This document shows, piece by piece, positions 1 through 59,739 of a stretch of 59,739 nt of DNA. Under the pieces are notes generated by a model. It was not told the DNA's origin. It ran no database searches and worked only from the letters and a program-made list of their open reading frames with translations. The position numbers were made by a program, and so were the translations under genes. Each line of letters starts with the position of its first letter. Positions within the stretch are counted from its first letter, which is position 1. The stretch spans positions 1-59,739 of the forward strand of contig DASYYH010000021.1 of NCBI GenBank assembly GCA_035934015.1, in the 5' to 3' direction. This DNA comes from Candidatus Acidiferrales bacterium (GTDB lineage Bacteria; Acidobacteriota; Terriglobia; Acidiferrales; UBA7541).

Positions 1-222
1 ATTTGCCCTCAAAAACTCAATTCTAATCGCTTGTCCTATGAAGAATTAGAACTGACCGTAACTCGCACAAAACAAACAACCGGACATCGTTCTAATCGCT
101 TATTCTTTCGATTTTTTGAAAAATTTTACGATTTCGGACACCTTCACTTACGGGCGGTCGAGGCTTTCCCGTGTCGGCCACCTGTGGCGGCCTGCTTTGC
201 AAGAAACAGTCATTCTGAGGTA
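1..222. other. Intergenic AT-rich flank downstream of efp
   Basis: No gene is supported here. The first 140 bases are clearly richer in A+T than the rest of the window. TTCTAATCGCTT occurs twice (21-32 and 90-101), and TTCTAAT at 21-27 pairs with ATTAGAA at 45-51. A short imperfect GC-rich dyad lies at 176-192, just beyond the efp stop, but no T-tract follows it on the minus strand, so it is at best a weak terminator. A long open frame crossing this stretch is antisense to efp and is not believed. Confidence 0.5.
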
Positions 223-780
223 TCAGACGCGCTGGATGTAGCGGCCTTCGGAGGTGTCGACTTTGACCTTGTCGCCTTCGTTGACGAACGGCGGGACGGT
301 GACAACGAGGCCAGTCTCGAGCGTCGCCGGCTTCCCGACGGCGCTGGCCGTGGCCTTCTGCATGGTCGGCTCCGTGGCCGTCACGGTCAGGTCCACCGTA
401 TCCGGCAGCAGCACGCCCATGGGCTTGCCTTCATAGAATTCGATCTTCACCTGCAAATTGGGGATCAGATAATCGGTCGTCTCGCCGAGAAGATCCTTAT
501 CGAGCGAAATCTGTTCGTAGGTTTGCGAGTTCATGAAGTGGTAGCCGGTCGCGTCGCCGTAAAGAAATTCGAACTCGACTTCGTCCATGATGGCGCGCTC
601 CACGAATTCCTCGGCGCGGAAGCGATAGTCGATAATCGAGCCGGTGCGCAGGCTGCGCATTTTGGTTTGCATCGAGCCGCGCTTGTTGCCCGGCGTGCGG
701 TGCTCGACGCTGAAAACGGTGTAAAGATCGCCCTCGTGCTGGATGATCATCCCCGGGCGCAGTTGTGTTGCCTTGACCAT
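223..780 (-). CDS. efp: Translation elongation factor P
   Basis: EF-P binds ribosomes stalled on consecutive prolines, between the P and E sites, and stimulates peptide-bond formation. The 185-residue product has the normal length and three-domain layout: an N-terminal KOW-like domain (starting MVKATQLRPGMII) and two OB domains, ending in the typical SEGRYIQRV. The loop that carries the modified residue in other species reads PGNKRGSM, so an arginine sits at the tip (known for the family: this can be lysine or arginine and may be modified). The start has an AGGAG about seven bases upstream. It lies 201 bases downstream of the glycosyltransferase gene on the same strand but has its own strong promoter, so it is probably transcribed alone. 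Confidence 0.97.
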   Translation of the reverse strand: MVKATQLRPGMIIQHEGDLYTVFSVEHRTPGNKRGSMQTKMRSLRTGSIIDYRFRAEEFVERAIMDEVEFEFLYGDATGYHFMNSQTYEQISLDKDLLGETTDYLIPNLQVKIEFYEGKPMGVLLPDTVDLTVTATEPTMQKATASAVGKPATLETGLVVTVPPFVNEGDKVKVDTSEGRYIQRV

Positions 781-864
781 GCGCTGCTCCTGATTCTGTT
801 TGGGAACTTCCTGCTTGCCGAAGCGTGTGGAAGCTTGTCCCGCGAATCGAATGTTCTAGCCTCA

Positions 865-894
865 ATTATAACGGGCCAAGGCGCGAATGGTCAA
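865..894 (-). promoter_or_regulatory. Sigma-70-type promoter of efp
   Basis: Read on the minus strand, TTGACC (889-894) is followed after 18 bases by a perfect TATAAT (865-870), about 85 bases before the efp start. A near-perfect direct repeat, GGTCAACGCGCGC (889-901) and GGTCGACGCGCGC (904-916), overlaps and flanks the -35 box and could be a regulator site. The boxes are seen directly; promoter activity is inferred. Confidence 0.7.
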
Positions 895-981
895 CGCGCG
901 CTTGGTCGACGCGCGCATGTGGTCAGAGGCTGGAAACGGCGAGAGGAATGTCCGCGCCGGCGCACGGATTTCTTGCAAAGG

Positions 982-2619
982 TTAAAAGCCGGGGGCGCCG
1001 GTGGCAGCGGCTCGAACTTCAGCAGGCTCCGGAACGCGGCCCAGGCGAATGCGGTCGAACAAACCCTGCCCGAGGGACATCAGTCCGGTATAGAGATAGC
1101 CCCAAACGAACAGCAAAAGGAACGGGATCGTGATGTAGTTCTCGTTTTGAATTGCGTAAAGGACCGTGGCGGCAAAATACAAGCCGAGGAGCACTTCGGC
1201 GTACGGAATCCAGCCGGCGCGCTTGCGATATTTGCGCTTGAGCCATGCGCCGCGATCGTTGCGGTCGATTTTGTATTTCGGCGTGCGAACGAATTCCGAT
1301 TGCTTGCCGAAGAGCGCTTCGACGACGGCGACGGCGTTGCGAACCGAAAGCCCGATGCCGACAGCCATAACAAAAGGAAGATACAAAATAGCGCGCCACC
1401 AGGTTTTTGGGTACAGGATGCGCTCGGACGTCAGATAAAAACTGGAAATCGAACAGGTGGAAGCGAGGAAGAGCGGCAAGTCGATGAGGCACATCTGAAA
1501 CCAGCCCTGATAAAAACGCACGATCATGGCGGGAAGCAGAATCACGGAGAGAATCACCATCAGCGGATAGCTGATGTTGGCGGTGAGATGGAAAAATGCT
1601 TCGGCCTTCACATAACCCGGCTCATCGGAGCGAAGGACGCGCGGAAGAATTTTGATAGCCGTCTGCATCAGGCCCTTGGCCCAGCGCGCTTGCTGGGATT
1701 TGAACGCGTTCATTTCCACGGGAAGTTCGGAGGGACAATCGATCTCCGGCAAATAGAGAAAATGCCAGCCGCGAAGCTGCGCGCGATAGGAAAGATCGGT
1801 GTCCTCGGTGAGCGTGTCGTGCTGCCAGCCGCCGGCGTCTTCGATGGCGGTGCGGCGCCAGACGCCGCCGGTGCCGTTGAAATTGAAAAACGAGCCGCGA
1901 CGATAGCGCGCGCCGTGTTCGATGACGAAGTGACCATCGAGGAGAATGGCTTCGGCTTCGGTGAGCGCGGAATAATCGCGGTTGATGTAGCTCCAGCGCG
2001 TTTGCACCATGGCCAGCCTGGGATCCGCGAAATAAGGAACCGTGCGCTGCAAAAAATCGGCAGGAGGCAAAAAATCGGCGTCGAAGATGGCGACCAAATC
2101 GCCCGTGGCAGTTTTCAAGCCTTCTTGCAGCGCGCCGGCTTTGAAGCCTTCGCGATTTTCGCGGTGAATATAGACGATTGGCACGCCGAGCTGCTGATGG
2201 CGCTCCACGCACGCGCGAGCAACAGCCTGCGTTTCATCCGTGGAATCATCGAGGAGCTGAATCTGAAGCTTATCGCGCGGATAATCGAATTGCGCGACGC
2301 AATCGACGAGGCGTTCGACGACGTAGCGCTCGTTAAAGATAGGAAGCTGTATGGTAACCTTGGGCCATTCGATGACCGGAGGTGGCGGACCGGGAACATT
2401 ATGGCGGTAACGATAAAAATTGTAGACCAGGACGTAGCGATAAATTCCGTACGCGGCGAGGATGACAAGCACAATGAAATACGGAATCATCATGGCCAGA
2501 TCGAAAGCGTTGGGCTGATAAATCCCGCTGAAGGTGCGATTGGTGAGCTTGCGCAGATAATCCGTGAAGGGATTCGCAGCAATCGCAGCCAGCAACGCCA
2601 TGATGGAATAAAAATTCAC
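982..2619 (-). CDS. Family 2 processive glycosyltransferase (cellulose/mannan-synthase-like)
   Basis: A membrane-bound GT2 enzyme predicted to polymerise a beta-linked polysaccharide from a nucleotide sugar at the inner membrane. The 545-residue product has N-terminal membrane segments (about residues 35-70), then the GT-A catalytic domain with its hallmarks in order: the LDDSTDET nucleotide-binding region, the IFDADF metal motif, TEDTD, and QQARW as the QxxRW signature. Several C-terminal membrane segments follow. It most resembles the CslA-like glucomannan/cellulose synthase group; the actual sugar cannot be told. The chosen start is GTG at 2619, preceded by GAGGGTGA; ATG at 2601 lacks such a site. 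It is divergent from the next gene with only 17 bases between the starts, so promoters must lie within coding DNA. Confidence 0.88.
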   Translation of the reverse strand: MNFYSIMALLAAIAANPFTDYLRKLTNRTFSGIYQPNAFDLAMMIPYFIVLVILAAYGIYRYVLVYNFYRYRHNVPGPPPPVIEWPKVTIQLPIFNERYVVERLVDCVAQFDYPRDKLQIQLLDDSTDETQAVARACVERHQQLGVPIVYIHRENREGFKAGALQEGLKTATGDLVAIFDADFLPPADFLQRTVPYFADPRLAMVQTRWSYINRDYSALTEAEAILLDGHFVIEHGARYRRGSFFNFNGTGGVWRRTAIEDAGGWQHDTLTEDTDLSYRAQLRGWHFLYLPEIDCPSELPVEMNAFKSQQARWAKGLMQTAIKILPRVLRSDEPGYVKAEAFFHLTANISYPLMVILSVILLPAMIVRFYQGWFQMCLIDLPLFLASTCSISSFYLTSERILYPKTWWRAILYLPFVMAVGIGLSVRNAVAVVEALFGKQSEFVRTPKYKIDRNDRGAWLKRKYRKRAGWIPYAEVLLGLYFAATVLYAIQNENYITIPFLLLFVWGYLYTGLMSLGQGLFDRIRLGRVPEPAEVRAAATGAPGF

Positions 2620-2636
2620 GTCCGAATCACCCTCGC

Positions 2637-3968
2637 ATGATGCGCCGCGCCCGAATTTCGGGTGGCACCATCGTACTCGCCGGCTTCGTCGTTCTCGAAC
2701 TTCTGTTTCTCATTCTTTACCGCTTCAGAGATCTGGAAGCGCACGCCATCGGCACGATCACGATCGGCCTCGGCGCAGGAATCGTTTATTTCATCGTCCT
2801 CTACGGGCTCGAACATCGGCCCGGCGATTCGCGCGCCAATCGCACCGCGCTGTGGATCATCATGATCGGCGCGATGCTTTTTCGACTGACGCTCCTACCA
2901 CTGGCGCCGACGCTATCCGACGATCCGTATCGCTACCACTGGGACGGCGACATTCAGCTCGCTGGCTACAATCCGTATATCGCCAGCCCGGATACGCTGC
3001 CACTGGGCCAGCACGTTACGCCGCTGGGACACGCGCTGCCTGCCCACGACATGCCCAACGTTTATCCGCCGCTCGCCGAGATGGTCTTCAAAACGGCGGC
3101 GCGATATCTGCCAGGGGCAATCGCATTCAAGCTTCCGTTCCTTTTCGCCGATCTGCTGGCTGTTTTCCTGCTGGCTGGGTGCCTGAGGTCCAGCACGAAC
3201 CGGAACTTTCGCTTGGCGATTTACGCCTGGAATCCGCTGGTCATCGTCGAATTCGCGGGTACGGGGCACAGCGACGCGCTGGCCCTGGCCGCGCTGCTGG
3301 CAGCGCTCTTGATTATACGGTCGCGGATTGGGGTGTCAACGATTCTGCTAGCCGCGGCAGCGCTGCTCAAAGTTTTCCCGGCGACGCTTTTTCCGCTATG
3401 GCTGCGGCGCGCGGGCTGGCCGCGGACGCGCGTTTCCTGGGCGGCGGGAATCGGTTCGGCAGCGCTGGCGGCGATTTGCTTCTGGCCATATCACGCGGCG
3501 CTGGCGCAGATTCCGGCGACGCTCGCTTATTTTTCAGCGCACTGGCTGGACAACAACGCGAGCCTGTTCACGTTGCTGCGGATGTTCAGCGGGCACGCAG
3601 AAGTGGCGGCGGGAATCGGGGAAGGAATTGTGGTTGCGCTGGCATTCTGGGCGGCAGCGAGGCGTATGCAGCCAGAGCGGGCGGCGTTTCTGATTTTCGG
3701 AGCGATCCTTTTGCTCTCGCCGAATGCGTATCCGTGGTATTTCACGTGGATCATTCCGCTGTTGTGCTTTTTCCCGAATCCGGCGTGGCTACTGCTGACG
3801 ATCTTGCAGTTTTTGTCGTACAGCGTGCTGATTGGATATGGGATTTTGGGGACGTGGCATTGGAGTCCGCTGATGCTGTGGCTGGAATATGCGCCGTTTT
3901 ATGGGTGGATGGGGTGGGAGTTGGTTCGCGCGAATCGAACAAAGATGAACGTGACGGCGGAAGCTTAG
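2637..3968 (+). CDS. Polytopic GT-C-fold glycosyltransferase-like membrane protein
   Basis: A 443-residue integral membrane protein with about ten hydrophobic helices. An acidic segment after the second or third helix (SDDPYRYHWDGDIQLAGYNP) matches the catalytic loop of GT-C enzymes that use polyprenyl-phosphate sugars, such as the GT87/mannosyltransferase group. The family is clear enough to infer a lipid-linked sugar transferase; donor and acceptor are unknown. It is divergent from the GT2 gene, which suggests both serve one surface-glycan pathway. Tandem ATGs (2637 and 2640) give two possible starts, neither with a good ribosome-binding site. Confidence 0.72.
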   Translation: MMRRARISGGTIVLAGFVVLELLFLILYRFRDLEAHAIGTITIGLGAGIVYFIVLYGLEHRPGDSRANRTALWIIMIGAMLFRLTLLPLAPTLSDDPYRYHWDGDIQLAGYNPYIASPDTLPLGQHVTPLGHALPAHDMPNVYPPLAEMVFKTAARYLPGAIAFKLPFLFADLLAVFLLAGCLRSSTNRNFRLAIYAWNPLVIVEFAGTGHSDALALAALLAALLIIRSRIGVSTILLAAAALLKVFPATLFPLWLRRAGWPRTRVSWAAGIGSAALAAICFWPYHAALAQIPATLAYFSAHWLDNNASLFTLLRMFSGHAEVAAGIGEGIVVALAFWAAARRMQPERAAFLIFGAILLLSPNAYPWYFTWIIPLLCFFPNPAWLLLTILQFLSYSVLIGYGILGTWHWSPLMLWLEYAPFYGWMGWELVRANRTKMNVTAEA

Positions 3969-4034
3969 CGGAGGGACTAAAAGCAAAAGCGACGCACCTC
4001 AGCGGCTAAAGCCGATGACGTTGCGATTGTTTTC

Positions 4035-4054
4035 GGCACGGCTGAAGCCGTGCC
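4035..4054. terminator. Hairpin between convergent genes
   Basis: GGCACGGCT and AGCCGTGCC form a perfect inverted repeat in the gap between the convergent genes ending at 3968 and 4156. A weaker CGGCT-AAAGCCG hairpin lies just before it at about 4002-4014. Neither has a T-run, so this may be a repeat-type hairpin that limits read-through rather than a classical intrinsic terminator. Confidence 0.4.
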
Positions 4055-4155
4055 CTGACGAAACGGAGCAAATGTTCGTTCAGATATTCAGCACGATGGC
4101 GGCGCTGGCGAAACCTGCATCGTGCGGAAATGAGTTCACTGATTGCCGAAGTTTA

Positions 4156-5121
4156 TCAATGCGATGTTGAGATCATGCCGATTGTCCCGAGCCATTTTTC
4201 CACAAGCTGCGGCCACTCGGTAATCGGAAGATTCGTGCGGCGCAGGCCAAAGCCATGGCCGCCGTGCGCGTAGATGTGAATCTCCGCAGGAACGCCTGCG
4301 TTTTTCAGAGCGATGAAGTACGTGAGCGATTGGTTTACGCCGTCCACATAATCATCCTCTGCCTGGACCAAAAACGTTGGGGGCGTCTGGCGCGTGACCG
4401 GAATGTTCGGGTTCAACTTGTACCCGGCACCGTCAACCCACAGATGCCCCGGATAAACGCCCACGGCAAAATCCGGGCGGCAGCTCTCTTTGTCGGCCGC
4501 GTCGACGGGGTTATACAAACGGCGCTTGTAATTCGTGCTGATTTCCGCGATCAGATAGCCGCCCGCTGAAAAACCGAGCACTCCGATTTTGTGCGGATCG
4601 ACGTGGTATTCCGCGGCGTGAAGACGCACGATGCCGATGGTTCTCTGCGCGTCTTCCAGGGACAATGTCGATATCATGCGATTGTGGGGACGACAGTCAC
4701 AGTGCCAGTCATAAGGCAGGCTCGGCACGCGATACTTCAGGAGCACGCAGGTGATTCCTTTGGACGTGAGCCAGTCGCAGACCTCGGTGCCTTCAAGATC
4801 CATGTACAACTCTTGAAACCCCCCGCCGGGGAATACGACGACCGCGACTCCGTTGTTGTTTCCTTTGGGTGAATACACCGTCATCGTTGGTTGCGAAATG
4901 TTGTGTTCAACCACAGCGCCTGGCGGCTCCTCACCAATTCTTTGCACGTATTCCGGACCCGGGACAGGTTGCGCATCGGGAGGCGTCCCGGGCCAGATCG
5001 CGATTTGGGTGTGACCGGGCGAGGGTTGCCAGACGTTCGTTCGTGCTGACGAAGCGCGAAACGAAAATAAAAATGCGAAACACGCTGCGAAGATCAAAAG
5101 CACTCTATTCATAACCTTCAT
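4156..5121 (-). CDS. Secreted alpha/beta-hydrolase, carbohydrate-esterase-like (BD-FAE/acetylxylan esterase group)
   Basis: An exported esterase or lipase-like hydrolase. The N-terminus (MKVMNRVLLIFAACFAFLFS) is a signal peptide. The fold markers appear in order: the oxyanion-loop region VVVFPGGGFQ, the nucleophile elbow GFSAGGYL, an acidic QAEDDYVDG and the late histidine in AHGGHGFG. This fits the BD-FAE-like family known to remove acyl groups from plant polysaccharides; the substrate here is inferred. The frame opens upstream at a GTG (5139), but ATG at 5121 gives a cleaner signal peptide. It lies 80 bases after mqnE on the same strand and has no obvious link to menaquinone, so co-transcription may be incidental. 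Confidence 0.8.
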   Translation of the reverse strand: MKVMNRVLLIFAACFAFLFSFRASSARTNVWQPSPGHTQIAIWPGTPPDAQPVPGPEYVQRIGEEPPGAVVEHNISQPTMTVYSPKGNNNGVAVVVFPGGGFQELYMDLEGTEVCDWLTSKGITCVLLKYRVPSLPYDWHCDCRPHNRMISTLSLEDAQRTIGIVRLHAAEYHVDPHKIGVLGFSAGGYLIAEISTNYKRRLYNPVDAADKESCRPDFAVGVYPGHLWVDGAGYKLNPNIPVTRQTPPTFLVQAEDDYVDGVNQSLTYFIALKNAGVPAEIHIYAHGGHGFGLRRTNLPITEWPQLVEKWLGTIGMISTSH

Positions 5122-5219
5122 TCCATGCAGGATTCGCACTAGATATCAAGGCTTAGGCTGCCAACTGTACGCGGAAATTCGGTGAGTACAACGCGGAAGA
5201 AACGCTCTGTTCCAAAAAA

Positions 5220-6392
5220 CTAAACGTTGAGGGAGAGGGAGGTTTGGGGGATGAAGTCGGCGGTGCGGTTGGCGTTGGGGGCAGGTGGCATTTTGGAGCG
5301 GTCGACGGGATTGTAGAGCGTGTCGCGTTCGACAGGGACGCGGCCGGCGGCGCGGATGAGGCGCTCGAGTTCGGCGAGGGTCATATGCTGAGGAGTGGTG
5401 GCGCCGGCGTCATGATAAATTTTTTCTTCGATGACGGTACCGTCGATGTCGTCCGCGCCGAAGCGCAAAGCGATTTGCGCGATGCGCGGCGTGAGCATGA
5501 TCCAGTAGGCTTTGATGTGGTCGAAATTGTCGAGCAGCAGGCGCGAAATGGCGATGGTCTTCAAGTCGTCGAAGCCGGTGGGCTTGGGGCAGAAGTCGAG
5601 TCCGGTATTGTCGGGATGAAACGCTAGCGGGATGAAAGTCTGGAAGCCTTTGGTTTCATCCTGCAATTCGCGAAGCAGCAGGAGATGCTCGACGCGCTCC
5701 TCGACGGTTTCGATGTGGCCATAGAGCATGGTGGCGTTGGAGCGCAAGCCGATTTGATGTGCGGTGCGGGCGATATCGAGCCACATGCGGCCGCTGGTTT
5801 TGTGGTCGCAGATGATTTTGCGCACACGCGGATTGAAAATTTCCGCGCCACCGCCGGGGAGAGAATCGACGCCGGCGTTTTTCATGGCGAGAAGCGTGTC
5901 GCGAATCGAGAGTTTCGAGATGCGCGAATAGAATCCGACTTCGACCATGGTGAACGCTTTCAGATGGACTTGCGGGAAGCGCTGCTTGAGGCCGCGAATC
6001 ATGTCGAGATAGAAATCGAAGGGCAGATCGGGATGCAGGCCGCCGACAATGTGAAATTCCGTGGCACCTTCGGAGACGCCCTGCGCCGCACGGTGCCAGA
6101 TTTCATCGAGAGAGTAGGTGTAAGCGCCAGTCACGTCCTTGTCGCGGCCAAAGGCGCAGAGCTTGCAGTGCGCGCCGCAGACGTTTGTGGGATTGATGTG
6201 GCGATTGACGTTGAAGTAGCAGACGTTGCCGTGGCGCTTCTCGCGGACGTGATTGGCGAGCCAGCCGATGGCGAGAAGATCGCTCGAGGAATAGAGCGCG
6301 AGGCCGTCGGCGGCGGAGAGGCGTTCGCCAGCGAGAACTTTTTGCGCGATGGGCTCGAGGCGCGGGTCAGTGATTTGCGGTTGCGTGTTCAT
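5220..6392 (-). CDS. mqnE: Aminofutalosine synthase MqnE
   Basis: A radical-SAM enzyme of the futalosine route to menaquinone; it joins chorismate-derived 3-enolpyruvylbenzoate (3-[(1-carboxyvinyl)oxy]benzoate) to the adenosyl group of SAM, giving aminofutalosine. The 390-residue product carries the cluster motif CGAHCKLCAF (CxxxCxxC) near residue 75, then IVGGLHPDLPFDFY and SLPGGGAEIF, all typical of MqnE. The paralogous MqnC is shorter and differs around these motifs. It follows mqnP by 15 bases in the same operon. The other pathway genes (mqnA, mqnB, mqnC, mqnD) are not in the window. Confidence 0.93.
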   Translation of the reverse strand: MNTQPQITDPRLEPIAQKVLAGERLSAADGLALYSSSDLLAIGWLANHVREKRHGNVCYFNVNRHINPTNVCGAHCKLCAFGRDKDVTGAYTYSLDEIWHRAAQGVSEGATEFHIVGGLHPDLPFDFYLDMIRGLKQRFPQVHLKAFTMVEVGFYSRISKLSIRDTLLAMKNAGVDSLPGGGAEIFNPRVRKIICDHKTSGRMWLDIARTAHQIGLRSNATMLYGHIETVEERVEHLLLLRELQDETKGFQTFIPLAFHPDNTGLDFCPKPTGFDDLKTIAISRLLLDNFDHIKAYWIMLTPRIAQIALRFGADDIDGTVIEEKIYHDAGATTPQHMTLAELERLIRAAGRVPVERDTLYNPVDRSKMPPAPNANRTADFIPQTSLSLNV

Positions 6393-6407
6393 CGAAAAAG
6401 GCGCAGT

Positions 6408-7295
6408 TCAGAAACGGGTCACGAAAGTCGCCGTGCCCCAGAAAATCAGGAACAATAAACTAATATAGCCGTTGATGGTGAAAAACGCAGCATTGATTTT
6501 GCTGAGATCGTTCGGTTTAACAAGCGAATGCTCGTAGGCGAGCAGCGCGGCGACGACGACGATTCCCGCCCAGGCAGGCCACGCCAGAGCGAAGCTCCGG
6601 GCGAGCCATCCGAGCAACAAAACCATGAGGACATGCATGACGCGCGCGACGGCGAGAGCGCCCGCGACGCCGAAACGCTTGGGAATGGAATAGAGGCCGG
6701 CTTGCTTGTCGAATTCGACGTCCTGGCAAGCGTAGAGGACATCGAAGCCGCCGACCCACAGCGTGACGGCGGCGCAGAGGATGAGCATGCGCGCATCGAG
6801 CGCGCCCCGGACAGCGATCCACGCGGCGGCGGGAGAAATGCCGAGGCAGAATCCAAGGACGATGTGCGACCAGGCGGTGAAGCGCTTGGTGTAGGAGTAG
6901 AGGAACAGAATCGCGAGCGCGACGGGAGAGAGTTCGAGCGCGAGGCGGTTGAGTTGCCAGGCGGCGATGACGAGGATGGCGGCGGAGACGAGCGTGAAGG
7001 TCCAGGCGAAGCGGACCGTGAGTTCGCCTTTCGGCAACGCGCGATTTTGCGTGCGGGGATTTGCGGCGTCGTAGCGCACGTCGGCGATGCGATTCATGGT
7101 CATGGCCGCGGAACGCGCACCGACCATGGCGACAACGATCCAGCAAAGCTGCCAGGCGATGGTGCGTCCTGCAGGCCATCCCACGCGGCCGGCGCGCTCG
7201 GCGAGGAGCGCGCCGACAAGCGCGAAGGGCAGTGCGAAGACGGAGTGCTCGAACTTAATCATCTCGAGCACAGTGCGGATGCGCGAGCGCGTCAT
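6408..7295 (-). CDS. mqnP: UbiA-family polyprenyltransferase, menaquinone pathway (MqnP)
   Basis: An inner-membrane prenyltransferase that attaches the polyprenyl tail to the aromatic head group. The 295-residue product is mostly membrane helices and has the two aspartate-rich UbiA signatures, one in the NRIADVRYDAANPRTQNR region and one in DVLYACQDVEFDKQ, which bind magnesium and the prenyl diphosphate. Its start overlaps the ubiX stop by four bases (ATGA), and mqnE follows after 15 bases, so the context points to menaquinone via futalosine rather than ubiquinone. Confidence 0.9.
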   Translation of the reverse strand: MTRSRIRTVLEMIKFEHSVFALPFALVGALLAERAGRVGWPAGRTIAWQLCWIVVAMVGARSAAMTMNRIADVRYDAANPRTQNRALPKGELTVRFAWTFTLVSAAILVIAAWQLNRLALELSPVALAILFLYSYTKRFTAWSHIVLGFCLGISPAAAWIAVRGALDARMLILCAAVTLWVGGFDVLYACQDVEFDKQAGLYSIPKRFGVAGALAVARVMHVLMVLLLGWLARSFALAWPAWAGIVVVAALLAYEHSLVKPNDLSKINAAFFTINGYISLLFLIFWGTATFVTRF

Positions 7296-7930
7296 TTATT
7301 TTGTGCTCCACTCTTTTTTGCCGCGCCAGACCAGCGATATTGCTCTTCCTGCGGCAGGCCGAGCTGCGCGAGGACACGAAAAACGTATTGCTCGACTATT
7401 TCGCTGATGGATTGCGGCGCGTAATAAAACGCGGGCATCGCGGGCATGACGATGGCGCCGGCGTCGTGGACACGAAGCATGTTTTCGAGATGAATGCGAT
7501 TGAGCGGCGTCTCGCGCAGGCAGAGGACGAGGTTGCAGCGCTCTTTGAGGCAGACATCGGCGGCGCGCGCGAGCAAATCGTCGCTCGTGCCGGAGGCAAT
7601 AGCGCCGAGCGCTCCAGCGGAACAAGGAATGATGACCATGCCGTCGACCGTGGCGCTACCAGAGGCGATGGTTGCGCCAATGTCTTTATTCGGCAGGCAC
7701 TCGAATTTTTTCGCGGCGGTTGCGGTGAGCAGCGAGGCGAGCTTTTTGTGTTCCTGCGCGACGACGCCGAGTTCGGTCGAGATGAGGCGCAGACCAGCGT
7801 CGCTGGCGACGACATAGACGCGGGAGACGCGCGGGTCGCGGTCGAGTGCGCGGAGCATGGCTTGCGCGTAGATCGCGCCGCTAGCGCCGGTGATGCCAAC
7901 AGTGATGGTCTTGGCTTCGGTATGGGCCAT
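7292..7930 (-). CDS. ubiX: Flavin prenyltransferase UbiX
   Basis: Makes prenylated FMN, the cofactor of UbiD-type decarboxylases, from FMN and dimethylallyl phosphate. The 212-residue product begins with the FMN-binding GITGASGAIYAQ loop and has the conserved PCSAGALGAIASG and RETPLNRIHLENM segments. It is the first gene of the minus-strand ubiX-mqnP-mqnE operon; a UbiD partner (decarboxylase of the naphthoquinone intermediate) is expected elsewhere in the genome. The promoter should lie in the divergent gap 7931-8244. Confidence 0.94.
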   Translation of the reverse strand: MAHTEAKTITVGITGASGAIYAQAMLRALDRDPRVSRVYVVASDAGLRLISTELGVVAQEHKKLASLLTATAAKKFECLPNKDIGATIASGSATVDGMVIIPCSAGALGAIASGTSDDLLARAADVCLKERCNLVLCLRETPLNRIHLENMLRVHDAGAIVMPAMPAFYYAPQSISEIVEQYVFRVLAQLGLPQEEQYRWSGAAKKSGAQNK

Positions 7931-8244
7931 TGCGATGAGTCGAATCTCTGAGTCTAGGCAGCCGCTTTGCGCAAAGTCAAGCCGGCGAGCGAGGGGGCAG
8001 TTCCTGCGGCTTTATAGTTGACAGGCACTAAGACCTTTGTTAATCCTCCCTTGTTCCCTCCACTGCAATTCTTCTCAAGTCGCGACCAGGGGTAAGGGGC
8101 TATTCGTTACGTTGACTCGGCCAGAAAGTCCTTTTGTTTGAAGGAGCGATGAGCGTTGGCGGAGCCGATGGGGGAAACACGGGGATCGCGATTGATACGG
8201 AATAAGCTGGGGACGCAGCGACTTCCGAAACGGAGGATGAGAAA
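7931..8244. other. Divergent intergenic region between ubiX and a secreted-protein gene
   Basis: No gene is supported. On the plus strand TTGACA (8018-8023) is followed after 15 bases by GTTAAT (8039-8044), a possible but sub-optimal promoter for the gene at 8245, leaving a long leader of about 190 bases. CGGAGGATGAG just before 8245 is a good ribosome-binding site. An open frame on the minus strand across 8100-8402 covers that site and has no family features. Confidence 0.4.
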
Positions 8245-8721
8245 ATGAATTCAAGATTCAAGTTTTTAGCAATTGCTGCGGTTTTTGTTTCGTATGTGGG
8301 CGGCGCACGAATCACGAACGCTGCGCCGCCGACGAATGCATGCTTGTTGCTCACGTCCGCGCAGGTGAGCGACGCCGTGGGGACGGCGGTAGACGCGGGC
8401 ACGCCCCTCTTTGCGAGCCACCCGAAAGATTGTCAATGGCGGTCTACCGCCGCTCGGACCAACATCCGAGTACAGCTATTTCTTAAGGACGCGCAGGCGT
8501 TGACTTACGCCAAAATACCGATTTCCGGAAAGATTGTCACCGGCGCCAGTGGTGTTGGCGACGACGCGGTCTACACCACATTTCAGGGGACCGCTTCGGT
8601 TATGACCGTCAAAAAAGGGGACGTGGTCTTTGACGTTCACGTTCTCAGCTACGGCATGCCGGACGACAAGGTCAAAGCAATCGAGAAAACGTTGGCGCTC
8701 AAGATTCTTGCGAAGCTTTGA
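8245..8721 (+). CDS. Small secreted protein of unknown function
   Basis: A 158-residue exported protein. The first 28 residues form a signal peptide (MNSRFKFLAIAAVFVSYVGG, cleaved near TNAAPP). The mature part starts NACLLLTSAQVSDAVGTAVDAG and has two cysteines, one in ACLLLT and one in KDCQW, spaced as in small DUF3558-like extracytoplasmic proteins; that resemblance is loose and based on pattern only. GDDAVYTTFQGTASVMTVKKGDVVFDV suggests a beta-rich fold. The start has a strong GGAGG site. Function unknown. Confidence 0.7.
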   Translation: MNSRFKFLAIAAVFVSYVGGARITNAAPPTNACLLLTSAQVSDAVGTAVDAGTPLFASHPKDCQWRSTAARTNIRVQLFLKDAQALTYAKIPISGKIVTGASGVGDDAVYTTFQGTASVMTVKKGDVVFDVHVLSYGMPDDKVKAIEKTLALKILAKL

Positions 8722-8842
8722 ACCGGCGGAGGCGTTGGGCTGAGGTGAATCTTCGAGTTTATGGAGCGGCTTCGGACAAATTTAAGAAGGGGAGAAGTTT
8801 GATGCAAAATCCGTTTGCCATGTATGCTTGAGGCCTACCATC

Positions 8843-9313
8843 ATGCCCGACGACGAACCGCTTAGTCTGCTGCAAACGCCAAGAAGTCCTGAATCAGGCT
8901 CCGCCGAACCCGACCCAAATAAGAGAAATTACGGCATGGTTGTCCTCATCACGCTTGGCTCCCTTGTGCTTAGTGGCGTCCTGTGCGTGAATCTAGTAGA
9001 CCATCCGGGCGGAATCCAAACTCTCGCGATGGTGGCGTACACTTTTTTGATTCCTTACATCGCGTCAGACCGTTTCCTCAATTTCGTTCCCTGGAATCGA
9101 CTGATCCGTGGAAAAGCCCTGCTGGGACATTGTCTTGCGTTAGTGGTTGTTTACGGCATTACGACCGAGGCTCTGGCTGTCAAGCCTCGTCTTCCCATTT
9201 GGTTTATTACTTCAGGACGAAGACTATCCCTCTTTCCTTTTTGTCTTGGCGGCATCCTTTTAGCCTTGGCTTTCTGTGAATATCGCTGGGTGATGAAATC
9301 CAAGGATGAATGA
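8843..9313 (+). CDS. Small four-helix membrane protein, unknown
   Basis: A 156-residue protein with a polar N-terminal 35 residues (proline and acid rich) and four predicted membrane helices, near YGMVVLITLGSLVLSGVL, IQTLAMVAYTFLIPYI, GHCLALVVVYGITTEAL and PFCLGGILLALAFCEY. No family is recognised. The frame opens at a TTG (8828), but ATG at 8843 has a GAGG nine bases upstream. It stands alone between the secreted protein and larB. Confidence 0.6.
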   Translation: MPDDEPLSLLQTPRSPESGSAEPDPNKRNYGMVVLITLGSLVLSGVLCVNLVDHPGGIQTLAMVAYTFLIPYIASDRFLNFVPWNRLIRGKALLGHCLALVVVYGITTEALAVKPRLPIWFITSGRRLSLFPFCLGGILLALAFCEYRWVMKSKDE

Positions 9314-9393
9314 GTACGACAAGCGATTCCGTAACGCCTCTGCGATCTGACCGTCAAGAAACTGAGGGCTCTTCGATATGCGCAGCGCCAAAA

Positions 9394-9402
9394 TGCTAAA
9401 AT
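9394..9402 (+). promoter_or_regulatory. Extended -10 element before larB
   Basis: TGCTAAAAT matches the extended -10 pattern TGnTATAAT with one mismatch, about 30 bases before the chosen larB start. No good -35 box is visible, which extended -10 promoters can tolerate. Confidence 0.4.
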
Positions 9403-9433
9403 CTTGTTCGCGTTTCGGACAGCAGAGGAACAT

Positions 9434-10186
9434 GTGAACGCAGAATACATTCGCGGACTGATGGAGGCGGTGCAAAAGGGGCGGGTGTCGCCGGAGGGGG
9501 CGGTCGAGCGGCTGAAGAATTTGCCATACGAAGATCTTGGGTTCGCGCGGATCGACCATCACCGAGAGCTGCGGCAGGGCTATCCGGAGGTGATTTTCGG
9601 CGCAGGGAAATTGCCGGAGCAAGTGGCGGAGATCGTGCGCGGAATGCTGCGAACGAAGTCGTCACACAACATTCTGATCACGCGCGCCGACGAAAAGATT
9701 TACCGGCGGGTACGAAAAATTTCGCAACAGGCGAGATTTCACGCGACGTCGGGCGCGATCACGATCGAGCGAAGCAAAAAGGTCACCGGCAAAGGATTGA
9801 TTCTCGTGGTGACGGCGGGAACGAGCGACATTCGCGTGGCGGAAGAGGCGCTGGTGAGCGCGCAGATGATGGGCAACCGCGCGGAGGCGATTTACGACGT
9901 AGGCGTGGCGGGGCTGCACCGCTTGCTGAAGCATCGAGAGAAATTGACGTCGGCGCGCGTGATTATTTGTGCGGCGGGGATGGAGGGCGCGCTGCCGAGC
10001 GTCGTGGCGGGGATGGTGAGCGCGCCGGTGATTGCCGTGCCGACGAGCGTTGGCTACGGTGCGAGTTTTTCGGGGCTGGCGGCGCTATTCGCGATGCTGA
10101 ATAGCTGCGCATCGAACGTCAGCGTGGTGAATATTGACAACGGATTTGGCGCGGCGTGCGTGGCGAGCTGCATCAACCGTCTGTAG
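9434..10186 (+). CDS. larB: LarB, pyridinium-3,5-biscarboxylic acid mononucleotide synthase
   Basis: First enzyme of nickel-pincer nucleotide synthesis: it carboxylates nicotinic acid adenine dinucleotide and cleaves off AMP. The 250-residue product has a LarB-specific N-terminal part ([25 protein letters not shown]) and a C-terminal PurE-like domain with [33 protein letters not shown] and [12 protein letters not shown]. The start is GTG 9434, preceded by AGAGGA five bases upstream; a TTG at 9404 would place the start inside the promoter. No larC, larE or larA is nearby, so the later steps must be encoded elsewhere or the gene is orphaned. It is convergent with selA, 11 bases apart. Confidence 0.92.
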
Positions 10187-10197
10187 GCCGCGCGGGA

Positions 10198-11637
10198 TCA
10201 GAGCAGCGCCAATACAAGCGCTTGATGCAGGGCAGATTCTTCATCCTCAAAAACCGTCCGCAAGTCGAGTACCAGCGTGTTTTTTTCGATTCGCGCGATG
10301 ACCGGCGAGCCAGTTTGCGGCTTGCGCAGCCGCTCTTCCAGCGAATCCGCGGAGTGGCGCGGGCTGCGCACGGCAATGAGCGTCGTCGGCAGTTTTTGTT
10401 CGGGCGTCGAACCACCGCCGATCACGGAGAATCCGCGGCAAATCTCAAGTGCCGCGCCATCGAGCAATTTCTCGCGCAGGTTTTCGACGAACGAGCAGGC
10501 ACGACGATTCATTTCGTCGGCGGACATGCGAATCATGCGCAGCGCGGGGATCTCGTCCAATGCGCCGCGGCGATGGGCCTGCAAAGTCGCTTCGAGGGCG
10601 GCGACGGTCAATTTATCGACGCGCAAGGCGCGAAAGAGCGGATTCCGCCGGATGCGTTCGACGAGCTTGCGCTTGCCGGCGATGACTCCGGCTTGCGGGC
10701 CGCCGAGCAACTTGTCTCCGCTGAACGTGGCGATGTCGACTCCGGCGGCAAAACTCGCACGCACGACTGGCTCGCCGGCGCCAGCATCCGCGAGGCCCGT
10801 CAAGCAGCCGGAGCCTAAATCTTCGAAGAGGGGAATGCGTTTCTTGCGGCTGAGCGCGGTCAATTCCTCGAGTTCCGGACGCTTGGTGAAGCCGATGATT
10901 TTGAAATTCGACGGATGCACGCGAAGCAGCAAGCGAGTTTCTTTGCCGATGGCACGCTCGTAATCCACAATGCGCGTGCGATTCGTTGTGCCGACTTCGC
11001 GCAATCGCGCGCCGCTTTCCGCCATAATGTCGGGGATGCGGAATCCGTCGCCGATTTCTATTAGCTCGCCCCGCGAAACGATGACTTCCGCGCCCTTCGC
11101 CAGAGTGTTCAGGACGAGAAAAACCGCCGCGGCGTTATTGTTGACGACGATGGCGGATTCGGCGCCGGCCAATTCCGCCAAAGCGCGGCTGGTATGAACG
11201 TCGCGCTTTCCGCGCTCACCGGTATCGAGATCATATTCGAGATTGGAATAGTGCGTCGCCGTTGCGGCGATTCGTTCCGCGGCGGATTTCGGCAGAGGCG
11301 CACGGCCAAGATTGGTGTGGAGGACGACGCCGGTTGCGTTGATGACGCTGCGCAGAGAGGGCGCCAATTCGCGCTCCACGCAGGCGACGATTCGAGATTC
11401 GATTTGCGCCGCATCGAAGTTACGGGAAGCTTGACCATCCGGGGAATGACCGGCGAGTTCTTCGCGGATGCCGCTGAGCACCTGGCGCGCAACCAAAACC
11501 GCAGTTTCGCGGCCGGCGCGGTGAATGATCTCCGCGATTTTCGGCCGATTCAAGAGTTCGTCGACAGAGGGAATTTGCCGAAGGGCCGACGCTTGCGGAT
11601 TCTGCAGCTTCGCTGCACGCCGGGTGGGAGAGGCCAT
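10198..11637 (-). CDS. selA: L-seryl-tRNA(Sec) selenium transferase
   Basis: A PLP enzyme that converts Ser-tRNA(Sec) to selenocysteinyl-tRNA(Sec) with selenophosphate. The 479-residue product has the family's N-terminal helical domain, then SVINATGVVLHTNLGRAPLP, EYDLDTGERGKRD, VNNNAAAVFLVL, and the PLP-lysine loop TFSGDKLLGGPQAG. Its presence implies a selenocysteine system in the host (selB, selC and selD are not in this window, and no in-frame UGA selenoprotein was found here). It is convergent with larB and divergent from the coiled-coil gene at 11798. Confidence 0.95.
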   Translation of the reverse strand: MASPTRRAAKLQNPQASALRQIPSVDELLNRPKIAEIIHRAGRETAVLVARQVLSGIREELAGHSPDGQASRNFDAAQIESRIVACVERELAPSLRSVINATGVVLHTNLGRAPLPKSAAERIAATATHYSNLEYDLDTGERGKRDVHTSRALAELAGAESAIVVNNNAAAVFLVLNTLAKGAEVIVSRGELIEIGDGFRIPDIMAESGARLREVGTTNRTRIVDYERAIGKETRLLLRVHPSNFKIIGFTKRPELEELTALSRKKRIPLFEDLGSGCLTGLADAGAGEPVVRASFAAGVDIATFSGDKLLGGPQAGVIAGKRKLVERIRRNPLFRALRVDKLTVAALEATLQAHRRGALDEIPALRMIRMSADEMNRRACSFVENLREKLLDGAALEICRGFSVIGGGSTPEQKLPTTLIAVRSPRHSADSLEERLRKPQTGSPVIARIEKNTLVLDLRTVFEDEESALHQALVLALL

Positions 11638-11797
11638 AATAAAGCTATTTCAGCATACGCCCCGCGCCGAAGCAACCTGGCGATGAGCCTGCCTGGGGGG
11701 ACAAATACCCTTCGGGCACAGATTTTTACGCCGTCGTTGACCCCCGGAATCGAGCAAATTTAGGATGTTGTGAGGAGCCTTTCTTTGCCCTTCGATT

Positions 11798-12418
11798 ATG
11801 GCCGGAACCGCTGAGGAAGATCTCGCCCAACTCGAAAAAGACATCCGCCAACTGAAGATCGAGTACGAACAATTCTTCGGCGGCGGACGCAAACGCCCGC
11901 CCGCAGACACGCAATGGCGCGTGGAGACGATCATCAAGAAGTATGGCGACCGCGGCCCGGATATGAACAATGCGCAGCGATTCCGTTACACGAATATCGC
12001 GCAAACCTTCGCGAAATATTGCGAAATCTGGCGAAAAAAACTGAAGGAGCGAGAGGAAGGCACGACGCAACGGCATTTCGGCGCTGCCGCGCGGGCGATC
12101 GAAGCCGAACGCGCCAAGACAGAACATCATCCCGTGCCGGCGCCGGAGACACGGCGCCAAGCCGCAGCTACGGGGTACTCGATGGCGCTTCGCGATCCGG
12201 AGCAGGAAAAAGATCGCGTCGAGCAGCTTTATCGCAAGCTCGTGGAAGCGCGAAATTCCACCGGGGAAACCGGCGGGACGCCGAGCTTCGAGGATTTCGG
12301 GAAGTTCGTCCGCCAAAAGACGCACGAATTGAAGACGCAGAAAGGCGCCGCGGAAGTGGAGTACACGGTGAGCGTGGAAGGCGGGCGCGTGAAATTGAAA
12401 GCGCGCGTCAGCAAATAA
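11798..12418 (+). CDS. Coiled-coil protein resembling the MXAN_5187 C-terminal domain family
   Basis: A 206-residue, highly charged, soluble protein. The N-terminal stretch (EDLAQLEKDIRQLKIEYEQ, followed by FFGGGRKRPPADTQWRVETI) matches from memory the conserved core of the MXAN_5187-C family found in myxobacteria and acidobacteria, whose function is unknown. The centre is helical and lysine/glutamate-rich; the C-terminus (VEYTVSVEGGRVKLKARVSK) looks like a small beta element. It lies 98 bases before purH and may be co-transcribed. Confidence 0.65.
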   Translation: MAGTAEEDLAQLEKDIRQLKIEYEQFFGGGRKRPPADTQWRVETIIKKYGDRGPDMNNAQRFRYTNIAQTFAKYCEIWRKKLKEREEGTTQRHFGAAARAIEAERAKTEHHPVPAPETRRQAAATGYSMALRDPEQEKDRVEQLYRKLVEARNSTGETGGTPSFEDFGKFVRQKTHELKTQKGAAEVEYTVSVEGGRVKLKARVSK

Positions 12419-12516
12419 GTACAGATTCTCACCTCTTTTTTTCGCCCCAGGTTCCCCTTTTCGATTTTTCCGCGACCGCATACACTAGTATGCCCATTTT
12501 CAATGAGGAGGATTGT

Positions 12517-14082
12517 GTGGCGATTGAGCGCGCACTGATCAGCGCTTATGACAAGACGGGCCTGGTGGATTTTGCGCGCCAGCTCGCAGAACTGGGAATC
12601 GAGATTGTGTCGACGGGGGGGACAGCACGGCTGCTGCGCGAGGCGGGAATTCGCGTGCGGGACGTGGCCGAGCTCACCGGCTGGCCAGAAATGCTGGGCG
12701 GACGCGTGAAGACTTTGCATCCGAAGGTTCACGGAGGGATTCTTTTCCGGCGCGGAAATGCGGGAGACCGCGAGGAAACGGCCCAACATTCGATTTCGGC
12801 CATCGATATGGTGGTTGTGAACCTCTATCCTTTTTCCGCGACGGCGAGCAAGGCGGGCGTGACGGCCGAAGAGCTGATCGAAAATATCGACATAGGCGGG
12901 CCGACGATGGTGCGGTCGGCGGCGAAGAATTTCGAAAACGTCGCGGTGGTCACGAGTTCGGATGATTACGCGAAGGTTGTCCAAGAGCTGAAAACAAGCC
13001 GCGAATTAAGCCTCGGGACCCGACTGAGGCTTGCGCGCAAAGCCTTTGCGCAAACGGCGAGATACGACGGCGAAATCGCGACGCAGATGGAGCGGCTTTC
13101 GGCCAATCATGAATTGCATCTCGCGAGCAAAGCTGAAACTCTGCCGTTTCGACTGCACTACGCGCTCGAACGTCAGCAGGCGATGCGCTATGGCGAAAAT
13201 CCGCACCAGCAGGCCGCGCTTTATGCTCCGGCTGGACGCCCACATGCAGGATTCGCGGCGGCGCGGCAACATCAGGGCAAGGAGCTTTCGTATAACAATC
13301 TTGTGGACCTCGACGCCGCATGGTCGCTCGTGAGCGAGTTCTCCGCGCCGGCCGTGGCAATCATCAAGCACAACAATCCGTGCGGCGTCGCCGAGCATGC
13401 AAATCTTGCGGAAGCGTATCGCCTCGCGCTGGCGTGCGATCCGGTCTCGGCGTATGGCAGCGTGATCGCGTTCAATCGCGCGCTCGATGCCGAAACCGCC
13501 GAGGAAGTGGCACAGCTTTTTGTGGAATGCATCGTGGCGCCGGGATACGACGATGCGGCGCGAAACAAATTCGCGCCGAAGAAAAATCTGCGCCTACTCG
13601 AAATGGCCGGCGAGGAACCAGCGAAGCAACTGGAGTTGAAGAGAATCTTTGGAGGAGTTCTGGTGCAAGAGCAGGATAGCCACAGACTGGAAGAGTCTGA
13701 ATTACGAGTGGTGACAAGCCGCACGCCGACAGAGCCGGAGCGACGCGACATGCTGTTTGCGTGGAAGGTCTGCAAGCACGTGAAATCGAATGCCATCGTC
13801 TTTGCGCGTGACGGGCAGACTCTTGGAATCGGCGCGGGACAGATGAGCCGCGTGGACTCGGTCAAGATCGCGGTGATGAAGGCACAAATGCCATTGGCCG
13901 GAAGCGTGGTGGCTTCGGATGCTTTTTTCCCGTTTGCTGACGGCGTCGAAGAAGCGGCGAAGGCTGGCGCCAAGGCGGTGATTCAGCCTGGAGGTTCGGT
14001 ACGCGATGCCGACGTGGTGGCAACAGCGAACCGGCTCGGATTGGCGATGCTTTTCACCGGCGTACGGCATTTCCGCCACTAA
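12517..14082 (+). CDS. purH: Bifunctional AICAR transformylase/IMP cyclohydrolase
   Basis: Catalyses the last two steps of IMP synthesis. The 521-residue product has the N-terminal MGS-like cyclohydrolase domain ([20 protein letters not shown], then [14 protein letters not shown]) and the C-terminal transformylase domain with [23 protein letters not shown], a KSNAIVFA segment, [14 protein letters not shown] and [10 protein letters not shown] place the start at GTG 12517 because AGGAGG lies five bases upstream and the next residues match the usual PurH N-terminus; an in-frame ATG at 12490 would add nine residues. The open frame extends much further upstream but overlaps the preceding gene. Confidence 0.95.
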
Positions 14083-14092
14083 TGGAATTAGC

Positions 14093-14110
14093 CGCGGAAA
14101 GACTTCCGCG
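14093..14110 (+). terminator. Hairpin after purH
   Basis: CGCGGAA (14093-14099) and TTCCGCG (14104-14110) form a seven-base-pair stem with a four-base loop, eleven bases past the purH stop. There is no T-run, so it may attenuate or stabilise mRNA rather than terminate efficiently. Confidence 0.4.
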
Positions 14111-14212
14111 CATCCAAAATTAAAGTGTGATGGCAGCGGTAACAATGGGCGGGAACGCTTTGACGCCTCCGGCTTCGTATACCATAATGAGCAGCAGGAT
14201 TGTGGGGTAGGC

Positions 14213-16297
14213 ATGAAAAATAATCTAATCCGCGCCGTCCTCGTTGCAGCGCTGAGCGCGAGCGGTGCGGCGGCGCAAACTGCTTCGCAAGGGTCAACGC
14301 CGCAGTCCGCGGCAAACTCGTTTCCCTACACGCAGACCGACCAAACAAAACGCGCCGAAGCCTACTCCGATTTCATGCTGGGGCATCTGGCTGAGCAGCA
14401 ATTCGATGAGTCAAGGAAAGCCGAACTGGCCGACCAGGCAATCGGCTATTACCAGAAGGCTCTGACGCTTGATTCAGATCCCTACATTACCGAACGGTTG
14501 GCGGAAGTCTATGCCGCCGAACAACGGACCGATGATGCGATCCAGGAAGCGAAAGCCGCGCTGGAAAAAGATCCCAATAACCTGGCTGCACATCGCCTAC
14601 TGGCGCGGATTTATATTCGCCAGCTGGGGGATGCGAGTTCCAACGATACGCAGGCGGCGACAATCGCAGAGGCTGTCACGCAGTTGCAGGCGGTGCAGCG
14701 GCTGGATCCGAATGACGCCCAGTCACAGCTTTGGCTGGCGCACTTATACCGATTCCAGAACAATCCGGATCAAGCAGAAAAAGTTCTTAAAGCTATCTTG
14801 AGCCGCGCAGCAGACAATGAAGGGGCGCTCGAACAGCTCAGCCAGCTTTATTTGGATGAAGGCCGGCCACAGGATGCGGTTTCCGTGCTGCAGAACGCCG
14901 CGTCGGATTCTCAGGACCCGGCGATTTTCGATTTGTTGGGAAGCGCTTACACAAAGATGAACGATCTGGAAAAGGCGGAAGCCGCATACCAGCGCGCCGT
15001 GAAACTCGATCCGGATGAGCCGAGCCACCGGCATGGATTAGCGGATGCGCTGCTGGCGAATGACAAGTACCAAGAAGCGCTGGCGCAATTTCAGCGTCTG
15101 ACTCAGCTCGAACCTGATTCTGCGCAGAATTACCTGCGTATGTCGCAAATTTATCGTCATCTGGATGAGCTCGACAAGGCAGAGAGCAGCCTGATGCAAG
15201 CGAAAAAATACGCACCGGATAATCTGGAGGTGCTGTACAACGAGGCGCTCCTCTACGAAGCGCAAGCGCGTTACAAAGACGCCATTGAAATTCTTTCCGA
15301 TGCGATCGCCGGTGTGAAGGCACAGCAACAACAGGGTCAGCCGGCGCCAAATGCGCTGGGCATATTGTACGAACAGCTGGGGCTGGCTTACCAAGATTCC
15401 GGGGATTATGCGACGGCGGAGCGAACGTTCGAGGAGATGGAAAAACTCGGACCGGGAACGCAAAAGCGCGGAGAACTTCTGCTTATCGACAGCTATCGCG
15501 CCAGTGGAGACATTAAATCAGCCATCGCTGAGGCGGAAAAGGCCTCGACGGCCAATCCGGAGGACCAGAATCTCGCTGTTACTCACGCCATGCTGCTTGG
15601 CGATAACGGCCAGACGGACGATGCGATAAAAGTTCTTCGTGGCATGAGCCAGGGAAACGCAGCGAACCGCGATACGTATCTGGACCTCGCGCAAGTCGAG
15701 GAGCGCGGCAAGCGATATTCAGAAGCCCAGAAAGACGCCAATGCCGCTCTTTCCATGTCCCAGGCGCCTGCGGACAAGGAGTCGGTATGGTTCATGCTTG
15801 GAGCGATTTACGACGATGAAAAGCAATACGAACAAGCCGAGGATATGTTCCGCAAATCGCTGGCCGTGGACCCACACGATGCGATGGTTCTGAACTATTA
15901 CGGTTACATGCTGGCGGATCGAGGCGTGCGGCTCGATGAAGCGATTTCGATGATTCGCAACGCCGTGGCGGAAGACCCGACGAATGGCGCCTATCTCGAT
16001 AGCCTCGGCTGGGCTTATTACAAACAGGGGAATCTAACGGAGGCACAGCAATATCTACTGCAGGCGGTTTCTCATAGCGGAAACGATCCGACGGTGCTCG
16101 GGCATTTGGGCGAGGTTTATGCCAAGCTCGGGCAGAACGACCTTGCAGAGCAATCCTGGAAGAAAGCCCTCTTCTATTGGCAAAAGGCGCTGCCAGCTGA
16201 TTATGCGCCCGATAAAGTTGCGGACCTGCAAGCAAAACTCAAAGACCTCAAGCGCCATGTCGCCGAAAAGTCCTCCGGCAATAGTGGCAATCCGTAA
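14213..16297 (+). CDS. Exported tetratricopeptide-repeat protein
   Basis: A 694-residue protein with a signal peptide (MKNNLIRAVLVAALSASGAAA) and a tail-to-end array of TPR units, for example ADQAIGYYQKALTLDSDPY, DLEKAEAAYQRAVKLDPDEP, YEQAEDMFRKSLAVDPHDA and LTEAQQYLLQAVSHSGNDP. TPR superhelices are protein-protein scaffolds; export suggests a periplasmic or outer-membrane-associated role, as in assembly of secretion or lipoprotein complexes. No enzymatic domain is seen. The start at ATG 14213 follows GGGGTAGG; the open frame upstream of it is not used. ispE follows after 12 bases. Confidence 0.85.
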   Translation: MKNNLIRAVLVAALSASGAAAQTASQGSTPQSAANSFPYTQTDQTKRAEAYSDFMLGHLAEQQFDESRKAELADQAIGYYQKALTLDSDPYITERLAEVYAAEQRTDDAIQEAKAALEKDPNNLAAHRLLARIYIRQLGDASSNDTQAATIAEAVTQLQAVQRLDPNDAQSQLWLAHLYRFQNNPDQAEKVLKAILSRAADNEGALEQLSQLYLDEGRPQDAVSVLQNAASDSQDPAIFDLLGSAYTKMNDLEKAEAAYQRAVKLDPDEPSHRHGLADALLANDKYQEALAQFQRLTQLEPDSAQNYLRMSQIYRHLDELDKAESSLMQAKKYAPDNLEVLYNEALLYEAQARYKDAIEILSDAIAGVKAQQQQGQPAPNALGILYEQLGLAYQDSGDYATAERTFEEMEKLGPGTQKRGELLLIDSYRASGDIKSAIAEAEKASTANPEDQNLAVTHAMLLGDNGQTDDAIKVLRGMSQGNAANRDTYLDLAQVEERGKRYSEAQKDANAALSMSQAPADKESVWFMLGAIYDDEKQYEQAEDMFRKSLAVDPHDAMVLNYYGYMLADRGVRLDEAISMIRNAVAEDPTNGAYLDSLGWAYYKQGNLTEAQQYLLQAVSHSGNDPTVLGHLGEVYAKLGQNDLAEQSWKKALFYWQKALPADYAPDKVADLQAKLKDLKRHVAEKSSGNSGNP

Positions 16298-16309
16298 TAT
16301 CCTCTGCGG

Positions 16310-17188
16310 ATGAAGAAATCCGTTCGACTGCCCGCGTTTGCGAAGATAAACCTGCGTCTGCACGTGCTGGACCGCAAGCCCGACGGTTACCATGAATTGC
16401 GCACGATCTTCCAGGCCGTCTCATTGCACGACACACTGGAGCTCCGGCTTTCCGCTTCGGGGGGAATTTCGCTCGAGATTGATAACTCGGATTTGACAGC
16501 GGATTCGACAAACCTGGTCTGGCGCGCCATTGATCTCCTGCGCCGCGAGCTCCGGCTAAAACAGGGAGTTCACGCGCGCCTCATAAAGCAAATTCCGGTG
16601 GCGCGAGGGCTCGGGGGCGGTTCGAGCGACGCAGCAGCGGCGCTTTTGGGCGTGCTGCGGCTGACGAGCGGTAAAGTGCCGCTTCCGCGATTGATCGAAA
16701 TTGCGTCAAGCCTGGGAGCCGACGTGCCTTTTTTTCTTTTCGGCGGACGCGCGCTCGGCGTGAATCGAGGCGATGAGATCTATCCGTTACCGGATGGACC
16801 GCGGCAAACAGTGCTGGTCGTCTCACCGCACAACGTGAGCGTGAGCACGAAGGACGCCTACGCATGGGTAGATGAACGATTGACAAGAAGCGCCGCTGCC
16901 CCTAAAATATGGGGTTTCTGCGCTCTGTGCTGGAGTCGGCAGGGTAGCGGCATCGCGAATGATTTCGAGGATGCCGTTTTCCACCGTCACCCTCGTTTGA
17001 GTCAAATCAAGCGGGCTTTGCTCCGGGGAGGAGCTGCGGAAGCCGCGCTGGCGGGTAGCGGATCGGCGGTGTTTGGAGTTTTCCAATCCCCAGCGCAGGC
17101 GCGCCGAGCCGCGCGAGCTTTTCCGAAGGACGAGGTTTTTGTAACCAGAACCCTTTCGAAGGAAGAGTATCGCAGGGCTGTGCTCTAG
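16310..17188 (+). CDS. ispE: 4-diphosphocytidyl-2-C-methyl-D-erythritol kinase
   Basis: A GHMP-family kinase that phosphorylates CDP-methylerythritol in the MEP isoprenoid pathway. The 292-residue product has the N-terminal AFAKINLRLHVLDRKPDGYHELRT-type segment (abridged), the ATP-binding PVARGLGGGSSDAAAALL loop, LGADVPFFLFGGRALG, and the C-terminal AALAGSGSAVFGVF. All key motifs are intact. It heads the conserved ispE-prs-rplY-pth cluster; ispD and ispF lie 8-10 kb further on. Confidence 0.95.
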   Translation: MKKSVRLPAFAKINLRLHVLDRKPDGYHELRTIFQAVSLHDTLELRLSASGGISLEIDNSDLTADSTNLVWRAIDLLRRELRLKQGVHARLIKQIPVARGLGGGSSDAAAALLGVLRLTSGKVPLPRLIEIASSLGADVPFFLFGGRALGVNRGDEIYPLPDGPRQTVLVVSPHNVSVSTKDAYAWVDERLTRSAAAPKIWGFCALCWSRQGSGIANDFEDAVFHRHPRLSQIKRALLRGGAAEAALAGSGSAVFGVFQSPAQARRAARAFPKDEVFVTRTLSKEEYRRAVL

Positions 17189-17212
17189 AGGCAGTCGTCT
17201 AAGAGGAATCCT

Positions 17213-18157
17213 TTGACCGACGACAAATTCAAAATCTTCAGTGGAAGCGCGAATCCGGCGCTCTGCGAAGCGATTTGCCACTACCTGGGCGTGCCGCGCG
17301 GACATGCGGAACGCGGGCAGTTCAGCGACGGCGAGTCGCGATTCCAGATACTGGAAAATGTTCGCGGCGCGGACGTGTTTGTCGTGCAGGCCTGCTGCCA
17401 TCCTGTGGATTTCCACTTGATGGAACTTTTGCTGATGATCGACGCGTTCAAGCGCGCGTCGGCGTGGCGCGTGACGGCAGTGATTCCTTACTACGCCTAC
17501 GCGCGGCAGGATCGCAAGGACCGACCGCGCGTGCCGATTTCCGCGAAGCTGGTTGCGGACTTGCTTGAAACTGCCGGAGCGAGCCGTGCACTGACGCTCG
17601 ACCTGCACGCACCGCAGATTCAGGGTTATTTCAACGTGCCTGTGGACCATTTGTTCGCCGCGCCGGTGCTTGTCGAGTATTTCCAGAAGAGCGGGATGCA
17701 GAAGCCCACGGTCGTCTCCCCGGACGCTGGCGGCGTGGAACGAGCGCGATTTTTCGCCAAAAAAATGGATGCACCGCTGGCTATCGTTGATAAGCGGCGC
17801 ATTGATGTAAACGTGAGCGAAGTGATGCACTTGATCGGCGATGTGAAGGGCCGGCCGGCGCTCGTGATTGATGACATCATCGATACAGCGGGCACGCTGG
17901 TGAAAACGGCCGAGGCGCTGCTGAAAGAAGGAGCGACCGATGTCTACGCAGGGTGCACGCACCCGATTCTCTCCGGGCCTGCGGTGGAGCGGATTTGCAG
18001 CTCTCCGATAAAAGAAGTGATTGTCACTGACTCGGTTCCGCTTTCCGCGGAAGCGAGAAAAGTTCCGAAGATTAAAGTGCTCAGCGTGGCGGAACTGCTG
18101 GCGCGCGGCATCCGCTCGATTCACGAAGAAACTTCGATCAGCGAATTGTTCATTTAG
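17213..18157 (+). CDS. prs: Ribose-phosphate pyrophosphokinase (PRPP synthase)
   Basis: Makes PRPP from ribose-5-phosphate and ATP for purine, pyrimidine, histidine and NAD synthesis. The 314-residue product is of normal class I length, with YYAYARQDRKDRPRVPISAK (the catalytic flexible loop region), TLDLHAPQIQGYF, DAGGVERARFFAKKM and the PRPP-binding VIDDIIDTAGTL. The start is TTG 17213, supported by AAGAGGAA just upstream and by the match of the N-terminus KIFSGSANPALCEAI to the family; no ATG is available nearby. A weak start codon may dampen expression. Confidence 0.95.
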   Translation: MTDDKFKIFSGSANPALCEAICHYLGVPRGHAERGQFSDGESRFQILENVRGADVFVVQACCHPVDFHLMELLLMIDAFKRASAWRVTAVIPYYAYARQDRKDRPRVPISAKLVADLLETAGASRALTLDLHAPQIQGYFNVPVDHLFAAPVLVEYFQKSGMQKPTVVSPDAGGVERARFFAKKMDAPLAIVDKRRIDVNVSEVMHLIGDVKGRPALVIDDIIDTAGTLVKTAEALLKEGATDVYAGCTHPILSGPAVERICSSPIKEVIVTDSVPLSAEARKVPKIKVLSVAELLARGIRSIHEETSISELFI

Positions 18158-18184
18158 AGGGCATTTAACAGGAAGGACAGACAT

Positions 18185-18910
18185 ATGGAAGCCTTTGTTG
18201 TGGAAGCAGCGCCGCGCGAGGAGCGAGGCAAGAACGCCGCCCGGCGGACGCGACGAACGGGACAGGTTCCGGCCGTGCTATACGGCGGCAAGCAAGAGCC
18301 ATTGGCAATGTCCGTAAATGCGCGGCAGGTCGCGCGGATTCTGCGCTCGGAGACTGGTCACAACACGATTTTCACCGTTCACGTCACCGGCCACAAAGAT
18401 GAAAAGGCGATGGTGAAGGATTGGCAGGTCGATCCTGTGAGCGGTTCCTTGCTGCACGTGGATCTGTTGCGCATCGCGATGGATGTGCGCATGCGCGTGC
18501 GCGTTCCGGTACATGTGTTCGGCGAGCCTGAAGGTGTGAAGTTGCAAGGCGGAATCTTCGAGATGGTGACGCGCGAAGTCGAACTCGAATGTTTGCCCGC
18601 GGACATCCCGGAAGAATTTAAAATGGATGTCAGCGGACTGACCATCGGCAAGCAGCTTCGCGCCGCGGACCTGCCGATCGACCCGGCGAAAATCAAGCTG
18701 ATTACGGACCCGCAGCGCGTTTTGGCGCACGTTGTCGTGCTCAAGAAGGAAGAGGAAGTCACGCCGGAAGCAGCGGCCGCGGCTACGACCGAGGCGGTGC
18801 CAGCCGAGCCCGAGGTCATCAAGAAGGGCAAGAAGGAAGCCGAGGAAGGCGAAGAGGGCGCGGAACCGGCGAAGGCCGAAAAGCAGGAGAAAAAGGGCAA
18901 GGAGAAGTAA
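18185..18910 (+). CDS. rplY: 50S ribosomal protein L25 (Ctc form)
   Basis: Binds 5S rRNA in the large subunit. The 241-residue product has the L25 N-terminal domain (VEAAPREERGKNAARRTRR, PAVLYGGKQEPLAMSVNARQ) followed by the TL5/Ctc C-terminal beta domain (RVPVHVFGEPEGVKLQGG, LECLPADIPEEFKMDVSGL). After residue 195 comes a low-complexity lysine/glutamate/alanine tail. The ribosome-binding site AGGAAGGA is strong. It sits in the usual place between prs and pth. Confidence 0.95.
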   Translation: MEAFVVEAAPREERGKNAARRTRRTGQVPAVLYGGKQEPLAMSVNARQVARILRSETGHNTIFTVHVTGHKDEKAMVKDWQVDPVSGSLLHVDLLRIAMDVRMRVRVPVHVFGEPEGVKLQGGIFEMVTREVELECLPADIPEEFKMDVSGLTIGKQLRAADLPIDPAKIKLITDPQRVLAHVVVLKKEEEVTPEAAAAATTEAVPAEPEVIKKGKKEAEEGEEGAEPAKAEKQEKKGKEK

Positions 18911-18937
18911 AGCGGCGCCCAAGACGGGCACGCGCGG

Positions 18938-19561
18938 ATGCGAATCATTTTGGGCCTTGGCAATCGAATTATCGTGGGGCTTGGCAACCCCGGCCGCGAA
19001 TACGCCTGGACGCCGCATAATCTGGGCTTCCGGGTGATTGACCTGCTGGCGGAACGGTTTGCGATTCGCGTGACTCGCTCCGAGGCACATTCCTTGATCG
19101 GCGTCGGGCAGATTGCTGGTCACGATGTCGTGCTTGCAAAGCCGCAGACGTACATGAATCTGAGCGGACAAGCGGCGAGCGAGCTGATTCGGCGATATGA
19201 AGCGGATCCGGCGGAAATGATCGTGGCCAGTGACGAGGCTGCACTGCCCTGGGGAACAATTCGGATTCGCGAACGCGGCAGCGCCGGCGGGCATAACGGG
19301 CTGAAGTCGATTATCGGTTCGCTGGCCACGGACGAGTTTTTGCGGATTCGACTGGGGATTCAGCCGAAATTCCCGCCGAGCGATTTGGCGGCTTACGTTC
19401 TTGCGCCGATCGGCAAGGATGTACAAGCGATTGCCGACGAAATGATTTCCGCGGCGGCTGAAGCCGTAGAAATGATTCTTGCGGAAGGCGCGGGACGGGC
19501 GATGTCGCGATTCAATCGCCGCGAGACGCCGCTCGACGAAACTGACGAGCAAAGTTCTTGA
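18938..19561 (+). CDS. pth: Peptidyl-tRNA hydrolase with duplicated N-terminal strand
   Basis: Recycles peptidyl-tRNA by cleaving the ester bond. The 207-residue product keeps the catalytic features: Asn in VGLGNPGREYA, His in TPHNLGF, Asp in VASDEAALPWG, and GSAGGHNGLKSII. The N-terminus is odd: residues 2-9 (RIILGLGN) are repeated as 10-17 (RIIVGLGN), from a 24-base tandem duplication. The second copy is the canonical first strand, so the first is an eight-residue extension. ATG 18938 has only a weak upstream site. A GTG at 18974 would start too late and remove part of the strand. Confidence 0.92.
   Translation: MRIILGLGNRIIVGLGNPGREYAWTPHNLGFRVIDLLAERFAIRVTRSEAHSLIGVGQIAGHDVVLAKPQTYMNLSGQAASELIRRYEADPAEMIVASDEAALPWGTIRIRERGSAGGHNGLKSIIGSLATDEFLRIRLGIQPKFPPSDLAAYVLAPIGKDVQAIADEMISAAAEAVEMILAEGAGRAMSRFNRRETPLDETDEQSS
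18941..18988 (+). repeat. 24-base tandem duplication at the start of pth
   Basis: Bases 18941-18964 and 18965-18988 match at 19 of 24 positions and encode RIILGLGN and RIIVGLGN. The divergence, mostly at third positions, shows that the duplication is not recent and that the protein sequence of the first copy has been kept. Confidence 0.8.
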
Positions 19562-19596
19562 GTCAACGCTTGTTGTGGTGAATGAAAAGAGGAAAC

Positions 19597-20007
19597 ATGG
19601 AAGAAAGACTGTATGACCTGATCTTCATCTGCCGACCGGACACGCCGGAGACGGAGATCGATAAATTGATCGCCACGCTGGAGCACGCAATCCAGGAGAA
19701 GCAGGCGAAACTTGAGAAAGTGGAAAAATGGGGCACGCGGCGGCTGGCATACCGCGTCCGGAAATTGCGGGAAGGATTCTTCGTCTACATGGTTCTGCGC
19801 TCGAGCCACGGCGAGTTGCTCAAGGAGTTGGAACGGCGCCTGCGGGTATCGGACGCCGTTGTGAAATACCTGACAGTGCGCCTCGATGAAGAAATCAAGC
19901 GCCAGGAAAAACTAAGCAAGCGCCGCGAAAAACGCGCCGCGCGGCGTCCGCGCAAGCCTGTGGCTGCTCCTCCAGCGGCCACGGAACAAGCCGCGGCACA
20001 GGGATAA
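19597..20007 (+). CDS. rpsF: 30S ribosomal protein S6
   Basis: Binds the central domain of 16S rRNA together with S18. The 136-residue product has MEERLYDLIFICRPDTPETE, EKWGTRRLAYRVRKLREGFFVYM (abridged motif WGTRRLAYRVRK) and a basic, alanine-rich tail. I choose ATG 19597 because AAGAGGAAA lies directly upstream; ATG 19582 would add five residues and place that site inside the gene. rpsR and rplI follow; there is no ssb between rpsF and rpsR, where many bacteria have it. Confidence 0.95.
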   Translation: MEERLYDLIFICRPDTPETEIDKLIATLEHAIQEKQAKLEKVEKWGTRRLAYRVRKLREGFFVYMVLRSSHGELLKELERRLRVSDAVVKYLTVRLDEEIKRQEKLSKRREKRAARRPRKPVAAPPAATEQAAAQG

Positions 20008-20019
20008 GGGGAAAATCGA

Positions 20020-20385
20020 ATGGCTGAAGAAACGCACGCACCACAACATTCATCGCCACAGCATTCATCGCCGCAGCACGGATCCGGCGGAGGACGCGGA
20101 CCGGGCAGGCCCGAAAGCGGAGGGCCAGGCGGACGGCCTGCTGGGCCGCATCGGCGGGGCAAGCGTAATTACGTTCGCAAAAAGAAAGTCTGCCGCTTCT
20201 GCGTAGACAAGGTTGACCTCATCGACTACAAGAAGCCCGAGGTGCTTCAATCGTTCGTACAGGAGCGCGGCAAGATTCTCCCTCGGCGGATGACGGGAAC
20301 CTGTGCGCGGCATCAGCGCTGGCTGACGATTGCCATCAAGCGAGCGCAGAACATCGCGCTCTTGCCGTTTGCTTCGGAGCTCTGA
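20020..20385 (+). CDS. rpsR: 30S ribosomal protein S18 with extended N-terminus
   Basis: Partners S6 on the small-subunit platform. The conserved core begins near residue 50 ([20 protein letters not shown]) and ends with the usual basic helix ([11 protein letters not shown]). CRFC and CARH supply a putative zinc site, making this the C+ form of S18. The first 48 residues are an unusual glycine/proline/histidine-rich extension with the short repeat SSPQH in tandem, not found in typical 75-90-residue S18. AAGGGG upstream is a good ribosome-binding site. Confidence 0.95.
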
Positions 20386-20458
20386 GTAAATATCGCCGGG
20401 ACGGAACACGGGGGCGCAGGCCATCGCGCCGCACAAACCAAATTTCGAGGACGGAATC

Positions 20459-20905
20459 ATGGAAATCATTCTGCAAGAAGACGTCGAGAAGCTGGGGACG
20501 CGCGGACAGGTCGTGAACGTCAAGGAAGGCTACGCGCGGAATTATTTGCTCCCACGCAAGCTGGCCATCGTCGCGGATGCTTCCAACATGAAGCGGCTCG
20601 AAAAGATGCGCGCCGCTTTTGCCAAGAAAGAAGCGACGGAGCGTGAGAGCGCGCAGAAGCAGGCAGACCAGCTTTCCTCTGTGGCGTTGAAACTTTCGCG
20701 TAAGGCCGGCGAAAACGAGCAGCTCTTTGGCTCGGTGACGGCAGGCGATATTGCGGATGCCCTCAAAGCGCAGGGATACGAAATCGACAAGCGAAAAATT
20801 CAGCTGGACGTGCCCATCAAGACGATTGGCGAGTTTCCGATTACGCTGAGGCTCTATCGCGACATCACAGCAACAGTCAAACTCACGGTCGAACGCGAGG
20901 CATAA
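20459..20905 (+). CDS. rplI: 50S ribosomal protein L9
   Basis: A large-subunit protein bridging to the L1 stalk. The 148-residue product starts MEIILQEDVEKLGTRGQVVN, then VKEGYARNYLLPRKLA, the long linking helix, and a C-terminal domain with LFGSVTAGDIADAL and IDKRKIQLD. Length and both domains are standard. It closes the ribosomal operon; an intrinsic terminator follows 22 bases later. Confidence 0.97.
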   Translation: MEIILQEDVEKLGTRGQVVNVKEGYARNYLLPRKLAIVADASNMKRLEKMRAAFAKKEATERESAQKQADQLSSVALKLSRKAGENEQLFGSVTAGDIADALKAQGYEIDKRKIQLDVPIKTIGEFPITLRLYRDITATVKLTVEREA

Positions 20906-20927
20906 TTTCTTGCGTGGGTTCACGGTT

Positions 20928-20961
20928 GGCGCTGGGAACAATTTCTCAGCGCCATTTTTTT
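20928..20961 (+). terminator. Rho-independent terminator of the rpsF-rpsR-rplI operon
   Basis: GGCGCTGGGAA (20928-20938) pairs with TTCTCAGCGCC (20943-20953) around a four-base loop, with one G-T pair, and is followed by A and seven Ts (20955-20961). This is the best intrinsic terminator in the window. Confidence 0.88.
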
Positions 20962-21022
20962 ATCGCTTCTCTTCTCTGTGACGCTTTTCAACAGCGCCTG
21001 TGAAATCCACAGCCGCTACGCA

Positions 21023-21051
21023 TTGACTCTTCGCCGCTTGACGCAGAGAAT
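21023..21051 (+). promoter_or_regulatory. Possible promoter of dnaB
   Basis: TTGACT (21023-21028) and GAGAAT (21046-21051) are separated by 17 bases, about 110 bases before dnaB and after the operon terminator. The -10 box matches consensus at four of six positions. Inferred only. Confidence 0.35.
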
Positions 21052-21159
21052 GCCTGCCTCAATTTGCAGAAAAATTTGGAGCGACGAGTACCCGAAATGG
21101 CGCATGTGAAAAAATGCGTTGCCATCGGAATCTTGCTAGACGAAAATAAAGCGAAATAG

Positions 21160-22521
21160 ATGGCTACCGAAGCGACCCTCGAACGCGCCCTGCCCTACAA
21201 CGCCGATGCCGAGCGCAGTGTTCTCGGCGCAGTTCTCCTCGACAATCATTCGCTGAACGTCGCCGTGGAAAAGCTAAAATCCGGAGATTTTTTCCTCGAT
21301 CAGCACCGGCGGATTTTCGAACGGCTGGTGGAGCTGGCCGAAGCGCAGCAGGCGATTGACCTTGTCACGCTGAGCGAATGCCTGGATCGCCACGGAGAGC
21401 TCGAAGCCGCAGGCGGGCCGGCTTACCTTGCGCAGTTGATGGATGGCCTGCCGCGCGCGACAAACGTGGAGCATTATGCGCGCATCGTCAAAGAGAAGTC
21501 CATCCTGCGTCATCTGATCCGCACAGCGGAAGCCATTCAGCAGCGCGCGCTCGACGCGGAAGAAGACGCCGACGCCATTCTCGACAAAGCCGAGTCCGAT
21601 ATTTTTCAAGTCGCCGAGGAACGCGTTCGTGCGGGGCTGATCGGCGTCAAGGACCTGATTAAAGAGAATTACGCGCGCCTCGAAAAAATGATGGAGCAGG
21701 GGCGGCGGCTTACGGGCGTGGCGACCGGATATCTCAATTTGGATAACGATACGGCCGGGCTGCAGCCGGGAGAATTGATCATCCTCGCCGCGCGGCCCTC
21801 AATGGGAAAAACTTCTCTGGCTCTGAACATTGCGGAAAATGTGGCGCTGAGCGATGGGCCTCGCGCCGTGGCGGTTTTCAGCCTGGAAATGTCCAAAGAG
21901 TCGCTCCTGCTTCGCCTGCTCGCCTCTCATGGACGCATCGATGCGCATAAATTCCGAACCGGACATTTGAGCCAGCAGGATTGGGCGAAAATCGGACCGG
22001 CGCTGGCACGGTTGGGCACGGCTCCGCTGTGGATTGACGATTCGGCTTCATCTACCGTGATGGAAATGGGCGCGAAAGCGCGACGCTTGAAGCGAGACAA
22101 AGGACTCGACCTGCTCATCGTCGATTACCTCCAACTTATTTCCGCGCGCGGCCGCTTCGGCAACCGCAACGAAGAGGTTTCGAGCATTTCCCGGTCGCTC
22201 AAGGGGCTCGCGAAGGAATTGAAGATTCCCGTGCTCGTCTTGAGCCAGTTGACACGCGCCCCGGAACGAGAGGACCGCAAGCCGCAACTGGCCGATCTCC
22301 GTGAATCGGGTGCAATCGAGCAGGACGCGGACGTCGTGCTCTTTATCAATCGGCCCGGCTTCTACAAAACAGATCTTCCCGAAGAAGAACGTGCGAAGTG
22401 CGAACTAATCATCGCCAAGCAGCGCAATGGCCCGACCGGCAGCCTGGATTTCGTGTTCTTGAACCGTTTTACGCGCTTCGAGCAGGCCGCGCCGGATTCC
22501 TTCAGCGTGATCCCTGAATAG
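21160..22521 (+). CDS. dnaB: Replicative DNA helicase
   Basis: The hexameric 5'-3' helicase of the replication fork. The 453-residue product has the N-terminal primase-interacting domain (LPYNADAERSVLGAVLLDN) and the RecA-like motor with Walker A ARPSMGKTSLALNIA, Walker B LLIVDYLQLIS, LSQLTRAPEREDRKPQLADL and the ESGAIEQDADVV arginine-finger region. No intein or truncation is seen. It sits after rplI as in many bacteria but has its own upstream region. Confidence 0.97.
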   Translation: MATEATLERALPYNADAERSVLGAVLLDNHSLNVAVEKLKSGDFFLDQHRRIFERLVELAEAQQAIDLVTLSECLDRHGELEAAGGPAYLAQLMDGLPRATNVEHYARIVKEKSILRHLIRTAEAIQQRALDAEEDADAILDKAESDIFQVAEERVRAGLIGVKDLIKENYARLEKMMEQGRRLTGVATGYLNLDNDTAGLQPGELIILAARPSMGKTSLALNIAENVALSDGPRAVAVFSLEMSKESLLLRLLASHGRIDAHKFRTGHLSQQDWAKIGPALARLGTAPLWIDDSASSTVMEMGAKARRLKRDKGLDLLIVDYLQLISARGRFGNRNEEVSSISRSLKGLAKELKIPVLVLSQLTRAPEREDRKPQLADLRESGAIEQDADVVLFINRPGFYKTDLPEEERAKCELIIAKQRNGPTGSLDFVFLNRFTRFEQAAPDSFSVIPE

Positions 22522-22782
22522 AGAGCTACTGTCCTCAGGCAGCGACATTGTGTCTCGCAGCACATGGAGAGGCTGCGTGGCGCTATCTTGCAGGATGGCG
22601 GCTACCGTGTAGCGTCGTCAAAACAAGGGATTTCAATCGTCGTCACATTCGTATGCACCCGGCTACCAATTTGCACACTATTTCGCGCTGTTTACTAAAC
22701 GGCATTGCAGACGCCGGATTCCGGATGCCGCGAGAGGTCGCGCGGAGTAAGCTGGTAATTCGCCTTCAGGCACACGCTCAGA
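22522..22782. other. Intergenic region between dnaB and alr
   Basis: 261 bases with no supported gene, no strong hairpin followed by a T-run, and no clear promoter. A short frame starting near 22548 shows no family features. Confidence 0.4.
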
Positions 22783-23955
22783 ATGACGAAAGGAATCCAG
22801 TTCGAAGGGCGCCCGGTTTGGGCCGAAATTTCGATTTCGGCACTTGCCCACAACCTGCGCATCATTCGCCAGGCAATCGGCAAGAAACGCAAAGTGCTTG
22901 CCGTCGTAAAAGCCAATGCCTACGGCCTCGGCGCCGTCGAAGTCAGCAAAGCGCTGTCACGCATGGGAGTTGATGCTTTTGGCGTGACCTGCTCGGCCGA
23001 AGGAATCGAATTGCGCGATGCTGGAATTCGCCGGCCGATTTTGCTGCTCACCGGGTTTTGGCCTGGCGAAGAGAAGCGCCTGCTGAAATACAACCTGACG
23101 CCCACAATCTCGCGGCTGGGCCAGCTTCGTTCTCTCGACCGCGCCGTTGCGAGATGGCGCGGCAAGAATTCGAGAAAGAGGTTTGCAGTTCATCTCAAAA
23201 TCGACACGGGTATGAACCGCCTGGGGATTTCGCCTGCAGAAATTGATGCCTTCGTTCACGAACTCGGCGATTGTTCTCATATTGAACTGGGCGGGACGTT
23301 CACGCATTTCGCTTCCTCGGAGAATTTCCAATCGGATCAGAATGAACAGCAGGAAAAAATCTTTGCTGATTCGCTGGCCCGGTTGCGAGCAGCGGGGGTC
23401 TCTCCGGGAATCATTCACATGGCGAATAGCGGAGCGATTTGTGCGCGGCCGGAAACATACGCGGACGTGGTGCGGCCAGGCGCTGTGCTCTACGGCTATC
23501 ACCAGGGATTCGAGCCACCGGAGCGAGCGGCGGCGGTACGCAATGCGATGTCGCTCCACCCGTGCCTTAGTTTTCGCGCGCGTATTATTTCATTACGCGA
23601 CGTCGCGACCGGCCAAGGCGTCGGATATGGCGCGCGCTTCGTCACGGAGCGGCCTTCGCGGATCGCGGTGATCGCTGCCGGCTACGCAGATGGAATTGTA
23701 CGGCAACGCACCAATCGCGGCTGCGTGATCGTCCGCGGAAACATGGCTCCCTTAGTGGGCACGATTTCGATGGATCTCTCCATGGTGGACGTTACGGACG
23801 TTCCGAGTGCAGCCGTTGGCGACGTTGCGACGATCTACGGGCAAGATGGCGATGTTTCCATTCACGTGGATCAGGTCGCTCGCCAGATCGGCACGGTTAC
23901 CTCCGACTTGCTTTGCGCCATTGGCCGCCGCGTACCGCGCTTCTATGTTCATTGA
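22783..23955 (+). CDS. alr: Alanine racemase
   Basis: PLP enzyme that makes D-alanine for peptidoglycan. The 390-residue product has the PLP lysine motif VVKANAYGLGAVEVSKAL, the substrate loop in HLKIDTGMNRLGI, the GGTFTHFASSE barrel strand, the catalytic tyrosine segment GQGVGYGARF and the C-terminal GTISMDLSMVDVTDV. Length is normal. No clear ribosome-binding site precedes ATG 22783. Confidence 0.95.
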   Translation: MTKGIQFEGRPVWAEISISALAHNLRIIRQAIGKKRKVLAVVKANAYGLGAVEVSKALSRMGVDAFGVTCSAEGIELRDAGIRRPILLLTGFWPGEEKRLLKYNLTPTISRLGQLRSLDRAVARWRGKNSRKRFAVHLKIDTGMNRLGISPAEIDAFVHELGDCSHIELGGTFTHFASSENFQSDQNEQQEKIFADSLARLRAAGVSPGIIHMANSGAICARPETYADVVRPGAVLYGYHQGFEPPERAAAVRNAMSLHPCLSFRARIISLRDVATGQGVGYGARFVTERPSRIAVIAAGYADGIVRQRTNRGCVIVRGNMAPLVGTISMDLSMVDVTDVPSAAVGDVATIYGQDGDVSIHVDQVARQIGTVTSDLLCAIGRRVPRFYVH

Positions 23956-24115
23956 ACCAATCTCCCTCTCACGGTGGTATACTTCCAGCAGGGTTCACAC
24001 TTTTATCCAATTCATTCCGGTGTGATTTTGAAGCAAATCATCCAGCCGGACCGTATGGCAGTCAGGTGAAGTTGGCGAATTCATAGTTTCATATTTCTCA
24101 TATAAGGGGCCCAGA

Positions 24116-25360
24116 ATGAACCGCACTTCTAATATTTCCAAGCTTTCCTCGCCGTCTGCGAATCCTGAAAACTCTGCTCCGAAATCCGTTTTGCTCTCCA
24201 GAGCCGAAGTGGGCCGAGTCGGGAGTTTTTGGGACATGCTCGCCATTCGGCTGATTTTTACCGTCGTTTGCGTCGCCGCTGGATATCACTTTGGGCCTTT
24301 TAGCCTTTCGCATTTGTTTGGCTCACTCGTGGGGCTGGCGTTCGCGGTCGGCGTGATTTTCTTTGAACTGCGCCTCCGGCGCGCGAGCCTCCGGCGGCTG
24401 ATTGGAGCCGTGATCGGTTCAATCCTCGGGATTTTGGGCGCTTATCTTACGACGCTTGTTCTAGCGCACACCACCATGCCGGAGAGCACGCGCTCTTTCA
24501 TCAGCCTCGCGGTTTTTCTGGTGATGGCGTATATCGGATTGATCGTCGGCGCCAATAAGGGCGACATGCTGAATCTGCAGGCGCTCGGCGGACTCTTTGG
24601 CACTGAGCGCGGTACGCGGCACGTCTACAAGATTCTGGATACCAGTGTGATCATTGACGGGCGTGTGGCGGATATCGCCGAAGCGCACTTCATCGATGGC
24701 ACGATCATTATTCCGCAATTTGTCTTGCACGAACTACAAATGGTCGCGGATTCCGCCGATCCGCTGCGGCGCCAGCGCGGCCGGCGCGGGCTGGAAGTTC
24801 TCCAGCGCGTCCAGAAAATGCCCCATCTGGATGTGCAGATCGCCGAAGATGATTTTGCGAATATCGCCGAAGTCGATTTGAAGCTGATCGAGCTGGCCAA
24901 GCGTTACGACGCCAAAATCATCACCAATGATTTCAATCTGAACAAGGTGGCCACGCTGCAGGGTATCGAGATTCTCAATGTCAATCAGCTGGCCAATGCG
25001 CTGAAACCCGTGGTTCTCCCGGGCGAAATTATGCGCGTTTTCATTCTGCGCGAAGGCAAGGAGTACAATCAGGGCGTTGCGTACCTCGATGACGGGACCA
25101 TGGTCGTCGTCGACGGCGCGCGCAAGATGATCAATAAGACGGTCGACATTTCCGTGACGTCGGTGCACCAGACCACTGCGGGGAAAATGATCTTTGGCCG
25201 CTACGATGAACGCGGAGAGCAATCTCAAGGCCGCACCGCTGCCCCAGCGGCGGAACCTTCCATGCTCCGCACGCCGCCTTCGGAAAGCCGTGCGCCTGAG
25301 TCTGCCCCGCCGGGAGAGCGTCCGCCTCGTTCGCTTGCACCGGAGACAGGTCACAACTGA
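24116..25360 (+). CDS. PIN-TRAM membrane protein (YacL family)
   Basis: A 414-residue protein with four membrane helices in about residues 40-150, then a PIN nuclease-like domain (about 170-290) with the acidic signature LDTSVIIDGRVADI and KIITNDFNLNKVA, then a TRAM domain (about 300-360) predicted to bind RNA, and a disordered proline-rich tail. This is the order of Bacillus YacL and cyanobacterial relatives, whose function is not settled. It precedes ispD by 82 bases, an arrangement also seen in Gram-positive bacteria. AAGGGG lies eight bases before the start. Confidence 0.88.
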   Translation: MNRTSNISKLSSPSANPENSAPKSVLLSRAEVGRVGSFWDMLAIRLIFTVVCVAAGYHFGPFSLSHLFGSLVGLAFAVGVIFFELRLRRASLRRLIGAVIGSILGILGAYLTTLVLAHTTMPESTRSFISLAVFLVMAYIGLIVGANKGDMLNLQALGGLFGTERGTRHVYKILDTSVIIDGRVADIAEAHFIDGTIIIPQFVLHELQMVADSADPLRRQRGRRGLEVLQRVQKMPHLDVQIAEDDFANIAEVDLKLIELAKRYDAKIITNDFNLNKVATLQGIEILNVNQLANALKPVVLPGEIMRVFILREGKEYNQGVAYLDDGTMVVVDGARKMINKTVDISVTSVHQTTAGKMIFGRYDERGEQSQGRTAAPAAEPSMLRTPPSESRAPESAPPGERPPRSLAPETGHN

Positions 25361-25442
25361 TCACCGTTGCAGGAAGGATGGGTGCCCTGCTTTGGGCCTT
25401 ATTTATCTGCCGCCTCGAATGCGATAGACTACGACACCCTTT

Positions 25443-26159
25443 ATGAGCCGCATTGCCGCCATACTTCCCGCTGCCGGACTGGGCACCCGCATGGGCACCG
25501 ATGTCCCCAAGCAATTCCTTGAGCTCGACGGCGTTCCACTGCTTCTTTTTACTCTTCGTCGGCTCGCGGAATGCAAGGCGATTACGGAATTTTTAATCGC
25601 CACACGTCCTGAAGAAGTCGAAGCCGTACAGCAGCGCCTCGCAAAAGAAAATTTCGGCCGCGCCGTGCATGTCGTGAAAGGCGGAGAGACGCGACAGCAA
25701 TCGGTCGGTAATGCCCTGGGGCGAGTTTCTACCGACACGGAAATTGTATTGGTGCATGACGCCGTGCGACCGTTCGTCACACGGGAGCAAATCGAGCGCG
25801 TCATTGCCGAAGCTCGAGCGAGAGGCGCGGCCATACTCGGCGTTCCGGCGATTGACACGGTTAAAGAGGTTCGCCGGTCGACGCTGCCGGAAGATGTGGC
25901 GCTGATCTCCGCGACTATTCCACGCGAAAAAATTGTCCTCGCACAGACGCCGCAAGGTTTTCACGTGGCCCTTCTGAAAGAGGCCTTCGCGCGCGCCGAG
26001 CAGGATGGGTACACAGCGTCGGATGAAGCGGCTCTTGTGGAGCGCCTTGGACGTGACGTGTACGTCGTTCAGGGTTCCGAGCGAAATATCAAAATTACGC
26101 GCCCGGCGGACATGGAGTTAGCGCGCTTCTATCTCGAACAGGAGCACCGCGCGAAGTAA
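25443..26159 (+). CDS. ispD: 2-C-methyl-D-erythritol 4-phosphate cytidylyltransferase
   Basis: Transfers CMP to methylerythritol 4-phosphate in the MEP pathway. The 238-residue product has the nucleotide-binding IAAILPAAGLGTRMGTDVPK loop, the HDAVRPFVT motif, AIDTVKEV, AQTPQGFHVALLKEAF and TASDEAALVERLG. The downstream ispF fusion starts one base after its stop codon, so the two are translationally coupled. Confidence 0.96.
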   Translation: MSRIAAILPAAGLGTRMGTDVPKQFLELDGVPLLLFTLRRLAECKAITEFLIATRPEEVEAVQQRLAKENFGRAVHVVKGGETRQQSVGNALGRVSTDTEIVLVHDAVRPFVTREQIERVIAEARARGAAILGVPAIDTVKEVRRSTLPEDVALISATIPREKIVLAQTPQGFHVALLKEAFARAEQDGYTASDEAALVERLGRDVYVVQGSERNIKITRPADMELARFYLEQEHRAK

Positions 26160-26160
26160 T

Positions 26161-27072
26161 ATGTTCGAAAAATTCAACGCCGAAGCGCAGCGCTGCATCT
26201 TCATGGCGCGACTCGCCGCATTGACGGAAAAATCGAAGAACATCACCACGCTGCATTTCCTCTCAGGAATTCGCAAAGAAAGCCCGGCCATTTTTCGCGG
26301 CGTGAATTGGGCTAAATCGCCGATCAAGCTGGCGTACCTTTCGCCCGAAAATCTGCGCAAAGCCAGCCAGATTACGGGTGACCTTCCCCTGGACACGAAA
26401 GCCAAACGCGCTCTTGTCTCCGCCGCTGAAATTGCAAAGAAGTCCGGCTCCGAGCAGGTCATGCCCGTGCACCTCCTGGCCTGTGTTCTTGCGACGGATG
26501 CGAAGCTGCGCAAAGCTCTGCAGAAAGCCGGACTCGAGATGGAAGCGCCGGGCAAATCCGCGCGCAGTCTGGGCCGTACGGCTGGCGAGGGGAAACATGC
26601 ATCCTCTTCGGGTATCGGGTACGACCTTCACCGACTCGTTGAAAAGCGCAAGTTGATGATTGGAGGCGTTGAGATTCCATTCGAAAAAGGCACGCTCGGA
26701 CATTCGGATGGTGACGTCCTCGCTCACGCGATTTGCGATGCGTTGCTTGGCGCTGCCTCGATGGGCGACATCGGCACGCATTTTCCGGATTCCGATCCGA
26801 AGTGGCGTGGCGTTTCGAGCCTGGTTTTTCTCCGCCAAGTTCGCCAGTACCTCGAAAGAAAGAACTGGAAAGTCCGCCACATCGATGCTGTAGTCGTCCT
26901 GGAGCGGCCGAAGCTCGGCCCTCATTTCCCAGTGATGCGGGAAACACTGGGAAAGGCACTCGGCATGCCGCCGGAACAGATCAATTTGAAGGCAAAAACG
27001 AACGAAGGACTCGGTGAAGTTGGCCGCGGCGAAGCGATCGTCGCGCATGCCATTGCTACGATTGAACGCTGA
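26161..27072 (+). CDS. ispF: 2-C-methyl-D-erythritol 2,4-cyclodiphosphate synthase fused to an N-terminal Clp_N-like domain
   Basis: The C-terminal part (residues 151-303) is a complete IspF: metal ligands D155 and H157 in GYDLHRL, H189 in HSDGDVLAHAICDALLGA, DIGTHFPDSDPKWRG, and the CDP-ME2P contact segment KAKTNEGLG. IspF alone is about 155-160 residues, so the first 127 are extra. They resemble the two Clp repeats of ClpA/ClpC: FEKFNAEAQRCIFMARLAA matches repeat 1 and LPLDTKAKRALVSAAEIAKK plus VMPVHLLACVLATDAKL matches repeat 2. A 20-residue glycine/serine-rich linker joins them. The resemblance is by eye. In Clp ATPases this domain binds substrates and adaptors; its role here is unknown. 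No stop or frameshift separates the parts. Confidence 0.9.
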   Translation: MFEKFNAEAQRCIFMARLAALTEKSKNITTLHFLSGIRKESPAIFRGVNWAKSPIKLAYLSPENLRKASQITGDLPLDTKAKRALVSAAEIAKKSGSEQVMPVHLLACVLATDAKLRKALQKAGLEMEAPGKSARSLGRTAGEGKHASSSGIGYDLHRLVEKRKLMIGGVEIPFEKGTLGHSDGDVLAHAICDALLGAASMGDIGTHFPDSDPKWRGVSSLVFLRQVRQYLERKNWKVRHIDAVVVLERPKLGPHFPVMRETLGKALGMPPEQINLKAKTNEGLGEVGRGEAIVAHAIATIER

Positions 27073-27119
27073 TCTGCTCCCGCACGTTTTCCTTTAACCG
27101 TGCTGTACAATCTCTGCGA

Positions 27120-27707
27120 ATGAACATGAATCCCTTGTCAGAATCGTCTCTCGCACGAGCGAATCCCTGTTCGGCTGCGGACGTCGAAGCAATCCTGCGC
27201 GAAGACGGCTGGCTGGCCTCCGAAATCACGCCGGAGATGAAAGCGTGGATGCACGTCGCGGCTGCCTTCTTGGGGCCACATGTTGCTGCCCGCTCCGTTG
27301 CTCTGGGTGATGCACGTTCCGGCTTGCGGGACCTCTTGTCGCTCGTTTTCTCTTACCATGCGCGAACACTGCTCGAAGACGTGAACAATCAAACGGTGAT
27401 GGCGCGCGAGGGCGCTCGTGAAGTGATCCGTGAGCTGGCAAATCGCGTCCTGTCCGCGACTCCCCTCGAAGATGCCAGAATCGATTCTGAGCGATATCAG
27501 CGGATCGTCGAATCGCTGAAAGCGTCGCTGCATTTTCGCGGGCGAGAGCTGTTCCATCCCGTCCGGCTCGCGCTTGCCGGGCGCGTCGGCGAAGGCGAAC
27601 TTGACCGGGTCATCCTGCTTCTCGATGGGGCCGCAAATCTGGGTTTTGCAGCATCGGTCAAAACTACGCGAGCACGCATGATCGAATTTTGCGCCGCACT
27701 GCTCTAG
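27120..27707 (+). CDS. Possible stand-alone glutamyl-tRNA synthetase anticodon-binding-like protein
   Basis: A 195-residue helical protein without a signal peptide. Residues 139-170 (FRGRELFHPVRLALAGRVGE, then GELDRVILLLDG) closely follow the pattern of the C-terminal anticodon-binding domain of GluRS, where KG-x-LF-x-PLR-x-ALTG is conserved, and the earlier helices are compatible with it. The catalytic Rossmann domain (HIGH and KMSKS) is absent, and nothing upstream encodes it. Whether it binds tRNA is inference. It lies between ispF and rlmB, 47 bases after the former. Confidence 0.6.
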   Translation: MNMNPLSESSLARANPCSAADVEAILREDGWLASEITPEMKAWMHVAAAFLGPHVAARSVALGDARSGLRDLLSLVFSYHARTLLEDVNNQTVMAREGAREVIRELANRVLSATPLEDARIDSERYQRIVESLKASLHFRGRELFHPVRLALAGRVGEGELDRVILLLDGAANLGFAASVKTTRARMIEFCAALL

Positions 27708-27765
27708 CGATTAAGATGACACGGCGGTTCGCACCTGCACATCGGTTCACGAACGTGGCGATGAG

Positions 27766-28521
27766 ATGAATTTTTTGGCTGGAATTCATGCTGTCGAAGA
27801 AGCGCTCGCCGGTTCTCGACCGCTCGACCGTATTTTGATCGCGCGCGGCCAGCACGGGGGCCGAATACAAAAAATAATCGATCTTGCAAAGGCAAAAAGC
27901 GTCCCTGTGCGCTTCGAGGATCGCGCCCAACTCGACCGCGCGGCCGGTGGCGAGCGCCACCAGGGCGTTGTGGCCATCGCTGCGTCACGTCCTGCAATCG
28001 ATATCGAGAATCTCCTTTCCGTCAGCGGAAAAACGGGAGGACAAGAAACCGTGCCCGAGCAGTTGCTCGTTCTGCTCGACGGCATCGAAGACCCTCATAA
28101 TCTCGGCGCAATTGTTCGAACTGCTTTGGCCGCCGGGGCAACTGGCGTTGTGATTCCGGAACGTCGTGCTGCTGGACTGACGGAAACCGTGGAGCGGGTC
28201 TCCGCGGGAGCGCTTGCCCATTTGCCCGTCGCACGCGTGAAAAATCTTGCTCGCGCGATGGAGCAGCTCAAAGAATCTGGTTTTTGGCTGATTGGTCTCG
28301 ACGAGCACGCGCCGAAGCTTTACACCGATGTGGACTATAGGGGCCGGATTGCCATCATCATGGGCAGCGAAGGCGCGGGTCTGCACGAACTGATTCGCAG
28401 AAATTGCGACTTCCTCGTTTCAATTCCAACGACAGGGCCGGTTCGTTCTCTCAACGTCTCGGTAGCCGCCGGCGTTGTTCTTTTTGAAGCCGTCCGCCAG
28501 CGCAAACAGTCGGCACGGTAA
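27766..28521 (+). CDS. rlmB: 23S rRNA (guanosine-2251-2'-O)-methyltransferase RlmB
   Basis: A SPOUT (TrmH-family) methyltransferase of the 23S rRNA peptidyl-transferase loop. The 251-residue product has an N-terminal substrate-binding domain (FLAGIHAVEEALAGSRPLDR) and the knotted catalytic domain with LLDGIEDPHNLGAIVRTALA, IIMGSEGAGLHELIRRNCD, VSIPTTGPVRSLNVSVAAGV. Other TrmH-family members share these motifs, so the exact target is the likely one, not proven. The stop is two bases from that of apt on the other strand. Confidence 0.88.
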   Translation: MNFLAGIHAVEEALAGSRPLDRILIARGQHGGRIQKIIDLAKAKSVPVRFEDRAQLDRAAGGERHQGVVAIAASRPAIDIENLLSVSGKTGGQETVPEQLLVLLDGIEDPHNLGAIVRTALAAGATGVVIPERRAAGLTETVERVSAGALAHLPVARVKNLARAMEQLKESGFWLIGLDEHAPKLYTDVDYRGRIAIIMGSEGAGLHELIRRNCDFLVSIPTTGPVRSLNVSVAAGVVLFEAVRQRKQSAR

Positions 28522-28523
28522 TT

Positions 28524-29045
28524 TCATTCGTCGTACCGGATCAGCGAAAAAACTTCGGTTCCGTTCAGTTTTTCGCGGCCTTTGAGAAAATTCAGCTCCA
28601 CAGCAAAAGCCGCGCCTGCGATTTCACCTCCCAATTGGCGCACCAATTGGATGGCGGCGGCAGCCGTGCCGCCGGTTGCCAGCAAGTCGTCACAGACGAG
28701 CACACGTTGGCCGCGCTTCACAGCATCCTGATGAATTTCCAGCTTGTCTGTGCCGTATTCGAGCTGATAACTCACCTGTGCGGTCTTCCATGGAAGCTTA
28801 TTCGGCTTCCGCACCGGCACAAATCCGGCGCCGAGCCGATAGGCAAGTGCCGGCGCGAATATGAATCCGCGTGCTTCGATTCCCGCAACGACGTCGATGT
28901 GCTTACCCAAAAACTGGCCGCAAAGCCTCTCGATCAGTTCGTGGAATCCCTTCTTGTCCTGCAAGAGAGTCGTCAGATCATAGAAGAGAATTCCCGGCTT
29001 CGGATAATCGGGCACTTCGCGAATCAGTTTCTTGAGGTCGTCCAT
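28524..29045 (-). CDS. apt: Adenine phosphoribosyltransferase
   Basis: Salvages adenine to AMP with PRPP. The 173-residue product has the usual start [20 protein letters not shown], the [20 protein letters not shown] segment, and the PRPP-binding [18 protein letters not shown], all intact. Length is normal. It follows acyP by 15 bases on the minus strand. Confidence 0.95.
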
Positions 29046-29060
29046 TCCAGCGTTCCCCTT

Positions 29061-29405
29061 TCACCACGAGTCGTGCTCAATTGAAAATTCGTGCGTGTAT
29101 TTTTCCTCGATTCTCGCTTCCTCTTCCGCCACTTCGTTCACCGACGCCGCACGCGGGCCGCGCTTCAATTCCTTTCGGAGCGCTGAGTGCTGAGCCTCCG
29201 TACCGACGGCGTATACTTCAACGCGTCCGTCGTGCAGGTTCCTTACGTATCCGGTCACCCCAATTCGGAGTGACACGGCTTGAGCGAAATAGCGAAAACC
29301 AACCCCTTGGACAACACCAGAAGCATAATAGAGCTTTGCCCGTTTGGTTGGCGTCACCTGTAACTCGCTTTTTCCTCGAATCCTTTTGGAGTTTACCAGA
29401 GCCAT
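29061..29405 (-). CDS. acyP: Acylphosphatase
   Basis: A small enzyme hydrolysing acyl phosphates. The core has the phosphate-binding loop GVVQGVGFRYF with the catalytic arginine, and the catalytic asparagine in GYVRNLHDGRVEV. ATG 29405 gives 114 residues, including about 20 extra N-terminal residues relative to the usual 90-100; the open frame extends further upstream, but that part has no family similarity. It is the first gene of an acyP-apt pair. Confidence 0.88.
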   Translation of the reverse strand: MALVNSKRIRGKSELQVTPTKRAKLYYASGVVQGVGFRYFAQAVSLRIGVTGYVRNLHDGRVEVYAVGTEAQHSALRKELKRGPRAASVNEVAEEEARIEEKYTHEFSIEHDSW

Positions 29406-29503
29406 CGGAATCCACCACGCCGCAGAATGCTGTGTCGATTGCAGAAAAGAAGAAAACGTTTGCGGTCGTGCGCCGGGGATTCGAAATCCGAGCACTTGGT
29501 GTG

Positions 29504-29534
29504 CCCTAACCCATTGCATTATAGGATGTTAGGG
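29504..29534. promoter_or_regulatory. Inverted repeat in the divergent acyP/PEP-CTERM gap
   Basis: CCCTAAC (29504-29510) and GTTAGGG (29528-29534) form a perfect seven-base inverted repeat flanking a TATAGGAT element, midway between the divergent starts at 29405 and 29624. It may be an operator; this is inference. Confidence 0.35.
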
Positions 29535-29623
29535 ACCTGCAATCCGCACGTTCTTTGGCTAGTGGTTTGCTTAATATCCCCATACCTGTGGTTTGCCCGA
29601 ACGCAGTTTGCAAAGGAGAGAAC

Positions 29624-30250
29624 ATGAGGATTTCGCGTTTCTGGATGGTGGGTGCTGCGGTTTTGTTTCTTGCTGGCATCGCGTCAGCCAATCCCGCAGA
29701 CGTCAATTTCGGGATCAAGGACCCTTCGTGCCTGCCAACCTCGTGCACTCTGATCACCTCCACCACATTTTCATTCACGATGCCAAGCATTCCGCCCGGA
29801 AGTACCGCGAATTTGCTGTTTGAGAACGGCACTAACGTGACTCTCACGAGTTTGAACTTCGACTTGTTTACGGGTTTGAATGTCAGCCCAAGCCTCTTCA
29901 CTTGTTCTATAGATGCGTTTTTCAATAGCTGCAACGTGACGCAAGTAACGTCCACTATATCCGGAGATAACGAGTTCCACGTTCTCCTCTCTAACGTCGG
30001 AGTCACAGGTCCATGCACACCGGATGGCGACCACGACGCGGATGATCTCTGTGGCGGAATCCTTCCCGGAAATACTTTCGACCTCCAGTTTACGAACCCC
30101 CCGGGGGGAAACAATGCCTCGTTTGATTGGGCTGGAGCAGGCACAACGGTGACCGTGACAACCGTGCCGACGCCTGAGCCAGCGAGCCTGGTTCTGCTGG
30201 CCAGCGGGTTGCTACCGCTGTGGACTCTGCGCAAAAAATTCCGGGATTAA
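29624..30250 (+). CDS. PEP-CTERM-sorted secreted protein
   Basis: A 208-residue exported protein: signal peptide MRISRFWMVGAAVLFLAGIASA, then a beta-rich domain with four to six cysteines (SCLPTSCTLI, TCSIDAFFNSCNVT, GPCTPDG), and a C-terminal PEP-CTERM signal made of TPEPASL, a hydrophobic segment (VLLASGLLPLW) and the basic end LRKKFRD. Known of the family: exosortase recognises this tail and the proteins are usually linked to exopolysaccharide production. The exosortase gene is not in the window. AGGAGA precedes ATG 29624; an upstream in-frame start is not used. Confidence 0.85.
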   Translation: MRISRFWMVGAAVLFLAGIASANPADVNFGIKDPSCLPTSCTLITSTTFSFTMPSIPPGSTANLLFENGTNVTLTSLNFDLFTGLNVSPSLFTCSIDAFFNSCNVTQVTSTISGDNEFHVLLSNVGVTGPCTPDGDHDADDLCGGILPGNTFDLQFTNPPGGNNASFDWAGAGTTVTVTTVPTPEPASLVLLASGLLPLWTLRKKFRD

Positions 30251-30257
30251 CTACCAG

Positions 30258-33128
30258 TCAGGGCTTTCCGTTGGAGTATTGCTTTATCAGCTTGTCGAAC
30301 TCCGGGCTTTTCCGCGCGCCAGCCATGTCCGGATCTGCTGCTGCAAAATCTGCCGGATAATGTTTTCCCAGAGCGTCTTTCAATAGCTTCAACGCCGCGT
30401 CTGTCCGTCCCAGAATCGCGTCAATTTGCGCCTGGTCGTAAATGTGTGAGACGTTGCTCGGTTGAATTGCACGAGCGCGCCGGATGAAATTGTCCGCTTG
30501 TTGCGCGTTGCCTGTCTTAGCGTAGTATTGCGCAATATGATCCATTACGTCCGCATCTTGGGGGTTGGTCTGCAACTGTTTATAAGCCAGCGAAATCGCC
30601 TGTAGATAGGATGCGCGCGCTTTATCCTGTTGCCCTGAGAGACGGTACGCGTCTGCAAGATTTCCCATATTGATCTCATTGTTGGGATCATATTGCACAG
30701 CCTTGGCAAAGTTGTCGGCGGCTGGCCCGTACTGCTTGAGGAGAAAGTATGCGGTTCCCAAATTCGTATAGGCCGTCCAATCGGGGCTTAGCTGGATGGC
30801 CTTCTGGAAATTAGGAATCGACTGGGCATATTTGCCTTCCTGCGCGTACACCATTCCGCTCATGTCATATCCCGTGGCATTGTCCGGATCCATCTGCGTG
30901 ACTTTCTGGTAGGCGCCCAGCGCTTTCTGATAATCGCTCAGACGAAAGTAAGCATTTCCAAGAATATTTTGATTGAACCAGTAGTACGGGTCGAGCTGGA
31001 TGGTTTTCTGGTAAGCCTCGATCGCTTTGGCACTGTCGCCGCTGCGCATATATGCATCGCCAAGCGAACGGTAAGCATCCTCTGAGTTCGGCGCCAAAGC
31101 CAATGCGCGTTTCAGTTCTGCGATGGCCTCCACATACTTTCCCGTCGTGCTATATACATTCCCCAGCGCCATGTGGACTTCTGTCAAATTGTCATTGAGC
31201 TGGTCCGCTTGCTGCGCTGCCGCGAGCGCTTTCTCCGCCCAGAAACTGTCTTTCTTGATGTGGTACATCCGCAGGCTGGCATCCGCAATTCCGGTATAGG
31301 CGAGAGCGAATTTCGCGTCCTGTTTCAGCGCTTGATCAAAATAATCGAGCCCTTGCTGAATGCTCTTGGGGTCTTGCGAATTTCGCAAAGCATTGCGGCC
31401 GCGCAAGTAGAGGTCATAAGCAGCGACATTGTCCGTTGGCCGAACCGCTGCACGAGCCAAATCCTCATTCGTCGGATTCACGTTCAGCGCCGAGACCAGC
31501 TGGTTGTACATTTGATCTTCCAGAGTAAAAAGGTCTCCCGTAACGCCGTTAAATTCCTGGCTCCAAAGGCGCTTCCCGTCGGCCACGTCCTCCAGGTTCA
31601 GGATGATTCGAATCTTATCGCCAGAGCCCTGCAGCATCCCCTGCACGAGCAAATTTGCGCCAAGCGCTCGAGCAATCTTTGGCAAACTTTGCTTCTGGTT
31701 TGCCTTTCCGGTGGCATCTGTTGAGGAAACATGAATCCCCTTCAACTGAAAAAGTTTGGCCGAGAGCGCTTCCTCGATGCCTTGCGCAAGATAGTTCAGC
31801 TGTGACTGCTCTCCCAGAGTTTGCAGAGGCAGCACCGCGACGAAACGCCCATCAGACAGAGGCGGAACACCGGCAGGAGTCGCAATGCCAGAAGATTCAG
31901 TCTGAGTGCGAAATATCGCTCGCCGAACAGAAGGAATAGCGAGTAGCCCGCCTATGACTACTATCGCCACACCTGCCACATACCACCACCGGCGGCCTAG
32001 TTCTGGTAATGGAAGTCGCAGGCTGCGCCCTGCGGAAGTCGCCTTGCCTGCCCCCAGATCGGCCAAAATTTCCTTCGCATTTTGGTACCGTCGAGACGGA
32101 TCTCGCTCCAAGCAGCGAAGAATGATTCGCGAGATATTGTCAGGAAGATTCGGAGAAAACTCTTTTGGGCTCGGCGGTTTTTCCTTCACCCGCCGGTACA
32201 TAATCTGTAGCGTCGAATCGCCCTTGAATGGCTCCGTGCCGGTGACCATCTCAAAGAAGATCAATCCGAGCGCATACAAATCCGCTCGGTTGTCCACCGG
32301 CTTCGCTTCCACTTGCTCTGGGGCCATGTATTTGGGCGTTCCAAGATATTGTCCGGTGCGCGTCATTCCGGCAGAGCTGGACTCGAGGGATTTCGCCAAG
32401 CCAAAGTCCGAAATGTAAACGTGATCATCCTTGCCCATCAGGACGTTCTGCGGCTTCAGATCGCGGTGAACCACGCCTTCCGAATGCGCCGCGTCGAGTG
32501 CTTCGCACAGTTGCTGCGTGATATCAACCGCGCGTGCTACGGGCAGTTTTCCTTGCTCACGGAGCAAATGATGTAAATCCTCTCCGTCGACGAAGGCCAT
32601 GGAGATAAACTTCACGCCATCGGCTTCCCCCAAATCATGAATGCGCAGAATGTTTTTGTGCGAGATGCGACTGGCAAGCAGTAATTCCTGCTTGAATCGC
32701 TGCATGGCGTTCGCGTCGGTCGTAAGCTGAGGTTGCAAAACTTTCAGAGCGATGGACCGGTCGAGTTCCTTGTCATGCGCCTTATAGACGCGACCCATGC
32801 CACCTTGTCCAAGCAATGCCTCAATCTGATATCGCGCTCCAAGTTCATCGCCAGGTTCCAGAACTCCATAGACGGTTACGGACGAACGCGCGCCCGTACG
32901 CGAGGCGGATCCGGACCCAGAGCGTGAAGAAACCGGGGTACGCGAGGTCTCTTGAGAGGATAAATTGTCCGTCGAATTTCGCGAGATCGGCGTCGTGGAA
33001 TCGAGCGTCTGATCCGCATCCATCGGACGGTCGAATCCCCCGGGAGTTTGCAGATCCAACGAGGAACCGCACTTCAAGCAGGAGTATGATTCATCGGCAT
33101 TTTCTGTCCGGCATTGGGGACAGATCAT
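30258..33128 (-). CDS. Transmembrane Ser/Thr protein kinase with zinc ribbon and TPR sensor region
   Basis: A 956-residue kinase. In order: a zinc ribbon (CPQC at residues 3-6, CLKC at 17-20), a serine-rich linker, a Hanks-type kinase domain at about 98-365 (LGQGGMGRVYKAHD, IALKVL lysine, HRDLKPQNVLM catalytic loop, DFGLAKS), one membrane helix (WWYVAGVAIVVIGGLLAIPSV), a FlgO/adenylate-cyclase-type domain (VAVLPLQTLGEQSQLNYLAQ), then about ten TPR units. All catalytic residues are intact. This layout is frequent in Acidobacteriota. The TPR part would be periplasmic and could sense protein partners. It is divergent from a Lol-like secreted protein. Confidence 0.92.
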   Translation of the reverse strand: MICPQCRTENADESYSCLKCGSSLDLQTPGGFDRPMDADQTLDSTTPISRNSTDNLSSQETSRTPVSSRSGSGSASRTGARSSVTVYGVLEPGDELGARYQIEALLGQGGMGRVYKAHDKELDRSIALKVLQPQLTTDANAMQRFKQELLLASRISHKNILRIHDLGEADGVKFISMAFVDGEDLHHLLREQGKLPVARAVDITQQLCEALDAAHSEGVVHRDLKPQNVLMGKDDHVYISDFGLAKSLESSSAGMTRTGQYLGTPKYMAPEQVEAKPVDNRADLYALGLIFFEMVTGTEPFKGDSTLQIMYRRVKEKPPSPKEFSPNLPDNISRIILRCLERDPSRRYQNAKEILADLGAGKATSAGRSLRLPLPELGRRWWYVAGVAIVVIGGLLAIPSVRRAIFRTQTESSGIATPAGVPPLSDGRFVAVLPLQTLGEQSQLNYLAQGIEEALSAKLFQLKGIHVSSTDATGKANQKQSLPKIARALGANLLVQGMLQGSGDKIRIILNLEDVADGKRLWSQEFNGVTGDLFTLEDQMYNQLVSALNVNPTNEDLARAAVRPTDNVAAYDLYLRGRNALRNSQDPKSIQQGLDYFDQALKQDAKFALAYTGIADASLRMYHIKKDSFWAEKALAAAQQADQLNDNLTEVHMALGNVYSTTGKYVEAIAELKRALALAPNSEDAYRSLGDAYMRSGDSAKAIEAYQKTIQLDPYYWFNQNILGNAYFRLSDYQKALGAYQKVTQMDPDNATGYDMSGMVYAQEGKYAQSIPNFQKAIQLSPDWTAYTNLGTAYFLLKQYGPAADNFAKAVQYDPNNEINMGNLADAYRLSGQQDKARASYLQAISLAYKQLQTNPQDADVMDHIAQYYAKTGNAQQADNFIRRARAIQPSNVSHIYDQAQIDAILGRTDAALKLLKDALGKHYPADFAAADPDMAGARKSPEFDKLIKQYSNGKP

Positions 33129-33318
33129 GTATCGCCTGCCCTCTCTCCACGAAACAAGCGAAGAATCTGGCGATTATGACTCACCTCTCTCTTGCCTGCA
33201 AGCAATGGAAGGGCCACGACCCGCAGCCGGGAGTGAGTAAACTTGCAGTCATCGTAAAAGTGCGTTCTTGCATCTAATTCACGGTAAAATACGGGAGAAA
33301 AGAAGGGTATATCTAAAA

Positions 33319-34146
33319 GTGACATTCTCGCCTTCTCTAAAAGCGCCTTTATTTTTTCTTATCTTTGCTACGGCGATGTCTGCCCGTGCGCAAACCGTCG
33401 GCCCCATTACTCCGCCGCCCACATTCAAAGTGAAGTCCATTCCAGCCAAGCCTAATCCTGGTGCACCGCCGATGTCTGCTGACCAGATTATTCAGCGACT
33501 CGTTAAAAACGAGGATTTCATCAATGCCGCTTACAATGCGCAGAGCTTTGATCAAAGCGTTAAGCTTGAAGAGCTCGTGAACGGCGGCGGAGAATTCGAC
33601 TTCGCGGGACAGGAATACACGAAACCCTCCGGGGAGCGCTATGAGACTGTTACGAAGCCGCCTACCTCTACTTTGCACTACACGGAATTTTCACTCGAAG
33701 ACGTAAAGACAATAGACGCTCTGCCTTTATTTTTTCTGACTTCAGAAAACCTGCCGCTTTACAATCTGACCTACGAGGGCCAGGAAAAACTCGACCAGAT
33801 CAATACCTTCATCTTTCGCGTAAAGGCCAAGGAGTTGGGTAATAAACCGCTATTCGACGGCGTCATTTGGGTTGACGATCAGGATTTCGCCATTGTGAAG
33901 AGCGATGGTCAGTTTCTCACGATTACCGGCAACGCCTATTCCACATTTCCTTTTTCAATGTTTGAGGTATATAGCCAGAATCTGCAAGGTCACCTGTGGT
34001 TTCCGACGTATATTCGTTCCGACGGCCATGTGAAAACGCCCAATGGAGATGTGCCTATCCGCCTCATTGTCCGGTCCGAGAATTTCAAGCCGAACGGCCC
34101 AGCAGCAACGCCTACTGCGGCGCCTTCTTCAAAGCCCTCCAACTAA
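33319..34146 (+). CDS. Secreted protein, LolA/LolB-like (outer-membrane lipoprotein-sorting type)
   Basis: A 275-residue exported protein with a signal peptide ending ATAMSARA. The body has the shallow beta-barrel pattern seen in outer-membrane lipoprotein-sorting proteins (YNLTYEGQEKLDQINTFIFR, VKAKELGNKPLFDGVIWVDD, FPTYIRSDGHV). This is a fold-level guess. Both ends are rich in proline and alanine. I use GTG 33319; the frame opens at TTG 33268, but TAAAAT at 33285-33290 looks like the -10 box of its promoter. Confidence 0.65.
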   Translation: MTFSPSLKAPLFFLIFATAMSARAQTVGPITPPPTFKVKSIPAKPNPGAPPMSADQIIQRLVKNEDFINAAYNAQSFDQSVKLEELVNGGGEFDFAGQEYTKPSGERYETVTKPPTSTLHYTEFSLEDVKTIDALPLFFLTSENLPLYNLTYEGQEKLDQINTFIFRVKAKELGNKPLFDGVIWVDDQDFAIVKSDGQFLTITGNAYSTFPFSMFEVYSQNLQGHLWFPTYIRSDGHVKTPNGDVPIRLIVRSENFKPNGPAATPTAAPSSKPSN

Positions 34147-34241
34147 AGTGAATTCGCAGCATTGTTTCTGAGCGGAAGGTCTGTCGCTCTGCGCAGGTTT
34201 CTCCAACGGAAGAACACCAAGGAGTCGATGCGAATCCTCAG

Positions 34242-34724
34242 CTAAGACGCGCTGTTGTGCGGAATGTCGTCGTCGCGCCGAAAATCGATGTCATCGAAAG
34301 AAGCTGCGTAACCGTTCCAACCCGGAACCTCGCATACCTCGATGCGCACCACGTGCGCCGCAGTCTTCAGCCGGACACTTCCTCTCCCAAGAGGCCGCTC
34401 GATGAGCGAAACCTCAAGTTCGATGCCGGTTCCTGGTTCGATAATGCGCGGAGCCAGGAAATAAATGCCGGACGAGCTGATGTTTTTGGTCACCAGCGTA
34501 ACGGGAGTCGCTTCGGCGCGTTCGCCAATCTTCGTCAATTGCAATGGCAGACTCAAATATGCGCGGGGGCTTCGCCGGCGATCCGGAACGATGCTGACAG
34601 CGTGAGTTGGGACGCGCAAAAATCGCCGCGGCGGCAGAGTTTCGAGATTTGGACGTAATCTTTCAGCAGGAAAAGCGAACGGGTCGACAGACAGTCGTGG
34701 CTTGAGATTTGAGCTTGCCCCCAT
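34242..34724 (-). CDS. PilZ-domain protein, probable c-di-GMP receptor
   Basis: A 160-residue soluble protein whose C-terminal two-thirds is a PilZ domain. Both parts of the c-di-GMP signature are present: RRSPR at residues 50-54 (RRxxR) and NISSSG at 81-86 ([D/N]xSxxG). The N-terminal 45 residues are proline/arginine-rich and unassigned. The start is ATG 34724 with a G-rich site upstream; a TTG at 34811 would add 29 residues, but it coincides with promoter-like TTGACA. Convergent with the gene ending at 34146. Confidence 0.82.
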   Translation of the reverse strand: MGASSNLKPRLSVDPFAFPAERLRPNLETLPPRRFLRVPTHAVSIVPDRRRSPRAYLSLPLQLTKIGERAEATPVTLVTKNISSSGIYFLAPRIIEPGTGIELEVSLIERPLGRGSVRLKTAAHVVRIEVCEVPGWNGYAASFDDIDFRRDDDIPHNSAS

Positions 34725-34988
34725 GTGAATGCCCCCCAAGTGTCCGGCAACCACCAATTTGCCGAGTAAGGCAATATGCCTCGCGCCCCTACTCAACGTC
34801 AACGGTGTCAAGAAAAATGTGTCTTTTGATTCAACAAGGTTTCAGGAAGCTCCATCACCCTCAGCGTCCGCCTTTGGTTAGCCGGGTTTGGATGCGAAAA
34901 TCGGATAGATATCATCGAATGGATGGACTAATTTGATGCTTAGCGGAGCAAACCCGAAAATTAATAAGGGGACGCGCAGTTGGATTGA

Positions 34989-36098
34989 ATGCGAACGAAG
35001 AAAATGACGGCGAAGCCAATTGTGGCGACGAGGATAGCCAACTACTGGCGCGATGTGCAGCATCGTTGCACCGCTGCTGATGGCCGATTTGTCTATGCCG
35101 TGCGCACGACGAGAATCTATTGCCGGCCATCGTGTCCGTCCAAACGTCCGCGCAGGGATCGCGTGATTTTTTTTCAGGGGCCACGCGAAGCGGAACTCGC
35201 TGGTTATCGCCCCTGCCGCCGCTGTTGGCCGCAGATGGAGCCGTCACGAAGCGAAGCGGCTCGTCTCGTTCACCAGATTTGCGCCAAAATCGATGAAACT
35301 CTGACCGTTGATTCCGAGGCTCGTCTAACGCTGTCTGAGTTAGGCCGTTCGTTCGGCCTCAAATCGCACAAGATGGAGCACCTGTTCCGGCGCATCCTGG
35401 GCATAACGCCAAAACAATTCACCGACGCGCGACGTATGGCGCAACTGAAATCCAAACTTCGCAAGGGGGAAAAAGTGACTACGGCAATGTATGACGCAGG
35501 TTATGGCTCAAGCAGCCGCCTTTACGAACGCGCTCCTGCGCAAATGGGTATGACGCCCGCCATCTACCGCCGCGGCGGCGCGGGCATGAACATCAGTTAC
35601 ACGATTGTTCCTTGTACGCTTGGCCGCGTGCTCGTCGCGGCCACGTCGCGCGGCGTCAGCGCCGTTTATCTGGGCGACTCCGATGCGCCGCTCGAAAAGG
35701 CTCTTGCAGAGGAATATCCGCGTGCTGAAATTCGCCGTGATGCGAAGAGACTCGGTCCCTGGGTTCGCGAGATTGTCGAGCACCTTCGCGGGCGCGAGCC
35801 GCACATCGATCTCCCCCTCGACGTTCAGGCTACCGCCTTCCAGCGCCGCGTCTGGCAGGAATTGTGCCGCATTCCGTATGGCGCCACGCGCTCTTACCGC
35901 GAGGTCGCTCGCGCGATTGGCAAGCCTCGCGCCATTCGGGCCGTGGCCCGCGCTTGCGCCACCAATCCTGTCTCCGTCGTCGTTCCATGCCACCGTGTTG
36001 TTCGGGAAGACGGCAACTTGGCTGGATATCGCTGGGGCTTGAATCGGAAGAACGCTTTGATTACGCAAGAAAGAGAACTAGTTCAGAAAAACCAGTAG
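34989..36098 (+). CDS. ada: Ada-type DNA methyltransferase and transcriptional activator
   Basis: Repairs alkylated DNA by suicidal methyl transfer and, once methylated, activates adaptive-response genes. The 369-residue product has the N-terminal zinc domain (C45, C49, C76, C79, with C45 in RIYCRPSCP the expected phosphotriester acceptor), an AraC-type helix-turn-helix (about 95-190), and the C-terminal O6-methylguanine domain with the acceptor C334 in SVVVPCHRVVREDGNLAGY. No AlkA domain is fused. ATG 34989 or 35004 could be the start. It is divergent from the PilZ gene. Confidence 0.93.
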   Translation: MRTKKMTAKPIVATRIANYWRDVQHRCTAADGRFVYAVRTTRIYCRPSCPSKRPRRDRVIFFQGPREAELAGYRPCRRCWPQMEPSRSEAARLVHQICAKIDETLTVDSEARLTLSELGRSFGLKSHKMEHLFRRILGITPKQFTDARRMAQLKSKLRKGEKVTTAMYDAGYGSSSRLYERAPAQMGMTPAIYRRGGAGMNISYTIVPCTLGRVLVAATSRGVSAVYLGDSDAPLEKALAEEYPRAEIRRDAKRLGPWVREIVEHLRGREPHIDLPLDVQATAFQRRVWQELCRIPYGATRSYREVARAIGKPRAIRAVARACATNPVSVVVPCHRVVREDGNLAGYRWGLNRKNALITQERELVQKNQ

Positions 36099-36110
36099 CA
36101 CGCCCTTGTG

Positions 36111-36842
36111 CTATCCCTCGGGCCGGATTTTCTGCGTGTCTTTGGGCCAGTGGGGCCGGAATCTCGAATCGGGGATATTCGGATTTCGGACTTCGCTCGA
36201 ATACTGAATAATGAAGTAGTCGTCCGACCCCGTTTCGAAGAATTTTTGCTGGACAGGCAGCCACGAAGATTCATCGAGCCATAAATGGATTTTCGAAATT
36301 TGATTTCTGGCCTGTGCTGACTTGGGTGTGAGCTCCAGCAGCGCAGTTTTCTGATGGTCCAGCGTTGGCTCACCGAGAAGCGTCACCAGGAAGCCTTTTT
36401 CCAGATCATGCCCCGAGGTTCCAAAACCCAGGAGAAGAAATTCATCCACAAGCTGGCGGTGCTTGCCCAAATTGTATTCTTCGACTCGTTTTAGTCCCGG
36501 CGTGTAAATGTAAATCGTGTCGCCCGTTCGGAGGATGGTGCGTGGGTCCGGAGTCTTCATTTCCAGGCGCATTTTTTCGCCGTGGACGTAAAGGACACCT
36601 GTTTCGGTAGATTTCACATTCACGACCACAGTCACCTTCGTCCGCGCAATATCGGCCGTAAGGCTCTGAAAACCCTTGGCTTGATCGTCCAGTTCGCGCA
36701 AGACGGCATTCAATGTCAGCGGGTTCCGTTCTTGAGCGCGTTCGGCAAGCACGGGGAGCGCGAACGCCATCGTTAGGATTGTCGAAAGCAAAATGTATTT
36801 TCGAAACACGTTCGGACTAAAAACCTCTTCTCTGAGAAACAT
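36111..36842 (-). CDS. LolA-like lipoprotein carrier
   Basis: A 243-residue periplasmic protein. A signal peptide (YILLSTILTMAFALPVLA) is followed by a LolA-fold body: VLRELDDQAKGFQSLTADIA, TGVLYVHGEKMRLEMKTPDP, TIYIYTPGLKRVEEY, then HLWLDESSWLPVQQKFFE. LolA proteins ferry lipoproteins across the periplasm. It lies at the 3' end of a run that also encodes a LolD-like ATPase, an FtsX-type permease and an outer-membrane-type lipoprotein, which supports the call. ATG 36842 is chosen; the open frame begins 19 codons earlier. Confidence 0.75.
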   Translation of the reverse strand: MFLREEVFSPNVFRKYILLSTILTMAFALPVLAERAQERNPLTLNAVLRELDDQAKGFQSLTADIARTKVTVVVNVKSTETGVLYVHGEKMRLEMKTPDPRTILRTGDTIYIYTPGLKRVEEYNLGKHRQLVDEFLLLGFGTSGHDLEKGFLVTLLGEPTLDHQKTALLELTPKSAQARNQISKIHLWLDESSWLPVQQKFFETGSDDYFIIQYSSEVRNPNIPDSRFRPHWPKDTQKIRPEG

Positions 36843-36928
36843 GGATGATAACACAGCGGCGGAAAGTGCCGGAAAAGCTGAGTGAACAGATGTTGCCACA
36901 AGGACACATTTGCTATGGAAGGTAGGAA

Positions 36929-37333
36929 CTAATGACTTACATCCACATCGTAGAAGAGAACTGCCCCGTCATTGTCTCGCACGGTCTGGATTCTGCGAAT
37001 TTGAAACGACTGGTTCTTAAGTTCGTCCACTGATTGACTTAGAATCTCGTGTGCTCGTTCCTCGAACTGAGGGTCTGCGGCTTTGACAGGATCGGAATGC
37101 GGAAGAAGGCTGCCGTCCACCCGATAGGTTTCGATGTGCATGGTTGGGTCGCGCATGATCAGCGTGATTCCACTATTGCTTTGGCTGCTGCTCGGCTGCC
37201 TGTCGTGGAACCAGCTTCGCGGCGTAAGCAGAACAAACATCACAATCGCGACGACCATGACATCGTAGGGCCAACTCCCGCGCTCATACGACCACAGAAT
37301 CGTATTGGCAAAGCCATGCCAGAGTTTGCGCAT
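36929..37333 (-). CDS. Small single-pass membrane protein in the Lol-like cluster
   Basis: A 134-residue protein with one membrane helix (VMVVAIVMFVLLTPRSWF) after a short cytoplasmic lead, then a soluble part that ends FQIRRIQTVRDNDGAVLFYD. No family is recognised. Its ATG lies one base after the ATPase stop, so translation is probably coupled; 86 bases later comes the LolA-like gene. A role as an accessory of the transporter is inference from context. Confidence 0.7.
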   Translation of the reverse strand: MRKLWHGFANTILWSYERGSWPYDVMVVAIVMFVLLTPRSWFHDRQPSSSQSNSGITLIMRDPTMHIETYRVDGSLLPHSDPVKAADPQFEERAHEILSQSVDELKNQSFQIRRIQTVRDNDGAVLFYDVDVSH

Positions 37334-37334
37334 C

Positions 37335-38045
37335 TCAGTTCGCCGCCGCGCCGTCGACAACCAGACCATCGCGCATGTGCAGCACTCTCGTTCCATAAGC
37401 CGCCGCTTCCGGATTGTGCGTAATCATCACGATCGTCTGCCCCAGATTCTTGTTCAGCTGGCGGAGCAACCCGAGGACATTCTCCGAATTCTTGGTGTCC
37501 AGATTGCCGGTTGGTTCATCGGCGAGGACGATTTTGGGCTCGTGGATGATCGCACGCGCAATTGCAACTCGCTGTTGCTCGCCGCCCGACAACTGCGAGG
37601 GCCGGTGCTCCAGCCTTTCTCTCAATCCCAGCATTTGTGTAACCACGTCGAACCGGTGCGGGTCGAAACCGTCACCATGAATGTGCTGCGCCAGCGCGAT
37701 ATTTCCGCGCGCGTCCAGCGTGGGCAGGAGATTGAATCGCTGGAACACAAATCCTACTTTGTGCCGCCGCAGGAGCGTCCGCCCCGCGTCTCCCAGACTC
37801 GTCAGATCGTTACCATCGAGCAAGACGCGCCCGCGGCTCGCCCGCGCCAGCCCACCGATTACGTGAAGCAACGTGGACTTGCCGCACCCGGAAGGGCCCA
37901 TGACGGAAACAAATTCCCCCGCAAATATCTCCAGATCAATTCCACGCAGAGCCGCCACGTCGAGGCTTCCGGCGCGGAATATCTTCCAAAGGTTCTCGGT
38001 CTTGAGTATCGGTTCCAACTCGCTCCCACCGGAAGGAACTCCCAT
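37335..38045 (-). CDS. ABC transporter ATP-binding protein, LolD/MacB type
   Basis: A 236-residue nucleotide-binding subunit with Walker [14 protein letters not shown]-loop [11 protein letters not shown], signature [14 protein letters not shown], Walker [14 protein letters not shown] and the H-loop [10 protein letters not shown]. The phrase DEPTGNLD is typical of the LolD/MacB/FtsE group, which power mechanotransmission rather than substrate passage. The FtsX-type permease is encoded 71 bases upstream. LolD versus MacB-like export cannot be settled, but the lipoprotein and LolA neighbours favour Lol. Confidence 0.9.
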
Positions 38046-38116
38046 TTCCCCCGATACAATGATTCTATTCGGTCAATTCGCCAATGGCTAGTGTGCCGTA
38101 GAAGAGAATCTCGGGG

Positions 38117-39217
38117 TCACTCATACGCCAGCGCCTCGATGGGATCCTTCCGGCTTGCCAGCCAGGCCGGATATGTCGCGCCCAGCCATCCGCCGGCGAT
38201 CGCCAACCCAGCGGCTTTGAGCAGCCAGCTGGGCGTGATCAGGATGGTCAGAGTGGGAAAAATCGTGAGAAACAGCATGCGAACGCCATAACTCATCCCA
38301 AATCCCAGCACAATCCCCGCCAGACACAAAGCCGTGGTTTCGCTGAGGATCACGCGCACCACGTAACTTCGCGACGCTCCAAGCGACTTCAATATGCCAA
38401 TCTCGCGCGTGCGCTCAATAATCGTCGTGTACATCGAAAGCAGGATCACCAGAAATCCGATAGCCACCGCGAGCCAGATCATTGAGTCAATAAAGGTTTT
38501 CAGTCCCGGCAGATGGGACGACGTCATTAGCGACATGTAGTCCCTTAGTGGGCGCACTTCATAGTGCGGCAAAAGCACATTAATTAGGCCGATGACTTTC
38601 TCGGTTTGGTCCGGGCTGTCGCACTTGATGAAAAATACGGAAGCCTTGTCGCGCGCCCCGGAAAGATCTTGCAGCGTGGACATGAGCACAAACAGCCTCG
38701 CGCCCTTTCCATGCTCCACGATTCCGGCCACATGAAAATCGTGTCCGAGTACGTGGAGCGTATCACCAACTTTCACTTTTCGTCCCTTCGCGTACCAGTC
38801 GTCAACCAGGATGTCATCGTGAGCTTGCAGACCGTGTCCCTCATGAAAGACAAATCCGCCCGAAACCTCGCTAAACGTCACAGGATCGATCCCGTAAATG
38901 ATGTCCAGCCCATTCGTGGAATTGAATTGCAGCAGAACGGGCGCAACCGATTGCACGTTCTTGATTTGGCCGAGCCTCTGCCCGATTTCAATCGGCATGG
39001 GCGCTCCACTGAAAGCCATGAAAACCGAAGCGGAAGGAGGCTGCACCATGATATCCGCTCCGATCCCTTCAATACGCTTCGCCGTATCGGAGAGCATCCC
39101 TGACGTCAGCCCCACCACCGTCAGCACGAGCGTTACTTCCACGCCTACGGCGATAATCGTGATCAGCGTCCGCACCGGCCGGTACAGAATGTTCCGCAGG
39201 ATCATGTGCTTAATCAC
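38117..39217 (-). CDS. FtsX/LolCE-type ABC permease
   Basis: A 366-residue inner-membrane protein: an N-terminal helix (LITIIAVGVEVTLVLTVVGL), a large periplasmic MacB-PCD-like domain (about 50-240) and three C-terminal helices, the middle loop containing ERTREIGILKSLGASRSYV, the hallmark of the FtsX family. Its start overlaps the stop of the lipoprotein gene by four bases (ATGA). It is half the expected LolCDE membrane component; a single permease would act as a homodimer. Confidence 0.9.
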   Translation of the reverse strand: MIKHMILRNILYRPVRTLITIIAVGVEVTLVLTVVGLTSGMLSDTAKRIEGIGADIMVQPPSASVFMAFSGAPMPIEIGQRLGQIKNVQSVAPVLLQFNSTNGLDIIYGIDPVTFSEVSGGFVFHEGHGLQAHDDILVDDWYAKGRKVKVGDTLHVLGHDFHVAGIVEHGKGARLFVLMSTLQDLSGARDKASVFFIKCDSPDQTEKVIGLINVLLPHYEVRPLRDYMSLMTSSHLPGLKTFIDSMIWLAVAIGFLVILLSMYTTIIERTREIGILKSLGASRSYVVRVILSETTALCLAGIVLGFGMSYGVRMLFLTIFPTLTILITPSWLLKAAGLAIAGGWLGATYPAWLASRKDPIEALAYE

Positions 39218-40125
39218 GGCTGTTTTCCTTCGCCAAGCTGCACGAGTTCAGTGCCCGCTGGCTGAGCCAGCTGGAAGCGGTCTGCGGAGACCGGTTGATT
39301 CAACGTCAAACTCGTAATCGCGATGGCGAGCTGATATTCATCAGCTGGCCGGTTCAGCACAATTTCACGAGGATACATGATGTTTCCTTGGGGCTGCCAA
39401 TCGCTCGTTTTAATATCCGATAGAACCTCGCCCTTGCTGCCAAAAATCTGTATGCGTGCCACCTGCAAATCGCTGCGTTCGAACCATATCTTGCGGTCCA
39501 GATTCCATCCCTGCGGGCCCTGCGCTGCCACGATCAGCACGTAATATTGCTCCGGCGGCTCATTTTCCTCTTCCATCAGCACTGGCGCGTCCGCTGCGAT
39601 CTCGGTCCACATCAGTGCGTCGAACAGATGTTGTGGCCGAAGGTTCTCAATGGATTTCTGCGCCCTCTCTCGGAGGTTCGCTGGCCCCACGATAAACTTA
39701 TTCTTCGACGGAATGTAAATTCGGAATGTTTGCCCGTCGCACACCATATCAAAAATGTCTTTGGCCACAATCGGCGCCTGCCCGATCATTCGTATGGACG
39801 CTGGCCGCGCCGCCAGGATATACCCATTTACATCGTGATATTGCTCGATGACTCCGCTCAGCGCCGATCCTGCCGTCGGCGACATGCGCACTGCCGCGTT
39901 GAGCGTCTGCACGCCAGATGCAATCTGGTTATACCGCGCAATTAATTCGGCCCTCGTCGCTGTCAGCGCCGGTTTTGTTGTGGTGGGAATCGTAACCGTC
40001 TTGCGGCTCACGGCGCAACCGGCCAAAATAGCGGCATTCAAGCATAGCCCCGCAATCCAAAGTGTCCTGTGAATCTGCAGCGAAATCCCCCGTAAAAGGA
40101 CAAACAATGAATTTAACAGCCGCAT
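39214..40125 (-). CDS. Lipoprotein with LolA/LolB-like fold
   Basis: A 303-residue lipoprotein: a signal peptide ending in the lipobox LAGC (cysteine near residue 37), then a region consistent with the LolA/LolB or DUF4292 fold (LIARYNQIASGVQTLNAAVR, GYILAARPASIRMIGQAPIV, FDMVCDGQTFRIYIPSKNKF). It is the first gene of a tightly coupled set with the permease (ATGA overlap), so it could act as the outer-membrane receptor (LolB-like) of the system. The function is inferred from context and fold only. Confidence 0.75.
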   Translation of the reverse strand: MRLLNSLFVLLRGISLQIHRTLWIAGLCLNAAILAGCAVSRKTVTIPTTTKPALTATRAELIARYNQIASGVQTLNAAVRMSPTAGSALSGVIEQYHDVNGYILAARPASIRMIGQAPIVAKDIFDMVCDGQTFRIYIPSKNKFIVGPANLRERAQKSIENLRPQHLFDALMWTEIAADAPVLMEEENEPPEQYYVLIVAAQGPQGWNLDRKIWFERSDLQVARIQIFGSKGEVLSDIKTSDWQPQGNIMYPREIVLNRPADEYQLAIAITSLTLNQPVSADRFQLAQPAGTELVQLGEGKQP

Positions 40126-40180
40126 TTAGGGGTGTCAACGCAACGGCTATCGCCGGGTGTGAATGAGCGAAAAGTCGAAG

Positions 40181-42862
40181 TCAGGCAGACATCGGCAAGG
40201 ACTGGCTTTGCGGCGCTGCGCCTGCCATGGACACCAGCAAGCTCCGCAGCCGCGAGCGATCTTCCAAATCCATGCCAACCATTTCGACTCCAGCCTGATT
40301 TGTCTTCGTAAATCTCACGAGAACCTCCAGCCGGATCGGCCGTATTCCCGAGGAGATCTTCAAATCCGCAGCCGTCCCCACGGAAAGGTGGACATCGCCG
40401 CTCAAAAGTCCGCCCTCCAGACTCAACACTTGAACTGCGGGCTGATATTTGCCGCGTTTGGACTGAATGACGGCAGAAACTGGCTTGGTCATGCGAATCC
40501 GAGGATAGCGCCGGTAGCGCACGAAATCGCGGTCTGCTCGCACGTCGAGCGGGGCCAGGCGCAGCATCTCCGCATCAAGCCCGGAACGCGGCAGCACTTC
40601 TTGCGCTTGTTCGGGATCGACCTTCAACAAAGCCTGCGCTGCGGCCAAGCGCATTTCCGGAGGATAAGCCCAGCGCCACGCACTCCGCGTCTCAATGATG
40701 AGCCGCAAATGAGTGGCGCAATCAGGCGGTCGCAATCTTCCGAGCGCCTCGACAGCCTTCACGCGCACGAAGGCCGAGCTATCTGCCAGCAGATCTCCTT
40801 CGGCCAGGCGCAAGAGCTCAGGCGCGACACTGGGATCGCCGGACATGCCCACCTCGTCAAGCGCCATAGGGACAATCATTCGGTCAAACCGATCGATCAA
40901 GCTCATCAGCATTCGCCCGCGTTCCGGCGCGCCGCCCACAGAAAGCTGCCTTAGAGCTTCATCATGCGCAGACCTCTCGCCGGAGCGAATCTTCTTAGGG
41001 AGAAGCTCGTCTACAATCGCAGGCTCCATCCGGCTCAATAGTCCCACGACGCGAACCGCGTTCGCCGCCGGGCTAAACTCCAGTGTCCGCCGCAGATGGT
41101 CTTTCGCGCGTTCGCCTAGCGCGTTCGCCATGCTCACAAGCTGTTCGCGCTCCGCTCCACGCGCTACGCGCATCAGACGCGCTGCCATCTGTTCCACCGC
41201 CGCTTCCGGAGCGCGCCGCAGGACTTCCAGCAGCTCCGCCACGACACCAGAATTTCTCAGTCCATGATCGATGAATTCCGGAATTCGATTCGCGATCCCA
41301 ATCCGCGGCTCGATGCTTTGCGACCAGTTCGGCCGCGATCGTTCGATTTTCGCCAGCGTATCCTGAGCATGGCGCACCGCACCGTACGATTTTCGTTCCG
41401 TCGCTTCCTGGCTGAAGCGTACAAAAGCTGCGCTGAGCAGGCTTTGCAGTTGCGGATCGCGTTCGACTCCCAATTGCTCGCCGATCGACCGAACCGCCTC
41501 ATCCAGACGCGAATCATCCGCCTGCACATAAAGGTCAACCATCTGGCTCAAACCGGTCGCCGCCTTTTTTCGCGCTTCCGGGTCATGGTGCTTCACGCAG
41601 CCCGCGTACTGCGTCAAAATTTTCCCCGTGGTTTCATTGTCTCCGCGGCTCAGCAATTCCTCGCAGTATTGCCGCACATTTCGCGTAGGCACGCACCAGC
41701 TCTCTGGCGAGAGCAGCACACCGCGCTTCCCGGATTCTGGCACCGAGGACCAAAACTGCCGGTCGAGAATATCTGCGTGCGTCTCCACGTTCATTCCGGC
41801 CTTGACCATTTTGTCTTCGTGCCATTGCAGGACCTTCCGCAGCGTCTCGACTTCTTTTCCGAGCTTCTCGAGCACCTGCCGCACTGCGTCTACTTTCAGG
41901 TCGCCGCGCTGAAATCGTTCGATCGCGTAATGGATGGCCATGTCTTCGGCCAGCCGCAACATCGCTGCGTCGTCCAGTTTTTGCCTCGGGTGTTTCGAAC
42001 TCATCCCCGCCAGAGCTTCTCGGAGCGTGATTTGAGCAGGTGCCGGAAGCGCCGCAAACCGCTCTTTCCAGTCTGCTTTTTGCGCTTCTCCGGCCGGCCC
42101 GCGCGACGCGGCATTCAAACTCGTCGCCATGCGCATCAGCGACTTCATCTCATCTTCGGATAACAGGTAAGCGCCCTGTTTTTCTCCGCCGCCGTTCCCC
42201 GTCCCGATCAATTCCTCTCCGAAGACATACCCCGAAGTTTTCGAGATGCCAGAGCCTTCTGCCGCGCTGATGAGTTGAATCAGTTTTTCTGGATCTCTCA
42301 GCCAGTCCTGCAGTTTCTCTGCATCCGCGCCGAGCGATTTCGCTGCAAGCTGCGCTGCAATCGCCGAGTCGGCCATTTCCGAATCGGCGGCCACAAAGCG
42401 AACTTCATTAACGCGGATTCCAGACGCTGGTCCTTCCTCAAAAGAGGCCTTTAAACGCTCAATTAATTCCGCTGGTTTTTGTCCTGCCTCGGCGAATGTG
42501 CGCACAAAAGCCGTAAAAGCGTCCTTGGTCAATTCGTGCGTAAAAACGATACTTGAGATGTTGGCCGTGGTGAGGAGCTGAGCCAAGCTGCGTTCCGATG
42601 CGGTCGATTCCAGCGTCATTCCGTCCACCAGCAGGTCTGTCCCTGATGTGCCCAGAACCAAACCCGACGATCCGGAAGCGTTCAATGCTACGTTTAACTC
42701 CGTCCACGCCCCTTCTAGCTGGCCCGAAGTTCGCGCGTGTTCCAATCCATAGAGCCGGGCGAACTTCAACAACAGGTTCAAACTGCGCACGAAGGCTTTG
42801 GATAATGAGGGCAACGACTCGTTTTTGGATAATGAGGGCAACGACTCGTTTGCGGTCGGCAT
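40181..42862 (-). CDS. Large HEAT-repeat-like protein with C-terminal PilZ domain
   Basis: An 893-residue soluble, helical protein. Residues 1-25 contain ESLPSLSKN duplicated in tandem. The middle (about 380-780) is built of HEAT-like helical repeats (for example DPSVAPELLRLAEGDLLADS, FVRVKAVEALGRLRPPDCAT). The C-terminus from about residue 782 is a PilZ domain: RRYPR (784-788) is intact, but the second motif reads VLSLEG, with valine in place of the usual Asp/Asn, so c-di-GMP binding may be weakened. It is preceded by a dyad-rich 178-base gap and followed by the Lol-like genes. Function unknown. Confidence 0.75.
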   Translation of the reverse strand: MPTANESLPSLSKNESLPSLSKAFVRSLNLLLKFARLYGLEHARTSGQLEGAWTELNVALNASGSSGLVLGTSGTDLLVDGMTLESTASERSLAQLLTTANISSIVFTHELTKDAFTAFVRTFAEAGQKPAELIERLKASFEEGPASGIRVNEVRFVAADSEMADSAIAAQLAAKSLGADAEKLQDWLRDPEKLIQLISAAEGSGISKTSGYVFGEELIGTGNGGGEKQGAYLLSEDEMKSLMRMATSLNAASRGPAGEAQKADWKERFAALPAPAQITLREALAGMSSKHPRQKLDDAAMLRLAEDMAIHYAIERFQRGDLKVDAVRQVLEKLGKEVETLRKVLQWHEDKMVKAGMNVETHADILDRQFWSSVPESGKRGVLLSPESWCVPTRNVRQYCEELLSRGDNETTGKILTQYAGCVKHHDPEARKKAATGLSQMVDLYVQADDSRLDEAVRSIGEQLGVERDPQLQSLLSAAFVRFSQEATERKSYGAVRHAQDTLAKIERSRPNWSQSIEPRIGIANRIPEFIDHGLRNSGVVAELLEVLRRAPEAAVEQMAARLMRVARGAEREQLVSMANALGERAKDHLRRTLEFSPAANAVRVVGLLSRMEPAIVDELLPKKIRSGERSAHDEALRQLSVGGAPERGRMLMSLIDRFDRMIVPMALDEVGMSGDPSVAPELLRLAEGDLLADSSAFVRVKAVEALGRLRPPDCATHLRLIIETRSAWRWAYPPEMRLAAAQALLKVDPEQAQEVLPRSGLDAEMLRLAPLDVRADRDFVRYRRYPRIRMTKPVSAVIQSKRGKYQPAVQVLSLEGGLLSGDVHLSVGTAADLKISSGIRPIRLEVLVRFTKTNQAGVEMVGMDLEDRSRLRSLLVSMAGAAPQSQSLPMSA
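42798..42851. repeat. Perfect 27-base tandem duplication inside the HEAT-PilZ gene
   Basis: Bases 42798-42824 are repeated without a mismatch at 42825-42851. It adds nine residues (a second copy of ESLPSLSKN) near the N-terminus. Perfect identity indicates a recent slippage or unequal-recombination event. Confidence 0.95.
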
Positions 42863-42920
42863 AGGGGGACCTCAAATATCTCTTCGTAGCATCCTGCTCG
42901 GTATAGTAACCCCGTGGGAA

Positions 42921-43015
42921 TGGTACGGGCGTACCAACGTGCGCATTCAGGCAAGTGCCGAAGGGTCAGCTATTCCCGGGGGGAATCAGTAGGTTACAGA
43001 AAGTGACACTTTCTG
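42921..43015. promoter_or_regulatory. Three consecutive perfect dyads upstream of the HEAT-PilZ gene
   Basis: TGGTACG/CGTACCA (42921-42936), ATTCCC/GGGAAT (42972-42986) and CAGAAAGTG/CACTTTCTG (42997-43015, one-base centre) all lie in the 178-base gap before the gene that starts at 42862. None has a T-run, so they look more like operators or structured leader RNA than terminators. Confidence 0.5.
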
Positions 43016-43040
43016 GCGCTAAGGAAAGATCCCACGCGCC

Positions 43041-43592
43041 TCACGCCCCGATTCGCACTTCCACATTCATGCCGCTGAGCCTAGGACGCAGCCTCCGAAC
43101 AATTTCGCTGGCCCAGAGTTTCGCACTTAGCACGACGACCGAACCATTTTCGAGATCGCAAATGGCGCAGAAATGGTAGTTGGAATAGGCCCTATGGTAA
43201 GCATCGCCGCCCTGCCGTGAGAGCTCGTTTTCGAGCTCTACATCCCCCGTACTCACGAGATTTCCTGCGCGCACGCCGATTGTCTCGTGCTCGAATCGTG
43301 CCAGCAGTGAAGACAAATCCTCTGGCCCGAGCGCGGGGATGACGATGCATCTTTCGGATGCCTCCCGGTATTCGATCTTCTTTGCTTCGCAATATTCGCG
43401 CAGTGGTTCGAGATGGCTGAAAAAATCGAGCGCCCAAGAATCTTGTGCCGCAATCGCTGGAAGCGCGGAGCTCCAGACTTGCGCAGCCTCCGATCCATGA
43501 AGAGGTTCATGGTCCGCACCTTCCACCAATTCAAGGCTGGCGGCCCGGACGTCGGGCCCCAAGTCCATCGCCTCCACCACTAAAATGGCCAT
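43041..43592 (-). CDS. Unknown soluble protein
   Basis: A 183-residue protein without signal peptide or membrane helix. No family is recognised. The N-terminus (MAILVVEAMDLGPDVRAASL) may form a strand-helix unit; later AICDLENGSVVVLSAKLWAS suggests a beta hairpin, and two cysteines (HFCAIC) sit together. Its start abuts the stop of the preceding gene (43593), so the two are co-translated and probably work together. Confidence 0.7.
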   Translation of the reverse strand: MAILVVEAMDLGPDVRAASLELVEGADHEPLHGSEAAQVWSSALPAIAAQDSWALDFFSHLEPLREYCEAKKIEYREASERCIVIPALGPEDLSSLLARFEHETIGVRAGNLVSTGDVELENELSRQGGDAYHRAYSNYHFCAICDLENGSVVVLSAKLWASEIVRRLRPRLSGMNVEVRIGA

Positions 43593-44156
43593 TTAATCTT
43601 CCTGCGTTTCGCTCTGTGGAAAGCGTTCTCGGAATTCTGCGGATTGCTTCCGGAGTTCGAGCCAGTCGAAAAAAGCGTCGGGCTGTTCCAGCCAGACTGC
43701 GAACCATCGCGCGATTTCTTCCTTCTCGCGCCTCCTTTCCGCGTCCACTTTGTGATTTCGTGCGATCATCTCGGCGCGCCGCCGCCCGAGCCGCGCCACT
43801 TCCAACACGCGTGCCTCGGCGGCCTTCTCTCCTTCCGTTTCAAATTTTCTCAAGAGTTCATCCAGCCGGACCAAACACATCTCCGCTTCTTCAAAGGTGG
43901 AAAAATGGAGCAGGTCCTCAAATTCTTCTTCGTAGAGGCCCTCGGTATCGACGTGCGCGGACATCACCACGCGCATTTTCGCGGCAGCCAGGACGTCGGC
44001 GATATAGTCCGCGGAAGTCTTGCCGGCTTCGCCGTGCTTAGCAATCAATTTTCTCCGGATCTGTTCGATTTCCGCCGGTGTATAGGTTGCCTTATTCATT
44101 TCGCGCGCGGCGGCCAGAATCATTTCCTTCTTCACCGATTTTTTCTCCACGTTCAT
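43593..44156 (-). CDS. Unknown helical protein
   Basis: A 187-residue, highly charged, almost all-helical protein with no membrane segment. The N-terminal region (EMILAAAREMNKATYTPAEIEQIRRKL) and central LVRLDELLRKFETEGEKAAE look like long amphipathic helices. No family is recognised. The start overlaps the mltG stop by four bases, and the next unknown gene follows immediately, so the three are translationally coupled. Confidence 0.7.
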   Translation of the reverse strand: MNVEKKSVKKEMILAAAREMNKATYTPAEIEQIRRKLIAKHGEAGKTSADYIADVLAAAKMRVVMSAHVDTEGLYEEEFEDLLHFSTFEEAEMCLVRLDELLRKFETEGEKAAEARVLEVARLGRRRAEMIARNHKVDAERRREKEEIARWFAVWLEQPDAFFDWLELRKQSAEFRERFPQSETQED

Positions 44157-45337
44157 GAGCGGCTTTGTGCCTTCTTTGTGGATTTGCGATGCTTCATGCT
44201 CGGGCGTTTGCGTGCCGGTTTCGTCCTCCGATGCACGGGAGGGGGTGCCTCAGGCGGCAAACCCTCAAGGATTCTCCGATATTTTTGCACGTTGCGATTG
44301 TGTTCTGCGAGCGTGCGCGCAAAAAAATGGCCGCCCGATCCGTTGGCCACAAAATATAGGTATTTCGTCTGCGCCGGATCGAGCGCCGCGCGCAAAGATG
44401 CATCTCCCGGATTCGCAATCGGCCCAGGCGGCAGCCCGCGATGCCGGTAGGTATTGTAGTCCGAGGAGACCAGCAGATCCCCTGGAGTCAATTTCGGAGT
44501 TGGCTTGCCCTCCAGATCGAGCGCATATTGCACCGTCGGATCACATTGCAGCCGCAACCGGAGCCTGAGCCGATTGTAGAAAACGCTCGCAACAATCGGC
44601 CGCTCCGCAGGCTGAGGTGTTTCGCGCTCCACCAGAGACGCGAGTGTCACAATTTGCGAGGTGGAAAGTTTTGTAACCGGGGACACCAAATCATCTATCT
44701 TGTGCTTCGCAGAAGCATTCCGTAGCTCCGGAGAATCCGGGTTGGGATCCTCCGCCGCTTCGTTCTGCAATTTCCCCCATTCTCCCCGAAATTCTTTCAC
44801 CATGGTCGCAACAATCTCTTGGGGCGTGGTGTTCCTCGAAAATTGATAGGTCGAAGGAAACAGAAATCCCTCAAGCGACGGAGCCTGCGGTGCAATGTCT
44901 CGCACCAGCGAAGTATCTTGCGCCGCGCGCAAAAAGTCCTCTTTGCTGCTGAGGCCCTGTTTTGCAAGTTCGTTGGCGATGTCGAACATCGTCCAGCCTT
45001 CCGGCACGATCACTGTGTGCATGTAGATGTGCCCGCCCGCGATTTGCGCGTACACTTCCCGCGGCGTCATCGGTCGGGAAAACATATACTCGCCCGCCTG
45101 CAGCACGCCATGGTGATGCCATTTGCTTAGCAAAACGAACGCCACACGGCTGTCAATCACACCGCTTTTCTGCAGCATCTCGGCGATGGTCCACCGCGGC
45201 GTGCCGCGCGGGATTTCGACGAAGATCTGCGCCTGCGAATAGCCGCGGTACGGCCGTTTCAGTTCGCTGCGCACCCACGCGGCCGCACCAGCCACGGCGG
45301 CAATAAGAATAACGATCACAAATACCAGTCGCCGCAT
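44153..45337 (-). CDS. mltG: Endolytic murein transglycosylase MltG (YceG)
   Basis: Cleaves nascent glycan strands in the periplasm and probably sets their length. The 394-residue product has an N-terminal membrane anchor (VFVIVILIAAVAGAAAWV), a LysM-like region (VIVPEGWTMFDIANELAKQG) and the YceG domain with SLEGFLFPSTYQFSR and the catalytic glutamate region TLASLVERET. The C-terminal 50 residues are proline/lysine-rich. It follows ruvX by three bases, the order seen in many bacteria. Confidence 0.95.
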   Translation of the reverse strand: MRRLVFVIVILIAAVAGAAAWVRSELKRPYRGYSQAQIFVEIPRGTPRWTIAEMLQKSGVIDSRVAFVLLSKWHHHGVLQAGEYMFSRPMTPREVYAQIAGGHIYMHTVIVPEGWTMFDIANELAKQGLSSKEDFLRAAQDTSLVRDIAPQAPSLEGFLFPSTYQFSRNTTPQEIVATMVKEFRGEWGKLQNEAAEDPNPDSPELRNASAKHKIDDLVSPVTKLSTSQIVTLASLVERETPQPAERPIVASVFYNRLRLRLRLQCDPTVQYALDLEGKPTPKLTPGDLLVSSDYNTYRHRGLPPGPIANPGDASLRAALDPAQTKYLYFVANGSGGHFFARTLAEHNRNVQKYRRILEGLPPEAPPPVHRRTKPARKRPSMKHRKSTKKAQSRS

Positions 45338-45340
45338 GTT

Positions 45341-45814
45341 CTATTTACCCTTCGCCGCAGGGGTTCCATTGCGCATTTCATCCAGATGCTCGCGCAACAA
45401 AATCGCCGCCGCCACGGAATCGAGATTTTTCGCACTTCTCCGGCCTGTTTCCTTCGCGATCTCTTCTGCCTCCCAGCTCGTCAATCGTTCATCGCGGAGC
45501 GCCACCGGCAATGCCAGTTCTTTCCCTGCGCGCGCGGCAAAGCGTGCCGCTTCCTCCGCCATTTCTCCTGCCTCTCCGCCGATATGCACGGGCGAGCCAA
45601 CTAAAATGAATCCGACGCTGTTTTGCCGCACGATTTCGCGGAGTCGCCGCATATCTTCCCGCCTGTTTTTCCTCACCAGCGTTTCGAGTGGCGTTGCCGT
45701 CAGGCGCAGCTCATCGGAAATCGCCAAGCCGATGCGCCTCCGTCCGTAATCAATCGCCAGGATGCGGCGGGATTGTGCCGCAGCGGAACGGGAAGTGGCG
45801 CGAGAGAATTCCAT
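45341..45814 (-). CDS. ruvX: Putative Holliday junction resolvase/pre-16S rRNA nuclease RuvX (YqgF)
   Basis: An RNase-H-fold nuclease; in E. coli the homologue trims pre-16S rRNA. The 157-residue product has the first catalytic aspartate in ILAIDYGRRRIGLAISDE, the GFILVGSPVHIGGE segment and ALRDERLTSWEAEEIAKE. It pairs with mltG on the minus strand. A short arginine/serine N-terminal extension precedes the core. Confidence 0.94.
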   Translation of the reverse strand: MEFSRATSRSAAAQSRRILAIDYGRRRIGLAISDELRLTATPLETLVRKNRREDMRRLREIVRQNSVGFILVGSPVHIGGEAGEMAEEAARFAARAGKELALPVALRDERLTSWEAEEIAKETGRRSAKNLDSVAAAILLREHLDEMRNGTPAAKGK

Positions 45815-45878
45815 CTCTCATCATTATAGCGCCGTCGCAGAATGGAACTCGGAGTTGTCGCGCGTACAGCGCGTAAAG

Positions 45879-47465
45879 TTACTGGCCGCTGCTGCTGGAT
45901 GTCAACCGCCGCCCGCGCCTGCCATCGACCCAAAGTGGCCAGGCGCCCGCTGCTTGCATTTCCTTTTTCAAACCGGTGTCTTCCAGCAATTTCTCGATTT
46001 GCTCTCGATTTTGCCGTGCTCCCAATTTTTCCGGCAGATCCGCGACCGCATATGCCGTGACCGCCGCGATCGCTTCGTTGCGCTTAAGTTGCGCGAAGTC
46101 CACTTTGTCGAAAGTGTCCGAAGCTGCGTGGTAATTCATTATGTAGTCGTCGGGCTCTTGATTGGCAACGAGCGTCGGCACGCCCTCAAGCAAGAAATCG
46201 AAATTGTCCGTGCCAAGATCGGCGTCATCGGTATTCTCAAATGGTCCAAAAGTACTCAGCGGCTCTAAAGCCCGTGTCACCGTTGCGGCGATGTCCTTTC
46301 GTCCTCCGAGCGAATATCCCGTCACTTTTCCGTCGCCAGAATCGAAAATGATCGTCGTGTCCATCTGATCGAGCTCCGCGCGGTGTGCCGCTGCGTAGGC
46401 CCGCGACCCCAGCATTCCTTCTTCCTCGCCCGAAAACAAAACGAACCGAATCGACCGCTTCGGAATCGCTCCCGCAGCGCGAATCGCACGCGCCGCGTCA
46501 ATCGTCATCGCTGCGTTGCAGCCGTCGTCCAGCGCGCCCGTTCCTAGCTCCCAGGAATCCAGATGCGCGCCCAGGAGCACAAATTCATCCGGCTTCACGC
46601 TGCCGCGAATCTCCGCCACAACATTCTCAGACTGCACAGGTCCGCCGATTTTGTTTGGCATGTCGAGGCGGACTTTCACCGGCTGCCCGGAAGCGATGAA
46701 CCGAGCCAGCCGCATCGCATCTTCGCGCGCCACCACGGCCTGTGGCAATCGTTCCAGTTCGCCAGTCACCGAAAGATTGTGCCGGTAGAGCAGCATGTAC
46801 GGCCGCGTCGACATCCATAAAATCGCCGCTGCGCCTGCCTTCACCGCGCGATCAATGACCGCAGGCTCATAGTTATACTCGTTCATGAGGTCGTCCCACG
46901 TTTTCAGCACATTTGTATGCACCAGGACAATCGCGCCACTCGCCGCGTTGCCTAGGCGCGCAAAACCCGCCTCATCGCCTATTCCTGCGTCCACCATGCT
47001 GGCCGTGATGCCTCCCGCGGGCGTGGCCGGCGACCATCCAATCGACACCAGATGCACCGGAAGTGCCTCCGGCGCAATCACCTCTAGATGCGTATGTCCT
47101 TCGGCCCAGCTCACCGGCACCGTGAATCTCTCTGTATGAACTTCGTCCACACCAGCGCGGCGAAACGCTTCCACCGCCCATTCCACGGCTTTGTCATTCG
47201 CCGGTGTGCCCGCAACCCGACCGCCAATCACATCGGTCAGCTCGCGCAAATTGTTTTCCAGCGGCGAAGCCCCGAGCGCACTCGAGATAATCAGCGGAGC
47301 AACTTCCGCGCACGGCCTGTCGATCGAGCACGCGCCCGTGCCTTGCGGCACTTTTGGCTCGAATGGCTTTTGCGCCGGAGGAAGTCCCTGCGCAGCGATG
47401 CGCATCGTGCAGAGCGAAAATGTCAGCGCGGCTGTCGCACTGAGGATTGTCAAGCGGCGCAGCAT
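45879..47465 (-). CDS. Secreted M28-family metallopeptidase
   Basis: An exported zinc aminopeptidase-like enzyme, 528 residues. A signal peptide (LTILSATAALTFSLCTMRIA) precedes a propeptide-like region with a PA-type insert (about 150-270) and the M28 catalytic core: LGAHLDSWELGTGALDDGCN (His and Asp ligands and bridging Asp), FSGEEEGMLGSRAY (catalytic and metal Glu), DADLGTDNFDF and a late MNYHAASDT histidine. All zinc ligands appear intact. It lies in the folP-ruvX-mltG run with gaps of 27 and 64 bases. Confidence 0.92.
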   Translation of the reverse strand: MLRRLTILSATAALTFSLCTMRIAAQGLPPAQKPFEPKVPQGTGACSIDRPCAEVAPLIISSALGASPLENNLRELTDVIGGRVAGTPANDKAVEWAVEAFRRAGVDEVHTERFTVPVSWAEGHTHLEVIAPEALPVHLVSIGWSPATPAGGITASMVDAGIGDEAGFARLGNAASGAIVLVHTNVLKTWDDLMNEYNYEPAVIDRAVKAGAAAILWMSTRPYMLLYRHNLSVTGELERLPQAVVAREDAMRLARFIASGQPVKVRLDMPNKIGGPVQSENVVAEIRGSVKPDEFVLLGAHLDSWELGTGALDDGCNAAMTIDAARAIRAAGAIPKRSIRFVLFSGEEEGMLGSRAYAAAHRAELDQMDTTIIFDSGDGKVTGYSLGGRKDIAATVTRALEPLSTFGPFENTDDADLGTDNFDFLLEGVPTLVANQEPDDYIMNYHAASDTFDKVDFAQLKRNEAIAAVTAYAVADLPEKLGARQNREQIEKLLEDTGLKKEMQAAGAWPLWVDGRRGRRLTSSSSGQ

Positions 47466-47492
47466 ATTCCTAAAGCCTCCGCGAAATTTATT

Positions 47493-48362
47493 CTACGCGT
47501 GCTTCCTCGGAAGCGCGAGGATTCTATCCGCTACTCTCGCGACCTGTTTCATTTCATCGACGTCGTGCACACGCACGATGTGCGCGCCGCCGAAGATGGA
47601 CGCGGCAACCGCCGCCGCCGTCCCCCAGCCGCGTTGCTCCGTGGCAACGCCACCGAGCACATCGCCGATAAACGCTTTGCGCGACACGCCCACGAGCACC
47701 GGGTATCCGAGCTTTGCCAGCTCCGGTAGCCGCGCGATCAATTCCAAGCTTTGCCGGTGTCTCTTTCCGAAACCGATTCCGGGATCGACGATGATCTTTG
47801 ATTTTGCAATTCCGGTGTGGCGCGCGCGGGTGATCCCGCTTCGCAACCCCGTCATCACGTCTTGAACCACGTTCTTGGCAAATGGCCCTTTCTGCATCGT
47901 CTGAGGTCTTCCGCGCATGTGCATCAAAATCGTCGCCACGCCTCGCCGCCGCGCGATTTCGAATATTTCCGCTTCGGCATGCACTGCGCCGATGACATTG
48001 AGGATCTCCGCACCTGCGGCAATTACCGCTTCGGCCACTTCCGCCTTCTGTGTGTCGATTGAGAGCGGAATCTTCAATCGCCCGCGCAGGCCTTGGATGA
48101 CTGGCAGCACGCGCCGCAGCTCCTCCTCCGCAGTTATGCCTGTCGAACCGGGCCGCGTCGATTCGCCGCCGATATCGAGGATGTCCGCTCCCTTGCGCTC
48201 CATTTCCAGCGCGTGCTCTATAGCTTTCTCGGCGTCGAGAAATTTCCCGCCATCAGAAAAGCTGTCCGGAGTCACATTAAGGACTCCCATAATCAGCGTA
48301 CGCTCGCCCAAAATCAGCGTGCGCGAGGGCAGCCGCAGCCGGAATCGTTTTCTCGGCACCAT
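47493..48362 (-). CDS. folP: Dihydropteroate synthase
   Basis: Condenses para-aminobenzoate with the pterin diphosphate in folate synthesis. The 289-residue product has IMGVLNVTPDSFSDGGKFL, the DIGGESTRPGS loop, PLSIDTQKAEVAEAV, NVIGA, IIVDPGIGFGKRHRQSLELI and GVSRKAFIGDV, all canonical. Its presence downstream of tilS-hpt-ftsH parallels the Bacillus arrangement, though separated by two genes here. Confidence 0.95.
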   Translation of the reverse strand: MVPRKRFRLRLPSRTLILGERTLIMGVLNVTPDSFSDGGKFLDAEKAIEHALEMERKGADILDIGGESTRPGSTGITAEEELRRVLPVIQGLRGRLKIPLSIDTQKAEVAEAVIAAGAEILNVIGAVHAEAEIFEIARRRGVATILMHMRGRPQTMQKGPFAKNVVQDVMTGLRSGITRARHTGIAKSKIIVDPGIGFGKRHRQSLELIARLPELAKLGYPVLVGVSRKAFIGDVLGGVATEQRGWGTAAAVAASIFGGAHIVRVHDVDEMKQVARVADRILALPRKHA

Positions 48363-48446
48363 GAGTTTCGATTAAATCACACTGGCCAGCAGCGCGGGAA
48401 ATCTCGGTTCATGCCAAATGCAGGTACAGCACATTTTCCTCGGGAA

Positions 48447-49622
48447 TCAATGCAATTCTGCGGACTCGTAAAATGCCAGACGATGCACGACGCGCACGGG
48501 CCCTTGCCCTCGGACTTCCACGCGCAACGAGTGCCAGCCCGGCTGGCTTGTCCGCGGCGGATAGTAGCCCAGCGTGTATTGCGCGCTCAAATTCTGAATA
48601 ATTTCGCGATAGGCATTGGCGACTGTTCGCGTCTCATTCATGAAATAGAGGTGCCCCCCTGCGCGCCGCACCAGCTCTGCCAAAAAATCCGTGTACGCAG
48701 GAATGCCCAGCGTCAACGCATCCGGCGTGACCAGCGAATCTCCCTGATGCGCGGCGAGCCATTCGGGTGTCATTATGCTCGGGCGATTCTGCGTCGAGAT
48801 CGCGTAAACTTCGATGCCCTGCGATGAAAGTGTCCTCGCCACGTCTTCCAGCGTAACGCGATTCGGCGGATCGCCCGGACGCAGCCGCACGCCTTCGCCG
48901 TCCAGGTTGAGCCCCATCCCGCTGTCTTGCCCATCCGTCAGCAGGATGATCGCTTTGCGTCCGGTGCGGCCGGGAAAAAGTTCATCCGCCGCCAGATACA
49001 CTGAGCGGTAAATGTTGGAACCGATCGCCTGCGAGAACAAGCCGCGCACATCCACGCGTGCGATGGCTTTCTGCAGCAACTCTCGATTTCGCGAAAAGGG
49101 GAGCAGCAAAAACGTGTGCTCGGCAAATTCCACCACGGCGACTTCATCAGCAGGAGAAAGATTGGCAATCAGTTGTTCCCCAGCCGCTTTCATTGCATCG
49201 GTATCTGGCAGGACGCTGGGACTTGCATCGAGGATCAGCGCAATGCTCGCGCCCTGGCTCGAAGCGTCGAAGTGCGTGAGATTCTGCTCGACTCCATCCT
49301 GAAAAATCTGAAAATCGCTTCGCGGGATCTCGCGCACGGCCGTCCCATCCGGCGCGAAGACGTTGCACCCGACTTCGACCAGATTGACGCGAACTCGCAG
49401 CACCGCCGGAATATTTTTCGGCGTCTCCGCTGCCGGCCTGCCGGATTTCGGATGCTGGAAAACCAGGTCTCCTGTTGCGCGGTCGCGCTCCATCTGGACG
49501 CCGGAATCCATCGGCACGGGCCTTGGCAGTTTCGGCTTTTTCTGCGCCCATGCCCCGGCGCCAAACGCGGCCGATACCCCCAAAAGACACATCGCGTAGG
49601 TGTTGCTGCGGCGCAAGATCAT
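48447..49622 (-). CDS. Secreted VWA-domain protein, acidobacterial VWFA-related family
   Basis: A 391-residue exported protein with a signal peptide (AMCLLGVSAAFGAGAWA), a short beta-sandwich lead (VNLVEVGCNVFAPDGTAV) and a von Willebrand A domain with the MIDAS motif LDASPS plus LLTDGQDSG. This pattern matches the VWFA-related family that is very abundant in Acidobacteriota genomes; its members are thought to be extracytoplasmic, function unknown. Confidence 0.88.
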   Translation of the reverse strand: MILRRSNTYAMCLLGVSAAFGAGAWAQKKPKLPRPVPMDSGVQMERDRATGDLVFQHPKSGRPAAETPKNIPAVLRVRVNLVEVGCNVFAPDGTAVREIPRSDFQIFQDGVEQNLTHFDASSQGASIALILDASPSVLPDTDAMKAAGEQLIANLSPADEVAVVEFAEHTFLLLPFSRNRELLQKAIARVDVRGLFSQAIGSNIYRSVYLAADELFPGRTGRKAIILLTDGQDSGMGLNLDGEGVRLRPGDPPNRVTLEDVARTLSSQGIEVYAISTQNRPSIMTPEWLAAHQGDSLVTPDALTLGIPAYTDFLAELVRRAGGHLYFMNETRTVANAYREIIQNLSAQYTLGYYPPRTSQPGWHSLRVEVRGQGPVRVVHRLAFYESAELH

Positions 49623-49667
49623 GGATTTGGCGCACGGCGAAAAATTCGCTCGCCAGGCGATTGCAGT

Positions 49668-49976
49668 TCAATCGAGATCAAAATCGCGAATCGGCTTTTC
49701 GACGGGTTTGTCTTTGGCTTTTTTCAGCCCCTCGGCGAATTTGCGTTCGAGGACATCGTCTTTCGTCCGTTCCGCCTCCACCGATTGCCGGAATTTTGCC
49801 TCTACGCGTTCGGTCTGCTCGCGAAGCAAGCGCGCAGTGTCATCAAGATCGACAGAAGACGGGGGTTTGGGAGGTGGCGTATGCGACAGCACAGCGCCAA
49901 GCTCACGATCGATGGTGAGTTTAGCCTGGCAACATGGACATTCCACTTCGATGGGTTCCCGGTGATCCTTTGCCAT
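49668..49976 (-). CDS. Small protein with a zinc-ribbon-like motif
   Basis: A 102-residue soluble protein. ECPCCQAKL near the N-terminus (C-x-C-C) resembles half of a zinc ribbon, but no second pair of cysteines is present, so it may be a degenerate or dimeric site. The rest is charged and helical (LREQTERVEAKFRQSVEAER). The start is ATG 49976; the frame opens 13 codons earlier. It lies between ftsH and the VWA gene. Confidence 0.6.
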   Translation of the reverse strand: MAKDHREPIEVECPCCQAKLTIDRELGAVLSHTPPPKPPSSVDLDDTARLLREQTERVEAKFRQSVEAERTKDDVLERKFAEGLKKAKDKPVEKPIRDFDLD

Positions 49977-50049
49977 GCGAGATATATTACGACAAATCGG
50001 CGAGAAAGTTTTCACGCAGCAGCAAAATCCAAAGGAAGAAAAATATCAA

Positions 50050-51990
50050 TCAAGCCGGCGCGGGTTTCTCGCCCTTCGCCATGCCGGGCACGGGACGCGG
50101 CTCCGGCCGCAAGGAAAGTTGCGGCTCCTTCGAAGGCACGGGAGGCGCCGACGGTGGCGGGTTCGGCGGTTTTTCCGGAAGGGGCTTGCCGTCCATCAGC
50201 AGCTTCAATTCGTTCGCGTCGAGCACTTCGCGATCCAGCAGCGCTTTCGCAACTCGCTCCAGAGCATCGCGGTGCGTATCGAGTATCGTCCGCGCTCGCG
50301 AGTATGCCGTCGTCACGATGCCGCGCACTTCCGCATCGATCTTAATCGCCGTATCTTCCGAATAATCGCGATGCTGCGCGATTTCGCGTCCAAGGAAAAT
50401 CGCTTCTTCCTTCTTGCCGAAGGTCAGCGGTCCGAGCGTGCTCATACCCCATTCACAAACCATCTGCCGCGCGATTTCTGTCGCTCGCTCGATGTCGTTT
50501 CCCGCACCTGTCGTCACGTGCTGCAAGAACATCTCTTCCGCCACGCGCCCGCCCATCAGCACGGACAACTGGCTTTCGAGAAAATCTCTTGTGTACGTGT
50601 GCTTGTCGTCGATCGGCAGTTGCATCGTCACGCCGAGCGCCATGCCGCGCGGGATGATCGTCACTTTATGCAGCGGGTCAGCTCCCGGCGTCATCGCCGC
50701 CACGAGCGCATGCCCGGCCTCGTGGTAAGCCGTATTCTTCTTCTCTTCTTCCGAGAGAATCATCGATTTCCGCTCAGCGCCCATCAGGACTTTGTCTTTT
50801 GACATCTCAAAGTCCTCCATGGTCACGAGCTTGCGATTTTGCCGCGCCGCCCAGAGCGCTGCTTCGTTCACCAGATTCGCAAGGTCCGCACCGGAAAAGC
50901 CCGGCGTGCCTCGCGCCAAAATCGACAAATCCACATCTTCAGCGATGGGTACCTTCCGTGTATGTACGCGGAGAATTTCTTCACGGCCTTTAACATCGGG
51001 CCGCGGAACCACCACGCGCCGGTCAAAGCGTCCCGGCCGCAGCAGCGCTGGATCGAGCACATCAGGCCGGTTCGTCGCCGCGATCAAAATGACGCCTTCG
51101 TTCGATTCGAAGCCGTCCATTTCCACCAGCAGCGCGTTCAGCGTTTGTTCGCGCTCATCATGTCCGCCGCCAAGACCTGCTCCCCGGTGCCGCCCCACGG
51201 CGTCGATTTCATCGATGAAGATGATGCACGGCGCGTTTTTCTTGCCTTGCTCGAACAGGTCGCGCACGCGGCTCGCGCCAACGCCCACGAACATTTCCAC
51301 AAAGTCGGAACCGGAAATCGAGAAGAACGGCACATTCGCTTCCCCGGCAATCGCTCGCGCCAGCAGCGTCTTGCCCGTTCCCGGGGGTCCGACCAGCAGC
51401 ACGCCTTTCGGTATGCGCCCGCCCAATCGTTGGAATTTCTGCGGGTCTTTCAAAAAGTCGATGATCTCCTGCAGCTCTTCCTTGGCTTCCTCGATGCCCG
51501 CCACATCCTTGAACGTGGCTTTTTTCTGCTGCGCTGTCAGCAGCCGCGCGCGGGATTTTCCGAAACTCAGCGCCTTGTTTCCGCCCGCCTGCATCTGCCG
51601 CATCATGATGAGAAAGATCACCAGCAGCAAAATGAACGGAACCGTATCGATCAACATGCTGATCCAATCGTTGTTGCGCACTTCCTTGATGTTCACATCG
51701 ACGTTCTTGTCCTGCAGTTCCTTGGTCAGGTCGCTCAGCGTTTCCTTGGGCACGGTGACGTGAAACTTCGCCTTCGGATCGCGGAACTCTCCATCCACTT
51801 CCGCGCTTACCTGCGACAGCATGATCGTCACTTCGCTGACGTTGCCCTTCTGCACTTCTGTCTGAAACTCCGTATAGCTCGGAGATTCATCCCGTGATGT
51901 CTGGCCTCCCTTGGAAGCCATCTCCCACAACACGACGGCGAGCAGAATCATCGCCATCCAGAAGAACACCGTTTTAACTGTCGAGTTCAC
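50050..51990 (-). CDS. ftsH: ATP-dependent zinc metalloprotease FtsH
   Basis: Membrane-anchored AAA+ protease that degrades misfolded membrane proteins and regulators. The 646-residue product has two N-terminal membrane helices ([15 protein letters not shown] and [17 protein letters not shown]) with a periplasmic domain between, the AAA module ([27 protein letters not shown]), and the protease domain with HEAGH ([13 protein letters not shown]). The tail is proline-rich. It follows the hpt-like gene by 31 bases: tilS-hpt-ftsH is a conserved order. Confidence 0.97.
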
Positions 51991-52021
51991 CGTTGTGCCT
52001 CACGCTCTGGCCCTGAAATGT

Positions 52022-52588
52022 TCATCCGTGTTTCCGCACCGGCCGCTTCGCCGGTCTCCGGGCCCCTGATTCGCCGGCTTTCCTTGCCGTTCCCACATAC
52101 GGCAGGTTGCGGTACAACCCATCGCGTCCTGCCAGACCGTACCCCACCCAATACTTAGATGCAGAAGCGAACCCAACGTACTTCGCCTGGAGCCCCACTC
52201 TCCGGTCGCGTTCCTTGTCGAACAGCACAGCCATCGCCAGCGACCGCGGGTTGCATTCCTCCAGCCGCTTCCACAAAAAATCCTGCGGCACGCCCGTGTG
52301 CAATATCGCGTCCACCAGCAGCACGTCGCGCCCTTTGAGCTGCGGCGGGGTCGAAAAGAAAATCTCCGCCCGCTCGAATCCGCCGAGTTCCACATGCCGC
52401 AACTCGGTCCGCACAAAGTGACAAACCACCGGCAGCGAAATCTCCCGCACCAGATCGGCTGCGAAGAGAAACGCGTTCTCGAGTATCGAAATGACGTCGA
52501 TCGTCCGGCCGGCGTAATCTTTCGAAATCGCTCGGCCCATCTGCGCCACCCGCGCTGCAATTTGCTGACGCGAATACGCAGCCTTCAT
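52022..52588 (-). CDS. hpt: Hypoxanthine phosphoribosyltransferase-like protein, catalytic motifs altered
   Basis: Fold and length (188 residues) match HPRT: ISILENAFLFAADLVREISL, FDKERDRRVGLQAKYVGFA and WVGYGLAGRDGLYRNLPYVG are recognisable. But the PRPP motif, usually VEDIIDTGxT, reads VDAILHTGVP (residues 92-101): the second acid is Ala94, the catalytic base Asp is His97 and the final Thr is Pro101. The pyrophosphate loop Lys-Gly of LKG is Glu37-Asn38. It may be a pseudoenzyme or have another activity. It keeps the place between tilS and ftsH. The gene symbol reflects ancestry, not proven activity. Confidence 0.85.
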   Translation of the reverse strand: MKAAYSRQQIAARVAQMGRAISKDYAGRTIDVISILENAFLFAADLVREISLPVVCHFVRTELRHVELGGFERAEIFFSTPPQLKGRDVLLVDAILHTGVPQDFLWKRLEECNPRSLAMAVLFDKERDRRVGLQAKYVGFASASKYWVGYGLAGRDGLYRNLPYVGTARKAGESGARRPAKRPVRKHG

Positions 52589-52595
52589 GCCTGCC

Positions 52596-54077
52596 TCACA
52601 GGCCTTCCTCGAAAATCCACACGCCGGTGCGCGTCGCGTCGCCAGCCGAATACTTCGCCGCTGCCGGCATCCGCGCAGCCCAGACCACGTTTCCCTCGCT
52701 CGTCAGAACCGGCCACCCGGCTCTTTCCCCCGCACCAATTCGGCGGGCAGCCAGCATCCGCGCCAGTTTCCGCACTCTCTGGCGCCCGGAAGGGCGATAC
52801 GCATCCCCAGGCTCCCAGTTCCGCAGCATGAGCGGAGCCCGAAGCCTCTCGAAATCCAGAAATACCCCTGCACGAATAGTGTCGCGCTCCCTCATGGGCC
52901 AGTCAATCACTTTCAAACGGAAGGCCCTCCCAAGTTCCGGAATGGAAACTGCCGCCGACCCGCTCTTGGGAAGCTGCACTTCATAGGCATAAGATCGCAC
53001 AGGAAAACGGTTGGTTTTCGAAATACGGGCGCCCTTTTCCTCCTCGGCGCCTCCAAAAATCAACCGATCCGCCTGCCGCTCCGCAATCACACGACCAGGA
53101 AGCTCGATGCGCTGTCCGCTCTTTCCCGCTGCCGCGAGATGAATCACTTGCTCCACATGTTTCTGGGAAAGCTCGCCTTTGTCGCCTTTTACTCCACCGT
53201 ACAATCGCCTCACAAGCCTGGCTGTCAGCGCATGCAGCCGCCGCGCCGATTCCTCGTCAACCGCTTGGAGCGTCAGCGCAATCGGCCGCAGCAGGTCCGC
53301 CGCTTTCACGCATACGCCATCAGTCGTTTGCGAGACCAGCGTTTCGTAGCGGTCCTCAACCAGCGCCACCCAAAATGACTCATCGTCTCGCGCGAGTTGC
53401 GCAACCTCGCAGAGCTTGGCGACGGCGGCGTTCGAAAAATCCTTCTCAAGCTCAGGAATCAATCGGTGCCGCACGCGTGCTCGAAGCCGTTCCGTGTCCA
53501 GATTGGTTGCGTCTTCGCGCCATTCCTGTTTGACTTGCCTCAGGTAGTTTCGCAGCTCTTCGCGCCGGACTTCAATGAGCGGCCGGATAATCCTCCCGCG
53601 AACCGGATAGATGGAACACAATCCAGTCAGTCCCGTCCCTCGGAGGAGTCGTGTCAAAACTGTTTCCGCCTGATCGTCCGCGGTGTGCGCCGTGGCGACT
53701 CGCGTGGCCATCCCGCGCATTACCACGCTTTCAAAAAAACCGTACCGCAGCCGTCGTCCTGTATCTTCCAGATTCCAGCCTTCTCGCTCTGCTGTCGCGC
53801 CGGCATCCTCTCGATCCACGATGCATTCGAGATTCAGCGCACCCGCCAGAGCCTTAACGAAACTTTCATCCGCATCGGACTCTGCGCCTCGCAGTTGATG
53901 ATTAAAGTGCAGGGCGCAGAGCGTAAATCCGATTTCGCCGCGCAGCCCATGCAGGATTCGCAGCAGTGCAACCGAATCTGCGCCGCCAGACACAGCCACG
54001 CCAACGCGGTCTCCTGCGCGCAGCATCTCGTGCCTTTGAATCGATTCTCGAACCTTCTGATGAAGAGTATTTTTCAT
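52596..54077 (-). CDS. tilS: tRNA(Ile)-lysidine synthetase
   Basis: Converts the wobble cytidine of tRNA-Ile(CAU) to lysidine so that it reads AUA. The 493-residue product has the PP-loop GVAVSGGADSVALLRIL, the HFNHQLRGAESDADE and TAHTADDQAETVLTRLLRGT motifs, and a C-terminal domain ending with the core ADRLIFGGAEEEKG and the TilS-C fold. The start is ATG 54077; the frame opens eight codons earlier. It leads the tilS-hpt-ftsH run; an extended -10-like TGGTAAAAT lies about 30 bases upstream (54106-54114, minus). Confidence 0.94.
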   Translation of the reverse strand: MKNTLHQKVRESIQRHEMLRAGDRVGVAVSGGADSVALLRILHGLRGEIGFTLCALHFNHQLRGAESDADESFVKALAGALNLECIVDREDAGATAEREGWNLEDTGRRLRYGFFESVVMRGMATRVATAHTADDQAETVLTRLLRGTGLTGLCSIYPVRGRIIRPLIEVRREELRNYLRQVKQEWREDATNLDTERLRARVRHRLIPELEKDFSNAAVAKLCEVAQLARDDESFWVALVEDRYETLVSQTTDGVCVKAADLLRPIALTLQAVDEESARRLHALTARLVRRLYGGVKGDKGELSQKHVEQVIHLAAAGKSGQRIELPGRVIAERQADRLIFGGAEEEKGARISKTNRFPVRSYAYEVQLPKSGSAAVSIPELGRAFRLKVIDWPMRERDTIRAGVFLDFERLRAPLMLRNWEPGDAYRPSGRQRVRKLARMLAARRIGAGERAGWPVLTSEGNVVWAARMPAAAKYSAGDATRTGVWIFEEGL

Positions 54078-54265
54078 TGCAGGAAAAGAAAACTGGCGCA
54101 CGGCTATTTTACCAGCCGCAAGGAGTAGCGTATAGCATTAGGGCTCTGACGATGGATTAGCATGAATATTCTGGTTCGTGACAGAGGAATTCAGAATGCA
54201 AACGGACCTTCACCACGGCTTGTGACAACTAAAATCAATAAGTAGAAAGGGAGGGAAAAGCCGGA

Positions 54266-54673
54266 TTAATTCTCGCCCATCTGCTGCGCCAGCAGGTCTC
54301 GGCTGTTGGCGATCCGTCGGTCCAGAGCCACCGCTGCAAAATATGCGCAAGCGCTTCGCTCACTCTCCGCCCAGGCCGAAATTCGCGAAGAAAACGCCCG
54401 GCCCACTGAACGCAGGACGCCCATCAGGCGATAATAGACTCCTACCACCCTCAGATCGGTCTGATCGTCGCTCTTTTGCGGGCACAAACGAACCAATTGC
54501 ACCAGCCGCCCGAATTGCTCGCTGCTGACTTGCTGACCCTCGATGCCCGCGACTTCACGCACTTGTTCCGAAAGCTCCGACTTCCGGTAGACGGCGATCA
54601 CCGCGCGCGAATGAGCCATAAAGAATTGCAGGAGCGCTGCAATGGAGGCCACGCAGATAAGGGCAGCAATCAT
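54266..54673 (-). CDS. Small membrane-anchored protein, unknown
   Basis: A 135-residue protein with one N-terminal membrane helix (MIAALICVASIAALLQFFMA) and a charged helical remainder. Its start overlaps the stop of the upstream seven-helix protein gene by four bases (ATGA), so the two are co-translated. No family is recognised; the frame extends upstream but the extra part has no membrane or domain character and would duplicate the neighbouring gene. Confidence 0.7.
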   Translation of the reverse strand: MIAALICVASIAALLQFFMAHSRAVIAVYRKSELSEQVREVAGIEGQQVSSEQFGRLVQLVRLCPQKSDDQTDLRVVGVYYRLMGVLRSVGRAFSSRISAWAESERSACAYFAAVALDRRIANSRDLLAQQMGEN

Positions 54674-55389
54674 GAGTGCTGTTGAACCGGAACGCCCGAA
54701 GCCACAACGCGCGCCGTTTCCAGTTTCGCCCTTTCCGGAACTCGTGTAAACGTATAGGCCCATGCCAGCGGCAGGAATGCTCCCATCACCGGCGGAATGA
54801 ATCGCAGGAAGTTTGCTTGGAGGCCGGGGAAAAGATTTCGCATCGCATAGGCCGCAGCGTTCGCGCTGAAATATATACCCAGCGCCAGCACCAGCTGGAC
54901 AAGCCTCGCGCGCGTCTCCTTCAATTTCACGATCGCGCCCCAAAGCAAATAGGTCAGTACGACCCCCACGAAATAAAGATTCTGCCCCAGCTCGACCACG
55001 AACCGGCTGGTCAGGTGATCCTTATTCTGGTGGATGACTACGTAGGAAAATAGCGCCGTCGCCGTCAGCAGCATCGCCGACGCGCCCTGCACATACTTTC
55101 CTACATGCATTTCGCGGAACATTTCCTTGTAAAAACGCATGATGACAAAGTACAGCAAGATGATCAGCAAGCTGTCTGTGTAGTAGTACGTGTAGCGGTA
55201 TTGCAGCGACGCCGCTCCGTAATGCCTGACCAGCGGATAGAGGACGGCGCTCTGCAGCGCGACGGCCATGATATAGACATTAAGGGAAATATTGCGAAGG
55301 AATTGTTTACGGCTGAGAGCCCAAACCACCACGTAGAGTTCCGCTAGGAAACTCGTAATCCATATAACGTAATCAAAAGGGCCAAGCAT
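54670..55389 (-). CDS. Seven-helix membrane protein, unknown
   Basis: A 239-residue integral membrane protein with seven predicted helices (for example FDYVIWITSFLAELYVVVWA, SLLIILLYFVIMRFY, AMLLTATALFSYVVIH) and few charged residues within them. No enzymatic motif is seen and no family is recognised. It follows the secreted repeat peptide by 46 bases and is coupled to the small membrane protein after it. Confidence 0.72.
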   Translation of the reverse strand: MLGPFDYVIWITSFLAELYVVVWALSRKQFLRNISLNVYIMAVALQSAVLYPLVRHYGAASLQYRYTYYYTDSLLIILLYFVIMRFYKEMFREMHVGKYVQGASAMLLTATALFSYVVIHQNKDHLTSRFVVELGQNLYFVGVVLTYLLWGAIVKLKETRARLVQLVLALGIYFSANAAAYAMRNLFPGLQANFLRFIPPVMGAFLPLAWAYTFTRVPERAKLETARVVASGVPVQQHS

Positions 55390-55435
55390 TCACTTCGTAT
55401 CGCGAGGCTAGGCCCAGCTGCCGCTTACGCCCTGT

Positions 55436-55660
55436 TTAGTTCCAGGGTGTAATAGGCATCGGAGCGCCGCCGCCCTTGGCATTCGTCCAAGGCGTAATCG
55501 GCATTGGTGCGCCGCCGCCCTTCGCGTTTGTCCAAGGTGTGATCGGCATCGGTGCGCCGCCGCCGGCAACCATCTGCGCATTCGCCGTCAGGCTGCGCAG
55601 TCCGACTGCGCTTACCAGGGCCAACAGCACTAACACACCCACCATCAACCACTTGCTCAT
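55436..55660 (-). CDS. Secreted repeat peptide (GGGAPMPITPWTNAK)
   Basis: A 74-residue protein: an N-terminal signal peptide (MSKWLMVGVLVLLALVSAVG, cleavage likely near ANAQ) followed almost immediately by a 42-residue mature part consisting of two complete copies of GGGAPMPITPWTNAK (residues 33-47, 48-62) and a third copy cut after PITPW, ending Asn (63-74). There are no cysteines. The three DNA copies differ only at synonymous positions, so the peptide repeat is under selection. No family is recognised. A G-rich stretch just before the ATG may be the ribosome-binding site. It heads a run with two membrane protein genes. Confidence 0.8.
   Translation of the reverse strand: MSKWLMVGVLVLLALVSAVGLRSLTANAQMVAGGGAPMPITPWTNAKGGGAPMPITPWTNAKGGGAPMPITPWN
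55439..55564 (-). repeat. 45-base tandem repeat units of the secreted peptide gene
   Basis: Two full 45-base units (55564-55520, 55519-55475) and a 36-base third (55474-55439). Unit 1 and unit 2 differ at six bases, all synonymous third positions (CCG/CCA, ATC/ATT, ACA/ACG twice, AAC/AAT, GCG/GCC). Confidence 0.9.
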
Positions 55661-55937
55661 AGGAACCCCCCGAATCAGGTAACAACCTGGCGGATTCTAT
55701 GAGCTATTGTGCCGTCAAGGGGTTTTTTTTTAGACTATGTGTCTAAAAGATACACCCCTCTCGTCCCTGGTTTGCCAGAACCTCACTTCACCTTTCGCGT
55801 CCAGCCTAGTCATCACGTCCGCCGATGTCAACGGTACTATAGTACTGTCGGACTGGGACTCTGCTGTGCAACCTCAAGTTGTGGCCCCGCAGTCTCGCTT
55901 CTTCGTGCAAATCTCCAGTCGCCGAATAGGGTGTAGA
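55661..55937. other. Divergent intergenic region with palindromes
   Basis: No gene is supported. It separates the secreted repeat peptide gene (minus) from the thyX-like gene (plus). TTTTAGAC (55728-55735) and GTCTAAAA (55741-55748) form an eight-base inverted repeat around five bases, next to a T-run, and GTACTATAGTAC (55834-55845) is a perfect 12-base palindrome. Both are candidate operators. The upstream extension of the thyX frame crosses them without family features. Confidence 0.5.
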
Positions 55938-57524
55938 ATGTCCCCGCTCATGGCGCTCCCCATCTCAGCGTTTCCCGTCGATCCCGTGGAAACGGCCGCT
56001 CCGCGCGTCACTCTTCGAAACTTCTTCACGCATCCCTACGATTCCGCCATTGCCGCCGCGCGCACGTGCTACGCCCCGCGCATCGTCAACCCCGGGGAAA
56101 TCACCGAAAAGCAGCGCGTCAATATCGGCGCCGCAACCTTCTACAGCGGTCATCATACCGTGTACCAACACGCCCACTTCGAATTCGGCCTCGAAAATGT
56201 CAGCCGCCAATTCGTCTGGTCTTTCCTTCACGCCCACCCCTTCTATAATTCCGAACAGCAGAGCCAGCGTTACGTGCGCCTCGATCGCGCTCAGGCCTAC
56301 ATTCCCCCCGAAGACGGACTCTTCGGTCCAGCAGAGCGCGCCATTTACGAGCAAGCCATCGCACGCGCTTGGTCGTATTATCGCGAACTCTCCAAGATTC
56401 TCGAATCCGAAGCGCAGGCCATCCTCGACGACATCTGGCACGTCGGCGCAATGTCTCATCCGCGCCGCATCGAGAAGGTCAAGCGCGCCGCGCAAAAGCG
56501 CGCCATCGAAGTCGCCCGCTACGTTCTTCCCGTCGCCGCATTCACCACCATGGTGCATACGCTCTCCGGCATCGTCTTGCATCGTCTCTGGCGCATGCAA
56601 TCTGCCTGCGACACGCCTTCCGAATCGCGCGCCGTTCTCGAGGCCATGGTCAGCCGCGTGCGCGAAGTCGATCCGCAATTCTTCGATCGCTTCGATTCGG
56701 CGCCGATGGAAGACTTGCCCGAATGGCAGTCTTTTGCGAAATCTGCAAATGGTGAGGCATTCGCCGCCGAATTTGATGCACAGCTTTTCGGTGAAACCTC
56801 GAAGCTTGTCGATTATTCTCCGCGCGCAATGCAAGTCGTGGCCTCGGCCTATCGCGCCGTCGTTGGCGTCACTAAAACCAATTGCTCTGACGCCGAAGCC
56901 ATCGATCGCCTGCTGAATCCCGCACGCAATCCCTATCGCCGCGAAACGCTCGACATTGGCGTCAATGCTCCGATGATGCGCGCGCTCCAGCACGCCAATT
57001 TCGCCTTCGCGAAAAAAATCAGCCACACGGCCGACAGCCAGGATCAGCGCCATCGCATGATTCCCGGCTCGCGCCCGCTACTGACGCTCGCCGACACGCG
57101 CTCGCCGGATTACATCGTCCCGATGCTCATTCGCGACAACGCTCGCGCGCGCGAAATCTACGAGACCGCGATGGCCGAAGCCTGGGCGGCCAAGAACGCG
57201 CTGCTTGACCACGGCGTTCCCGCCGAAATCGCTCTCTATCTTCTGCCCAACGCGAAATCGATCCGCCTCGTTGAATCCGGCTCCCTGCTTCATCTGCTGC
57301 ACAAATGGACCATGCGCACGTGTTTCAACGCGCAGGAAGAGATTTATCAAGCTTCGATGGAAGAAGTGCAGCAGGTCCGCGCCGTTTTCCCCGAGCTTGC
57401 GCGGTATATCGGCCCGCCATGTTATCTCCGCGCCGGAATCACGACTCCGATCTGCACCGAAGGCTCGCATTTCTGCGGCGTGAAAGTCTGGCAGGATTTC
57501 CCCAACATCCAGCGGCGGATATGA
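55938..57524 (+). CDS. Double-length ThyX-like protein (tandem FAD-dependent thymidylate synthase domains)
   Basis: 528 residues, twice the ThyX length, with two ThyX-like halves (about 25-225 and 290-528). Half 1 keeps the end of the signature (SEQQSQRYV, residues 105-113) but has HAH (98-100) in place of RHR. Half 2 has RHRMIPGSRP (371-380) and the C-terminal NAQEEI segment (464-469). Known of ThyX: RHRx7S binds FAD and dUMP, and the active sites form between subunits of a tetramer, so the halves may complement each other. Whether it makes dTMP is inferred. ATG 55938 begins the conserved part; it overlaps the next gene by four bases. Confidence 0.85.
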   Translation: MSPLMALPISAFPVDPVETAAPRVTLRNFFTHPYDSAIAAARTCYAPRIVNPGEITEKQRVNIGAATFYSGHHTVYQHAHFEFGLENVSRQFVWSFLHAHPFYNSEQQSQRYVRLDRAQAYIPPEDGLFGPAERAIYEQAIARAWSYYRELSKILESEAQAILDDIWHVGAMSHPRRIEKVKRAAQKRAIEVARYVLPVAAFTTMVHTLSGIVLHRLWRMQSACDTPSESRAVLEAMVSRVREVDPQFFDRFDSAPMEDLPEWQSFAKSANGEAFAAEFDAQLFGETSKLVDYSPRAMQVVASAYRAVVGVTKTNCSDAEAIDRLLNPARNPYRRETLDIGVNAPMMRALQHANFAFAKKISHTADSQDQRHRMIPGSRPLLTLADTRSPDYIVPMLIRDNARAREIYETAMAEAWAAKNALLDHGVPAEIALYLLPNAKSIRLVESGSLLHLLHKWTMRTCFNAQEEIYQASMEEVQQVRAVFPELARYIGPPCYLRAGITTPICTEGSHFCGVKVWQDFPNIQRRI

Positions 57525-58009
57525 CCCGCCGCGGCAGCCTGGCGTATTATCTCGCCGCGTGGGTTTGCGGCTGCGCGTTCATGAGCTTTTGCGTTTGGGC
57601 AAAAATTTCGCTCACGGGCGCCGAAGCATTGGACGGACCAGCCGGCGTCATCAGTTTGCTTTTCGCCATTTTCTACGGGTTGATGTACACGGCCCCAGCC
57701 GTGCTCCTTAGCGCATTTCTGTTGCGTTGCATCGCACACATCATGAAATCCGAGAAAGCCTGGCAATGGATGCTTCTTGGAGCGGGGATCACGACTTTGC
57801 TGTTCGCTGCGCTCGGCTGGCTCGGCGGCGCGAGTCAAGCGGACATGTCGAAGCCGGTGAGATATTTCGCCGACATTTTCAGCGTGGGTCCGAGCATGGT
57901 TTTCAGTTCGGGCTGGTGGCTCGCGATTCCCGCCGGCGCTGTGACTGCCTGGGTGCTGTTTCGTACCGACCGCGCATTCGGCGCGTCCTCTGGCGATTCT
58001 GCCGCGTAG
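57521..58009 (+). CDS. Four-helix membrane protein downstream of the thyX-like gene
   Basis: A 162-residue protein with about four membrane helices (LAYYLAAWVCGCAFMSFCVW, GVISLLFAIFYGLMYTAPAV, WMLLGAGITTLLFAALGWL, WWLAIPAGAVTAWVLF). No family is recognised. Its ATG overlaps the stop of the ThyX-like gene, indicating translational coupling. It is convergent with the Rieske oxygenase. Confidence 0.75.
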   Translation: MTRRGSLAYYLAAWVCGCAFMSFCVWAKISLTGAEALDGPAGVISLLFAIFYGLMYTAPAVLLSAFLLRCIAHIMKSEKAWQWMLLGAGITTLLFAALGWLGGASQADMSKPVRYFADIFSVGPSMVFSSGWWLAIPAGAVTAWVLFRTDRAFGASSGDSAA

Positions 58010-58022
58010 GTCAGCGCACTAC

Positions 58023-59120
58023 TTACGAACGCCACCGCAACTCAACCGGCCCATTCATCGGATGCGGCGGCTGCGCGCCCGTGCCTTTCGCTTCGAGGTG
58101 TGCGGCCTTGAGCTGGAAATACCATTTCGCCGGCCGGTCCGCGTCATCAATCAACATCAAACTCGGATTCGACTTCAGCCCCACGGATTGCTTCGTCATC
58201 GTATCCGTATCCTGCGCGATAAATCGCGGCCCGAGAATGCGAATGATGCCGCCGATGATCGGCACGAACCGCATCACGTTCCACGCCGCGCAAAAATCCA
58301 GCCGGCACAGATCGCGCCGGATCGGCGTCACCACCGCGCGGCTCGAAAACCACAGCTTCCCCGTGCGCACTTGCTCGAATCGGTAGCTCGGTAGCGTGAA
58401 ATCGATCGTCGTCGTCACCGGTTCGCCGGTGAATAGCTTCAGCACTTTATACGGCAGGCTATTCGACGAAGGCGTGTGCGGGCTCATGCGAAATCCATCG
58501 GCGATGGGCTCGAAGCGTTTGTGTTTCTCGTGAATGCTGCGCCGGCTGCGCCACCACCACGACTGATGCACAAACGGCCCGTGCGCCGGATCCATCAATC
58601 CAATCACGCCATGATCAACGTGCACCGGCATCTCCGCCGAAAGATGCGCGATGCTGTAGCTTCCGCCGAATTTCGGCAGCTCCGGCGCCGCAATGGGTGC
58701 TTGCTCGATGCGCGGCGAATTCGGCGCGCTCATGTAAACCCAGATGTACCCGTCGCGCTCCTCGCAAGGATAAGCGCCCGCGTAGATGCGGTCGGCGCGC
58801 AATTTCGCATCTGCTGTCAGCGACGGAATTTCGCGGCACTGCCCCGTGTGCGCCTCGAATTTCCATCCGTGATAGCTGCACTCCACCGCTTCGCCGTCGA
58901 ATTGCCCGCAGGAAAGTGGCATGCCGCGATGCGGGCAGACGTCGCGCAGCGCAAATGGCCGCGCTTGCGCATCGCGCCCAATCACCAGCGGAACTTCCAG
59001 CAGCGTCGCGCGCGTCAGCCTCCGCCCGCGCACTTGCCGCGACCGCAGCGCCGGATACCAAAAATCCCACAGCATTCCCAGGTCTTGTTCTTTAGCATCG
59101 CCGCGCGGAGTTTCGCTCAT
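58023..59120 (-). CDS. Rieske non-heme iron oxygenase
   Basis: A 365-residue oxygenase alpha-subunit-like protein. The N-terminal Rieske domain binds a 2Fe-2S cluster through CPHRGMPLSCG and CSYHGWKFE; the catalytic domain carries the mononuclear iron ligands in GLMDPAHGPFVHQ (two His) and a later Asp. This is the type that hydroxylates or demethylates aromatic or terpenoid substrates with electrons from a reductase not found here. The start is ATG 59120; an earlier in-frame start lies in poorly conserved sequence. Confidence 0.88.
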   Translation of the reverse strand: MSETPRGDAKEQDLGMLWDFWYPALRSRQVRGRRLTRATLLEVPLVIGRDAQARPFALRDVCPHRGMPLSCGQFDGEAVECSYHGWKFEAHTGQCREIPSLTADAKLRADRIYAGAYPCEERDGYIWVYMSAPNSPRIEQAPIAAPELPKFGGSYSIAHLSAEMPVHVDHGVIGLMDPAHGPFVHQSWWWRSRRSIHEKHKRFEPIADGFRMSPHTPSSNSLPYKVLKLFTGEPVTTTIDFTLPSYRFEQVRTGKLWFSSRAVVTPIRRDLCRLDFCAAWNVMRFVPIIGGIIRILGPRFIAQDTDTMTKQSVGLKSNPSLMLIDDADRPAKWYFQLKAAHLEAKGTGAQPPHPMNGPVELRWRS

Positions 59121-59307
59121 AGGCAGGAGCCGTATCGTAGTACACCCCTCGCCCCTCGGCAACCCGCCCCGTTGCAAGCACGCTCACGCCAACTTTTTCG
59201 CAAACTTCTCCGCGGGTGCGTTCGTGCGGACTCACGATCTGCTTGCTGCATTCAACAAATATGGTTAGGTTGGGCACGCCGCAACCGGAGCGACCCGCAC
59301 TTAAATC

Positions 59308-59613
59308 TGTCATTCCGAGGAGCGTTCTTCGCGACGAGAAATCTGCAGTTGTGGCACAGGCTTGCCCGCCGAGGCGAGCTCTTAGCCTGTGCTCCCTTGC
59401 CTTCGTAGGGGCGGGGCTTGTTTACCCTGAGGAACGAAGGGCCCCGCCCGCGCTTGCACGCCTGGGCGTGCGACTCCCCGAGTCGCGTCCCGTTTTTCGT
59501 TGTCATTCCGAGCCTGCCCGCGATGGCGGGCGAGTCCCGAGCGTCTTCAGCGAGGGGCGACGACCCTGCCTGCCGCTTGCCCGCCGTGGCGGGCAGGCAG
59601 GGAATCTGCAGTT
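59308..59613. repeat. Hairpin-rich interspersed repeat cluster
   Basis: Two units begin TGTCATTCCGAG (59308 and 59501) and end AATCTGCAGTT (59340-59350 and 59603-59613). Between and inside them are back-to-back dyads: GCACAGGCT/AGCCTGTGC (59354-59362 and 59384-59392), GCACGCC/GGCGTGC (59456-59471), CGACTC/GAGTCG (59471-59485), GCCCGC/GCGGGC near 59516-59531, and a long GC stem at about 59553-59602. CCTTCGT and GGGCGGGGC followed by ACGAAGG and GCCCCGCCC (59400-59449) interleave like an H-type pseudoknot. No gene is supported here. Confidence 0.6.
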
Positions 59614-59652
59614 TGAAACTTATCGCGCGCGCAAATTAACTCTGCAGAATAC

Positions 59653-59683
59653 TGTTGACAACTCGGTTAACATCTGCTATAGA
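59653..59683 (+). promoter_or_regulatory. Strong sigma-70-type promoter with overlapping inverted repeat
   Basis: TTGACA (59655-59660) and TATAGA (59678-59683) are spaced by 17 bases and the latter is preceded by TG-C, an extended -10. TGTTGAC (59653-59659) and GTTAACA (59666-59672) form a six-of-seven inverted repeat over the -35 box, so a repressor could bind here. The gene it serves runs off the window. Confidence 0.65.
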
Positions 59684-59691
59684 TTTGCCGT

Positions 59692-59739
59692 ATGTTTAGC
59701 TCTTCGATCGCCGCTCAGGGCAATTCGCGAGGCCCCCGG
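59692..59739 (+). CDS. Possible start of a gene cut by the window end
   Basis: An ATG eight bases after the -10 box opens a frame of 16 codons (MFSSSIAAQGNSRGPR) that reaches the window end. If real, the leader is only about two bases, so the mRNA would be nearly leaderless. The true start may lie beyond the window. Nothing further can be said. Confidence 0.3.
   Translation, partial: MFSSSIAAQGNSRGPR

Follow-up and report, generated by a model that had tools for sequence, protein, structure and literature searches.

The yeast alpha-factor precursor is a secreted protein in which identical copies of one peptide are arranged in tandem and separated by spacers. In the Gram-positive quorum systems Agr, ComX, PapR and Phr, a small secreted peptide is encoded together with a membrane or cytosolic sensor, and specificity varies between relatives. 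Bacterial sensor domains with seven helices include HisKA_7TM, 7TMR-DISM and the rhodopsins. Small secreted peptides beside membrane proteins are also typical of bacteriocins, which show a patchy distribution and in which toxin and immunity proteins coevolve. PMC12992588 reports small secretory proteins that carry a RAPP motif close to the C-terminus and are encoded upstream of genes with diverse function.

Here we analyzed a locus in a 59,739-nt stretch of DNA from a Candidatus Acidiferrales bacterium (hereafter the window), in which a gene for a small repeat peptide precedes two genes for predicted membrane proteins, MP1 and MP2. The order of the three genes is conserved, the repeated cores are identical within genes and change between lineages, the core covaries with MP1 and not with MP2, and paralogous sets of these genes occur.

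The repeat-peptide gene and its neighbors

The following features were assigned to the locus:

55436..55660, minus strand: repeat-peptide gene, 74 aa, stop included (from the sequence and family homologues)
55577..55660, minus strand: signal-like N-terminal hydrophobic targeting segment, residues 1-28 (from hydrophobicity only)
55520..55564, minus strand: unit 1, GGGAPMPITPWTNAK, core GGGAPMPITPW
55475..55519, minus strand: unit 2, GGGAPMPITPWTNAK, core GGGAPMPITPW
55439..55474, minus strand: unit 3, GGGAPMPITPWN, full core but shortened linker
55414..55462, minus strand: predicted RNA hairpin formed by the last peptide codons and the gap before MP1 (junction 55381-55465)
54670..55389, minus strand: MP1, 239-aa predicted seven-helix membrane protein
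54266..54673, minus strand: MP2, 135 aa, N-terminal hydrophobic helix and helical domain

Read from the minus-strand ORF, the peptide is composed of MSKWLMVGVLVLLALVSAVGLRSLTANAQMVA, two copies of GGGAPMPITPWTNAK and a final GGGAPMPITPWN; its hydrophobic N-terminus is MSKWLMVGVLVLLALVSAVGLRSLTANAQ, and a GGGGGG stretch upstream of the ATG ends 5 nt away from it. The initial annotation had described, without naming a strand, a secreted peptide with nearly three copies of the unit. This agrees with the core GGGAPMPITPW being present three times and with the array delimited by TRF (55441-55564, period 45, 2.8 copies, score 185), which has the top score among the eight TRF rows of the window. Its further statement that only the repeat is left after the signal peptide is nearly accurate, except that a few residues (approximately QMVA) sit between the signal-like segment and unit 1. 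The differences between units 1 and 2, held to be all synonymous, are indeed of this kind: when each unit was compared with the next, we counted 11 synonymous and 0 nonsynonymous differences in 26 codon pairs. Elsewhere in the window (42797-42851), TRF reported a 27-bp unit that is duplicated in tandem without mismatch (2.0 copies, 100%).

The signal-like segment is kept across an alignment of 12 sequences, and a crude [AVST]xA site is found at residues 16-39 in 89 of 108 members of the peptide family. As a chance control we used 4390 other ORFs of 40-140 aa, taken from both strands of 61 loci including the window. A hydrophobic N-terminus was seen in 137 of them and an identical run of at least six residues at a fixed offset in 33, and the two features were combined in 2. 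Searches with the repeat peptide as a query returned no match besides itself in its own genome (E ≤ 0.001), nothing usable in plasmids (tblastn) and no match in a first scan of genome contigs. Neither the peptide nor MP1 or MP2 scored above the Pfam cut-off or the PHROGs threshold, matched NCBIfam or gave a PADLOC match at E ≤ 0.1. An assembly artefact was ruled out, since arrays recur across many genomes, with nine copies, for example, on a 5.36-Mb contig (L343).

To describe the neighborhood of the 61 peptide loci, we clustered ORFs of at least 80 aa located up to 6 kb away, which is a survey and not a full annotation. The only real genes common to more than half of the loci were MP1, found directly downstream of the peptide in 58, and MP2, which comes next in 56; the initial annotation had likewise noted that the two downstream genes encode membrane proteins. 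The three loci without MP1 (L069, L094, L109) are on contigs ending in or just past the peptide gene. The order of repeat peptide, MP1 and MP2, with the peptide first, is conserved. MP1 starts 46 nt past the peptide stop in the window and 30-91 nt past it in 52 loci, and the MP2 start overlaps the MP1 stop as ATGA in all 52 loci from which both genes were extracted. Two further large ORF clusters (40 and 39 loci) run on the opposite strand across the same genes. Lineage-specific neighbors are a protein with CxxC pairs, which we take to be zinc-ribbon-like (28 loci), FtsH (21 loci) and a ThyX-like protein (5 loci). Linkage to the ThyX-like gene upstream in the window was ruled out, as it clusters in just these 5 of 61 loci. 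No kinase, cyclase or other regulator was recognized among the genes common to most of the 61 loci. At one locus (G016, L093 5900-7150), approximately 0.9 kb separates the peptide from MP1, and a decayed-looking repeat copy adjoins MP1.

The reverse census started from MP1. Profile A2, built from 49 MP1 sequences, matched 92 of 250 genomes of the class Terriglobia; 82 of the 101 listed A2 places were examined and 78 were usable. An upstream peptide was scored when an ORF of 28-220 aa contained a hydrophobic segment and either at least 12% proline past residue 25 or a repeat. By this rule a peptide was present upstream of MP1 in 70 of the 78 places, in eight families, with tandem copies in 55, and in 28 of the 29 usable places outside the window's family. 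Repeat fragments were visible at all four places without upstream sequence (L137/G030, L142/G005, L150, L164). Eight places lacked a peptide by the rule. L145 is the G016 case mentioned above, with MP1 separated from the peptide, and L182 has a visible array broken by masked bases. The other six (L169, L170, L172, L174, L175, L184) were counted as absences; L184 has upstream a 30-aa proline-containing ORF without a hydrophobic segment. L169 and L170, both from genus g2, are MP1-like paralogues that lack a peptide upstream; the end of L169 is overlapped by an MP2-like gene, and the two are perhaps orphan receptors. Among the 56 listed genomes of the window's family, 44 had a strong MP1 match (E ≤ 1e-48) and all 44 a peptide match; ten of the other 12 had no peptide match and two a weak one (G099, E 2.1e-4; G007, E 0.0096). 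The closest named relative of the window's MP1, with 96% identity, is encoded on a Candidatus Acidiferrales MAG contig of the class Terriglobia (L189).

In the AlphaFold2 model (pLDDT 88.1, pTM 0.82) MP1 has seven long helices. Mean numbers of K+R were 2.5, 1.4, 3.7 and 2.7 for the predicted inner loops and C-terminus and 0.0, 0.3, 1.2 and 0.6 for the predicted outside, hence the N-terminus is predicted to be outside and the C-terminus inside. Foldseek gave nothing at E ≤ 0.001 (best E 0.021); the 50 rows listed consisted entirely of GPCRs, rhodopsins and LYCHOS, a protein with a GPCR domain (TM 0.35-0.58), and the alpha-factor receptor Ste2 (7ad3) ranked sixth with E 0.049. With VIA, the best Z was 14.2 and that of rank 50 still 12.4, where helical models typically reach a best Z of 14 and a rank-50 value of 6 (up to 13). 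We read the model as a predicted bundle of seven helices whose arrangement is closest, at weak E-values, to that of GPCRs or rhodopsins, and do not conclude homology to these proteins. The Pfam scan of MP1 gave one chance-level match (E 8.7) to a family other than that of Ste2, and no match above cut-off was obtained when MP1 and six distant relatives were scanned. At E ≤ 1, profile A2 had no match among the sequences of solved structures. In 15 longer MP1-like ORFs, C-terminal extensions did not exceed 74 aa. The MP2 model (pLDDT 78.5) consists of one N-terminal helix and a helical domain, and its fold search gave no useful match (best E 0.51).

The peptide family and its varied cores

Profile A1, built from 12 peptide sequences with that of the window among them, detected homologues (E ≤ 0.01) in 68 of the 89 genomes that belong to the window's family. 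We read out 60 loci, i.e., 59 places from these same-family matches and one from G037 of the same order, which together with the window make up the 61 loci. Their peptides share a conserved N-terminal segment, and the repeated part is not conserved. Units within the family include NGGAPAPPVPWK (three copies), NGSGPPPPPPWQ, ANTSGPVPPSPWVI, ASTGNPVPILPDGK, WGGAPLPPTPWK, MANGGGPVPPPPP (four copies) and HGGAPIPPIPF (three copies). Some genes are single-copy, such as that of G066, which ends in MANGGAPAPPTPWK, and the number of core copies across the family ranges from 1 to 9. The initial annotation had proposed to look for variable copy numbers in relatives; they were found, with the units intact, so that the absence and decay it had named as counter-evidence do not apply. 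Several contigs start or end in the repeat array or within about 30 nt of it (G004:C220, G005:C71, G005:C81, G030:C127, G061:C157, G077:C384, G094:C140 and G111:C1), and for this reason true copy numbers may exceed the assembled ones.

Between families the units are wholly unlike, as seen for NGGAPAPPVPWK, IGPSPAPIPPR, AAGPWPFPDDSA and SPATPRPLPPPAVA (nine copies). Those found outside the window's family, namely IGPSPAPIPPR, IGADPVPLPP, IGGEPVPIPH, DGTTTAPEMR, AAGPWPFPDDSAGGNI, HGLTPPPKDYD and HGPVAPPDGDGDGGNI, have little in common except proline and glycine. Linkers vary in 33 of the 54 genes with at least three exact cores; in the remaining 21 they agree, or the core takes up the whole period. 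With linkers that vary beside fixed cores, it is the core that is likely to be active. The tail past the last exact core comprises 0 to 29 residues.

Motifs were counted in 108 unique peptides, a set that does not include L172, L271 and L277, which have no proline-rich part, or the peptides of family f11. A dibasic K/R pair beyond residue 24 was present in 7 of the 108 and Cys in the mature part in 6; the mean net charge past residue 24 was near neutral (+0.5). PP was absent from 21, and RAPP, RGPP, RAGP and RxPP were found in none. The layout of the peptide, in which a conserved N-terminal part precedes repeated cores and the linkers vary, resembles the multi-core precursors of RiPPs, for which MP1 and MP2 would be the modifying or maturing enzymes. 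Yet no enzyme family was recognized in either protein by Pfam or NCBIfam, the cores are preceded by a hydrophobic targeting segment rather than a soluble leader, and Cys is confined to the few mature parts counted above; we regard such a function as the least probable of those considered, with very little chance of being correct.

A second type of MP1 (type B), represented by the seven sequences of profile A4, matched 161 of the 250 genomes of the class, often several times in one genome. The type-B census covered 25 places, i.e., 24 of 30 A4 loci and L302, and omitted L254-L259, which are already among the A2 matches. A peptide was found at 18 of the 25 places, at 15 of them in tandem copies. 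L264 was scored as peptide-less, yet holds five copies of NMPVFPTPPA beside masked bases, and L266 is the same place as L175 of the A2 census, with the peptide absent in both. The genome of the window carries three peptide-MP1 gene sets with three different cores: besides the set described above, L257 (G000:C26) has a single-copy ADGSAPVPPTG peptide and L302 (G000:C16) an array of ADGG-type units, of which three are exact and a fourth is not. Family f11 includes single-contig assemblies; here, arrays of nine copies occur in L343 (SPATPRPLPPPAVA) and L346 (GPMLPTPTPPGG) and of eight in L347, and other members have short unrepeated peptides. At six f11 places (L338, L341, L288, L300, L295, L333) short peptides with two cysteines (e.g., CDPADPKCPP) are found upstream of MP1-like genes, where they stand in place of the repeat peptide. 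Phylum-wide, profile A5 matched 14 of 297 genomes; the matches in the 7 outside the class were weak (best E 9.6e-10), and at the places scanned there no repeat peptide was found upstream of the MP1-like matches.

Selection on the units and covariation with MP1

For the analysis of selection, each unit was compared with the next one, the aligned segment being chosen by identity of the DNA and not of the protein. A usable repeat was available in 75 of 114 unique sequences. Between adjacent units of these 75 genes we counted 575.4 synonymous vs. 83.6 nonsynonymous differences (pS 0.403, pN 0.022, pN/pS 0.055); synonymous differences were in excess in 70 genes and nonsynonymous ones in 2, with ties in 3. 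This ratio strongly supports the proposal of the initial annotation that selection acts on the peptide and not on the DNA. An origin by recent DNA slippage alone was rejected, because pS reaches 0.40 in the 75 genes while the protein hardly changed.

We further compared units within and between 18 same-family genes that share one 11-aa pattern, where the pairs are not independent. Results showed pS 0.646 and pN 0.003 within genes and pS 0.676 and pN 0.205 between them. In these genes, copies within a gene are thus about as distant synonymously as those of different species, but almost the same as protein. Either the copies are of old age and have been held identical, or their codons were selected to diverge, in which case the divergence perhaps stabilizes the array. 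Both origins suggest that a partner requires a single sequence in each species. Whatever their function, the arrays offer a natural experiment of unusual clarity, with copies that are synonymously distant, almost uniform as protein and switched as a set from one lineage to another.

Distances between units correlated with distances between MP1 sequences across 47 same-family loci (r 0.50). The correlation held when MP2 distance was controlled for (partial r 0.38, p 0.001), and that of the unit with MP2 given MP1 was -0.06; in this test three cores were shortened by the pattern, and full-length cores were used in the TilS test. As MP2 is short, TilS was added as an independent marker. Of 33 genomes searched for it, 32 gave a match and 28 entered the test; L331 and L332 (short TilS matches) and G097 and G072 (no locus) were left out. 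Given TilS, the unit still varied with MP1 (partial r 0.39, p 0.001; distance-based, 28 genomes of one family), in contrast to MP2 (-0.008, p 0.52) and to the signal sequence of the peptide itself (-0.058, p 0.70). The unit-TilS value given MP1 was -0.098 in the same genomes. These sequence comparisons point to core and MP1 being in contact or co-adapted. The MP1 positions that covary with the unit were not enriched on the outer side (mean depth 0.52 for the top 24 vs. 0.53 for the rest, p 0.43).

The covariation fits any direct contact between the two proteins, and thus also an uncut polyvalent peptide that remains in the periplasm as a partner of an MP1-MP2 complex, as a ligand or as a scaffold clustering the membrane protein, with no signal released. 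The lack of an obvious cleavage site, dibasic pairs past residue 24 being confined to 7 of 108 peptides, is in line with this, and a range of 1 to 9 copies would suit avidity. Single-copy genes, however, keep adjoining MP1 (L122, L147, L152), so polyvalency is not essential, and we consider this explanation unlikely on the whole. Coevolution is also what a bacteriocin-like toxin with MP1 and MP2 as its immunity proteins would produce, and small secreted peptides beside membrane proteins would fit. Against this, the peptide is widely kept (68 of 89 family genomes), the same FtsH gene lies downstream in 21 of 61 loci, the peptides carry hardly any net charge past residue 24 (mean +0.5) and no match to the PADLOC defence models was obtained, which makes a toxin highly improbable.

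The junction between the peptide and MP1 genes was also folded. The window hairpin had a z-score of -3.40 against 200 shuffles, and the 13 junctions folded ranged from -3.40 to +0.97. The possible stem is formed between CCAGGG, located shortly before MP1, and the last codons of the peptide gene, which often read CCC TGG (Pro-Trp). For 26 genes of genus g5, pairing with the cognate gap was stronger than with non-cognate gaps (-17.4 vs. -15.5 kcal/mol, p 0.0002), and CCTTGG is matched by CCAAGG in G065 and G083 as an apparent compensation. For 25 genes outside g5, the window included, the difference was not significant (-16.0 vs. -15.3 kcal/mol, p 0.098). The stem suggests translational coupling. 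It could also belong to a regulatory leader, in which ribosomes slowed on the proline-rich end of the peptide ORF melt the RNA stem and so set the translation of MP1 and MP2. The small size, hydrophobic N-terminus, proline-rich C-terminal part and position directly upstream are shared with the arrest peptides described in PMC10987492 and PMC12992588, and the cognate preference in g5 is as a leader would have it. Yet one arrest motif suffices for such a role, which leaves up to nine protein-identical copies unexplained, and it does not need covariation of the unit with the MP1 sequence. None of the 108 peptides has RAPP, RGPP, RAGP or RxPP and 21 have no PP, though other arrest motifs are possible; the tail after the last exact core varies from 0 to 29 residues, and the stem, not significant outside g5, may merely couple translation. 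We therefore hold a leader to be rather improbable.

A proposed peptide-receptor pair and known systems

The initial annotation had offered a surface peptide, a signal or a substrate of a sorting or cleavage enzyme as possible functions. A signal fits best, as the unit covaries with the neighboring seven-helix protein; the substrate guess fared less well, with no sorting or cleavage enzyme recognized among the neighbors by Pfam or NCBIfam and dibasic sites in 7 of 108 peptides. In our best reading, to which we give an even chance of being right, the multi-copy peptide would be secreted and MP1 would be the seven-helix receptor that senses it. For it speak the linkage of the peptide to MP1, the selection on the core, the covariation of the unit with MP1 but not MP2, the seven-helix model with its predicted outer N-terminus, and the three gene sets with different cores in one genome. 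Against it speak the weak fold match, the covarying MP1 positions that are not enriched on the outer side, the lack of a recognized regulator among the genes common to most loci, the lack of a recognized fold for MP2, the six MP1-like genes without a peptide by our rule, and a distance-based partial r of only 0.39 in one family. In this reading the gene would encode a multi-copy precursor of a short proline-rich peptide with the core GGGAPMPITPW, which would be periplasmic or released. After export, the cores, cut or uncut, would be recognized from outside by MP1 as the cognate membrane receptor, and MP2, as a putative membrane-tethered cytoplasmic subunit, would relay the signal inward. A cell or its kin would thereby sense its own peptide, and multiple copies may raise the dose or avidity of the ligand; the single-copy versions indicate that the multi-copy form is not essential. 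Co-transcription, export by Sec, binding to MP1, an output through MP2 and the choice between cut units and a polyvalent chain are what we infer here.

A wider proposal, put forward tentatively and with somewhat less confidence than an even chance would warrant, is that Terriglobia possess a family of orthogonal peptide-receptor channels, several per genome and each with its own seven-helix receptor, as a counterpart of alpha-factor/Ste2. Coevolution with the receptor would hold the copies identical, with codons free or even selected to diverge, by which the array would stay stable. If the receptor reading is true, it would mean peptide sensing in common, little understood soil bacteria, and bacterial coevolution of a ligand with a seven-helix receptor, with natural orthogonal channels in one genome. 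The system itself is made up of three protein families without a database name. Within the open-licence literature, most subscription papers being outside the scope of the search, we found no description of a peptide-MP1-MP2 system.

Among seven-helix bacterial sensors, HisKA_7TM, 7TMR-DISM and the rhodopsins share with MP1 the seven helices and, for MP1 by prediction, an N-terminus that is outside; MP1 differs in having no Pfam match above cut-off and, across the 15 longer ORFs, no C-terminal extension of more than 74 aa. Like Agr, ComX, PapR and Phr, the locus encodes a small peptide, here of predicted secretion, beside a candidate sensor. In contrast to those systems, neither MP1 nor MP2 was recognized by Pfam or NCBIfam as a processing enzyme, a histidine kinase or an RRNPP regulator, the peptide is present in tandem copies, and the host belongs to the Acidobacteriota. 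With the secretory arrest peptides SecM, MifM, VemP, ApdA/ApdP and the RAPP class, the repeat peptide shares its small size, an N-terminal targeting segment, proline towards the C-terminus, a place directly upstream of membrane-protein genes and a possible RNA stem at the junction. It differs from them in its many identical copies, in the lack of a RAPP-like motif in 108 peptides, in a core that covaries with MP1, and in that MP1 and MP2 have no Sec or YidC match (Pfam, NCBIfam).

The yeast alpha-factor and Ste2 may serve as the nearest working analogy. In both cases a targeting sequence is followed by tandem identical cores and spacers (some bacterial members have one core), a seven-helix protein is the partner, as proposed here for MP1, and the core changes along with the seven-helix protein from one species to the next. 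The present system is bacterial, and its ligand and seven-helix genes are neighbors in one gene set. Kex2-type dibasic sites are found in just 7 of 108 bacterial peptides, and MP1 has no sequence relation to Ste2 that we could find, its Foldseek match to the latter having E 0.049, nor a known G protein. Since dibasic sites are rare and no sequence homology was found, we do not count the bacterial system as a member of the alpha-factor/Ste2 family. By the tests run, no component falls into a named family. The system looks like a private peptide-receptor pair of a kind not described in bacteria, and if the receptor reading holds, its mechanism would follow a known principle in a bacterial form that is new.
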